From Apteryx mantelli (lineage: Eukaryota; Chordata; Aves; Apterygiformes; Apterygidae): DNA of 64,000 bases. Positions within the stretch are counted from its first letter, which is position 1. The number at the start of each line of letters is the position of its first letter. Both the position numbers and the translations under genes were made by a program. Of the stretch, positions 1-64,000 are shown piece after piece. The notes beneath the pieces were generated by a model. The model did no database searches, was not told the DNA's origin, and worked only from the letters and a program-made list of their open reading frames with translations. The stretch spans positions 12,176,001 through 12,240,000 of the forward strand of contig NC_089991.1 in assembly GCF_036417845.1 (NCBI RefSeq). Reading direction: 5' to 3'.

Positions 1-322
1 CGGGGCGCCCCGCATCCCCCCGCCCCGCTGCTCCGAGGCGCCCAGCATCCCCCCGCCCCGCTGCTCCGGGGCGCCCCGCATCCCCCCGCCCCGCTGCTCC
101 GGGGAGCCCCGCATCCCCCGGCCCCGCTGCTCCGGGGAGCCCCGCATCCCCCCGCCCCGCTGCTCCGGGGCGCCCCGCATCCCCCCGCCCCGCTGCTCCG
201 GGGAGCCCCGCATCCCCCGGCCCCGCTGCTCCGGGGAGCCCCGCATCCCCCCGCCCCGCTGCTCCGGGGCGCCCCGCATCCCCCCGCCCCGCAGCTCCGG
301 GGCGCCCCACATCCCCCCGCCG
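1..322. repeat. 33-bp GC-rich minisatellite with 99-bp higher-order unit
   Basis: Seen directly: about 9.7 tandem copies of a 33-bp unit starting CGGGGCGCCCCGCATC, with unit starts at 1, 34, 67, 100, 133, 166, 199, 232, 265 and 298. Variants differ at a gcg/gag position and at a cccccc/cccccg position. Units 3-5 (67-165) and units 6-8 (166-264) are identical as 99-bp blocks, so a three-unit higher-order repeat has formed. The array runs off the left edge, so its true length is unknown. The C runs on this strand could form i-motifs and the complement G-quadruplexes. It lies immediately upstream of the LONRF promoter. Confidence 0.95.
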
Positions 323-354
323 GGGCCCCGCGGCGGCTCCCCGTTACGAAACGC

Positions 355-402
355 GGCCGGGGCGGGGCGGGGCGGGGCGGGGCGGGGCGGGCGGCAGCCA
401 AT
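355..402 (+). promoter_or_regulatory. LONRF1-like: TATA-less CpG-island promoter: stacked GC boxes and CCAAT box
   Basis: A run of overlapping GGGGC units at about 358-391 gives several consecutive SP1/KLF-type GC boxes, followed at 398-402 by a CCAAT box in forward orientation (an NF-Y type site). No TATA box is visible. The coding ATG is about 157 bases downstream, so transcription probably starts somewhere around 440-500; the exact start cannot be read from sequence. The G runs could also fold as a G-quadruplex on the coding strand. Confidence 0.65.
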
Positions 403-512
403 GGGGCCCCGGCGCCGCCGCCGCCGCCGCCGGTTGCGTCGGGGGGCCCCGGCGGGGCGGGAGCAGCGCTCGGAGCCGCCCCGCGCAGCGCAGCCCCGCA
501 GCCGCCGGGCCG

Positions 513-521
513 ATGGGCTGA
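513..521 (+). promoter_or_regulatory. LONRF1-like: minimal two-codon upstream ORF (ATG-GGC-TGA)
   Basis: ATG at 513-515 is followed by one glycine codon and the stop TGA at 519-521, 37 bases before the main ATG at 559. If transcription starts upstream of 513, the 5' leader carries a Met-Gly uORF that could tune initiation at the LONRF start. The bases are seen directly; a regulatory role is inferred. Confidence 0.45.
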
Positions 522-558
522 GCCGGGCCGGGCCGCAGGCAGCGCCGGCCCGAGGGCG

Positions 559-922
559 ATGCGCCGCCGCCCGCCCGCGCCGGGCTGCCCCCGCCGGGGC
601 CGCAGCCCCCCGCGGCCGCCCGCCCTCCTTCGCCCGGCGGCGGGCGGCGGCGCGGACGTGCTGCGCTGCCCCTGCTGCCGCCTGCTGCTCTGGGAGCCGG
701 TGACCGTGTCCTGCGGGCACTCCTTCTGCGAGCCCTGCCTGGGGGCGGCCCTGCCCGCCCGCTGCCCCCTGTGCCGGCAGCGCCTGCGGCTGCTGGGCGT
801 CGGGGCGCCGCGGCGCGACGTGCTGCTCTGCGGCCTCCTGGCCAAGTGCGCGCCCGGCGAGCGGCGCCCGCGGCGGGCGGCCCGTGCGCGGCTGCGGGCG
901 GCCCGCGAAGCCGTCGAGCTGG
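559..922 (+). CDS. LONRF1-like: LONRF exon 1: N-terminus and first RING finger
   Basis: Residues 1-121 plus one base (phase 1 donor, G|GTAAGC). After a Pro/Arg-rich N-terminus comes a complete C3HC4 RING with ligands Cys37, Cys40, Cys52, His54, Cys57, Cys60, Cys69 and Cys72, including the LONRF-typical EPVTVSCGHSFC block. It ends in an Arg/Ala-rich helix that starts the TPR region. The ATG at 559 has G at -3. It is the only in-frame ATG before the RING, although the frame stays open upstream to at least about 460, so a non-AUG N-terminal extension cannot be excluded. The exon is extremely GC-rich. Human LONRF1 has a much longer pre-RING segment. Confidence 0.88.
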
Positions 923-3900
923 GTAAGCGCGCGGGGCTGCGCGGCCGGGGCGTCCCGGCGTGTCCCAGCCCGGCGCGGGGACGGGGATGCGCGGCGGGCG
1001 CCGGCGGGGACCGGGGCGGGCCGCGTTGGCCCGGCGGCGCGCTGCCCGCCCCGTCTGCGCAGCCCGCAGCCGGGGCACCTGGGGAGCTTGTCAGGACTGC
1101 GGGGAAGTGCTGGAAAGGGAGGTGGAGGGGTTTCCCGGCTGCTGGGTATTTTTCCCGCGTCCGCAGGTGCGAGGGGCTCATCCCCAGCCTGTCCCGAGAG
1201 CAATGGGACTTTGTAGGAAGATCTGCAGAAGTGGGACGCAGAGGCTGGGAGCTCTCCCTCTGCTTGGAGTGGCCAGCTCTTCTCTGCCCGCACTGTGGGG
1301 CATGTTCCCAGGCACAGGCTGCTCTCCTTCGTGTGCTCTGCCTTTCTGCTAGGCTTTCTGGAGCTGTTGGAGGGGATGGATGGTGGGGGCAAGCCCCGCT
1401 GCTCATAGCCAGCGACTGGGTTGCGGACAGGGCAGAGCGAGCAGTGCGCCCCATCACCCGCATGCACGGGGCATGAAGCAGGCACCTGGAGAGGAATAGC
1501 TGCATGTTTAAAGCCAAGAGCTCAGCTGCTTCCTGGGAGCGTCCAGCAATATTTCAGGGCCAGAGGAAGAGCTTGGCCCAGCCGGGCCCCAGGACGGTGT
1601 GGCAATCATGTAAAATGGTTGGGACTTTTCCAGTGCAGGACAGATGTGCCTGAGCCACCAGAGCCTGGCAAGAACCCAACCTGGGCCGGGCTCTGGGGCC
1701 AGCCTGCTCACCCTGCGTGTGGCAGGGCCTCCCCGGCCCCTTCTGGGACAGGCTCCTGCCAGACATTTGCCTGCATGGTCAGGATTGGGCGCAGGGAGCT
1801 TGGTCTGCTTTAACGTGGGGCTGCAAGTGGGTTTTTTGGAATGTTCTGGTTAAATAAAAGGGGTTACACAACGTGCCTGGAGGAACAGGGAGCTGGGGCC
1901 GTGGAGGCAAAAGGTCCTTTCTAGACATGCGTTTCTATGGCAGCAGCGAGCTTGCGTTGCAGGGTGCAGACACTTAATTCTCGGTTGCTGCATGACGAGC
2001 ACTGGAGGTAAGGCTGCGTCTGAAACCGAGGGGCCGAGCGGGCTGGCCGTTTCTGATGCTGGGAGCAGGGCGCTTTACGCAACACCCCAAAGCATTCACT
2101 TTACATGCTGTGCACTTTGTTCAAAACAAATACACTGCAAGGTTGTCTGTTGCTCTTCTCACTATTGCCACTCTCACTTTTTTTGTCTTATTGGGGTGTA
2201 CAATTGTATATCTCCTTTAAAACAGCCTCTGTTACTATAGAGCAAAATTTTGCAAGTTCTTTCCTTAGTCTTTCTCCACTACATGCACAGTTCTCTCCAG
2301 GACAGGGGAGTCGGGGTTAGGGCAAAGAGGAAATGGGAATTACAGCCGCAGTTCCTATAAACGTGTGCTCACTGGTATTGCTTGAACTCTGCCATGTGGG
2401 TGGTGCTTTTGGGATGTGATTTTTCAACTTTTGTGGTCTAGAGACAAGTTTCAGGCTTCACAGCTTCTTTTGGGCTGCCCTTCACTCTTCTCTTCATGCT
2501 TTAACATTGATAAACGCTGCACCCACAAGAACATGTGTTTTTGGTGTAGCTCTGTGGACCAGCTTGCGGTGTCCTGTTGAGCAATCCCCTGTCAGGAGCT
2601 GTTACTTCTGGCTTTGTACAAAACCCACAGCCAGCCTGCAAGTCCTGCCCAAAGAGCAGCTCCCCTCCCTTGGGAGACTGCATGTCTAAAATTGCCAACT
2701 TTTTATCTTCTGTTTTTTCTAAGCGAACAAAAAAGTGCACTGTAACGAGTAACACAGGAGGACTTCTAGCGTGCTGGGAGTCTGGAGAGCGCTATCAATC
2801 AGTCGTCAGCTGCCAGGTCTGCCAGCTGGCTGACGTCCCTAGTGTCTAATGATATCATAGATCAAAAATAGCTGCGGCAGAAGAGAAATGCAGAATTTGT
2901 AGCCCAGTTTTACACATCTTATTTTCACCAAATCCGTCGCTTTATTGCGAGGCTGTGCAAATGTCTCGAGCGCACACTTGCTCATGTGGAAAATAAGCCT
3001 CTAGCCTTTGTACCTGTTTGTTTGTCTCTACCTATCGTTAAGTGCTGGAGTATTTTGTCTCTAGGTCTGTGCCTGCGGGATGGGGGGCAGTGTAGGAAGT
3101 TCCCAGCTTTCCTGAACTAAGCCCTAAGCTCCCAGCTAAGATCGTAAGTGAAAATAAGCTCTGCGTGAGCATGGCTTGCTCTGCTGTGTGGCTCAGCGTG
3201 GCCAGCCGCAGCCCTGGCTCAGCGAGCAAGAGCGGGTGCTGCTGTCCAAATGGCGATGCCGCCTTCGACTGCCGGCAGAGAGCAAGCTCTCGCCGTGCTC
3301 CACGCCACGCAGGGGAGCAAAAGGAGGCAATAGCTGGGCAGAGCCTTCTTGTGCTGTGGTAAGACGCAGCAGGTGGCTGAGCAGGCTGTAGGGAGCCTGG
3401 GCATGGTGACAGCAAAGGTGGGTTTGGGGAAGCGGGGAACGTTGCCTGCAAAGCTGTGTCTGGTGCTGGCTGGTCTGTATGGGCCCAACTCTTGCCCAGA
3501 TAGGAGCTGCCAACCATTCAGCAAGGCGTTTCTGCAAAACCCTTTGCAACAGTAAATGAAGTGCCAATGCCTGAAAATGGTTCCTCGCTTATGATGCAAG
3601 TTTGGCCTCAGATTTTCAGAAAGGGGGAGAGGAGGGTTTTCTGGCTGCAGCCTGTGCCTTGGCTCCTCTTCTCTGAGAAGAGAGGATGGGGAAGCGTTTA
3701 ACACTTCCATCACGATGCCTGCACAGCTTCCCTTGTTCTTGGGTTTTGAGTCTTCACAAGGTAAAATGAGCTGCATTTCAACCTTGAAATAGGTCACTGG
3801 GGAGGATCTATGGCACAGCTTGGGTCTGATCGTGGCACCCCGGCCACGCTGCTCCCGGCTGAATCAGGGGTCTCGGCAGTGCTGCCCCGGCGCATGGCTA

Positions 3901-5236
3901 AGGTGTCCGTGCACGCTGCCTGAGCTGCCCTGGCCCTCCTGGAGAAAGCCAGGAGCTGGCAGGAGCATGAAGCCCTTCTCCCCAAGGGGCTGGGAGTCAC
4001 GGCTGTGTTTTCTCCCCCAGAAGCAGGTACCTGCACCGTAGCCCTTGGCAGCCGCCTGCCTCTGCAACTTGCTCAGCACTGGGGGAGATGCAGCACCAGG
4101 TTTAGGGACCTGTTGCCTTAGCTGGGAAAGTCAGGAGTACATTGGATATAGGTTGTCTCCACAGCAAACTGTGATATAACAGGGTGGGTCTGTGAATCTT
4201 CCACAGCTCAAACCCACAAACATGACCACACCTGGCTTCTTCCGTAAGCTGTACTGCATGGGTGTTGAGGGTGCCGATTTAATTAGTGGTTGACTGTTTA
4301 CTTGGCCTCACTAGCACCCTGCATCCCCCAAACCCCACACTGATGGTGCAGGTGGAAAGGAAGGTCCTAATGGGGCTTCTGTGAGGTGGGAGAAAAAGAA
4401 AAAGCAGCGCCCACAGGAGGTGGTTCCCCCTTGCCATGGAGATCGCATGCAAGATCAGCAAGAGCTTGCTCCCTGCGAGCCGGATGAGTAAGAACTGCGT
4501 GCCAAGTTCCCTATCTACATTTTGGGAAATCTCAGCCTTTTCTTCTACTTGGAAACATCCTCAGGTCTTGCACTGGGAGGTGTTGATCCATCAGCTTTGC
4601 CTTCTTCCCAGCAGCCAGCCCACAGGGTGCTGGGGCAGATCTGGAGCCCTCCTTGTAGCTCCCCTGGCTTTCCCTCTGCCCTGGGATAGAGAAGGCAAAT
4701 CGCTGGGTCCAGCAGGCTCTCTAGCTTTTGTGAATGCAGGTCTCCACAGCTGCTGGCTTGTTTTGTAACTTGTTATTGTGGATCTGCAGAGTGAATCATG
4801 TTGCAGAGCCTCCCGTGGCAACAGCCACCGTTGGGAGGATGTACGTGATACACCCTTTCTCCAGCAGCTGCGTCCCAAAAGGATGGATGTGAGCACAGAT
4901 CCCATCACAGGCGAACAAGTAGATGCTGAAAGAGAGCTCCAAGGCAGCAATGGGACCCTGTGGCTGAGAGCTTTCCGGGGAGATGGGGAATAATGAGGGG
5001 GAAATAAAGAGAAATTTAAAGATAGATATTTAAGGGAAATGACCACCCTTGCAGAAGGTTATGAGGCCACCAACTTCTGCCTGAAGAGGAGCTCAGGAGC
5101 TGTGTTTAGCTTGTGTTAGCAGCAGCAGGAGATGTCCCACCATGGCAAGGTCTCTCCAGGTCTTGTCCAGCTGTGGCAGCTCGGTGCGTGGCTCTGTGGA
5201 GACTCGTGGCACAAGTAATGACATTTCTGTTTCCAG
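923..5236 (+). other. LONRF1-like: LONRF intron 1
   Basis: About 4.3 kb. GC content drops from CpG-island levels at its start (to about 1,100) to ordinary levels. It contains an AATAAA at 1853-1858, which could act as a cryptic intronic poly(A) signal. I see no coding exon, recognisable transposon or RNA gene in it. The phase 1 to phase 1 join across it gives a gap-free LONRF alignment, so no exon appears to be missing. Confidence 0.7.
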
Positions 5237-5355
5237 CCCCAGATGACACTTCCCTGCGGCTGCGCCGGGCAGAGGCGTACGTGACCCTGGGGCAGTATCC
5301 AGAGGCGCTGGAGGACCTGGATGCGGTGTGCAGGGCTGAGCCTGGAGATGGTAAG
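5237..5355 (+). CDS. LONRF1-like: LONRF exon 2: first TPR repeat
   Basis: Residues 122-161, entered in phase 1 (joined codon GCC, Ala122) and left in phase 0. It encodes a TPR helix pair recognisable from LRLRRAEAYVTLGQYPEALED. The joined sequence across the exon 1/2 border aligns without a gap to the corresponding part of LONRF1, which argues against a missed exon in the 4.3 kb intron 1. Two donors overlap here, GTAAGG at 5351 and GTGAGC at 5356; only the second keeps the frame into exon 3. Confidence 0.9.
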
Positions 5356-7191
5356 GTGAGCAGAGGGAGTGCTGCGGGGTGTGAGCACCCGCTGTCCATA
5401 CTTCTTGCTCTGACAACGGGAGAATTTGGGGGAGAAGACTTGGAGAAAGAGGACCTCTGGGATGTCAGAGGCTGCCCGCAGCAAGGTGTGAGCGAGAGCA
5501 GCTGCCCTGCTGCTCTGTTCTCTGAACCCAGAAGGGATTTTTGCCCCCATTTTGAGCATGGCCCGGCTGGATGGTGCTGTGTGGTGGTAATGGATATATC
5601 CTCCAGCCACAGAGGAGACTTTCCCTTTGGATGTCACAAATCCTGGAGCTGTCAGACCTTCCCTGAACGTGAACATCTCCTGCCCCTAGTATTACAGTCC
5701 TACTTACAGCCAAAGCTTACCATATAGGAGGAATTTCCCCCTTTCAGCCCCAAACGGTTTCTTCTAGCTGTCCTGGCATGGTTCAGAAAGCTCGCTTCTC
5801 TGTCCCCGTGCCAGGGAGGGAGGAGAAGGCAGAAGTCTGGGGAAATCTTAGCTCCAGAGAGGGATGTGGATATTTTACCTGTCTTCCAAAGGTCCTAATC
5901 CCAATCTCCTGTTAGCCACTGATTGCAGGGCCCGGCTCGTGGTTCACTGACGATCGTGAATTCACATAGTCATTGGATTCATCCTGCTTGGGAATACGCT
6001 ATCCAAATCCAGTAATGATGTGTTAAGTTGCAAATACAGGATGTAAATGCTCTGTCCCACTGATGGACCCATCCATCAGTAGAGGTCCGGAGCTGCCTGG
6101 TGTCTTCACTTGCACACACACACAGCGAGTGCACGTAGCTGTGCTGGTGATGGGAGGAGCAGCCTGGGATGGGTCGCAGAGCCCGGGGCTCTGGGGAAGT
6201 TTTGGCTGAGCTGCCCTCCAAAAAAAAACAGGCGTGGGAGCTCGCTTGCTGATTTGAGCAACACTTTCTGGCAACAGTTTCTCAGCATTCAAAGGCAAAG
6301 CCCTTGACCCCTTCTCTAGGCCTCTGTAGGGTTTATTTACTTGGCTTTTGCAATTGTCGCATTTTGGGAAACTCCTGTTTTGTGCGGTATGTGGCTGTGC
6401 TGACACCGGTTTCTCTCTGAGGTTGGATCTGGTAGGCAAAAAAGACAAGCCTGAGCATGGGAGCAGCAAACTGTCCGGATACTTCAGCTTTGGCTGGGGG
6501 CAGGCAGGACGATGGAGGGAGGCTCCCTCCAGACTCGACGCTCACCCAGGAGCTGAAGGGCAGCGTTCTCAGCTGGCAGCAGGCCCAGTGGGCTACAAAC
6601 AAGACCAGCCGTGTGGTGATGTGCCCATTTAATCAGAGGGCTGGGGAACAGCAACAGGAGCTCGCCTGAGGCAGGGAAGAAAGAGTAACCTCTTACCTTC
6701 CTTTTTGGTGAGATTTGCACCAGCCTTAACCCCAAACCAGGCCTTGGGTCTGCAAGGCCAAGCCTGGGGCTCTCTGTGCCACCATCCAGGTGCTTGCTGG
6801 GGCACGCGTTCCCCTCTCACTGGGTGCTTTGGCTGCATTCAGGGCAAGAGAGGCGAGGGCTGCTGGAGGGATGCTCAGGCCTGTGTTACTAGTCGGGATC
6901 CCCAGCTAAACTCCTGGGACCAGCTGGAGGAGCGCTGACACTGCTGCATTGCTTCCCGAGCTGTCTCTCTAGGCCGGGGTAGGAGGAAGCTGTGCTTTGG
7001 GTCGGATACTTCATCCGAGCCTCTGATTGAAAAAACATGTCTTCAGAGCTGCCAGTCTAGGCACCGTTCACCTCCCTTCTGGAACAAGGCTGCCTTTGAT
7101 CCTCTGGACCAGCTGGCAGGCAGTCCTGATAGATTAAGAAAAAAAGTTGCCTCTGTGTCTTGTAGTCAGCACATGTCTTTTTGCTCTGCAG

Positions 7192-7314
7192 GGCTTCTTC
7201 AGGAAAGGGAAGGTGCTTCTGGAGATGGGGCGGAGAGCTGAAGCCCTGCTGGAGTTTGAACGCTGCCTTGCGCTGAGTGCCCCTTTCCCCGCCGCTCGGA
7301 GCGAGCTGGAGAAG
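7192..7314 (+). CDS. LONRF1-like: LONRF exon 3: second TPR repeat
   Basis: Residues 162-202, phase 0 on both sides (41 codons). It begins GFFRKGKVLLEMGRRAEALL, a textbook second TPR of the LONRF family (human LONRF1 has a very similar YFRKGKVL segment), and ends SELEK. Because both phases are 0, skipping this exon would keep the reading frame and remove one TPR. Confidence 0.9.
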
Positions 7315-8128
7315 GTGCGTGGGAAGGGCTCGTCCCGAGGCCGAGCTCTGCTCTGAGCTGTAGCGTGGTGTTCCCGTGCCCTCGCGCCGGCCTGTGAGAT
7401 GCGCTTTGCCTCCGAAGGACTCGCGCCTGGCCCAGTCTTGCTGCTCTGGCTGGTTTCGGGAGCACAGAGAGCTGGCTCCCAGCGGCAGCTGGCACTGGTG
7501 CCCCACACGAGTTCACCCATGAAGAAAACTGCCCTCCCGTCTGCAAGTCTCTGGTTCTTGCAGGGGTTAGCTGGTGACGTGGGCAAGCAGCCAGGCAGGA
7601 GGGGGCCTCTAGGCAGTGTCGGTGGCAACCAGCACCAAAGCAGCCAGCCAGCAGCTGTCACTGGAGGCTTGGGGTCTTTTCTGCAGATGATTTTGGGCCA
7701 GCACCCAACCCAGTACTGAAATCACTGTCACCACCTCTGTCGATCTCCCTGGCACAGAGATTTCATGCCGTGAGGGGACACTTGTCCTCCAGGAGGGAAA
7801 GGGCAGGGGATTGAGGAATGACCATGTGCCCCTGACCACTCGCTCCTTTCTGCTCCTTTTGGGTGGCAGAGAACATGAGTCCCAGCCCTTAAAACATGCC
7901 TTTTTATTCACTGCCTCATGCCACTGTCTTCCTTAGTCTGGCTCAGGCATTGGTTTGACAGAGGGCTCAGCTAGTGTTGAAACGAGAAGCCCATACTGTG
8001 CCTGTGCGAGGCTGCAGAGAGCAAGAGGCTTGGTTTTAGGGCTCGTGAGGGATGGAGCGTGGCAGGCTGCGCATCTTCCCGATCCCTTCTCCGAGGCATC
8101 ACATCTGAGCCGTGTCCTCTCCTTGCAG

Positions 8129-8272
8129 ATCCTCGCGTGGGATGACTCTCCTCGGCCAAGCCCGGCTGCAGAGCTCCCAGCTGCTGCCTGCCAGAGCTCA
8201 TCCAGCCCCCAAGCCAGGGAAGAAGGATCGAGCGCTGGGCTCACATCCTCCCCTGCACAAGAGCATGCTCAG
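8129..8272 (+). CDS. LONRF1-like: LONRF exon 4: end of TPR helix and Ser/Pro/Ala linker
   Basis: Residues 203-250, phase 0 on both sides (48 codons). The first residues, ILAW, complete the helix that reads EKIL in LONRF1. The rest is a low-complexity Ser/Pro/Ala/Glu/Gln linker, probably disordered and poorly conserved across the family. The acceptor (CCTTGCAG) and donor (CAG|GTGAGA) are both good. Confidence 0.85.
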
Positions 8273-8943
8273 GTGAGAAAGCCTGCGATGATCTGAGACA
8301 GTGATGGGACCTACTGGTAAGATTTCAGACTCCCATTGTGTTTGAAACATAAGTCACATTACATTCAGCAGGAGAGTAGAAAATGTTGGTGTTAATAGTG
8401 TTTTTTCATTAGAAATGTGCATTTGAGGACAGTTCAGACCACTAGGAGCTATTAAGGAAAGATCACCTTCTACTCTTTACCTTCTAAGGAGAAATTTGGC
8501 ATGTTTAGAGGGAGGGAAAAATTGGAGAAATCGGGTTAAATATACTCAAGTACCAGGTGGTACATTTGGATAGGGTAAACCCCTGTTTAAACTGCAAGAT
8601 CAGCTATCCCATGAGTGCATGCTGTAGGCAGTAAAAATTGCCCAAATCTCTCTCCCGCAGAGTGTTGCTTTTCAGGTGTTTTCCCCTGCACCCCACTTCT
8701 GGGGTGGTTTGTGTTTCACCCTAAAAAAAGGTAAAATTGTGGCTCCCAGATGCCATTGCAGGAGTGAGCAAAGGATGTCTTTCAAGACCTCGCTTTCCTA
8801 GAGTCCAGCAGATCCAACAGGTTAATATATAATAGCACACAGAAAAACCTCCTGGTCCCATAGGGCTTGGTCGGGTGGATGGGGCTGGGTGAAGTGCAGA
8901 GGGAGTGGGGACATCAGGTTTGATTTTTCTTTGCTGTGTCCAG

Positions 8944-9079
8944 GATCAGGAGGGAGCAACAGAGAATGGCAGAGGGGAAGCTGTGCCTGGGGGTGGCCAG
9001 ATGATGCCCACCCTTTCCCCACCGGGGAAACAGCAAGACTCGGACTCTTCGACAGAGAGCCAGGAAGGGCAGTTGTCGG
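8944..9079 (+). CDS. LONRF1-like: LONRF exon 5: acidic/Ser linker
   Basis: Residues 251-295 plus one base (phase 1 donor G|GTGAGT). It encodes a Gly/Glu/Gln/Ser-rich linker containing an SDSSTESQEG-type acidic patch with several possible CK2-like sites (an inference from composition). The exon is supported by phase continuity from exon 4 and into exon 6 rather than by sequence similarity. Confidence 0.8.
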
Positions 9080-9637
9080 GTGAGTGCCGTCAGAGGTACA
9101 AAAATCTCATCTAATGCAAGATGCCTGTTTGAAATACATTTTGGTGCTGAAATCTCAGTGTTTGCAACATGTGCCAGACCAGTGAGTGGAGATCCCAGGG
9201 ATGCGTGACGGGGCAGCTCCAGCCATCGCGCTTACTGCACACAGATGTGAAGGGATCCGATATCCCTTTATTGAGCTGGTGGAAGTATACCAAACCTTTG
9301 AGTCTGGTTTGAAAAATTCTAGCTAAAACCAGATATCATTTGTTCCCTTTGCTACGTGGAGTCACAGGGAGACTTCCTTTGAATTGCTGTGCCCAAAGCC
9401 TGCGGGGGCTCAGTGGCCGAGCAGAGATGCAAACAGTCGCTTCACTGGTGTGCCTTGTCCCCTAGGCTGCCCTGCCGGCTTAGCGTGTCCTGGTGGGATG
9501 AACGGGGTGAAATCCTACAGCCTGTGTGAGGCAGGAGATCAGTCCATGTCATGGTTCCTGCTTGTCTCAACACTGAGGAAAGCCTCAGCATGTTTCCTAG
9601 GGGATGTTACTTTTTCCCTCTTTTTTTCTCCCACCAG

Positions 9638-9737
9638 ACAGTGAAGAGGAAACAGCAGCAGCAGCAGCAGCAGGAGACCAGCTGTACCTGGGGGACCTGC
9701 TGAGCATATCTGACCTGGAGTGTTCCCTTTGCATACG
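9638..9737 (+). CDS. LONRF1-like: LONRF exon 6: poly-Ala tract and first half of second RING
   Basis: Residues 296-328 plus two bases (phase 2). A (GCA)n run encodes six alanines (302-307) after an acidic DSEEET stretch. The exon then encodes the segment leading into RING2, ending SDLECSLCIR with the first two zinc ligands Cys324 and Cys327. Splitting RING2 after its first CxxC knuckle matches the intron position I expect in this family. The donor is CG|GTGAGT. Confidence 0.88.
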
Positions 9738-11432
9738 GTGAGTTTTCCAGCCAGCGAGCTTTCAGGATGTAGAATAGGCACCTGCCAGAGTTTGTTTCCT
9801 AGTCTGGAGCTTTCTTCACACCCTAGTAGCAAACTCGGTCCCCAGTGCTGCAGAAACACAGGTTAAAGGATAAGAGAAGTGAGGAAGAAGGTACAGAGGC
9901 GGGCTTTCCCCTGTAAAGCTCGGAAGAGCTTAGATCACTCTCTCGGACCCAACATGTCACGAGCGATACAGATGTAGACATCGGTGAAGAGGTGGGGATA
10001 TTCAGTGGCGTCAAAGATCTTAAGTGGTGATTGCCCTTTGTAGCTGCAGCCCAGAACAGGAAGGTTTTGCCTCAGGGAAATGCCATCTAACACCGCCATT
10101 GCGAACCCAGAGAGGGGAATCGGACGAGCTCTGTGCACACAGGAGGTGGGAGAGGAGACCGGGGTAGAGCATGTGTCCGTCTGCCAGGCCAGGAGAGGGC
10201 TGGGTGCCTGTGAGTGAGCACATGCTGCCGAAGGGCACGTTGAAATCAGGTGGTTATTTCCGGCGTGTCCCAGGACCTTGGGCAGTTGTGCAAATACACT
10301 CTTGCCAGAGGGCTGGGCGTTTCACTGCCGTACGTGCAGGATGGTCAAGGTCTCCTGTGCAGCAGTGTCTTCCGGGTCTGGGCATGGCATGGGGGAATGA
10401 CTGCCTGTGAGTGAACTGCAGAGCAGGGGCCAGACCAAAGTCACATCTGGTCTGAATTAGGTGAATTTAGATCTCTTGTTCCATCTGAGAGTAGGGAAGT
10501 GTTATGCTCAGGAGGAATCGGGATTCAGTAGGCAAATGAAGAGGGAAGTAACAATTTGTGCCTCCAGTAGGTGACTTTCACTGGTCTCTTAACATCTCCT
10601 CCAAGCAGAGCTTTCCGGAGTCCTTCATTTCATTTCTGATCCTGGAGCCATCTGTGAGCAACCTGAGTGACTTGCAGTCCGCTCTGCTCTTGGAGCTAGG
10701 GGAGAAGGAAGCACTTGATGTGGCTTACAGCATTGTGCAAGTCCAACAGTCTGATCCCAGACTTCTGATTAAAAGAATAAACCAGTTAGGAACCTTTTAA
10801 TTAACAGGAGCTATAAGCAAAGCCTAGCTGATGCAGCTTTAGTGAAGGCAAGTTTCGTAGCTGTGTATTGCTTGAGCATGGAAAACATGGCATGAAATAG
10901 CTTTCAGTGGTGTCTTACCATGCAGCACTGTTGTCTTTAGTGAAGAAGACTGGTTAAAGTCAACATATTTCCCTTGAAATGGTAGCAGGAGACATGGGAA
11001 ATGCCTCATTGCTTCAAGAAGCAAAATCCCACAGGACTGTAAGTTTGAGACCTGTTTTCCTCTTGCTCTCAGCAGGGCATTTCAAAAGAGAAGGAGCAGG
11101 TACTAGACTAGGGATAGCCTGAAGCTGCACCCACAGCTTTGCCTGCCCTAATCTGCTGAAGTCCTGCAGGGCCAACCTCAGCCTCTGCCAAGCAAATATG
11201 CCTGACTGCTTTGCGGGAGCACTACGCAAAGGGGCCCAGACCAGCCTGGGGTTTCCAAACCAGCGTGCTGGGCCAGATCTGGGGGGAGTGACAGCTTCAA
11301 GAGTACCCAGCGCTTTTAACAGAGGCTATGCTGGGTGTCTGTCTCCTGGTCTCGTGGTCCTCCCTTGCAGGAGCCCAGATTGGTGCAACATGTGCTCCTT
11401 CTCCCCCCATCTGGCTCTCTTCAATCTGTTGA

Positions 11433-11735
<303 letters not shown>

Positions 11736-12218
11736 TAATTAAGACTGAGGGATTCATTTCCACAGGATGTCACGGTGATTTAGTGAGATTGTAAACAGGA
11801 CTGAGAGTTAAAGAGAGAAAGAAGTTAATGCTGCTAGCCTTTAAAAATGGAAATGGATGGAAAACCTCCTAGCCTGGAGATTTGGTTTAATCTTTAATGA
11901 GAACAGATTCAGACGAGACCATCAGGGAAATTAGGTTGTCATACAAGGACTGCATCTCTGTCAGAGCCAGGACATTGCGTTAGATGGACCCTAAGTCTGA
12001 ACCAGATCAGTTCCCTGTGCCTGGAGGTCTTGGTGGATCTGACCTCTAGCCCTGCTGGATGGCTGGAGAGTGTCACATCAGTCGCTTTTATCCGTGACAT
12101 TTTGATCTAAAGTTACTCTCAGCTCCTCTAAAAGTGAGCATGACTGGGAGCCTGGGAAGGCCTTAGCAGCTCCCCTCCCACTCTTACACAACCTTTTTCT
12201 GGGTTTCATTTCTTTCAG

Positions 12219-12340
12219 TACCTAAAGGCTGGAAGTTACAACCCCACTGTGCTGCTGCAGGAGATCATGCTGGCCACCTTCCCCTCCCAACTGGCTGAGC
12301 GGAGAGAGATGCACCAGGCCGAGATGGCAGAGCTCTCCAA
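12219..12340 (+). CDS. LONRF1-like: LONRF exon 8: helix between RING2 and Lon domain
   Basis: Residues 368-407 plus two bases (AA|GTAAGC, phase 2). It encodes YLKAGSYNPTVLLQEIM and the helical segment LAERREMHQAEMAELS, corresponding to the conserved helix that ends ELS in other LONRF proteins. It is more divergent than its neighbouring exons. Confidence 0.9.
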
Positions 12341-12519
12341 GTAAGCAGGAAACCTTCTCTGGTGCATGTGTGCACACAGAGAGGCAGGGAGGGGGCTGCC
12401 CGCACCATGTAGCATTGCTCTGGCCTGGGTCTGCTCGAGCTGCATCTGTCCTGCCTCCAGGACTGTGGCACAGCACTGCTGGGAGGGTCCAGATGTGCCT
12501 GGGGGGCATGTGGGAATGA

Positions 12520-12885
<366 letters not shown>

Positions 12886-14008
12886 TGAGCCCCAGGGCAA
12901 GGCATCTCCCTCCTGCCCTTCCCACGCACTACTGGTTTGCCCCTCTCTGTGTCAGTCCCGGCATCTTTGCCCTCCAGGAGCACGCAGAAAGCTGCATAGT
13001 TGGTGTTGTCTCAGAGGTACTGATGTAGAGAGAGAAGGGAAGATAGCCCAGTGCTACACTGGACCATGGAGCAGGCGTTGAGCTTGCAGCTCTGTGCGGG
13101 GCTCCTGATAACTCGGCCAGTGGTCACCCACCTCACTTGGTGCATTTTTAGAGGTGCTAAGTCACTCCACCCCCTTCAGAAGGACTCCAGCTCAGAGGAG
13201 GAGTTAGCTGGAAGTCTCTCAAATCCTGAGTAGTATGGAGAGGAGGAACAGGGCACAATTTCATATCCCGCTGCACCCCCGCAGACAAAATCAACAGGGA
13301 GGTGGTGTTTTTCCCACACAGTACGAAGTGAAACTGGAGCTCACTGCCTCCTGATGTCCTACAGGCCAGACAATAAACGGGGCCAAAAGTGGACGGGGCA
13401 GAGCCATCAGTGACTTAAATATGATGGTCTAGCAGCAACTTGGGAAGTCTCTGACCTGCATGATTGTCTAGCTGTGTCTGCCAGCTTCTGTCAGTGATCA
13501 CTTTAAAGTTGTCTTATATCTTATACTCTGCCCTTAACAAGCTGCAACTGGTCATTATGAGAAAACAGGACACTGAGCTAAATGGGCTTCTGTTCAGTGC
13601 CGTGTAGCAATATTTGCATTTGTAGTGACACCTCCAGGTCTCAGGTGGGCTGAATCTCTAGGCTGCTAACCCAAGTACTCTGAATACGTATCTTTACATG
13701 GGCAAATCTTCCCTGTGATCTAGTCCTCCTCTAGTGAAATGAGATTGATAGCATTTTCTGGCCTCTGGGCTTTGGGAAGATGCCTCAGCAAGAGGTGGTT
13801 TGTTCAGGACCTCTGGATGTCAGGGCAGAATGAAGATCTGAGTCACTTCGGTGTAAGGCAAATCCAAGGGAGTTGTGTGCATGTGCAGGCAGTGTGCTCT
13901 CTATTCCCTACCCTCTTAGCAGCGAGTGGTAACTCAGAGTTGTTCTCTGAATCTGCACCCTCCCAGCCCCCTTGTTGCTGGGGCTTCTCCTTTGTGGAGG
14001 TGGTGTAA

Positions 14009-14425
<417 letters not shown>

Positions 14426-14740
14426 TAACTTTGCTGGCCTCCTTGCACCGGAGTTAAATGCAAAGCTGGATGTGGAGTGCAGGCCACCTAGACTGCAAAA
14501 ACCTGGGAGCTCCTGGTTATGGATAGTGAAGTCAGGTTATGGTGTGTGAATCCTCCCCTTGCTCCGTGCTGTGGCTAGCTCAGGCTCAGCAAACACTCTA
14601 GAGAGCAGACAAGATGCTGAAGCTGGGTGCGATGGGAATAAGTTTGCTCTTTGCCCCATGGCCTCTCCTCTGTCAGGTGTGAGCTGCCGTCTTCCTCCTC
14701 CCCACGCACCCCCCTTTCTGCTTTCCTTTCCTCCACGCAG

Positions 14741-14887
14741 GTGGCCGGGGAGGAGCTGGAGGAACTACAGTGCCTTCACGAGAGCACCTACCATTTGGCT
14801 CAGAGGTTTTGTGAGCACGGAGATGTTGCCTCCAGACACATTTTGATGCAGCATGGACCCCTGCCGGAGAAGGAGGAGGACATCCAG
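14741..14887 (+). CDS. LONRF1-like: LONRF exon 11: Lon domain helical part
   Basis: Residues 516-564 (49 codons, phase 0 both sides). It aligns to the helical bundle of LONRF Lon domains: LHESTYHLAQRFCEHG in place of the usual LH..V...SWF, then HGPLPEKEEDIQ matching the conserved FG.MPE.E block. The usual tryptophan in the helix is absent, one of several signs of divergence. Confidence 0.88.
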
Positions 14888-16845
14888 GTAACACCTGAAG
14901 GAAGGGATGCCCTAAACAGGGAGGGTGCTTAGGGAACCTTTGAATCAGAGCTGTTCCTGCACTGACCACCATGTCTTCAGAGGCATTTAGGAACCTAATG
15001 GCAGAAGCTGTCACAGGAAGGAGCTTGGAGGATCTGGAAGCACTTTGCTAAGCTAGCAGAGCAAGCTCCTATGCAGCCTCATTGTAGGTGTGCTTTCCAG
15101 TGTACTGATTGCTCCCATCCCTCCTCTTCCTCGGCTTCCTGTGTCAGTGGAAATCTTGTGCCTGTGGGATGCAAGGCAGCAGGTGGGGCAGCATGAGGAG
15201 ATGCAGAGGGGCTGAGCTGCCCAGGACTGCAAGTGTGTGTATGTGCACATGTGCACACGTGTGTGAGAGCCAGATGGGCCAAACCAGGAGGGTGTCGGGA
15301 CTGGAGAGCAGGAGAGACTGCTGCAAGGGGAGGCTTGCCTTGCCTTGCATGCGGCTGGGAAGAAAGGACATGGGATGCTTTTTGGCTTCATGTTTGAGAT
15401 CTCCCCGCACATGCATCCCAGTGGGAGAGGAAAGCAAAGCTGTGTGTGTGCCAGGAGCCCGGTGCTTCCCCAGGAGAGGCTGCTCAAGCTCTGCCGGGTG
15501 GTGGGGCCAAGCTCGCCGTGCCAGCGCTGAGGCTTCTCTCCGTGCCTGGGCGCGCTCGCGCTGGCCTGGCAGTGCTCCAGCTGCGGGTCCGGCTCAGCGC
15601 CACAGCGCGTGCTGCCCAGGAGTGTGTGCTTCCCTGCAAGGCTCTTGCTGGGTCCCAAAAGCCCTGGAGGTGAAAGATGGGAAAAAACAGTCCCTGTTTT
15701 TTACTTTTTACTGTTTACTGCACTTCTTACTCAGAGGTATTTTAGGACTTGTTTGTTAAAACAGTTTAACGTTTCTCTGTGTTTTTTAAACTGTTCTTGG
15801 AAACCAAGCACTGAGTTTTATAAGCTTTCCCTGAGTTCTTTTGTCAAACTAGAAACTGAACTGCCTGGATTTGAAAACACTTGGGGGTGGTGGTGGGGGG
15901 GAAACCCAGACAACCAACCAACCTCACAACTCAGTGAGTCTGTGGTCTCCTTTCTTCTCATCTTCTCATTGGAGAAAGAGCCGTGGCTGGCCTGAGAAGA
16001 GATGCTAAAGAAGACAGAATCCAATTTACTTAGTAGCTTGCTTTGACAAATTCAAATTTGGAATGTCATTTATTTTGAAGAACATGTTTCCTGCCCGGAC
16101 CATTGCAGATATGCTCCTTCTGCATGCGCCTGGCCTGTCCCCCGGTTAGAGCTGTCCTGGCAGCAGTCATGCCAATGCCGTGCTCAGAACTACAAAATGA
16201 CTCTGCCTCACGCGTCTGAATAGAATATTTCCCTCTTAAACTGGCTCACATTTTGAAGGAGCATTTTCCAAAAGCCTTGCCCAGCTCTTGTGCCTGTCTG
16301 GCCTGTACTTTCTTGCCCTTGTTAGAGCAGTTGAGTAACGCTGAAGCAAACGCCCAGAAAGACAAGCTCCCTGGGGGAGGCTCCCCTTGCCTCCGGTGCC
16401 GGCTAGAGCCCGAGTCCCGTCGCAGGGCCGGGGCTGGCGGGGGGGGTGCGAGTGCTGCCACGTCGAGGTGCCGGTAGGGCTGTGCAGCCTGGGCTGAGAG
16501 GAGAGTTTGGCCCGTGCTTAGCAAAGCAATTGTCTTGAGACAAGCAAAGGCGCAAGATATTTCTCTGTCTCTTTAGTATAGACTCTTTCCTGGTTACAGC
16601 AGTGTCTGGAGACTCCCTGGGGTATGTTTGTCTGGAAATTGAATTCCTTTATCCAGCAGTCTCGAGCCTGGACAGACAAAAGGGCTGTTCAGATGAATAC
16701 CTTAGCAAAGCTGGCACTGCTGCAGCAGCCGCCTTACTGACAAGAGTGCATTTTTCCTATTGGACATGCCGCCCAAAGACTGTGTATTTGTCTGCCTTGC
16801 TGTTGCCTGACGTGGGCGTTTCTCTCTCCTCTCTCTCCCTGCTAG

Positions 16846-17043
16846 GCTTCTGCTGATGGACCAGGCTGGTGCTGGTGGCTCATCTCCATCCTGCCCCTCG
16901 ACCCGTCCTACCAGCTGACGCTCTTCTCCACCACGTCTCTGCGGGCCCGCCTGGCCCAGCTGCAGCGCATCCTCACGGCGCTGCTGCACGCCCACCCCGG
17001 CGGGCCCCCACCGCCCCTGCACGGCCCCCGTGGCCAGGTCTGA
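16846..17043 (+). CDS. LONRF1-like: LONRF exon 12: Lon domain end and stop
   Basis: Residues 565-629 plus TGA at 17041-17043. It contains the hallmark GPGWCWWLISILPLDPSYQL segment that closes the LONRF Lon domain, then a helix SLRARLAQLQRILTAL. The C-terminus is a Pro/Gly/His tail (HPGGPPPPLHGPRGQV) that is unlike the tails of LONRF1-3 as I remember them. Confidence 0.92.
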   Translation, partial: ASADGPGWCWWLISILPLDPSYQLTLFSTTSLRARLAQLQRILTALLHAHPGGPPPPLHGPRGQV

Positions 17044-19285
17044 GGAGCCTGCTGGGCACCCGGTGCCATCTGCGCCAGGGAGAGCTCCACCCAGCTGGTT
17101 TCCTTATGCGTTTCTTCATGGTTTTAGCACGCTGGATTCCCCCAAAGCAACCTCAGCAACAAGCTGGGCACCTGCCTCGCTAGGAGTGCGGAGGCAGCCA
17201 GCAGCGATACCGTGCTGTCCACATAAGCTGCTTCGGTGCCATGGGCAAGCTGCGCCACCGGCAGGGAAGGCGAGTCCCACAGCGGGGACCAGGCCAGAGA
17301 ACTGGGTTGTGTCCCGGGAACCAAAATCTCTTGCTGAGCTGCTTTGGCGCCAAGGAGGTCTCTCCATAGGGCGCAGGAATGAGCACCAGGATGCCCTTGG
17401 GTTGGGCTCTTCCTCTTTGAAGAGCAACATAGCTTTTTAGTAAAAGGGCCTGCCCTGCACAGCAGGGGAGGGGGCATTTAGATGCTTGGGAGAGGCTATG
17501 CTGGGATGCGGAGAGGTCCGTACGGCTTTTCCAGACCTTGGGAGCTGAAGGTTCAGCCTCCATTTACGAGTCTGACTCGATCATCCTTCAAACCAGAAGA
17601 AAGGGTAAATTAAACAATCTGAATCTCACAGTTCTGCTTCTGATGGTCTCCTTGGCCACACGGCAAAAAGACGTGGCTCTCCAAGCACATCTCTCTCTGC
17701 ATGTCCCTTCCTCTGGGTCCGCTCAGCTCCCTGCCTGCCTTCGCCGTGCTGGACTTGCCGCGAGCATCCCTGGTACGGAGCTGTGCGGGGATGCTGCGGC
17801 TGCCTGGCCTGATGGCCGAGGAGACCGCTCTCCTGAAACGTGGTGTGGGAAGGGAGGAGTTTGGTGGTGTTAGTGCTGTCTCCTAACTCAAAGATGGCAG
17901 TTCTGGATCCTGGTTGGGCTCAGACTGCAGTTTCTGACCTGGTCGCAGGGTGTGGGCTTGAAGGAACCAGCCATGCAGGAGCGCTAGGCCCGGCAGCGTT
18001 TTTGGGAGACTTTCTGCTCCTTCAATAGTGCAGTTCTGTGTTCAGTGTTTCCTGGGAACTTTCTGCCTCCTCAGGAGGAAATCGATCTGAGCAGCAGCTG
18101 TGCCTGGTCAGGGACCTCCAGAACAATTCAGACAGATATAAGTCAAGGGGGCCAAATCTCCGGGAGGCCCGGGAAGGGCAGTACGCAGGGGTCGCGGCTG
18201 TGAACCCCGCATCGGGGGGGGGGGGGGGGGAAGTGCTGGCTGCATGTGCCTGGCTGCTGCTCGTTGCTGAATACAGGGGGAAGAGTAACGCCTGCCCATG
18301 CAGGCTGGGCCTCTCCTCCATAGAAATCCTGAAGGTTTGGGATTTTTGTCTCCCATTGATAATTTCAGTGGGTTTGAGTTGAAATTTAGGAATAATATCC
18401 ACTTAGTGAGTTGTTGGATTAAATTTTTTCCAGACTCTTATCTCTGCCTTTCCCATATGCTCCACACACCCTCTGGGGGCTCTGTGAGCTGTTATATGTG
18501 TGTGGGAGAGAAAATCAGGTTGGGGCTACAGTGCTCTTTACTGCGTGTGAATCGTCTCAGCATCCGTCTGTGCCCTGCAAGCGCTGGGTCCTGCTCCTGC
18601 CTGGGTTAGTCTGCCCTGACCTCTGGGGTAGGGGGCTCCGCTCAGGTGGGGACCTGCTCCCGATGGCCACCTTTTCACTTCCCGCTCTCTCCAGGATCCA
18701 GAGGTTTCACTCCCTGCTCTCCAACAAAGTGCCTCCCTGGAGTGAGGGTCGGGCTGAGCTCTTGCTCCTGAGGGACCGCAAGGAGAGCAGAGTGGCTGAG
18801 GGCAACGTGAAGCTGGATTTGCTCCTCTGCCTTCAAGCTGTGTCCTCCCCTGCTTTGCTGCTGTTTCTCTGGAGCAGCGTGACTCCCCGAAGGGGCTGCA
18901 GGCTCCTCAGGAGCTGCCGGGCTGTCTGACCGGAGCAAGCAGGAGAGGCGAAGGCAGGACTCCCTGCAGCTGTCCCAGGGCGGCTGCGCACGGGTGGTAG
19001 AGCATGCTGCTTCCTCACCACTGAATTTTGGGAAGTGCCTTTCTTTTCTGTAGGGTAGGTGTGAGCTCAGGGGGAAGCGTGTGACCGTCCCATGCCGGGA
19101 GGGCTCCAGGTTAGCATTTGGAGAGAGCCAGGGCCCGGAGCCACTTCTGCCTGGCCTGTTCCAGGAAGGGACTTGTGCAAATCACTTCAGTTTGCTTGGA
19201 GTGTCTCTGGGATTTGTATTAGTATTTTCTCTCTTTGAATTAAGTTTTCTTGCTGGTCATTGAAATAAAGGCCTATTTTTTTTTG
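17044..19285 (+). other. LONRF1-like: LONRF 3'UTR (putative)
   Basis: About 2.2 kb from the stop to the first AATAAA. ATTAAA variants at 17,609 and 18,418 could serve shorter isoforms. A 17-base G homopolymer lies at 18,214-18,230. No other gene is visible. The extent is inferred from the poly(A) signal only. Confidence 0.5.
18214..18230 (+). repeat. 17-base G homopolymer in LONRF 3'UTR
   Basis: An uninterrupted run of 17 G. It could form a G-quadruplex in RNA and is also a likely site of length polymorphism or sequencing error. Confidence 0.9.
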
Positions 19286-19302
19286 TTGGTGGTGGTGGTC
19301 GA
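19264..19302 (+). terminator. LONRF1-like: candidate poly(A) signal and GU-rich downstream element
   Basis: AATAAA at 19,264-19,269 is the first canonical signal after the LONRF stop. About 10-30 bases downstream is a T run followed by a GTTGGTGGTGGTGGT tract, the U/GU-rich arrangement expected of a cleavage site. Cleavage would fall near 19,280-19,290. Confidence 0.6.
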
Positions 19303-19879
19303 CCTTTTGGTTGCACTTTGAGCACAAGGCTCCTGATGAAACTGCTTGTGCATCACCAGGGAGCTTCAGGGGCACATGGAGAAGTGATGTGCTGGCCCAC
19401 AGATGGCACCTGAGAAGCACCCAGTGAACACAGTCTGGCAAGGGCGGACAGCAGCAAGGAGAGAGAAAAAGAAAAAAAAAAACAGATGGTTTGGCCCAGA
19501 GAAAGAGGTCGTGTGAAAATGAGCCAAGAGGACTGGTTCCTGCCCGTTGCTGCAGTTAGAGACTTTGGGGAAGGACGGAAAGTGGGGCAGACCTGGCTGG
19601 TGGAGATGCCAACTGACGGTCCTCCATGGTGACGTTTGTTCCTGCCTCCAGGAACGGGGCTGAGTGGGACGGCCATCCTCCGCACCGCGCTGCGCTGCGT
19701 TGTGCTGAGGAGCCTGGAGCAGCGCAGGCGATGCCCCGGGGAAGCCCGGCTCTCCCCCACCTCGGGCCCGCAGCATCCTGGGGCCGGGCCCCAGGCTTTC
19801 TCCAAACCCAATGAAGAAAGAGGAAAGAAGTTTGTTGTGGGAACAGCCCAGCTGCCAGCTTCCTCCCACTCTGCGGAGT

Positions 19880-19903
19880 GGGGGGGGGGGGGGGGCGGGG
19901 GGG
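19880..19903. repeat. long G-run (interrupted once)
   Basis: Sixteen G, one C, then seven G, about 600 bases beyond the LONRF poly(A) signal. Same caveats as for other homopolymers: length may be unreliable. Confidence 0.85.
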
Positions 19904-21099
19904 AGTGTGAAAGGAGCCACTGTCGTTTACAGAAAAGGGTTTAAAAATAAAACAAACCACAATCCTCTCGAGGAGGAGAGGATCTGCCGAGCTGCTGTGG
20001 GCCCGGATCCATCGTCCTGCTGGGGTTTAGCTGCGGTGGCTGAAGACGATGCCACGTCCTCCGGAGCTCGGGGCATAAACTGTCGCTGCGGCTCAACCCG
20101 GCGCTGGGCACGACTGAGCACCAGGGTGTCGCAGCAGGTAAACGCACCGCGCTGGCCAGAGGCGCCTCTCGGGACCAGACAGTGCAGATGCACCGCGCAG
20201 CCTCGTCGTTCAGCCCAACACGTCCTGGCAGAGCTTGTCAAGCTAGAGCGATGCCTTCCCTCCTTATTTTGGTGGGGGGACCTTCCTCTTTTGCCCCCCT
20301 CTCCCTCCCAGCCCCTGCCCTCCCCGCTGGCTCTTGCAGCCCAGGTTTTGGGCCCTGCCGTGCAGCTGGCGTGTGCCCGTGTGCGCAGGAGGCTGGAGCT
20401 GGCACCGGCTCCCTTTGCCGTGTTGTCCTGCTCCCACTAGATGTCAGGAAGAGGCTGAGCGTGGGCGAGGGGGACGGCACGGCGCGGGGACCAGGCGCAG
20501 GCATCAGCCGGGAGAGGAGGCACCCCCTTGTCCCAGCATGCAGCCGGGGCGCAGCGGCGTCCTACGACCCCTCGCGCACGCAGACCCGGCGTGTGGGGCC
20601 GTCTCAGCCGAACTGGGACGACGGGTTGTTGCGCTGAACACAAATGCAGTCGGGGGGACCAGCTGTGTCCTCGCTCTGTACTGCACCGGGGGACAGGGCA
20701 GGGCTGCAGCCCTGCTAGTCCTGCCCCAAAGCTCTGCCCAGACATGGGGACATCAGCGTTGCCACCACCCGCCGGGACCATGAGGTGGACGTTGGACTTG
20801 CCACTGCCTCCCACCAAACGTTTGCCTGGGATCAGATGCTCAGGGGTCCGTCTGGCGCTGGTGGAGGCTGGCAGCTACGGGGAGCGCCAGCACCTCCATG
20901 CCGGGCTCAGTGGTGCCGCACATGGCTCCTTTGCCTCCCCGACAGCAGCAAGAGCCGCGGGGAGGTGGGCCCAGTGCGACAAGTGCTCTGGCCTGCCTGC
21001 GCCTCCATGCACTGCTTTCTGCTGCTCGCATCCTCTGTCCTCCCTGTATTTTTCCATCTCTGCATACGCTCCTCCCCGGCTCATCCCAACAATAACTAG

Positions 21100-21260
21100 T
21101 AATGATTTCTGGCCTTTATATAACACTTGTCATCAGTGCTTTTCAAAAGGAAGCCAATACCCTTATCTGGGTTTTACAGATGGGGAACCAAGGAAGGAAA
21201 GAGGCAGTATAACGCCCAAGGTCACCCAAACCCCTAGAAGTCCCAGGGCTCTCCGAACAT
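21100..21260 (-). mobile_element. MIR-like SINE fragment
   Basis: The core at about 21,155-21,235 reads as the reverse complement of a MIR/CORE-SINE: a TTATC..TTTTACAGATGGGGAA segment, then a GCCCAAGGTCACCC segment at the expected spacing. It is diverged, so the ends are approximate. Confidence 0.6.
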
Positions 21261-21816
21261 CCCCCTTCCCGCCTGTTCAGCTCTCCCAGGCCAGAGAGAT
21301 GTCTCCACGGCTGGGCTTCGCCTCTCCGGGCCAGCTGGAGGATCCGCTGGGAGGTGGCCCCATCCCACTGCCCAGCCGCCTCCTCCAGCTCCCCTGCCCT
21401 CGTCGCCAGCAATTTCGGTCCTTCCTGCTTGGCACTTTCAACTTGCCTCACCTAATAGGGTGGGCAAGCAATTAGCTAAAGTGGCAAGTAATTAATGCAG
21501 CAGATGTCAGGCTGTGCCTCGTGTTTCTTTAACAAATGGCGTCACTCCAAACCAATTAAACCAGCCAGTACTTGAGATAGCAGAAAATCAACACGAGGTT
21601 GTTAGCGCTAAGATCTTTTTCTCTAGTCAGGCGTGCTCATGCAGAAAGCAGAGCGCATTGCGTTTTATGGTTAATGAAGGCGGAAAGAAAGGGGGGAAAA
21701 TTTCAGCACCTAATTTTTCCACACTTTAGGAAAGACTAGTTGGTGCAAAGAAAGCATGATCATATTGTGCCTGCTTTTTCAGAAAAATAAGGAAAAAAAA
21801 ACAATGAAGTCAGATC

Positions 21817-23490
21817 ACAGAATCACAGAATCGCTGAGGTTGGAAGGGACCTCTGGAGATCATCTAGTCCAACCCCCCTGCTCAAGCAGGGTCACCTAGA
21901 GCACATTGCACAGGATTGCATCCAGGCGTGTTTTGAATATCTCCAGAGAAGGAGACTCCACCACCTCTCTGGGCAACCTGTTCCAGTGCTCTGTCACCCT
22001 CACAGTGAAAAAGTTTTTCCTCATGTTCAGATGGAAGTGTCTGTGTTTCAGTTTGTGCCCGTTGCCTTGCGTCCTGTCGCTCGGCACCACTGAAAAGAGT
22101 CTGGTCCCATCCTCTCGACACCCTCCCTTCAGATACTTGTACACGTTGATAAGATCTCCTCTCAGCCTTCTCTTCTCCAGGCTAAACAGGCCCAGCTCTC
22201 TCAGCCTTTCCTCATAAGAGAGATGCTCCAGTCCCCTAATCATCTTTGTGGCCCTTCGCTGGACTTGCTCCAGTAGTGCCACATCCCTCTTGTACTGGGG
22301 AGCCCAGAACTGGACACAGTACTCCAGATGTGGCCTCACCAGGGCTGCGTAGAGGGGGAGAATCACCTCCCTCGACCTGCTGGCAACACTCCTCCTGATG
22401 CACCCCAGGATACCATTGGCCTTCTTTGCCACAAGGGCACATTGCTGCCTCATGCTTAACTTGGTGTCCACCAGCACTCCCAGGTCCTTCTCCACAGAGC
22501 TGCTTTCCAGCAGGTCAACCCCCAACCTGTACTGGTGCATGGGGTTATTCCTCCCCAGGTGCAGGACCCTGCACTTGCCTTTGTTGAACTTCATGAGGTT
22601 CCTCTCCGCCCACCTCTCCAGCCTGTCCAGGTCCCTCTGAATGGCAGCACAGCCCTCTGGCGTATCCGCCACTCCTCCCAGTTTTGTATCATCAGCAAAC
22701 TTGCTGAGGGTGCACTCTATCCCTTCATCCAGGTCATTGATGAAGAAGTTGAACAAGACTGGACCCAGGACTGACCCCTGGGGGACACCGCTAGCTACAG
22801 GCCTCCAGCTAGACTCTGCGCCGCTGATCACAACTCTCTGAGCTCTGCCATTCAGCCAGTTCTCAATCCACCTCACTGTCCACTCATCTAACCCACACTT
22901 CCTGAGCTTACTTATGAGGATGCTATGGGAGACAGTGTCAAAAGCCTTGCTGAAGTCTAGGTAGACAACATCCACTGCTCTCCCCTCATCTACCCAGGCA
23001 GCCATTCCATCATAGAAGGCTATCAGATTGGTTAGGCATGATTTCCCCTTGGTGAAGCCATGCTGACTACTCCTGATCACCTTCTTTTCCTCCACATGCT
23101 TGGAGATAGCCTCCAGGATGAGCTGCTACATCACCTTTCCAGGGATGCAGGTGAGGCTGACTGGCCTGTAGTTCTCTGGGTCCTCCTTCTTGCCCTTTTT
23201 GAAGACTGGGGTGACATTGGCTTTCTTCCAGTCTTCAGGCACCTCTCCTGTCCTCCATGACCTTTCAAAGATGATGGAGAGTGGCTTAGCAATGACATCC
23301 GCCAGCTCCCTCAGCACTCGTGGGTGCATCCCATCAGGGCCCATGGATTTGTGGGTGTCAAGTTTGCTTAAATGATCTCTAACCCACTCCTCCTCCACCA
23401 AGGGAAAGTCTTCCTTTCTCCAGACTTTCTCTCTTGTCTCCAGGGTCTGGGGTTCCTGAGGGCTGGCCTGAGCAGTAAAGACTGAATGCA
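21817..23490 (-). mobile_element. CR1 LINE, 5'-truncated, intact 3' end
   Basis: On the minus strand this is the 3' part of a chicken-repeat-1 non-LTR retrotransposon. The 3' terminus at 21,817-21,832 has two ATTCTGTG octamers, the CR1 hallmark. The 5' limit near 23,490 is where similarity to CR1 ORF2 fades. The short 3'UTR (about 80 bases) after the ORF2 stop is typical. High ORF integrity indicates a fairly recent insertion compared with the second CR1 in this window. It lies in intergenic DNA, antisense to the LONRF gene. Confidence 0.95.
21896..23490 (-). pseudogene. CR1 ORF2 (reverse transcriptase), one in-frame stop, 5'-truncated
   Basis: Translation from about 23,490 to the stop at 21,896 is one reading frame, interrupted only by a TAG at 23,126-23,128 (after the [13 protein letters not shown] block). 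That position is usually Glu in CR1, which fits a single GAG-to-TAG change. Downstream, a 399-codon open frame starts at 23,095. Reverse transcriptase motifs visible: motif [16 protein letters not shown], the [11 protein letters not shown] block, the catalytic FADD at residues 133-136 of the 399-codon frame, and the conserved C-terminal WNRLPREVV segment. The endonuclease part of ORF2 is missing through 5' truncation, so this copy is not autonomous. Confidence 0.93.
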
Positions 23491-24624
23491 GCTTCTCTTT
23501 CGAGAGAACCCACCCATGGGATATATTCAAAGCCAGAAAATGACCAGTGCTGAAAAAAGTGCTTTCAAGCCACTGCTGGCGTGGTCTGAGTGGGACCTGC
23601 TGGTCGCCCTGGAGAAACAGCCCTGTTGTTTCCTCCAGATGGACCATGCGTAGCATGAAATCAATTGCTGTTGTTTACGGAGTAGAGCGATTGCCGGGTG
23701 CGTGCGGAAGGCGACCCAGAGCAGAGATCGGGTGGCAGCCGGCCACACGCTCTTGTGCAGCCGCCCTGTTTCCCTGCTGAGCAGAGGAGTTATCCAAGCC
23801 TGCCCCCGTGTAAAGAGTGAGAAACACCCGCTGCTTTAATAATACATTTTAATAAATAGATTTACTGGAACAGGCTTTTCTTAATAGCTTTTCAAAACCC
23901 ATATGGGTCCCTGGCAGTGGTGTTGCCCCCAGCCCTCCTGCGCTGCCTGGCTCAGAGCTGTCTTTTGACCTGCCCTCGGGAAGCACCCGAGGGAGGAATT
24001 AATCCCCCCAACATGTCCCTCATGCCAACAGCCCCGAGGATCCCAGCTCTTATTCCCAACACATGCCAGAGCCAGGCAGACAGTAACAGCTTGGTGTGCT
24101 TGATCACTTCTCTGTAATTACAGAGCAACCTCCTCCTCCTCCTCCTGCTTCTCCCCCACCAAATGACACATCTGGGCCAGGCACCACAGATGGGCAGATG
24201 AGAGCAGAAAACCAGGCATGGTTTGTCCAAAGGACAGAGAAGGGGAAGGGAGGGAAGGATGTATCCCTAATCAGGTGGGCCGCAGCACAGCAAGGCTGTG
24301 CACCTGCCAGCACAAACTTGAGGCTGAGCACCCAGGTGGGGGATGTGGGATTACCATTCTGCATAGACCCGGCACAACGGAGACCAGATGTGACCATGTC
24401 CTTGGATGCCACAGCAACACAGACAGCCACCGCTGATGCTAACACCTCACTTGGAGGCTAAGTTGCAATGAACACCAATTTGCTTCAGGCCAGATGTGCA
24501 GGACTGTAAGGGATGTCATCTGGAGTTGGCAGTCTGGGAACAGGGGAGTTGTTTGCTGTGGCTGGTGGGACCAATAGCCACTCTCCATTCAGGCACGGTC
24601 TTCTTGGAGTAGGTAACCAAAGTG

Positions 24625-24690
24625 ACCACTACCACCAAACCATGACCATGACTATAACCATGATCATCGCTATCACCATCACCAAAGCTC
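24625..24690. repeat. cryptic CCA/CAT trinucleotide-rich patch
   Basis: Imperfect runs of ACC, CAT and ATC triplets (ACCATGACCATGACTATAACC and similar). It is a decayed simple repeat, not an open gene. Confidence 0.6.
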
Positions 24691-27600
24691 GGTGAGACAG
24701 TGCCAGGGTGCAGAGAGGGAGGGAGGTTAACAGAAAGTTGAGTGCTTATAGGTGAGGGTGAAGAGCACAGGCAGCTGGGGTCAAGCCGAAGGGGAAAACA
24801 AGTCTTGGACCATCGCATGAGGACGCTGCCCGCACTATTTGGTCCTGTCATGATGAGGAAAACAGGACTCTGCATATGTTCCTAATAGCGACAAGTATCT
24901 ATCAAAGAAATACCCGGCTGCAACAACAGCAGCAGACCAGAGTGCCCAGCGCAGGCAAATTGCCTTTACTCCAGCCTGACAGGAGTCCTGTCCCTCAGTC
25001 CCAAAATACATACCAGTTGGGAATCTGTCTGTGCATGTTTCTTTGCCCTGAGAGCCCCCAGTTCTGGGCAGTGAGCAGGAAACAAGTTAACCCCGTGGTA
25101 TATGTTCCTGAAAGCTCTGGTTTCCCTCTACGCACTGCCCTCCCCTTCTGGCTCAAAGGACAAAGTGGCCGAGTCTCTGCCCACCGCCCACATTCCCCCA
25201 AAAGTCCACCAGCAATTCGGTTTCTCCCTGCCTCAAGGCCCTTGGTGTTGATTTATGATTACATGAAACCATTCCAGCTGAGGCAAAATATTTACAGGAC
25301 TGATTAAACACCGAGAAAATGGGAAACTTGTTAAAAGTGTGGAAGTTATATAAATAGAGCATTATTAAAATAAAATGTGACTTTTAGCAAGGACAGCTCT
25401 CTCAGCTGTTCTCTGTTTACCTTAATTGTTTCCCTCCATTAATTACAATCTGAGAAGGAGACTTGTGCAAATTGAAATAAATTAATCGAATTTGTTTGGA
25501 GTTTTGTGTGGCTGGCTTATGGGGAATGCAATTAAGCCAGCATGTTTGGGGTATTAAATTACATCTCCTAGCTCTGTTCCTCCCTTTGTAAGCGCTGGGA
25601 ACGTGAAAAGGCAGGAGCCAGCGACAATTAGAAGATAAACAAGCGTCATGATCAATTGTCATTTTAGTTCCTGTGCCTCAGGAATTTCACTCCTTGCAAA
25701 ATTACCGCTTATCCCTTAATAAATGCAGTCCAGCTCAGCGCAAGGAAAGGTAAAGGGGAGATGTGGAGGACTCGGTGAACGACATTTGATGGAGCTGATC
25801 TGCACTGCAGCAGTCCCACACCCCAGCACAAAGGCAGAGAGCCGAGGCCGCTTGCTGCCGGTGCTTCCCAGCTCTACCGTGGCAGTGGGAATGCTGGTGT
25901 GGGAGTTTAGTCCAATTCACCGGGAAAATTAAGCTGCGTGACTCAGCTGCCTGGGTGAGTTCTTGCTGGTTCCCACTAGCAGCTGACCAGTGCCACCCAC
26001 ATTTGACACAGCAGTAGAGGTTTCCACAAGCGCTGGTGGACCCGTGCCTGCTCCGTCCATCCTGGGGAGAGCCACCCGTCCCCGCAGTCCTCGGCTGCTC
26101 CCGGGCATCACACGGATGGTGGGAGGACAGCAGCCCCCTGTGACACCGTGGCCATAAATACAGGGTGGGCAGAGGTGGCAGGGACAAGTGGTGGCATCAA
26201 GTCATCGTGCAGATATGTTTTCCGTAAGCGAACCTCCTCACCTGGCTGTTGCCTGCACCCTGATGATAAATGGAGTGGCTGGGCTGCTATAGGATTTCTA
26301 CCCAGAGTATTGGCTGAATGATAAAGGATTCTGTCTGCGGTGATAATTGCACCATAAATAGTGCTGGGTTCAGCAGTGACGAGCGAGGCATTAGAAACCC
26401 TCACCCTCTGGATTCCTCCCACCACTTTCGCCCCGACTGCTAACAAGCTGGAAGAATAGCTGTTCGTTTTTTTTACCAACCGCAAGAGGTTTATTGCACT
26501 CAGAGGCAGTTGGGCACCTTCCTCCCCATAAATCTTAATACTAAAAAAAAGGGAGAGAAAGAGAAAAACAGCTAAATTGTGTCATTACTGAAAAGCAGCA
26601 GGTACGGTGGCACCCTTGCACAGCTGTCTCTCTTCATCCCCTCTGCGGCAGGGATGGCTGCTTCCCTCACCCACCTCCACCTTTCCTCGGCTCTCCTGGG
26701 CACTCGTGGTGTGACCATCCACTTTACTCCACTGATAGGAACCAAAAACCTGCCAGCTAGGCCTAAACACTGAAAAATGAGGATCTCAAATTTGGGAGTG
26801 CTGTAAGAGTCATGACTAGAAAAAAAATAATTAACATGAACGGATTTGAAGCCCTTTCTGGCTCCTTGCTTTTTGAGCCTGCAGAAAGCATGTGAATCCT
26901 CTTCCTGTTTTTTTCCCAAAGAAAACCTGGAAAATGAACCTGACTCTGCAGACAGATTAACCTGTTCTTGAACTCCAAAAATACCTTAAAACTCTCTTAA
27001 TATTTGTGCATTAAGATTTCTCACTGACGTCAAATTCAAGTCCACCCAAACTTGGTCCTCTGGGAATATTTGCTCACTGGTCACAACCAACCCTTAGGTA
27101 CTTTGGCGAATGTGGTATAAATGGAAAAAGTAGCCAGAACTGAATGGAGACATCTCCTAATCAAACTCTATTCATGGGCCATGGTAAATTGCTGTTGTGG
27201 CTGTTCTTGTCCTTATATGCAGTGCCCTATTTTGCTGCCAATAGCTAAAAATCAGACCGCGTGGCTGCAGGAGCAGAGGTTTAATAGAAATGCCCAGCTC
27301 ACATATTGGAGACTCCCCAGGAAGGAGCAGAGTTGGTACCTGAGTGAGACTCCAATGGGATCTGGAGTGTTTGAAAGCCTTGGGGCATGCAAACACTATG
27401 AATCCCTTTTACAGCCCCTAAAAACTTGCAAGATCCCAGCCAAAAATTGAACCTCAGGATGTCAGGCACAACACGCCCCAGATTCTCAGCTGGGCTGATT
27501 TAAAGAGGAGGCGAGCCTGGCCTTCAGCTGGCAACGTGCTGTCAGAGCTCCTTAGCAGAGTGATGAAAATCTGCACTCCAGGAACATCTTTCTCCCGCGA

Positions 27601-30600
27601 CGGCCCCCTGTCAGTCACCTCCAGTGCCTGGGAAAGCTCTGCTCTGCCGCCCGCGTGCTGCTTTTGAGCAGAGGTCCAAGGGGAAAATCCTTCAGGGGCT
27701 AGTTACCAGGCTGTCTCCATGACCACTTCTGGCATCACTGAGATGTAGCTATGGCTTTTATAAGATGATTAAAAAGTTTTTAAAAGGGGTGTTGAAGTGT
27801 CCCAAAGGGGGAAAATGATTCCTCCTTCCCGGACACTTTAACAAGCTTCCACAAATAACTGCAAGTCCTAGTCAGGATGGTAGAGTAGGAGGTGGAGGAA
27901 GAAGGCAAGTTTTATTCTGAGCTGGGAAAAGAGATGCCTAACAGGCAATTTTAAAAGGCTCTGAGTAGAGTTTGGGTGGAAATCCTTCCGCACTGGCCAC
28001 ATTCGAGCAGGGCCCTCAGTACAGGCTCAAGGCCAGAACTGGTGCTCATGGTGGCGTATAAGAAAAAGAGCAGCCTTCTCTTTTCTCAGTGCATTGCAAT
28101 AAACATTGCTAAGCAGGTATGAGCTTTTCAGCTCCTGTAAAAACCCATAAGCTCCCTGAAACCTCCCTCTTCTGCACACGCAACAAATCCAAAGGCCAAA
28201 TATGGAGTGTGATTTTTCTCCCTTTTCGTTATTCTTATTTTTTTCCATCCTGGAGTGTTTGAAGCAAAACTATTTACCCTGTTTAAGCTTTGGATTTGCA
28301 AGTTTAAATCTTTCACAGTGCCAGGTGCACCCAAAAAGATAAGGGAGCTAGGAGGTGCATTGCTGTAGTTAAAAAAAAAACAAACAAAAAATTCTGAGAT
28401 TAATTTGAAGCTGTTTCTTAATAGCTCAGTATTTCTGCATTATCTAACGCTGCTATTATATTTACCCTGTCGAAGCTGGCGTGGGAATGCACAAAACACA
28501 AAACAACAAAAGCAATGACCATTCTTCAACTCTTGTTTTTCTTCTTTTTGCTGCTCCATGTCTTGATAAGTGTTTCTAGAAGAGGGGACAAAGATTTTGC
28601 AGCCTTGCAGGCGGAAGGTCCCTGTTAATGAATACAGTATCAGAGGGGCAGGCAGGTGGGGAAAGAGGGAAGGAAGCAGTTTGGGAATGTGCAACAGCCA
28701 TTTGAAAATGCTGGTGAGCCAGAAAGCTTGGGAGGAAGTCCCTGAGGACAAGAGAGAGGGGTGTTCCTGCCATGACCATGAATGGTTGGTAGTGGAGCCG
28801 AGGCTGCTAATTCCCCCCTTCCAGAGGCTGAAGTTTGGCTTACAGTGTGGCTAGACACACTGACCATGCAGCTTTGATTTTCCTCGCTCTTGTGGATTTG
28901 TTTAGGCCCTTGCTGCAGATCTGAGGGATGTAGTGGGCCCATGTGCCTCTATGGCAAAGCTGCGAGTGATGGGCTCTTCAGGCAGTGGTCTGCCCCAGCA
29001 TCAGGCATGGGGTGCAGTGGGCCAAACCTGCTCTCCTGTCTGTTTAACACATAGACCATGGGGTTACAAATCTGCAGATCAATGTTGTCTTCCCAGCCAT
29101 GCCCCAAATCTCCTTCCTTCCTGCCATTTTTCCACTTACACCACAGTCAGCCTGGCTACAGACTCCATCGCCACTGACACTGCAATACCAGGAGAACAAA
29201 TGAGTCCCTCTGGGCAGCATCATTGCAAAATCCCTTCTCCTCTCACATCAAAAAGGGATGAAACATCTGCATTTCCCAGGGCAGGTGTCTCTTGCTGAGC
29301 ACCAACACTTCTCCAGCCCCAGCTGCAGCAACTGGCTTCCCTCCTCCTCCCTTACCAAAAGCTTTGGCGGGACCAGTGCAGCACGAGGCCTGAGCACTGG
29401 TCCCCTTTGGAGGCTGTTATCAGAGTTCCTGGCAAGAGATGCAAAACCTGAGTTCACAAACCAGATGCTAATATATAGTTGGTTGGACACAGGAGGAAAA
29501 GAAAAAAAGAACAGGCTTTAAAAATAATAAATGAGAGTGAAAAAACAGCCTGGGACTCAGGGAGCTGGGCTATGCATGTCTCCGTGGAAAGAGGCAAGTC
29601 AGGGCTTCATGGAAGAAGCTCTGGGAGAGGAAAACAGAGGAGGAGATGAGATTAATCAAGCAGCAAGAGCTGCCCAGACATGGCTATTCTTGGCCATTCT
29701 GTTAGGAGGGAGATTACTGCTTAGGGTTTCTCAAAATGTGGTTTGATACAATTACACAGCCTGTAATGATGGGTGCCCTTCTTACTCAGTGGCTCTGCTT
29801 CGTTCAGCAGGCGTCTGGCATGCAGGTGGATTTATGTGAGGACAGACAGTCCTCCGGGTCTGGAGAAGCAAAACATCCTAGTGGGAGCCGTGCTGAATGG
29901 GGCTGGATCTCACCTGGTGAGAAACTGCCTCCTGCAACTTCTGCTCCCTGCTGCTGCCAGGCTTTTTCCTGGTAGCGGCTCTGCTTGTGCCAGCTAAACA
30001 GGCAGCTCTTCCTCCTCCTGCCTGCTCAGGACTGGACTCCAAAGTCGCAGTTTGGCCTGCATGATGTTGTCTGTCCTGGCTGTACATCCTTGTAACAAGG
30101 CCATGAGTCAGTGGGATGAGGTGTGATTTGCAGTGCTCTGAGGTGTGTATTTAGTGCCCACCAAACAGGCTGGCTAAGGGAAAACACCAGGACTTCTTTC
30201 TTTTGGTCACAGTCCCATGAAAATATCCCCGATTGAAAAGACTGTGCAATATAGCCTGTATATTGCCTGTTATTGGAGGAGGGACTGGTGGCTTCTCTTT
30301 GATATGTCTTTGCAGAGTTCTTTGCTTGCTGCTCCTGCGATGCTGAGAGATTGGCAGAAGCACAAGTGGCCAGGTAGGTTCCCCCTCCTCCCTGGGACTT
30401 GGTAGTGCAACTCTCTATCATGTCCCATTCAACAAGGATGGGAGCCGACCACGCGAAGGGACGTCGAGGTGGGGGAGCTGGCACACTGCATTGGAGTGGC
30501 AGGCATCCAGGAGCGGCAGTGAGGACACACGGCTCGGTGAGCCCCAGGCCTACGCTCCACCACAAAGGGTGGTCAAGGCAAATACAGCCAATTCTTGGAT

Positions 30601-32239
30601 GACAAGTAAATCCAGACCCACGTGATGTTTCTGTAACTGCAACATATGAGATCTGTGGTTTGGAGCTGAAATAAGCCGTCAGCCTTTATCGGTCTCTGGG
30701 AGTTAAGGGGGCAGCTTTATGGAAACGGCAGCAGGATTTTAGTCCAGGTCAGGAAGAATATCCATTCTGAAAGTCACTCATTTTCTTGTCTTTATTTTTC
30801 AGTCATTTACTGCATTTTATTTTGCTAGTTTTCTCTCTCAAAGGCTCAATACCACCCACAGCCCTGGATACTGCTGAGCTCTGGCTCTCAGTCAAATCCT
30901 CTTGCCTTCAGGGAGATGGAAACTAATCAATGAAGAATATTAAACAATATGAAAGCCACAATGATTTAACATTTCCCATAAAGGTCAGAGTCCCCTGGCA
31001 GCTCCATGATAACACCGAGCTAAAGGCGGCATGGGGAAATTACATATCTCAGAGATAAGCTCTCATCCCTCTATTTTCTGCAAGATATCTTGCTCTTATA
31101 TGATGGAAAGGATCACGTTTCTGAGCAGATTCAGGCTAGCCTGGCTCTTGGGTTTTGCTAGACAGAGCTTAGACTTCCTGTATGTTTGTGGGGAGTCTGG
31201 GCTGACTCACTCCCTGTTTGCAGGTGTGGGTACGCACGTGCATGGGGCCCTGCCATGGCTCATAAGCTGGTGAGCCATGTCCCCTGGCGCCCCACTTCAG
31301 CGCCTTCATCCAGTCTGAGAGTTGCTGAAGGTTTGCAGGGACGGGGCTGATGCATTCAGGACTCATTCTGGAGATGCCCAGCTGAGTGCAGTGCATCTGT
31401 CCAACAGCCTGTTACCTGCCTGAGCTTGGGGGTTTCCTTTGGCCCCTTAGAGCAGGTTTTAACCCGGATTCAGACCCTGGGTTCAGGTCCTGATTTGTCA
31501 TCTTACCTCCCTTTCCAAAGGTGGGGGGGGGTTGGATTCAAGGAGGGTTCTAATGACACGTTATTCAAGGGAGGATGCAGGATGGGATGCAGGATGTATC
31601 CCATGCACTGGGACAGGACTGGTGCCTTTGGCTGGTGGAAATGGGCAAGTCAAGTAGGCAGGAATGGAAAAACTTGTTTCCTCTGTGTTTAGCTGACTTT
31701 GATACAGCTGTTTACTAGGCTTCTGGTATGAAGAAAGGCACTAGTATGTTGGGTGGGGGTTTATATTGACCACAGAAAAGTAGTAGAAATATAGACCCTG
31801 AAGCAAACCCAGGAGATCAGCTACTTCACGTTGTTGCACTGCAGCTGGACGCAGCCCAGCTGCATCCTGGCAGATATCGTCCTATCTGGTCTTTAACACC
31901 CTCCCCTTGTCCAGACCCTTCTTCATGCTACAGCCCAGCTGGGAGGATATTTCAATATTTTCTGCTCCATCTTTCCTCCAAACTCCACACTGTAGTGAGA
32001 TCTTGGGAGCACTTGGCCCAGGGGATGTTCATGAGATGTTCCTGCTGATGAACTCTGCTTCGTTCCCCATCTGTTTGAATCCAACTCGTCTCCTGCCCTA
32101 AGGTCAGATTGTAAATTCTTCAGCCGGGCTCTGTTGTTTTGCTCTGTACAGGTTTCTCCTCTAGTACAATGGTGTCTTGTGTTCTGTGTTTTGTGGCAGC
32201 AATGAAAATTTCAAAATAATATCCAAGCAGGGGATTTAA

Positions 32240-32400
32240 ATCAAATTTCTGGCTCAGCCCCTGGAGTTTCTGAACAGTCTTAACAAGTTACTCCTCTCTG
32301 GGTCCTGGTCTTCTGCATCTGTAAAGGAAGGATGATGACACTTAATTTTTATGTCTAAAGTTATGAATATAAAGTGGCCCATAGGCTTCAAGCACCAGTG
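32240..32400 (+). mobile_element. MIR-like SINE fragment
   Basis: The order of segments follows the MIR consensus in forward orientation: TTAACAAGTTACTCCTCTCTG, then a TTCTGCATCTGTAAAGGAAGGATGATGACA stretch (split here at about 32,310-32,340) corresponding to the CTCATCTGTAAAATGGGGAT core. Ancient and diverged; ends approximate. Confidence 0.55.
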
Positions 32401-33100
32401 TCAGCCGAGAGATTTCTCTAAGTGAGGCCAGTATTCAGTTGATCCTTGTTTCCATTCTAATAGCAAACCTAGTTAAAATCTAACTCTCTTATTTCAAATG
32501 TTACTGGCAGGGCTGAAAAGTTGCAGACACAATAGTTCAATCCAGCCAGACTGCTCAAGACTCTTTATATTTAAGTCTGAACAAGGATTTGTAAAAAGAC
32601 ACCACAATTAGCATCAAAGAGTGAAAGAGAGAAGAGAAAGGAACCCTTGAACAATGCCAACTTGCAACAAAGTAGAGCCCGCTGGATAAGGAGCCAGGAC
32701 ATTTTGGAGATCGTTGTGAGCCGTCTCATTTTGCATTCCAATTATTTTTCTCAAGTGTATAGGTAACTGACAGTAGTTGGTCCCCACTGAGTTTCTTGAC
32801 AAGCAATTTATTGTTGGACAGGATGAAAATCAGCAGGTGTTAATTCCATTGGAACGTCCCTCCTTTACCACCCCAAATCCTCCCATCTTCTTCATTTGCT
32901 ACTCTTAATAAGATTTTGTATATTGCTACTGAACCTGGCTGCACAGCATGAGTATGAATTTAATGTGCAAAGTTAAATGTAAACAGGATTTAAAAAAATC
33001 TTAGTAATTATAAAATACTTGAAAGTGTTCTCCCCCCCCTCCACTCCCCCTCCCCACACACTTTATTTGCAGCCTCTTCATTCTGCCTGTCTTGCACATT

Positions 33101-33929
33101 CACAGAGTCACAGACAAGCCGGGGCTGTAAGGCACCTCTGGAGATCATCTAGTCCAACCTCCCTGTTCGAGCAGTGTCAGCTGGAGCAGGTTGCTCAGGA
33201 CAGTATCCAGCTGAGTTTTGCATATCTCCAAAGATGGAGATTCCACAACCTCTCTGAGCAATTTGTTCCAGTGTTCAACAGTGAAAAAGTGTTTTCTTAT
33301 GTTCAGACAGAATTTTCTGTATTTCAGTTCGTGCCCATTGCCTCTCATCCTGTTACCGGGCACCACTGAAAAGAATCTGGCTCCCTCTTCTTTACACCCT
33401 CCCATCAGATATTTATGAGCATTGATAAGACCCCCTCCCCAACCTTCTCTTTTCCGGGCTAAAAAGTCCCAGCTCTCTCAGTGTCGCCTTGTATGAGAGA
33501 TGCTCCAGTCCCCTAATCGTCTTTGTGGCCCTTTGCTGGATTCACTCCCATAAGCCCATGTCTTGTACTGGGGAGCCCAGAACTGGACGTAGCACCCCAG
33601 ATGTGGCCTCACCAGTGCTGAGCAGAGGGGAAGGATCACCTCCCTCAGCCTGCTGGCAATGCTCTGCCTCATGTAGCCCAGGATGCTGCCGTTCCTGGCC
33701 ACGAGGGCGCATTGCTGGCCCATGTTCACCTTGTTGCCCCCCAGGACTCCCAAGTCCCTCTCTGCAGAGCTGCTCTCCTGCTGGTTGGCCCCAGCCTGTA
33801 CTGGTGCCTGGGGTTATTCCTCCCCAGGTGCAGGACTTTGCACTTCCCTTTACTGAGCTTCAGGAGGTTCCTCTCTGCCCATCTCTCCAGCCTGTCGAGG
33901 TCTTTCTGAATGGCAGCACAACCACCTGG
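33101..33929 (-). mobile_element. CR1 LINE fragment, old and decayed
   Basis: Colinear on the minus strand with the 3' 830 bases of the CR1 at 21.8 kb, from degenerate terminal octamers at 33,101-33,116 to a break within the reverse transcriptase region near 33,929. The reading frame is broken by stops and indels into short pieces (for example 33,145-33,405 and 33,478-33,753). It is much more diverged than the first copy, so it is older. Same orientation as the first CR1. Confidence 0.92.
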
Positions 33930-36825
33930 TTGTAAAACAAAACTATATACTTAAGTACTTCTACCTGAAGAGAATTTGTCTTTCAAGCCCTACTCCTCAA
34001 TTGTGCTGTTGTAATCAGGGATTTTTAATTCTGATGGCCTTCAGGATCAGCAGAGATGTTTGATTATCCATCACATTTGGAGGATATCAATCAGCTCTGG
34101 TGGATGACGGCATCGGGAGTGTCAGTCCATCAGGTTGGCTGCTGATGCATGTGAAACAAAAGAAAATTTAAAATATATGATAAATCAGCATTTTAGAATA
34201 AAGACAGACTTTTCACCGAGTGCTCATCCAATCCTCAGATCCTCTTTAGCACAACTGAATTACAGTTACTGAAATATTGTGTATTGAATTTACTGGTGGA
34301 AACATCTGTCATCAGAGTATCAAAGTCTGTGAAGGCAACTAAAGTTGATGACTGACCCACTGACCTCCTGTGGGACTGTTTGTTTCTAAACAAAATTTGC
34401 TTCCTTCTTGAGTTGCATGGCCAGACATATGTTGCTGTCAGGAGAAGAGAGAGATTTAGAAATATCAGAATTAGATGAAATTGGGGAGCAGTAATGAAAA
34501 CTCAGACTGATCTCTGGGCTCAAAAAGTTGGCAGGGTGTTGCTCAGGGATGGTGCTTTGTGGATGCAAAAGCTTTATTTTCAAAGCAAGCCACAGCAGAA
34601 AGGTGATTCACAGTTCATGTCTGCACAGGCCAAAGCACCACGCAGTGCGTACCCAGCACTCCTGCTGCAAATAGGACTCTGGCCTTTTGATTTTTCAGTA
34701 GCCATGTTTCAAAGCCCTCTGAAATACCCAGAAAGAGTTTTAAGCTTGCTTTAAGAATATAGATAACTGAAAGGTCTATGAAACTGTGAAGCACACGCTA
34801 TCTCGCACATGTGAGTGGGTAGTCTGAAACTACGTATTCACATTCAGAGGGGCTTTGCGTCCAGGAGAAATCCAAATGAGAAGGCTCCAGAGAGGTGGGA
34901 GCATCTAGCCCTTGTTCTCTTCTTCAGGGGGCTACACTCCTCTCCGGGACATTAACAGTGTCAGAGACCTCCAAAGCATGGGGCAAGAAGCTGAAGTTTC
35001 AGCTGGCGGGAGGAACAGCTTGGCTTGTATGAGCCCGGTGTTCGCTGCAAGCCCAGCGCCGCCAGGAGCGAGGGCAGGGAGCCCCCGGGGTGCTCCGAGG
35101 GCAGCTCCTTCATCTGCGGGCTCTCATGCTGCCAGCTGTGGCTCCGTGCTACAGCAGAGTCCATCACCTTGGCCACTGCAGCAGTCATGGACCTTTTAAA
35201 CCAGCTCACGAGCTGGCTTAGCCTAGCCAGCAGCCGCTGAAAGGCACAACGAGTCTCATAGCGACATTGCCATTATGTCTTCTAATTTGTCTGAAATCTC
35301 AGCAGGATGATACCTTCTAATTTGCTGTTTGTTGCCTTTTTCCTAGAAGACCAGCTGATTGCTCTGCTGGTACTAGCAGATCAATCTCACCGAAACAGAT
35401 GTGTTTTTCCTCTGGCCTTGAAGAGGTTAGTTTTCCAAACACCTGCGATTACCTGCTGAGGTGAGCAAAACTGCCCTTGCTCATCTGTTTGTGCTTCTCG
35501 TGCGGGTTGCCAGGAACACCCTCAGCCTAGGGCAGAGATGGAAGAGAGACTTGAGCCTGGCCCAAAGGATGTCTTTTCATGCATTTGGTGGTACTGGTGG
35601 GAGAGAGATGGGAGTGTGGCAATGAAGAAGCAGACAGAATAAAAGCCCACAGAGCCATTTTCAATGGCATTGGTTTCGAGTTGTTTAAAGGGAGTTTGTA
35701 TCCATCTGGGCTGGCCAAGACATAGCGGGAGGCAGAGAGGGGAAGGAGGGGGATGCCACCATGGAAGGGATGCTGCAGTCTGGTGCTGCAGAGGCAGGGC
35801 TAACCCACCTCTCAGCCCAGAAGAGCCTTTGACACCCCCAAATTTAAAGGCCTGCAAAATCCACCTCCCTGGGAGAATCCATTATAGTCTGTGCACGTCT
35901 TATGAAATCATCTGTTATATTCCGTCTCTGCCAGTGCCTTTCACAGTGAGTAAAAACATGCATCACCCTTTTCCTTTTCACAGCTTAAGCTTTGTACTGC
36001 ACTACTGGAGCACCTATAACATCCCACTCGTATCCTCGGGGAACAGAAGTTGCTCTGGCCTTATGTGTACGTGATGTTTGTTGCCACCTCTGCAGGGCAT
36101 GGGATGCATTTTGCACACAAAACATCATCTGACTGCTCTTGAACGGTCCTTCAAGGGGAACCAAGTGATTCCACTCCTGCCAAGGCCCCACCAGGAAAGG
36201 GCAAAAATGCTGCATTGGGAAAGTGGAGGAAAGCAGCAGGAGGAGGAGAGAGAGCAGTCCTCATCTTCTTCCCTGTCTCAGAGTCCATGCTGGCCTCGAC
36301 GTGTTACTAACCAAGCAAAGCGTTTGCTTCTTATTCCTTAAGAAAGGTTGGGGAAGAAATATCCTAGAAGCCTAAGAAACAATTCTCATAAAGGAAGAGC
36401 ACTTAATTTAGTATGTAGTTTCTTTTTTTAAACGAGTCATTATTTCCTCAACACCAGAATTTGCTGAAAGCACTCCAAGTTCTTTTTTGCAAGCGCCACA
36501 GAACAAAATAATTGTGCAATTAGTAATGCATCTCACACTTCTTGGAGTGAGAGCTTTTTTACCTAGAACAAGTACAAAATGTAACACTGCTTTTCTACGG
36601 TGGGGAATCACTGGCCATTCCTTCTTCCCCCTCCCCCCTGCCCCCCCATTTTAAGTGCACTGCAGTATATAATTAATAAAGATAATAATAAATATCATCT
36701 GCAAACCAGGAGGAGAGGTGAATGGCATGAACACCATGTGGAGCGCTTGGGCTTGTCAGAGCAGCCAGCAGCTTCCAAACATTAATTACAGCTCTCCAAA
36801 GAGGAGCTGTGTCTTCTCCAGCCCT
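33930..36825. other. intergenic, nothing recognised
   Basis: Unique sequence of ordinary composition. No gene, RNA or transposon recognised. A short AT-rich stretch (about 36,540-36,700) with TAATTAATAAAG-type motifs precedes the CpG-rich island. Confidence 0.6.
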
Positions 36826-37480
36826 TCCCAGCCACCGGCCCCGGGTCAGCCCAGCCGGCCGGGAGCCCGCGCCGCGGGGCGGGGAGCGCCGCTGCCTTCA
36901 CGGACGCGTTTGCAAAAGCTGCGCGGCCGCGGCGGGCCGGGAGAGGGAGCAGGAGGCCGCGGCCGAGCTGCGCGGCGGCGGCCGCCCCGTCCCGTCCCGT
37001 CCCGTCCCGCCCCGTCCCGTCCCGTCCCGTCCCGGGCGGCGGCATCTCCCGGTGGCACGCAAGCCAACCGACTTCATCAGACATATTTAAATTGCGTTGC
37101 ATACCAGGCCATACCTAGCCCGGCTGTGCCGGAGGGCAGCGGGGATTTGATTCTGGAGCCGCATCTCTGCGCACGTTTCCCGTGGGCTGCCGGGGTGTCT
37201 CCAGAGCCATCGGGGTCCCTGTCCCCCTCTCGCTTTGGCACTCGGGCTCTGCTGAGCCGGCAGCGCTGCGCCCTGTTTCCGTGGCACTCAGGTGGCATTT
37301 CAGGCCGGGGCAGGGAGGGCAGCCTGGCGGGGACGTACGCGGGGGGGTTTGGCGCTAACGAGATGGCGTCTGGTAGGAAATGGAGGCCGAGGGAGCCAGC
37401 AGGGGTGGGCAAGAGGGAGCCGGGGACGCCACGCGGCGGCTTATCGCTCCTCCGCAGAAAGGGACTCTCACAGAGACTAA
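36826..37480. promoter_or_regulatory. orphan CpG-rich island with CCCGT pentanucleotide array
   Basis: A sharp GC- and CpG-rich block, densest at 36,840-37,070, in otherwise ordinary intergenic DNA. It contains an array of about ten CCCGT-type pentamers at 36,984-37,035 and many CGCG motifs. No TATA box or known first exon is identified. An ATG in good context at 37,363 followed by a GTAGGA donor-like sequence is the only hint of a first exon, and it is weak. It may be a promoter for a non-coding RNA, a distal enhancer island, or simply a GC-rich repeat. Confidence 0.5.
36984..37035. repeat. CCCGT pentanucleotide microsatellite
   Basis: About ten units of CCCGT, one of them CCCGC, inside the CpG-rich island. 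Confidence 0.9.
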
Positions 37481-39454
37481 ATAAATAAGGCAAACATCAA
37501 ACACACCAGCCTCCCTCAGCCCTCAGGGCTCCCCGTTACGTTTCCCCCTCGGCGGCTGATTAGCGGCACCATTCCTCTGACGCGGGGCAACGCGGGATGC
37601 TGCAGAGATGCGGCAGCAGGCAGCAGGTGGGGGTGCTGAGATTGCTTTTTCCCGAAAGCCAAATTGCCTTGGAAATTAAATGCTGTTTTAGTCACAGAGG
37701 AAGGGGAGTTCGGGGGGATGACGTGAGGCCTGCTGGTGTGCCAACAGGTGTTTGGGCTGTTGTTCCCTGAAAAGGAAAGGCTTGTGCCGAGGGAGGGATG
37801 GAGGATGAGAGAGCCGAGGCGCCCGGGCTGCTCGTCTGGGTCAGACGCCAAAGGTGGTGAGAGTGCGGGGCACAGCGCCACTGGCACTGAGCATCACATC
37901 GCCCCTGCTGACGTGGCCCGGCAGGACTGCTGAAATTGCCGAGCTGGAACAAAAGCTCTTCCCTAAAACCAGTCTCCTCTGGTGTGGGAGAGGGAAGGAG
38001 GAGCTGTGCAGGGCTTCCAGGGATAGGGTGTCCCCTGAGCAAAGCTGGTGGTCAGGACATGGCATCTCACAGGTTTGCACAGGGCTTGAGTGAGATCCTT
38101 TTGCCCAAACTCAGAGAGTCCTCTAAAGAAAAATGCTCTCTTGCCCTCCCCCTGCCCCCCGACAAACAGACATACACAGGATTTTGCTTCTGAAAGCACA
38201 CAAAGTAGGTGTTGCGTTAGCAAAATGGTCTGTCCTCTTTGACCTCAGTGTCAACAGGAGCCAACTGAAAAAAGGAATATCTTCCCATAAAACTAAGAGG
38301 CACAAATGTTACTTGAATCTCAGGGACAGAACAGCATACCAAACAAGAATGAGCATTAGGTGGCAAGGAGAGAACTTGAGATCTGGCAAGGAGCGTCTTG
38401 CAGAGGCCTAAGAGAGCTGTCAGAGGTCCGTGTGCCCCTCACACTTGGAGAGCAGGTGGGAGAAGTCTCCTTTTGGCATAGAAGCGCAGCCTACCCCAGT
38501 GAGATCAGGTCTCTAGGTAGTGGAAAAAATAAGAGGAAAGACAGGAATGGAGGAAATGTTCAAAGGAGCCGTATACAGAAGCAAGAAAGAGAAGTCCTGG
38601 TACTCCGAGAAGGCTGGATTGACAGCCCACAATAAGAAAGTCTTCCTGTAGCATTTCTGTACTCTGTGGGTACAGACAGAGGCAGTAAGGCCTCTTCACA
38701 AAGCTGCCAAGTGTTGTGCATGGAGCCAGACCAGCTGTCCTTCCCTCTATAGGGAAGCTGTCCCAGTTACCCACCCAGGCCCTACTTTAAGCGCGCTCTT
38801 TTTCATTTGCTCTGCATCATTTTGGGTCTCCAGCCTGCCCAAAGCAGGCTCCGTATGTCCTTCCACTTGCTACATTGTCCATTCTCAGCCTAAGTCAGCC
38901 AGCTCACTTTGCCTGATGCTGGTGCTGCTTATAAGCCAAGCTGCCTCACACAGTCTCCTGTCTTGGTCTTGTCTTCCAGCAAACTTTTGTTGGCTCCACA
39001 GATTGTATTTCAGGTCTGAGCTGAAGCTTCATTGCAATCCAATCAAACCAATAGTCCCTGGCTGGCTATTTCTTTTCTGGAGAAGCCACTTTCAGGGCTG
39101 TTATCGCTTCATCAGGCTCACAGGAGAAGTTTTATCAGGCATCTGAGGATTTTTATGCTAATGAGTTCCAGTCCATCATCAATTCATCACTGCCTGTGTT
39201 TCACCTGGCTGTGTGCAAAAACAGTGATTTCTCTATGACAGCCTCCTTCCTTCACTATGTCTTGCAGTCCCCTGGAAGGACCAGGTCATAAAGGGACTGG
39301 AATAAAAAGAGAAAGCTTTTAGCCCCAGAGTTAGAGATGTCACAGTAAGTCATAATGACAACAGAGACACTTCGTGCTTTTCTTCTGAGAGCTTTGTGCT
39401 TTGTTCACACCCTTCTGAGATAGGACAAATATCTTCAGTGGGGATAGAATGAAG

Positions 39455-39560
39455 ATTATCATCTCTGTTTTACAACAGACCAGGAAGATGTGGTCTTCAA
39501 GAGATCAGAAAACCTGACTGAACTCCAGAAGGAGCTGGTAGGACCCAGATCTCTTGAGAA
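39455..39560 (-). mobile_element. weak MIR-like SINE fragment
   Basis: The reverse complement of a MIR core is suggested by ATTATCATCTCTGTTTTACA followed at the right spacing by GAGCTGGTAGGACCCAGATCT. Very diverged; might be chance. Confidence 0.35.
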
Positions 39561-42500
39561 GTTCCCCATCTGATTGTGAAAAAGTGGAACTTCTGATTAG
39601 TATACCTTCCTCCCCCTGGCTAAGCTTCAGCAGTGATAAAGTCAACCTGTTTCTTTCCCATCCATTAAAAAATAAAAATAAAAAAAATCCCCAAACTCTT
39701 TCTTCAGATGGACAATACTGAGTGGTTGTCCCTGCTGTCCAGCTGACAGCAACAGCTTTAGCAATGGGTGGAGATGAGGAACAGAAATACCAATTCTTCC
39801 ATGCCTGATGCTAAGTTTATCTCTAGGACACTCCCTAATGGTCTATAGAGGAGCAGACAACCTGGTCCATGGACTTGCTTGATAACCATTTGCTCTGCTC
39901 CAGAACATTTGGCCTGGGGAGATTAACAATGGCAACAAAAGTCATGCCAGAACGTACTTGGAGGGTAAATATTATTCTCTGAGCATCTCTGGGAACCTGT
40001 GCCATGATGTATGCTCTCTCCTGCCTAGCAGGACCCACCTCCACCCTGCCTTTCTCGCCGCTCCTGTGTGAGCTGGGCTTACCATTCTCCTTCTAATGCT
40101 GCTCATTCTCTCCTTGGTTTCTGGAAAGAGGATGAAAAACGGAGGGTCATCTTTTGTCTCTCAGTCTCTTTAAGTATTAATGCTCCTATTTCTTTCCTTC
40201 TCTGACTCCTCTCCTACCCCCACATGCCACCATCCTTTGATGAGCCATGCTTATTAGAGACTGAAGGGGATTTGCTATGTGTCGCTTTCAAAGGTCTAGG
40301 GGCAGGAAGCTTTAATTGCCGGATTTTTCACACAGGGTGTTAAAATTTATTAAAGTCAGTTTCTCTGATTTCCCTTTAATGAGATGACGACTGTGTGTAT
40401 GAGATAACATTAGGTTCAGTTGGTGAGAAACTCACAGAAGAATTTTAAGTAATCAGACCAAGAAAGAGAGAGAAAAAAAAAAAACGAAACTATGCTAGTT
40501 CCCCATATCTTAAGGACTAATTTTGCAACTTCACTTGGAGGTAAGAAAATGGGATCATTTCCTGGTACATGACAGCGTGGCTGGAGATCTTCTTTTTAAA
40601 GGGCTTCCCTTGGGAAATAGGGCAGGAGAAGGGCTTTTGGGGTTGTTTGGTTTTAAAGCCAGGAGGGAAGGTGTCTTTTAGGGTGTACTTGCACCGTGCA
40701 AGGGGAGCAAGGTCTGCGCAAATTAGGGTATCTCTATGGTGCAAAACGGGAGTGCAGAGATATTTCTTGGTTCTTAGAGGCAGCTTGGGCTCACCAGCTT
40801 ACACTGGTCCCCGAGGCAGCGGGGGTCTGCCTGCACGGTGCAGCGTCTCCCTGCCCCCTGCCCACAGCGCGTCAGGCAGTGACTCCAGCTGGAGCCTTTT
40901 GATTTTCAGGCATCACGTTTTCCAAGAAAAATCTTCCAAACTGTAATCTGCCCTGTTTTGGGGAGCTGGTGCATTTGTTCTGGCCCTGCATGGGAAAATC
41001 ATGGAGCAATCCTGTCCTGCACCAAGCTGGGTGGCTCTGTGGGTGCCCCTGCCATGCTGGCCTGAGCAGAGAGTTAGGCAGATACCGTCAGCTCCCAAGT
41101 ATCTGCCCACACTTCGAGCTTGGCGTTTCCCTGGGCATGACACAGATCCCCCTGAGCCAGGAAAAAAAAACTTATGGCTTTTCCTGTTTTGTTAACCTCA
41201 AATATTCAAAAATCGTGACCCCAGACCCCTGACAACTTGAGCTGAATTAGGAAAAAAAATTAAATAATCATAAGGTGTAAATTGAACAACTTCATCATGC
41301 TTTTTGCTCCCTTGTAGTCGCATAGCCCCTAAAAGTCATGAACCAAGCTTTTGTCTCAAATCCAGAAAGCTAAAACCGATTCTCATTTTGAGAGAGAAGC
41401 CACAACACTTGGTGATCTGCGTGATTTTACAACTCAGGGATGTCACATAAATGATGAGCACAAGGACTGGCAAGAGCAGGTTTTGTTTTTCCCAAGGTGG
41501 GATCAGAGCCTCCAGGCCTAGGAAAAGCTTTTCTTCTAAAACTGCATTCCTGTGACAGAAAAATGAGACCCTCTGTACTGCAAGGAGCCTCGCAGAGCTC
41601 AGCCCACCCCATCCTTCCCAGCCCTGAGCTGTGCATATGTTTGGAAAGTGGCATTCAGACCTGCTTGAAAAGGCCAGCAAATCTTGACAGTCTGGAGCAA
41701 TGACCTCATTCTGTGGTGCAAATGTAGTCTTCATTGCAAGATGCTTGATTTATTCATTCTTTGACTGTTCTATGGGTTTAAGCGTTTTTTTCCCACCCTT
41801 TGTGATACTACAGGATCCCTCTATTTAAAAATGAGTCACCGGCTCAGAAAGTAGCATTTCCTTGTCCTGGATCTGGAGGCATAGATGTGGTTGCAGGTCT
41901 GGGACACAGTTTCAATGGAAGCCATCTGTGGAAGGGGCAGGGAGCTGGATCAAGCAAGCCCAGCTTTATACCTTGGAGGAGACAAGAGTTGAGTGTCCTC
42001 AGAAGCAGCCAGAAAGATGCAAACTTAAGTGAACTAATTGGAAAAAAAAAAAAAAAGTAGTTTGAGGGAAACTTCTCGAGTCTGCACCTTAGGACAATGC
42101 TTTGAAGAGATTTTTAGATGATACTTTTAGCATTTCAGCCCCTGTTTCTCTGAGAGCATGGGCATTGCTGTGAAAACCAAGGTGGGAGAAGTCGCCCCTC
42201 GGGGACTCACCAAGCACCCAAGGGCGATGCATTAAATGCGGCTATTGGTGCTCTGATTTACCCAGGCGTGAGCTGCATGTCCTGTGCCCCAGCAGGCCAC
42301 TGCCACTGCAGAGCCATCAGAGAAAGCAGCAGGGCTAAACCCTGTGTTTGCTTGCCCTCACAGCACAAGCCTGTGTCAGCTGGAGCACCCGAACTCTGCA
42401 TGCGAGACAAGATGGGAAGAAAACTCTGCACCAAGCCAGGACCCCCAGAAAGCATTGAACCCACTGAGACAAAAAAGCCTGAAATTGTTCGTGTAGCCAC

Positions 42501-45500
42501 CCTCCCTGCCTTTCTCCCTCAGCTTCATTTCCCCCCTCCTTCTTTTACTTCGTGCTACCTTCACACTGGATTTTGTTGCCCTACTTTTGTCCAGCCTTCT
42601 CCTAGAGATAAGATAAACGCTATTTTCAATTAACAAGATTTGATTGCTGAAAGCAATAGGAGGCAGTTCATTTAGAGCCAGCAAATTAATTGAAACTAAA
42701 TGTACGTAGTCAGTGTATTGCTCGGAGAGCAATTATCACAGTCATTTGGCCCTTGCCATGCAAGGAAGCAGGCTGTGTTCTGCCGGCTCCGCAGCTGGGT
42801 TTTGCTGAAGTGCGGGAGCAGGGGAAGTTTGCACTGCTGTGATCTTTTCTGAAGTTCCTCTCACTCAGCTGCTTGGTGTCCTGCTTTCATCTCTGAAGAG
42901 AAAGCAATCTGTGGCTCTAACTGTAAATTAGAGCTGGAGCATTTTTCCAGGGCCTGATGGGTACTGCTGGGACCCAAAGTTGAATACGAAGAGGTCTTCC
43001 TCCTCACTCCTCTTCCCCTTTCGGATGGCTTTTGCCAGTATGTGCCATGTGAAAACAGGATCAGGGCAATATTCACTAGCCATCCGGATCCTCCACCCTT
43101 TGCAGCACTGTCCAAAACAGCCAATTATGAATGCACCATGGGATCTCAGATCTTGGGGGTTTTCTTTTCTTTTTTTTTTTAAATGCATTTACATGAGCAA
43201 ATGAGAGAGAGGAGAGTGGAGGAGGGCAAAGCACTGAGCTGGTGAAAGAAAGGCACAGATGAAAAGGAAGGCACCCTACAGCATCAGAATGGTCCTCTGT
43301 AGCTTTTCAGGCCCAAATGATCTGGACCTTGCTGCTGCCCAGCAATAGCTGACTGCTAAAGGGATCCACCGCGGTTCCTGCGCCGCCTGGTCCTCATGAG
43401 CTGGGCTTGCGCTCTCCCATCACCCAGGAGGGCAAAACTCCCGGCCTGACCTCTAACTCGGGAGTGTAGGGCTCCAGACCATGGTAGCGAGGGGGTGTTC
43501 GGACACGCAGATCCCACCCTGAGCTGCGCAAGCCACACGGGTCCCCGACTGAGCAGCGAGAAGAGCCCAGTTCGGCCAGAGGAGTCAGCCCCAGCCTCGC
43601 CAGCACTGTCCCAGAGCTCCTCAGCAGCAGCAATGCCGCACTAAAACCCGCTGCTCCACGATTTATGTATCGGGGTACTGTGGAAAACAACCCACTCTTT
43701 AATGCACAATCCGCCTCGAAGTGGTAAAAAGCAGTAATTATGAGCCAGGCTCTATCGAAGAGATGACAAAGCCACCAGACTAAATCATGTTTTCCCTGCT
43801 GCACCTCGCTGCCTCCAAGCCAATTGGCATGAAGACGCTGCCTTTTTTTTCCCTGTACTAATTATGCTTTTAAGCCTCCTTCCTTGCCCGAGTGCCAGGC
43901 GTAGGCAGTGCACCACGTGTCGGCTCGGAGCGCTGCGAGTAGTATTTCTGAGGAGGGCTGTTCTCAGCCCAGCACCTCTCGGAGCCAGCAAACCTGGTGC
44001 TCGTACAAATTTTCTCTCACCTTCAAGAAATGCGAGCAACGGGAGCCAGAGCAGCGCTTCGTACCAGTTACGTAACTAGCACCTCCGAAGAGAGCCGGCA
44101 CGTTCGGAGGAAGCAGCCAAAGCTTATTAAAATCAGAGAAGTAACGCCTGCGACACCAACGGAGCGCCGCGGCTCCATCCGCTCCCTCCTTGGCATGCCG
44201 TTATGTTCACGGTGTGCAACCTGGCTTTGCTGCATCTTGCAAAGCTGCTGGTTGGGGGCTAGCCCCATCGGAGCTCGTTGCAAGGTGCTTGTCATGCGCC
44301 CGTGCCTGTATTGTTATCCTCCCGTCTCTCGTCTTCTCCCAGCTCACTCCATCCTTTGCCCTTCTCTTTTTTCCCTGCTTAAACTTCAGGATTTGCCAGG
44401 CTGACAGGCAGGTTGGGAAACCATTTTCAATGTGAGGATTTGGGGCCATCTAACACAGGGAGGAAAGAGTCCTCCTGCCCTTGCCCTCAGCAAGGCCGTG
44501 GTCCCAGCCTCAGTTCTTAGGTCTAATGAACCTCATGAGTGGTATTAAAAACCTCTGGGGCAGCACGGAGAAGGCCCTTCATGCGTAGATGTCCTCAGGT
44601 GGTGGCAGCCATGGTGCCCTTGGTAGGCAGGAACAGAAACGAGGCTGCAAAGGACTTCTTGGGCCACTGAATTCCCAGTTATGCCAGTTCAGCTTTTGAT
44701 GGTGATGGGCCAGGACTGTGCATGACATTTTTGGTCTTATGCAGCTGGATTTATGAACTGGAACTTTCTCTTGCTGTGATCCTTGAATGTATTTGACTTT
44801 TTGACGGTTGTGTTGTGTTGTCCTCTTGGTGGCAAACACCCATGCAGACATAAGCAAGTATAGCCAGATCTTCTGCTGTCTCCCATCCTGCAGTCAGCCC
44901 CTAAATACATGATGTTGAACTACTGCCTTTCATCCTGTCTTTTTTTCCACAAACTTCAAAATCTTTCAGTTCTTCCTGTACTATAGGAGTTAACACTGGT
45001 TGCAAGATAAATCCTTGGAGGAAAGTACATATGTACCTTTCCTTCCGTCCAGTTGTGTTTTGCAGTACAACTCATTATCTTCTCTTTAGATATCTCACGT
45101 TGACAACTTTTCTTATGTAGTCTTCATTTTATCTAATCATTTCCCCCACAAAATCAAATGATTTTGTGAAGCTCATTCACATTAAACCTGCCACACTTTC
45201 CTCACTTAGGAACACAAGCATCTTCTAGAAAACAAACAAACAAACCACATCAGCCTGGCATGTCCTATCTTTGCAAAAGCAGACAGTGCTTTTCGTCCCA
45301 TTTGCTTCTTACCTGCATGAGTTTGGTTATTCTTCCCTGGGCTGGAGATAGCACTGTGTAGGGAGCAGAGCAAATTTAGCCTGCCTGATGCAGTATAACT
45401 ACCAAGAGGTAATTCCTGGACTTGGAAGTAGTTGGTGTCTCTCAGCTGAGCTCATGTTTTTCTGAGTTTTGCATCTGCTCAGCATATAGAAAATCCCATT

Positions 45501-46038
45501 GACAGATAGCCTACTCCCCACCCCAGGTTGTTGCACTGTGCTCCTATGAACCAAAAAGCACATTATCCAGCAGTTTTCAGGGTCTCTCTTGACTCTTTCT
45601 AATCTCAATCCCATCCTTTCTGCACAGCAGCCTCCTCTGCCAAGAGCTGAAGGACTTGCCATCAACAGGATTAACCAGCTAGTCCCATGGCCCATAAGAA
45701 AGCTTTCTTCCTACAAGCATCTGCTTGAAGACGAGCTCAGCATCCAGAAAGGTGAAGGCATTGACAGAGTTTCCCCACGCCTAGTTGAAGTATTAAAAGC
45801 AAGTGGGTGCAGCCACGTTCCATTTCCTCCACGGGCCAAGAGTGGGGGAAGAGAGCGAGGACACAGGGAGCAACTGCAGAAACTGCACTGCATCAGGACA
45901 ACAGACTGACCCTGCATCCACCCTTCCTAAAGCTGCCACCATCCTCCCGGCACTCCCAGCCTCCCAGCCCAGCTCACCTGCACGGTCCCTAGCATCGCTC
46001 AGGCCCCCCCAGCTGGCCCCACTTTGCAGCTAAGAGCT

Positions 46039-46051
46039 GGGGGGGGGGGGG
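46039..46051. repeat. 13-base G homopolymer
   Basis: Uninterrupted G run in intergenic DNA; length possibly unreliable. Confidence 0.85.
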
Positions 46052-47189
46052 TTAACCCTTTCCACACCAGCCTCCAGCCACAGCCTTTGCACAGGGCACA
46101 CGGGTGGCCCCCTGTGTGGCACCTGGCAACCTTGGGAAGGGGGTGACAACCCTGCCCTGGAAAGCTGCCCCTGTGCCCCAGCGGAGGGAGGTCGTGCAGC
46201 TTTGTGAAATCCAGCTAACTGCACGACCCAGCAGGCTGCGAGTTCAGTCAGCACCCAGCCCACTCTGAAGGAAACCTAAGAGCCGATCAGGCTGCAGTTA
46301 TACAACTGTCTCAGGACCCTGTCATATTGCAGCGGGGATGGGATATTCAGCATCTTGCCAAACCCTGCTGGGTGCTCGATGTGGTCTCAGAGAGGGCTGT
46401 GGCAGCGTAAAGCCTGCTGACGAGTCCCTGGGAAAATGCTGCTTGTGACGGCCAGGGCGGCAAATGCAGCCCCGTCTCCCGCGCCGGCGAGCTGCCCGGG
46501 GCAGGCTGGTCACAGAGGGGTTAACTGGTGTTTCCCTTTGAGCGCTCAGTGAGGGTGGTCCTAATAGTTTAGCTGTTTTCCTTGGGAAAGCACAATTTAC
46601 AGCCCCCCCGGGTTGCCCTTTCATCTTGCCAGGTGGATTACCACACTAAAGGGAATGGGGAGGAGGATGGACAGGTCCTGGCATTTCTGTCTCCAGAGAG
46701 CTGCTCTTTGGGTTCGTCTTTGATCTCTTTGTGGTTGCTTTACTTTTAGATCGCTCACAGATGCACACAGGTGTGCGGGCAAACACGCGTGCACACGAAG
46801 CTCACTTCCAAAATATCAGCTGCTGCCCATTTAGAAAGATCAATGCTTTCTCTAAAAGGCCTTGTGTTATTATACTGTTTTCAAATGTCTCTCCAATATC
46901 CAGTTATTCCTCCCTCCAGTCAAAAATGCATTGGCAGCTAATAGTACAAGTCACTAAAAATCATCCACTTCTTAGGAGGAAGCAAGTTGGCCATGTCCCT
47001 TCCTGCTTTTCAGCCAAAGCAGGACTCCCGGTTATGGTGGCCGTTGGCAAATGGAAACATCACTGCACACAAAAGGGAAAGAAAACCACAGCAGCCTTCA
47101 AGTGGGCTTCCCCCTTATTTATTAGACTGAAATTAGAAATGCTGCTGCTGATGTTTGTCAAATAAAAACCCTAAAAACTGGAAAACGGG

Positions 47190-48260
47190 GAGCCGCTCCA
47201 CCTGCGCGGCAAGCATCAGTGTGTGGGGTGGCGGGAGGCAGGAGGGACCCCGGGGTGCTGGCACCATCCCGGCCCCCGGCGCAGCCCAGCCTGCCCGCGC
47301 GCCCGCCTCGGGGTTGCCCTCGCCGGCTGCCCTGGCCATGGCTCCCTGGGGACGGGGACGGGGACGGGGACCAGGACGGAGCCCAGGCAGAAGGGTCCGG
47401 GAAGGTTTGCAGCGTGAGCTGCCTGAGTGGGTGCTGGGGCGAGGATGAAGTGCAAAATGGATAAAATGGGATGACTGGTAGGGAATTTCTCTCTGTCTCA
47501 AAAGAACTAAAACAACCCCAAGTTAGCAGATGCTTTGTTCAGAAAACTCCCTAGAAACCTCTGTTGTGGCCTACAGTCCCTTTGGAGCTGGCCCTGGGCC
47601 ACTAAAGGCGCCTGCGGAAAGGTTTGGCTCTTGCCCGCCCGCCCTGCCTGCGGTAGCACCTCCGTGCCGCGGCTTTCCCAACACGCTCCTTGCCAGGCTC
47701 CGCGGAGGAGAGGCAGCGAGAGGCCGTTATATTTTAATAGCAGTAATATTCAGCGCTTAGGCAGGTGTTAGAGGGCCCAGTTGAGCCTTTTAGCGTGAGC
47801 GGCTGGTGCCCATGATTAGTCCCAGCGAGCGCCGTGCTCCCAGTACCCTCCCGAACTGCGACCGCACCGGGCTCGTTCTGCAGCCGTCGGGCGCTCATTG
47901 TGCTGCGGCCTCGACTTCTTCCCTGTTCCAGCCTGGTTTGGCTCTGGCCGGGAAGGGGTCTCAGCTGAAATCACCCGTGGGCAGGACTGGGGACCTCGCG
48001 AGCCAGGAGATGCCCTTGCGAGGCAGCAGCAGCGGTGCTGCCGGCCGGGGAGGCTCCTGGCCGCTGCGGGAGCTGCACCGGGAGACGCCAGTGCAATTTG
48101 CTCCCTGGGCAATCGCGTTGCAATCGCGACTGCAATCACGCGGCTGCGGTGACTTGCCGGGCGCAGCGAAGCTGCGGGAAGCGGGGATGAGCACCTCGCA
48201 CCCCCGGGCGAGCGGACGAGCACTGCCAGCACCACCCTCGGCAGCTTTTACTGAGCCTGC
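47190..48260. promoter_or_regulatory. CpG-rich island(s) with G-quadruplex array
   Basis: Two GC-rich, CpG-containing stretches, 47,190-47,450 and 47,620-48,260, separated by ordinary sequence. The first carries four to five GGGGAC hexamers at about 47,348-47,372, a strong potential G-quadruplex on the + strand. No known exon recognised; a long antisense open frame (47,961-48,725) has no recognisable domain. A regulatory role is inferred from composition only. Confidence 0.4.
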
Positions 48261-50080
48261 GCCAGGCTGAGGGGCGCAAATAGTGATTTTGCAATGGCTG
48301 GAGCCCGAGAAAGGGCAGCGGCAGGCTGTGACCCCCCGTTCCCATCGCCAAGCATGGCTGGACTGGTCCTGCCTGGCTGGGAAGCCGCCCACCCAGGAGA
48401 GGGGGCCTGTCCGCCACCGCAGACCACTGCAACAGTGGGAGCTTCTCGCAGAGGAGACGGGGCCCGGGACCGGCTTAAACCACCCCAGCACCTCCCCAGG
48501 GCTTCCTGGCAGAGCACTAGGGCTTCTTGCTGTGCTTTTGTGCGCACTTTCATTAAACGCATCATGCAATGAGCTGAGCAAAAGCTCAGTGGTGCGCGGC
48601 AGGGTCACGAGGCAATGGGGAGAGGAAAGGGGTGTGGGAGGCAAGTAGCCCCCAAAACCGCTGCCATTCCTCCCAATTGCTGCCTTGCAGTGACACTTAT
48701 AGACGAGGAACATCTTCTTTAACAAATATGAATCTAATGGATTAGGTCTGATCTAATTATGCATTCTGCATTAAGCCGATGCTCCCACCGTCTGTGGCTG
48801 CTGGCATAATTAAACTTAATGTACTTTTAATGATGTCTTCTTAACTCATGCATTCATATATGATTAGAATCAAACAGGACGAGCTGTCACAAGTCCATGA
48901 GAGCTCTTTTGGCAGTTCCTGATGGGACCCATGTTGCAATATTAATAATGCAGATTTCAAGGTTAACAACATTGGTTTTGAAGTGGGGAAAGCCTGTCAC
49001 ACAGTTTGAGTTAATCTGAGGCAACAAAATGGCTCCCCTTTCAAGTTCAGCCTCTTCCCATCCTATGCATGTGCTCCTGGGACCAGGGGAATTTAAGTTT
49101 TACTTTGTAAAGACGTAAGTAACTGCGCTGGAAGCTCTGGGCAGCAGCTGCCAAAGAAGCTGGGACAATAACTCTGCGGGCACCTTTTTGGCAGTTTACG
49201 GGGGGGCTCTCTGTCCTGGAGCACCCGTCTTTCCTCCTATTCCCCTTGCTGCTTTTCTGCGAATGGGAAGCCGTTTGTGCTAGGACGCAGCAATCAGAAG
49301 AGAAGCTCAACTTTTGTCTAGTGCTTGATCAAGTGAAATTGGGTTGGGTTCCCCCGTCCCAGTCACCATCAGCTTGTCCACAACTGCCTTGGCCTGGGGA
49401 ATTTGCTCCCTTGAGCTGTGCACCACCTTGTGCTGCAGGGCCTGGTGAAGCCTTGAGATTGTGAGACAGGTAAGAAAGAGGTTCTCAGCATTTTCCCCAA
49501 ATAAAATACTGAATTTCAAAAGACTTCTGTTTTAGTACTTGATTGAAGGCCCCAGTTCTAGCCTTCAGTGCTGTCTGTGGGGTAAGTAGGAACTATTTTA
49601 ACAGCTGCTACCTTGGCACCAGAGTCCTACATGCAGCAGGTAACAATGGCGCAATGAAACCTTTTTTGTTTTTTTGCCCCTTTTTCTCTTTTTATGGAAC
49701 AGTTTTTTCATCGGCCCGTGGCCTGGCAGACAGGTTGTCTTTTGACTTCCTGAGAGCAAGTTGTGAAATTGTCTGAAATCCTTCCAACAGGAAAGCATTG
49801 ATTTATTACGCTGTAATACTGATACGAACAACACGGTGTACCTTTCATCTGAAAAGTCAGGACTTACAGAACACGACATGCCATTAATTCTGATGCCAGC
49901 TACAACAGAGGAGGAATTACTGCCAAAGGGATATGGAGACCATGTTAAACCATCCCTTCGGAGTAATGAACATACTTTGTGGCTGTTACATTATACCATA
50001 TTGATCCTTAGGAATCAAAAGGTACCTTGACGGCTAATTTGGGCCATCAAAGGCTCCTGTTAATAACTGCATGAACATGT

Positions 50081-50094
50081 ATGTGTGTGTGTGT
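50081..50094. repeat. short GT dinucleotide repeat
   Basis: Seven GT units in an ATGTATGTGT context. Confidence 0.85.
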
Positions 50095-52699
50095 ACCATA
50101 TAATTAGTGCATGAGAAAGAGATGTGCAAACATTAGCTAATTAAGCTTCTCAGTATCCCCTCCAGAGGGGAGAATTACTGCGTTTTGCTGCTCTGGAGAT
50201 AGCTCTCCGCTTGCACATGCCGCGGGTGAGCTCCCTTGGGGACCTGCTCGGAGGAGGTGAGGACCAGCCCAGCCTCTCTCCTTCCCGCAGCCAGACCTGC
50301 CCTCCAGCCCCCGGCAGTGATGCTGCCCCGGGGCAAGCGTGCACCAGCGTAATGTCGGCCTAAGGGCACAGCCGGACGCCTTGGTGCTCTGCAAGATTGC
50401 GGCCGCCTGTAACATCCCCTTCCCTCTCTGAGGTGCCTGGCGCACAGCCCACCGTGGGCCGTAAGCTGCTGCGGTGCTGGGCGCTCCCGCTGACCGCTGC
50501 CTCCGGCCGCCGGCTCCCGGGCCCCGGGGCGGTGCCAGCCAGCGGCGCTCCTCTTCGCTCGACATGCAGGATGTGTCCTTCCAGGGAAAGGGCTCTGCTG
50601 CCCCGTTGAGACTCCTGTAAATCTGTCCTGACTATACTGGGAAACATGACTATATTTGCTTTTCTTCTAATTTTTTCTCTCTTTCTTTTCTAGCAGATTC
50701 TTGTTGCTGAGGAAACAGGCCCTGACATTAGGACATTGAGTAACATGCTATTATGTCACTTGACAGATTTTTTTGCCCAGGTTTCACAAGGTATTTGCAT
50801 CTCACTCTTCCCAGCTGGTGAACACTATCTCTGCTTTTACCCCTGGACAGAAGCAACGTGCTGTAAGAAGCTGTTGCTAGAAGAGCGCTTGTGCCCCAGA
50901 GCCCTGCCCAGATCCACACCGCCTTCCCCCCCGACGACTGCCGAAAGTGCATCAGTTTTCATCGGTTCTGTAAATCTTTTTCTGTAATGTAACGCTCCTC
51001 ACCTCTGCCACCCCCTTTCCAGTGACCCTGGGCACAGCCAGGCCCCTGCAGCGCGGCGCAGTCTCAAGCACCACGCTGCAGACGGGCTCCCTGCCGGCCG
51101 ACAGCAGTGTGAGGGGTTACGGGATCCCTCGTCCCCCGTGCAGAGCTGCAGTCCCAGCTCTGCTGCCATCCCAGGGGATGGAGAGATGATTTGCTGTCTA
51201 AAGCTATAAACTGATGTGGAGTTATTTGGGGTAAGGCAACTACTGTGTGCAAATCCAGGGTCTACTCCAGGCTACTTTTCCAGCTGTGAGCACACTAACT
51301 TCATCCCTAGCACGCACTCAGGCCATCGGGACCATGTGCCTGGAATGGACAGAGCAGCTCTGCAGAAGAAGCTAGCTGGGGGTGTGTGTGTGGGGGGGGT
51401 CATCTTGGCAATGAAGCTCAGGTGACATGATGGTAGTTTGTACGGAGCCGGAGCTGCTCTGTCTGGCACCTCCTGAGCTGGGTCTGTGTGTGTGGCACCG
51501 TGACATCCTTAGGTCCCTGCCACCCGCTGTTGACTGAGCGGGCACAAGGGACACAGTGGCTGCCAGGACCCTGGAGCAGTGATGGTGCTGCCCGATTGAT
51601 TTGTGCCTGCAGGCAACATGGAGGCACCAAGCCAGTCCGTGTTTGAGGTGGCCAGCAGCTACAGAAACGGTCAGAGATTGGGCCACCTGGCCCTGAGGAC
51701 TAACCCGTCTCCTCCACGCTCCCCAAAGTGCACCAGGCTGCTCCAGAGCAACCCCGCTAGCGAAGCCCAGAGCCATGCTGCGGCTTCTCCCACGGCCATG
51801 GGCAGGGAGGAGTCCCAGGGTACCACACGCCGCCAGGCTGGGTCATCTGGGCTCTGACGTGTGGCTCCGTGGAAACATGCACAGAAACAGTCTCCTGGGC
51901 CCAGTGTGAGAAGTGGGTGACTGTGCCTTTCATTAAAAGCCCAGTAGGAGCCTGTGTTCACATGCGAACATCCCCAAGGCTCCCAAACCTTTCCGAGGAA
52001 GTATGTGCTGGAGCTGAAGGGGCTGGTGACATCCCCTGGGTCACCACAGACGCTGTCGTACGTGCTCACGGCCCTGCCCCGGCCCTGCGCTGAGCTTAGA
52101 CAAGTAAGTTTTCCTCGCATTTGCTGGCAGATAGGGGTTCAGGCAAACAAGTCCAGTCAACTCAGCCTGTGCCCTGGCGCTGGGGTTATGGCCCTCAGAC
52201 CACGGGACAGACTGGGTCGCGCATCTGCTCCTCACGTGCCACGCTGCAGGGCTTGGTGCTTTCAACTTCCTCAACTGCTGCAGATGGCTTTGGATCCTTG
52301 CTGGAGAATTCCATCCTGTTTCCTACAAGCTTCCTACATTGCTTTTACCTTTTAGTACGAGGGGATTTCGTCCTGCTTTTGTCAAGGCATACAGGAACAT
52401 TTCTTGTGCAACTCTTCTCTGCAGCTGCACTGGGAGGCAAGAGTGAACTGTGGAGCACAAACAGTGTTTTCAGACAGGATCCAAGCCCACAGTGCAGCAC
52501 TGGTTGCCTAAAGCAGGTGTGGAAGACCAAAACGGGCTGATACAACATCATCTGCCCTTGAAAACCTTCCCTTCAGGCCCCATGTGCTGGGAGTCTCTTG
52601 TGCTTCACAGCTGAGGGTTTGCATCCCCTTTCAAAATGTATTAATTCTGCCCCTTGTTGACTCTATCTTTAAAACTTACCAGTGGGTAAAAAACGTGCC

Positions 52700-52825
52700 T
52701 GAACATCGGAGACCTGGATCTATAACCATGGCCCTGTGGGAAGAGCCGAGATGCCTGATCCAAGGCACTTCAGCGTCTCAGTCTCCCCGGCTGTAAAACG
52801 GGAGGGATGACATGGGGAAGGGAAG
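52700..52825 (+). mobile_element. MIR-like SINE fragment
   Basis: The segment order matches the MIR consensus in forward orientation: GACCTGGATC, then CCAAGGCACTTCAGCGTCTC, then the AGTCTCCCCGGCTGTAAAAC core followed by GGGAGGGATGACA. It is the clearest of the MIR-like pieces in this window. Confidence 0.65.
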
Positions 52826-53593
52826 TCCTTTCAGACCTGCGACACCAAGTGCCACACAAGAGCGTGACATTAATGATTACAGTTAACCCCAGCAGCTGTC
52901 AGCATCTGCATAAATGTCCAATCTCCTTTAAATTCTGCTCTCCTTTCCGCTTAGCAGACTTTCTGATGAGGAATTTAGCAGTCTAAAACTGTGTGAAAAA
53001 TGAGTTAGAAATACCTTGAATGCCCCAGCCACTGAAACAGCATGGCAGCTCCTAGGAAAGCCACTATGGGAGAGGATTTTTGGACCAGTGCTGGTTCTGA
53101 GTTATCACTGAGCTGACTACATCTTCTCTCTTTGTAAAAACAAGCTAAAATCCTCAGACAGCCCTCCTCGAAAACTAATCCCACAAAACTCCAAACAAGA
53201 AGGAAAATCCTTAACTTTGAACCCAGTGAACGTTTTGTTTCCTGACTCTTGGGTAAATACTAGATAGATTCCCAATTTCAACCTGAAGCAGTTTATTTGG
53301 CTGCTGTTCACAACTCAGACACAGCAATAATCAAGGAAATCTCGTTTGATTCAGGTTGGCTAATATTGCCTGAGGGGTAACATCATTTTCATTTCCACAC
53401 ATCCAGCACTGGCACAAAACGGCATGGACAGGTATGAAAAATGGTTCGTGGATCCTTGGTGCTAAAATTTCAGCTGATATTTTCATTTTTGTGTAAATAA
53501 TAAATACCAATAAAAATGTTGCTCGAAAAAAAGAGAATGTGAAAAGAAAAGTATTGCTGAGTTTGATCAAGCAAAATCCTTTGCAGTACTGCC

Positions 53594-53639
53594 AAAAAAA
53601 AGAAAGAAAAAGAAAATAAAAAAGAGAGATAAAACAAAT
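53594..53639. repeat. A/G-rich simple repeat
   Basis: A purine tract of AAAG/AAAAT-type units with no pyrimidine except one T. Confidence 0.8.
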
Positions 53640-54680
53640 ATAGCTGTTAAATAAAAGATCCAGGTACCAAAGAGCAAAATTTAATGAAAGCCAAAACTGT
53701 TAAATATGGATTCCTGTTGAGAAAAAATGTCAATGTCTTTAAGAGTTTTACCATTACTCTATTTTTAAGAAAAGTGTAGTAAAAATACATATTACAAGTT
53801 AACATTTTTCCACGCTTTTGTCCTATTCCTCTTTTTTTTTTTTTTTAACCCCTCCGCCGATCAAAAGCCTTTGAAGACTGCTTCTCACATCCTCACGTCG
53901 CAGGCGGCCAGTCCTATCGCAGACGCGCTGCTTCCCACGCAGCCGGCCAGCGGCCCGGGCGGCTGCCGGCAGGGCTCCCCGTGACCTGCCACAAAGGTGC
54001 TAGTGTCTTTGGAGGCGGACGGGACGCCGCAGCTGAAACGGGTCTCGGCAGCCTGCTCCCACTGCAGTCTCCAGTGGGGTGGGGCCGCGGCAAGGGCCAG
54101 GCCGCGGCGAGGGCCGGGGCAGGAGACACATCTGGGGGTCCGGGCGCAGAAGCAGGCTAGCTTTTGGGATGCCTCCATCACGCTAGCGCTTACACAGAAC
54201 TGAAGTCAAAAATAAAAAAAGAAGAACGGATTAAAAATAATGATAACCAACACAAAGTGACCTGAAGAGCTGTTTGGAGTGGGTGATGACAGTGCTTGTG
54301 TTGGGAGATGAGAGATGGAGATCACAAAGGTTTCCTTTGATGGAGGGAGGAAAACATATTGGCACAAGACATGCTGTGCCTGAGCTTAAGACCTTGACTC
54401 TTTGACTTGCCGGTCTCCAAAAAGTGGTCGTAGGACGAGTGGGTAAATGGAACAGATACTTCAGACCAGGCTGGTGTTAAAGGTAGTAAGCGTATTGCTC
54501 TGCGCAGACATTTGTACACTAATGGAAACTGGTATTCAGGCAGCTTCTAGCTGTACTTATGGACAGCTGCATAGACAGATCCTCCTCATAGGCCTGTGTC
54601 AATCATTTGCCTGCATGACTTTCTCTTCACCTGCCTCCTTTTCCTGCTCCTCACTTGCTATGTTGCACCTTCTTGTTACA

Positions 54681-54726
54681 GGAAAAAAAGAAAAAGGAAA
54701 AAAAAAAGAAAAAAGGAGAAAAAAGC
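54681..54726. repeat. A/G-rich simple repeat
   Basis: A run of A and G (AAAAAGG-type units) just beyond the candidate GRIA1 poly(A) signal on the + strand; on the GRIA1 strand it is a pyrimidine tract. Confidence 0.8.
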
Positions 54727-54789
54727 AGCGCAGAACCCTCCAAATAGCAGCTCTGTCCCCAGATGGATCCTTGCTGGATCCTGTGAGAC

Positions 54790-56455
54790 ACTTCAAACTT
54801 TATTTGCCACTGGCAATGGACCTGTGAGATGGGGCAAGGGCGAGTGGGTCAGCCGCAGTCCCTCCCTGCAGATCTTCTGACTTCAGGTGCTCCTCTGGGA
54901 ACCCTTCACTGCCGGGGAGGTGCCTCAAGCCCACTGGAGTGGGAAACATTCATCTGTCCATGCCAGTGATTCACAAAACGAACCTTTTGTGCGGTCCTAG
55001 AAAACCATCCTTGCCCCTTTGATCTCCATGCCTGCAGTTGGACTCCCAGCTGTCCAGGTTTCTGCAACGCTGAGTTTGGGATCAACAACTTGCTTTCCTG
55101 ACTTGTGAATGCTTCCCCCTCCCTGCAGACACATGAGCGGGAATCTGCTACTTTTGGCTTTGTACCCAAAGTACAGGCCACATCTTGACTAGGGAGCTGA
55201 GCCTGACCAGCCCCAATGCTATCAAATGTCATGGACGCTTGAATGAAACTCTCGTAGGATTTCCTCGTAGTTTCTTCCAGGAAGCCATCTTGGCCAACTA
55301 TCTATAAAATGTCCCTTTTAATTAGAAAAATGGGCATAAAGGGATTTCAGAGCAAAAAGGCAGGGATATTCCCATTGCAGCCCCATGACTTCTAGCATGT
55401 TTTACTGGTTAATAGGCAGCCATCTAGAAGTGGATGCTCTTGAGATGGTCTGTTCCCGGCTCGAGGTGGTTCCCTCATGTGACCACCAAAAAGGGAGCAC
55501 ACACAAAGCTAAGCAATGAAGAAATGGTTCACAATTGCTTATTGGCTCCCAGTGACCTAGGCAGGAGATTTGCTTGTGAGGGGAATGCTGCATTTACCTT
55601 TTCTCTTCCATAAACAGCAGCGTAATGATCTTAGACCAACCATCTGCTCTAGTCTGCCATGGATGAAGCTCTCCACTCCAGGCACACGATCCTCCTCTTG
55701 AACCGCCACTCATCATCTCTGGAAGAATTATCACTCTGTCCTAAGGTTACCTGGGATTTCCAAACTCACTCTTGACTTTGCCCCTGTAAAATAGCCTCAT
55801 GTTTCTGTTCAGGTTCTTTTTTGCATCAAGTCCTTCCTTTTGCAGGGAGAGCTGTTCACAGCTCTGTCTGCCTTGTTGCAATAATTCTGCACCCGAGTTA
55901 ACACAACAACCGAAGGCAGAATCATGATGGACAAAAGGGGTCAATGCTGATGCCCTGCAGGGAGTTCAGCTTGCTATTTATCGGATTTTCTTTTTGCTGT
56001 TAGTAGCTCAGACATTATGGTTTGCATCCCAAACTAAACCAGATTAAAGGGCTGAGCAGGGAAGGGGGAAGGGCTGATGTTACCCTGACACCACAGGAAT
56101 TAGTAAGAAAAAATATATATATTGCACACACTAAGACTTATTAACAACCAAGTTAAAACAAAATGGCATAGTCCTCATTAGTGTTCCAGTGGTTCTTTGA
56201 TCAGGGACGGTTCATGAGTCTGTTAAATCCCATTACGCTCTCCTTATTGCAGTACAGACCTGTTGCTGTTCTCCTGCCGGTGGATCTATTTGCAAAATAA
56301 AAAGGGAAATAGTTTTGATTTCCTCAGGAAGATCCATCCAATTGTCCCTTCTGTCATCGTCATTTGTCTTGTTGGTGTTGGGTTTGTTTTTGGCTCTGGA
56401 GGGGGTGGAGTTGGGCTGCCCCTGCTCTCACCCAGGCAATGGGTCAAAAGGCCAA
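54790..56455 (-). other. GRIA1: GRIA1 3'UTR (putative)
   Basis: Sequence downstream of the GRIA1 stop on the minus strand. The first canonical AATAAA in that direction is the reverse complement of 54,799-54,804, with an ATTAAA variant at 55,317-55,322. This would give a 3'UTR of about 1.65 kb. No other gene is visible. The true end could be further left, for example at the AATAAA complementary to 53,292-53,297. Confidence 0.35.
54799..54804 (-). terminator. GRIA1: candidate GRIA1 poly(A) signal
   Basis: TTTATT on the + strand, AATAAA on the GRIA1 strand: the first canonical hexamer after the stop. No strong GU-rich element is obvious beyond it, so confidence is low. Confidence 0.3.
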
Positions 56456-56644
56456 TTATAATCCCGTCGCTCCCAGGGACATGCCGGTGCTGTGGCTCAT
56501 GCACGGAATCGTCTGCATGGATTTGGGGAAATCATGGCTGACCACACGTCCGTTCTCTCCACTGCCTCCCGCTGCAGCTGGCCTGGGAAGGGTTGATGTC
56601 CGTATGGCTTCGTTGATTGATTGCTGTGGGATTAAACAAAAACC
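56456..56644 (-). CDS. GRIA1: GRIA1 last coding exon: GluA1 cytoplasmic C-terminal tail
   Basis: 62 codons plus TAA (56,456-56,458). It begins [20 protein letters not shown] and ends [20 protein letters not shown] then SLGATGL, unmistakably the long cytoplasmic tail of AMPA-receptor subunit GluA1. Kept features: the CaMKII/PKC serine (mammalian Ser831, in QQSINE), Thr840 (STLPR) and the class I PDZ ligand ATGL that binds SAP97. Changed: after LPR the mammalian tail reads Asn-Ser, where the Ser is the PKA site Ser845, then a Gly/Ala/Ser stretch; here it reads Pro-Ala-Ala-Ala then GGSGENGR. The PKA site is therefore missing and the linker is about four residues shorter. Acceptor AAAAAG|GG. The preceding exon is 59,058-59,192. 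Confidence 0.95.
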
Positions 56645-59057
56645 CTTTTTAGGAAGGACGGGGGGATCTCCCCCTGTCCTTAGCAATGTTGGAGAAATTG
56701 CAGTATAAAGCAATGTTGTCTCTCTGTAACTGTTCTCTCTCTTCCTGCCTCCACTTGTACTCCTGCTTGCTGCATGTCCCTACTGCATCTGCTCTGTTAA
56801 TTTGCACCTCTTCTAGATTCAAAATTAAATGTTTCAGCTGTATTTTGGGGCATAAAGCATACATGCCATATGCAGAAACTACTCAAACCTCTACAAACAT
56901 AAGAATAGCCATATTGGATCAGATCAGAGGTATTATATTCACTTCCCCCATAGATATGCAATTGCTACTCCAGTACCGTTATGTATGGTGGACTCTGACT
57001 CACTGCAAGCATATGTTTAACTTTCCTCATGTGAGAAGTTGAGCATGTGCCTATGTTTTTGTCTGCAGTGATGAATGAGGTAACCAGGAAATGCAAACCT
57101 AATTTAGGAACCCAAATCTCATCTTCCTGTTCCAGATACTGTCCAAAAGTTTTGCCCGCTTTTGGAGATCTATGAAAACTTGTTTAGAAGAATTCAGCTA
57201 ACAGATCGAGTCCTTTTGGTTTGTTTGCTTTTGCTTTTAAGCTACTTCAAAGAGGGGCACTGTCATCCCCTCTAGAATGGGATGTCCATGTGAAGAATTA
57301 TCCAAAAGAGACAACTGCGGAAGAGCCAGTCAGAAAGAGTCACTCACTGGATTGCCAGGCCCAGAGCAGCCACCCATGCTTGCAGCATTTGCAGCTGCCC
57401 TGTGGGGCCCTCCTGGCTGAGCAGATCCCAGGTGCCGAGATGGCTGTTTGGGATCAGACCTCTCAGAGGGGGATTTCGCCTGTCTTTCTGGGCTCGTCTG
57501 GGCTCTGCTAAATGGTTTTGGGGAGTGGCCAACTGGCGATAGGCGCCAGCCAAGGGGACCAGCTTAGGCCAGACGCTAACACTGGGAGAAAAGGTTTTCC
57601 CTCGCAGTGGCTGGTTATAACGGGACAAGAGCAGCGCAAACTAACATTTACATGAATTAGCAGGTCATTTGGAGCAACACAGGAAACTAACACCAGGCAG
57701 CATCTGCTTAGGATTAAAACTACAGAACTATTGCATGCCGACACTCCTGCTCAGTGTATTTGTGACATATCTAGCTTTACAGTGTAGACAATTATAATTT
57801 AATTTTTTATATTCAGGGACATAAATTGCACACATTATCTTACCCTTGTGCTCAATGTACCTTTCATTGCCTGTAGAATTTTCTGAACCTCAATGGGAAA
57901 AGCACTATTGCACATTTTCAGTGAATTGGAAATGTTATTATTGCTGATAAAACATTAAGCGTGTTGTGAAATGGTGATATAAAAAACAAAGAAATGTTTT
58001 TGTTTTTTCCTGTTGATTCTGGGTAAGTTTCAGGGCTCAGGGGAGTGAAAAATCTCACTGAATTTTAGGAAACTCACTTCATACTCTGCATGCTCATATT
58101 GACTTCCTTGCTCACAGGAGTGCTCAAGGGCAGGAAGAAAAGGGATGCATTACTCTTACAAAAATCCCTTTGCACCCTTATACAGAACAGTAATGCCTTA
58201 GCAGGCATTGCCACTGCTAGTCAGCTGAGTCAAGATGAACTTATTGCACAGATGCTTCATTAAATGCATATCCCCAAGGCTCTCAAAGCTAATCCAGCCC
58301 GATCTTGCCATGCATTCTGAAATTTAGGCACACCAGAAGTCAGGGCTGAGTCTCCTGGATCATAGGAACCACATTCTGCAAGACCATGCCAGGGTAGAGA
58401 AAAGACCCACTGCAAGCAAGATCCATATTCTTATACTCTAGACCCACATCACCAGAGGTCCCATTCCAGGGCATTTACTTGGGAAAATAGTGTTCATCTA
58501 GGGCTAAAGGCTGGAAATCTGGTAAATGCTCTGTGCATCTAGCAGTTGCCTACGTGTAAATGGTGCCAGAAGGGGGCCAGCAAAGGGAACAACAGGATCT
58601 GATTCATTACTGCACTACCCCAGTTTTATCTTGCTGTTAACTGCTTGGGCTTTTTCGGATTTTTTTTATTGCAGTGGCTGCTGTATGACACCAGCCCCAG
58701 CAGACTTCATCCACGCTGCGCACGTGGATTCCCATGGTCTGCTTTCTTAATTTTAAGGAATAGCAATGTTTTCCCGTTACCATTGTGCTATGAGTTTGCT
58801 CTGTATCTGGATTTTGAACAAGAATTATGCCACACATCTGATTTTGCATCTGCTACCAACTTTGGCACACTTGACCCTCTTTTAGCTTCCTCTGATGCTC
58901 CTATTCCTTTCTAACAAGTCAAGTGATACGGTCACTTCATTATGCCTATATCTTGGCTTTCCAGCCGTGGTCTGGGCTGCATCCGTCTCTGAAGGCAGCT
59001 TTGGAGCCGGGCTGGTATCAGAAAGAAGGTGTGAAAGGCCTGGGAATTGGTTGCCAC
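56645..59057 (-). other. GRIA1: GRIA1 last coding intron
   Basis: A 2.4 kb phase 0 intron between the TM4 exon and the C-tail exon. Its donor is GTGGCA rather than the consensus GTRAGT. Reading through from the TM4 exon gives 41 further codons to a TGA-type stop at 58,932-58,934. No transposon recognised. Confidence 0.8.
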
Positions 59058-59192
59058 CTTCATCCGCTTTGATTCACTTCTGGACTTGTAACAAAACTCG
59101 ATTAAGGCAACCAGCATGGCTAGTCCGAGCCCACCGATGAGGATATAGAAAACCCCTGCCACATTGCTGAGACTCAGAGCGCTCGTCTTGTC
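59058..59192 (-). CDS. GRIA1: GRIA1 TM4 exon (GluA1 transmembrane segment 4)
   Basis: 45 codons, phase 0 on both sides. It reads [10 protein letters not shown], then the fourth membrane segment [20 protein letters not shown], then [15 protein letters not shown]. As far as I remember it is identical to mammalian GluA1 over this exon. It carries the juxtamembrane palmitoylation cysteine (mammalian Cys811, in EFCYK) and the PKC/4.1N-region serines Ser816 and Ser818 (SRSES). The acceptor is TTCTAG|GAC; the donor AAG|GTGGCA is weak. GluA1 is a pore-forming subunit of postsynaptic AMPA glutamate receptors. The upstream flip and flop exons are not in this window. Confidence 0.97.
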
Positions 59193-59884
59193 CTAGAAGA
59201 AAAAGGAGAAGGGAGGAGAGGGAGGGCACGTGGGGAGGAGAACAACAAAATTAATATGAGATTGCTCTGGAAGAAACAGTGCACAATACAGCAAAGTTGG
59301 CATTGCATCATCTCCCTCTATAATATTTGACATTTCTAAGAGCATTTTCAATTTTTAATTCAGTGTCTAGTAAATCTAATGTTTCCCTCACACAAACAAA
59401 TAAACATTTTTTCAGCAATGTGACTCTTTGTAAAGGTTTGGGATCTCCATTTTTCAATCATCAAACTTAAATGCTTATTTACCCAAAATGCCTAGTTTAA
59501 ATTATTGATTAAAGGAGAAAAAAAAAAAAATCTCTGCCTCTGTGACATTTGCTTGTCCCTGAAGTCTTGCCTGAAATAACCTGTTCTCTTGGAAATGCTC
59601 ATTCCCTCATTCCTAGATTGTTTCCCCCGCAAATTCTGTTGCTGAGCAACACATCAAAATGGCTGTTTTTCCTTTTTTTTCCTCTCTCCAATATTGAGGT
59701 TGAGGTGACACCTGAGATGAGCTGTCCTCAGAAACTCATTTGATTTCTATGTAATATGGTAGTTATTTCATGTGTAATCAAGACTCACTGATCCATGTCT
59801 AAGTTAATTATTTGGTTCTCAATAAATAGGGTTATTAATGGACAGCTACTCACAGTCGGCACCTACGTTCTGATTTTACAATTG

Positions 59885-59975
59885 CCTAATGAATCCTCAC
59901 GGCTCTCCAGGGAAGAGGCAAGTCTCAGAATGACTCATTTTACCAGCAGGGAAACTGAGTCCCCACATACAACAT
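59885..59975 (-). mobile_element. MIR-like SINE fragment
   Basis: Reverse-complement MIR order: AATCCTCACGG, then a CATTTTACCAGCAGGGAAACTGAG segment at about 59,936-59,960 matching the MIR core. Diverged; ends approximate. Confidence 0.5.
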
Positions 59976-62256
59976 CAATGCTAATCAGTGCAGCTCTCAG
60001 CACCACCCCACGTAGACCAGGCAGAGGCTGGGGCATTAGGATTACGTTGGACAGTGGCATAACCCAAAAATTTATCTCAGCTCCTGGCTCTTATTTCTAG
60101 GTCATGCTTTCTCTTTGCAGTGGACCCAGACGGGGGTCCCCTGCTCCGTCCTTGTTATTGCTCTGCAATATTGACTCAGCACCTATTTGCTGGGCACAGG
60201 TTCTCCAGGGCAGGCACAGCAGGTTGGTGCAAAGCTATAGGAGAGACTAGGGTTTGGCCAGTGTTGTCAGTCCCACTCCCTGGGCTTGTCCTCAGCCCCC
60301 AGGCAGGGAAAGGAAAATTGCATGAGGATCATTTGAGAGCAGCCACACAGCCGAAGACTAATATTTATGCCCTCTCAAAGGGTATGCATCTAGGAATGAA
60401 GCCTCTGTGCGGTTCTTCATGATCCCTGCTACTTGATGGACACATGGACCGGTGGGTGGCACAGCCTGTTCCCTGCCCTTCTAGGACAGTTGATTCGCTC
60501 ATTTTCTTTGGCAGGTTTTAAAACAAGCAACCCACACTTTTCGGGAAGGGCAAGGCTTCAGGAAGCAGAAAGATAGAGTGGAGCGATGTCAAAACAATAT
60601 GAGAGGGTCCAAAACTGAACAGCAATGTGAGCACGGAGGACTTCCATTCAAAAGCCGTCCATCTGGCAGTGCGCTGTCGGGCACCGGCACTGGCTTTCAG
60701 GCAAATACCTTTTGCAAAAGGATGGTGTCTTTTGGAGTATTAGGGTTCACTGGCAAAAAAATTAACCCCCAAAGTATGAAAACATTTCAGTTTTCAAAAC
60801 TAAAAAACCCCATAACTGAAGAGGACTTAACTTTGTGGGATTTTTTTTTTAATAGGAAAAAAATAGAGGGCTCCATTTAAAAATGCTAGAAAAATGTTTT
60901 TTATTACTTCCCCTTCAGCTGACCCCACTGCTCATACAAAGTGGCACAGCTTTCTGCCCAGCTGGAGCACTCGCTGCAGTCTCCAGTGCCATGGAGATAA
61001 ACTTTCCATCCTGAATCCTTCACTGAAAAATGGAGCATTTTGGTTAGAGGTCACCCCTGCAGAGTTTTGGTCGCTGGAAAAACCTGTACAAGTGACTTCC
61101 CTTTCCATGCTTTGTTGACTGGCATCTCTGCTAAGAGATTCACTGCTGTCACCACGTGTATTACTCCCATTAAGTGTGACGGTCTCCACTGGTGGACAGG
61201 TTTGGTTTGCCTTTGGATAATCTTTGCATGCTGGTCAGTCTGTAATCTTGCTGATGTGTTTGATGTGCTCTCTGTAACGAGACGCTTCTGCAAACATCCT
61301 CTTAGTTTCTGCAGTTTCCATATCTGAAGGATTATTTATCTGGTCTTTTATAATCTGTCTTCATGCATTTTTCTCCTAGTCTTGACTGTACCTTTGTTCA
61401 GATGTCTCTTCTCTGCAGATTACTGGAAGTCACTTTTAAGAACTAGCTGAAACTTTTAAGGAGGTTTTTAGCAAAGATTTAGTAAAGCAGAGCAATTACT
61501 CTCAGAAAACCAGGTTACAACACATCATGTACCTTGCCTCTTCAGATTCAGAGTCTGAAGGGGCTGTACCAGCTTGAGGGAGAGACAAAGATATTAGAAA
61601 TGGGCTACCCTCCTTGACATCCTAATCTGATGCTTTTAGCCTGGCTCCTTAATGAAAAGTGGCTGATGAGCATGTGCTCTGTGTTTGGGGAAAGGATGGG
61701 GACAGGGAAGGAGGTGGAGCTGCCTGTTTGTCAGTGTCTTACTGTTAATTTTCAGCCCATACATTCAACTTGATTTCACAGAGGGGTGGAGATCTTCAAG
61801 ATATCAGGAACCTCCAAGTCCAAGGATGACATGGTAGAGAAATCACATTAGTGCTCTCCATGAAGTAAATGTATTGGCTCAATCCTTACTAGGCATCAGA
61901 GACTTCACATGGGTGTTTGACTTGCAGCCACAGATTCCTGGGAAACCTGGCTCCCTAGGCTCTGTTGCTCATGGGAATACCTGGCTTTGGGCTTTTGCTG
62001 GCCATGATACTTCTGTATTTCTGCCCCTGGTTTGGGGGTCACATTGCAACGGGTGACTTTCTCAGCCAACTGTAATGGCAGGGAGATCTGGCAGCTAGGA
62101 AAGGCTGCTATTTCTTAATTTCCTCTTTCCTCTGGATACCAGTGGAAAATCAACCAGTAAGTGAGAAGAGATTACCCAAAGTTATTTCCTGCACCAGTAT
62201 TTCACACTATTAATCTTCAAGCTGTTGTAGGTGTCTTGCATTTGATTTGAAGTGAC

Positions 62257-62287
62257 CTTATTATCATTATCATTATTATTATTAATG
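62257..62287. repeat. TTA/ATC trinucleotide microsatellite
   Basis: Imperfect ATTATC and ATT units in the GRIA1 intron. Confidence 0.85.
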
Positions 62288-64000
62288 TGACAATTCAGGT
62301 GAACTGAAAGTTGACTCTTCAAGCAGTGAGGAAGGCCAAGGAAAACATCTGTTCAGCACAGCACAGCAGCAAGCAAACCTGCCGTGAGGGAGGGGACAGG
62401 CTATATTTCACTCCTGCCACCGTAATCATTTGTCCCCCAGGGAGCCTCTGTTGTGGGAAGCCAGAGGACACAGGCAGCTTCAGCAGGGCGATGAAAAACA
62501 CCGAAATACAGGGGCATGGCTGATGACAAATCTTATTATCATGATTCAGGCTGAGAAATGAAATTGCTCCTGTTGTGTTGCTTGATTTTTTTGCTCATCT
62601 CTTCTTTTTCTTTTAATTTTTGCTTCCTTTCCTCTCCCAGTGGCCAAGGGACCAGACATTCCCAGGAAGGCTAGGAAGCAATGCATTCCCAGCCAGGCTT
62701 TTCCTGCTCTTCCAGTGCAGGCTCCTGGCTTAATAACACTCAAAATAATACAAATAAATATCCCAAATCTGTGCCAACTGCCTGAGAGGCCGGCAGGCCC
62801 GTTCCTGAACCTCCCCTGCTCCCTGCTTGGGCTCAGTGATACCAACCGCTCTCCTGCGGAGCTGCCCATCGCCAAACCAGCTTGTTAGTGGGAGTGTAAA
62901 TGTCACCGCTCATCTCCCGCAGAGGCACAGCGCTGACGTGGGGGGAAAGATTGGCAGATGAAAAGAGAAAGAAAAACCCATCTTTCTGAAAGTGCGGCCT
63001 TGTTGCCGCAGCAACCAGGCACCTTCCCGTCTGTTCCTCTCAAACGGTGACACCGTGTCCGTCATCCTGTTCGCCATTATTTATCCTCCTTGGCTGAAAG
63101 GCGGCAAGGGCAAATTGCCCCAGCTTCCCCGCGGGGCAGCCATCTCGTCCCCCGCACAGCTGGAGCCCGTCTGTAGCACAGGATGACGGCACCTCGAGCT
63201 GTTACGGTCTCCGTGGGCCTGCTGAGAAGATGAGCTGTCCCGGGAGCAGGCGGTGGCTGCAGGACGCTGCAGAAGTTGAGGAGCTTTTACGGCAAACGCC
63301 AGGCCACCTTTCTCAGGGGAAGGTTTGAAGCTTGGCCATGAAGGACGTTGGGCTGCTGGCTGGTGTCGATGCTGCGTGCTGCCGTGGGACTGCCAGGGCA
63401 CGGGTGCAAACCCATGCATGGCCACCAGGGGATAAGGCTCCAGCAGGAACAGACACATTTGGTTGGAGAACCAGCCCATTCCCCACAAAAGCAGGGCAAA
63501 GCAGTAGCAGGGTTTGACACCTCCCTCTGACTTTCCCTGATTTTACTGATTTTTTAACAGAAGTCCAGTTCTTGCCAGTGGCGAAGAGGAGCAGGGGATC
63601 CCCGTGGCTTTGATGAAGGTCCTCTTGGCGCAAGAAGCTGTCTGGCTGCCCCTGCATGCAGGCCCGCCTTGCCATCCTGGTTAGGAAAACCCCTTCCTTT
63701 CTCCCATTGCTTTGCAAAAGCCTCAGGAGAGACGAGAATCACATGCATCTGCCCTGACTTTTAGGGCCCATCTTGTCATTACCCTTGGGCAACTTGAGCT
63801 ATCCCTTTCGAGCCTCCAGCACTTTGCACAGCTTGCCAAAAAAGCAGAAGGGCGGCAGGGAGGACACAGCAGACTCTGCCCTCCCTGGTCGCTGCTTGGT
63901 GCAGTGCGTTTCCCTGGATTTCTGGCTGTCTGGCAATGCACCCGGGGCAGGGGTGATCCTAGCTCAAAGGCCACCAAGCACGGCTGCCTAGCACCTCTTG

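Follow-up and report, generated by a model that had tools for sequence, protein, structure and literature searches.

Does the GluA1 of Apteryx mantelli possess Ser845, the residue which acts downstream of dopamine and noradrenaline and which has been replaced in S845A GluA1 mutants, knock-in mice among them? The mammalian literature describes Ser845 as a site through which cAMP and NO/cGMP signals reach AMPA receptors, its phosphorylation by PKA and cGKII driving the insertion of GluA1 (PMC7038066), and as the residue to which SAP97-AKAP79/150 brings both PKA and PP2B (PMC6502786). The question is raised by the last coding exon of GRIA1, which lies in the window analysed here, a 64,000-nucleotide stretch that forms part of a 27.4-Mb contig. 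At the level of the assembly the answer is supported: the GluA1 encoded there is without Ser845. We consider it highly probable, on the basis of this one assembly, that A. mantelli GRIA1 is a genuine gene encoding a GluA1 tail that has lost the Ser845 phosphosite.

The tail exon and its reading

The coding part of the tail exon, which translation, phmmer and tblastn identify as the last coding exon of GRIA1 from GluA1 residue 823 to the C-terminus, occupies exactly positions 56644..56456 on the minus strand, its 189 bases comprising 62 codons and the stop codon TAA (56458-56456); the plus strand of 56456-56644 contains stops when translated, and the coding strand is the minus strand, which the first-pass annotation had left unspecified. 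Because the acceptor immediately upstream is weak in a simple matrix, the start of the exon was placed from the mammalian protein. Residues are numbered from the 888-residue chain 9s3q, the first glycine of the exon being residue 823, and this numbering puts Ser831, Thr840, Arg843 and Ser845 where the first-pass annotation has them. The PDB chains 9j92_A, 9s3q_A, 6njl_A and 7ldd_A are mammalian GluA1 chains.

A phmmer search of the PDB sequences with the tail returned 12 distinct matches at E values up to 10, the best being a full GluA1 chain (E 2.9e-30); seven others fall below 1e-27, and the weaker matches include GluA4. Since the best match is to GluA1 at this E value, and since the preceding exon agrees with human GluA1 in 45 out of 45 residues (tblastn), the tail exon is, as judged from its sequence, no chance open reading frame.

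The codon table on the minus strand bears out the first-pass annotation, which had read an arginine followed by Pro-Ala-Ala-Ala and then by GGSGENGR. Arg843 (AGG, 56582..56584), the basic residue that is kept ahead of the lost phosphosite, is followed 3' by the codons CCA GCT GCA GCG GGA GGC AGT GGA GAG AAC GGA CGT, the first four of which (56570..56581, also evident in the alignments) encode Pro-Ala-Ala-Ala, so that position 845, counted from Arg843, is alanine (GCT, 56578-56576). At this place the assembly reads CCAGCTGCAGCG. The Arg-Asn-Ser arrangement, in which a serine two residues past Arg843 serves PKA and cGKII, is replaced by Arg-Pro-Ala, and a search of the tail exon for a new Arg-x-Ser or Arg-x-x-Ser found none, the only such patterns that remain being R837-T-S839 and RVVS, both of which also occur in PDB GluA1. 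The residues that had been described as kept are indeed present on the minus strand: Ser831 (TCA, 56618..56620, by the 9s3q numbering), Thr840 (ACC, 56591..56593) and the C-terminal PDZ ligand Thr-Gly-Leu (ACG GGA TTA, 56459..56467), the tail ending in GATGL and the stop.

The comparison with GluA1 9j92_A, to which the A. mantelli tail is 92% identical and with which it has Ser831, Thr840 and the terminal GATGL in common, likewise agrees with the claim that Ser845 is absent, because the one long difference between the two proteins is the replacement of NSGAGASG by Pro-Ala-Ala-Ala, which leaves the A. mantelli tail four residues shorter and without Ser845. Two single substitutions relative to PDB GluA1, SMQS to SMQT (56510-56512) and GMPL to GMSL (56477-56479), lie near the PDZ end on the minus strand.

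A reading in which the Pro-Ala-Ala-Ala codons belong to an intron that ends at an acceptor within the exon (tgcag/CG, the slash marking the junction) was rejected, as TSTLPR is continuous and in frame and the exon corresponds to GluA1 from end to end.

Integrity and copy number of the gene

The preceding exon, which encodes TM4 and the membrane-proximal part of the tail, was located by tblastn and its flanks at 59058..59192 on the minus strand; its acceptor is strong (13.0 in an approximate matrix), and its donor is a gt (gtggca). When human GluA1 was used as a tblastn query against 150 kb of the contig, taken in fifteen stretches starting inside the window, 15 blocks were obtained in order on one strand across about 129 kb, covering residues 1-757 and 796-906 of 906. 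The locus thus has the coding exons of a multi-exon GRIA1 in order from the signal peptide to TM4, together with a tail exon that carries the GluA1 motif and the C-terminal TGL of a GRIA1 orthologue. Stops occur in one of the 15 blocks (28-103), within a part of it that we read as intron beyond the end of the exon. The flip/flop exon pair, whose residues fall between the blocks, was not recovered from the sequence, in which part of the gene is represented by N. The GRIA1 gene looks intact.

In the whole 1.504-Gb assembly, a 24-base stretch of the tail exon has one match, and a protein search with the tail gave 12 matches at E values up to 10. Four are the tail and the TM4 exon of GRIA1 itself, a TM4 exon resembling that of GRIA3, and the tail of GRIA4 (E 0.025); the other eight are weaker or comparable and include some TM4-like exons of more distant receptors. 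The GRIA3-like and GRIA4 tail matches are on contigs other than that of GRIA1. That the locus is a retrocopy, a pseudogene or a paralogue with a decayed tail we regard as extremely improbable: a search for evidence in favour of this gave nothing, and it is opposed by the facts that the exons are separated by introns and the TM4 exon is unchanged from the human protein over 45 residues, that the 15 blocks are in order and the tail is found at one place in the assembly, and that the related tails occupy contigs of their own. The retrocopy, paralogue and second-copy readings are rejected on the genome searches and the ordered tblastn blocks.

It is also very unlikely that an assembly or base-calling error in the linker conceals a real allele with the serine. 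The linker is GC-rich (69% GC over 56556-56590) and is known here from the assembly sequence, which favours such an error, but a base-calling error normally produces a single indel with a frameshift, whereas here the frame is kept, eight codons are answered by four coherent ones between two intact flanks, and the searches of the assembly gave no second version.

Several other features of the window and of the genome were recorded. If the donor of the TM4 exon is read through on the minus strand (58935-59057), the frame is open for 41 codons and starts VATNSQAFH, resembling the short tails of GluA2 and GluA4; the window has 292 12-mers that start with VA, a total in which the observed one is counted, and of these 3, 7 and 4 score equally well against the GluA4, GluA2 and GluA3 tails, respectively; the read-through is possibly, though weakly, a relic of a short-tail form. 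A fragment of a CR1-type LINE on the minus strand (21896-23125) contains an open reverse-transcriptase frame of 409 residues (Pfam RVT_1, E 7.9e-28), 3'-end motifs of bird CR1 occur beside it at 21813-21853 with 1 and 3 mismatches, and the adjoining frame at 23126-23674 has no Pfam match. Frames on the plus strand at 5110-5724 and 14009-14428, respectively TPR-like (below the Pfam cut-off) and a LON substrate-binding domain, suggest a gene of the LONRF type downstream of GRIA1 on the opposite strand. Positions 1-321 hold a 33-base tandem repeat in 9.7 copies within a stretch of 74% GC.

Elsewhere in the genome, alpha-A globin, translated from three joined exons, is nearest to bird chains among the best 60 of 69 PDB matches, in which the best single-copy chains are 3a59_A (283.5 bits) and 1faw_A (282.8 bits), followed at a distance by 3at5_A (224 bits) and 1a00_A (212.2 bits); these are globin chains of ostrich, a bird, a turtle and human, and the ranking points to a bird host. 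The six matches placed above 3a59_A are hemoglobin constructs of 283-285 residues, in two of which the alignments comprise a pair of alpha domains scoring about 208 bits apiece. Six COX1-like fragments (L041-L046, on contigs 2 and 15), with 59-70% identity to COX1 and an in-frame TAA in three of them, are probably nuclear copies of mitochondrial DNA; the search of the assembly with COX1 returned no intact copy, so that no mitochondrial genome came to light by this route.

Substitution or deletion of the serine

The manner in which the serine was lost can be approached through GRIA4, whose long-tail exon in the same genome (locus L021) matches PDB GluA4 from LTFSEA onward and keeps the equivalent serine in the form Arg-Leu-Ser. 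The spacing from the arginine to GENGR is 7 residues in A. mantelli GluA1 and 7 in the GluA4 long tail, both in its own genome and in the PDB chains 9rnh_A and 9igz_D, compared to 11 in 9j92 GluA1, and the GRIA1 and GRIA4 DNA align without gaps from the arginine codon to GENGR. GluA4 differs in having Arg-Leu-Ser where A. mantelli GluA1 has Arg-Pro-Ala. In a five-sequence protein alignment made with MAFFT, the GluA4 serine faces the first alanine of A. mantelli GluA1, while mammalian Ser845 faces a gap and the second serine of the mammalian linker faces the second alanine.

The reading that we prefer, counting from Arg843, is that Ser845 has become alanine (an S845A-like change) and Asn844 has become proline, with Arg-x-Ser as the probable ancestral state and the mammalian linker as the one that grew. 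The first-pass annotation had described about four linker residues as gone, a wording that is doubtful. The tail does have four fewer than 9j92 GluA1, but the spacing of A. mantelli GluA1 recurs in its own GRIA4, so that the short form of the linker may be ancestral and the four “missing” residues may have been gained in mammals. The polarity of linker length is drawn here with GluA4, a single paralogue, as the outgroup; it depends on GRIA4 because a search of the genome for the GRIA2 long-tail exon matched only GRIA4 and GRIA1. The alternative that A. mantelli GluA1 lost four residues, Ser845 included, stands beside the preferred reading of serine to alanine, because mammalian Ser845 faces a gap in the protein alignment. 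Under either reading, substitution or deletion, the serine is lost.

The GFCLIPQ segment and its tandem acceptors

The comparison with GRIA4 bears also on the beginning of the tail exon, where the codons GGTTTTTGTTTAATCCCACAG (56624..56644, minus strand) encode GFCLIPQ, a heptapeptide specific to GluA1. In the DNA alignment these codons lie against the 3' end, pyrimidine tract and acceptor included, of the intron that precedes the long-tail exon of GRIA4 (cttttctttgatcccag), and GFCLIPQ therefore looks like exonised acceptor sequence, which would have become coding through the use of an acceptor 21 bases upstream.

Acceptor scoring and the DNA alignment also point to a possible second in-frame acceptor, cccacag/CAA, at 56623 on the minus strand. 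Its use would produce a GluA1 that lacks GFCLIPQ and has Ser831 after KRMKQ, in contrast to the upstream-acceptor form, in which ATGAAG is joined to GGTTTTTGT. The downstream site scores 6.38, compared to 4.69 for the upstream cctaaaaag/GG at 56644 and 8.0 for the GRIA4 acceptor, which lies at the aligned place, and the upstream value is below the range of the acceptors of 13 other GRIA1 exons (5.52 to 13.14). These scores come, however, from an approximate matrix, applied in 12 of the 13 other exons to the best AG within 36 bases, a choice that favours those exons, and GFCLIPQ is present in the mammalian protein. Use of the downstream acceptor is thus judged unlikely, and an in-frame isoform without GFCLIPQ is a possible product of this arrangement.

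Extent of the loss among birds

The preferred explanation is compatible with a loss of Ser845 which is old and common to many or all birds, or to a wider group, and which would then be a feature of a clade and not a peculiarity of the species; this alternative, which bears only on the reach of the loss, we rate at somewhat less than an even chance. An ancient origin of the short linker would lead one to expect the length that it has, which equals that of the GluA4 linker. In domestic chicks, learning-related phosphorylation of GluA1 was measured at Ser831, and Ser845 is not named in the review of that work (PMC4726915); these data are compatible with a loss of Ser845 and are silent on position 845 itself. 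Against a shared loss stands the fact that nothing in the analysis, which includes one bird sequence, dates the change. Among the literature matches listed, as judged by title and the start of the abstract and with most subscription journals outside their scope, none dealt with avian Ser845 or with how the site evolved, and the available portions of PMC4677690 and PMC12551409 contain nothing relevant. Stray vertebrate sequence was also sought in viral and in prokaryote contigs, by one scan each; none of the resulting 38 and 592 pattern matches was confirmed, and no relative was obtained.

Consequences for the regulation of GluA1

The first-pass annotation had proposed that GluA1 is regulated in this species without phosphorylation of Ser845, and of this proposal the part that concerns the protein stands, as there is no serine at 845 and no replacement site of the PKA type in the tail exon, while the effect on the receptor is a prediction. 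A. mantelli GluA1 should not be phosphorylatable by PKA or cGKII at position 845, in which case cAMP- and cGMP-dependent control of its surface delivery and open probability would have to use other routes or be absent for GluA1. Candidate routes would be Ser831, Thr840, the membrane-proximal serines, the PKA site Ser842 of GluA4, and the auxiliary subunits; for cAMP-sensitive delivery in particular, either Ser842 of GluA4 or auxiliary proteins would take over. The A. mantelli receptor should act like a constitutive S845A channel: as in the laboratory S845A mutants, residue 845 is an alanine and offers no phosphoacceptor, but the A. mantelli change is natural and is accompanied by Pro844 and a different linker.

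A broader proposal, which we hold to be rather unlikely, is that GluA1 plasticity runs on a naturally S845A-like receptor throughout a lineage of birds or even in birds as a whole, in which cAMP/cGMP control would have moved to GluA4 Ser842 and to other GluA1 sites, GFCLIPQ having been exonised with the old acceptor still usable here.

If the loss is real, antibodies against phosphorylated Ser845 cannot report on GluA1 in A. mantelli. The textbook mammalian cAMP switch of a main glutamate receptor of the brain appears to be missing from the A. mantelli protein, and a vertebrate without Ser845 would constitute a natural experiment on whether synaptic plasticity and memory require the site.
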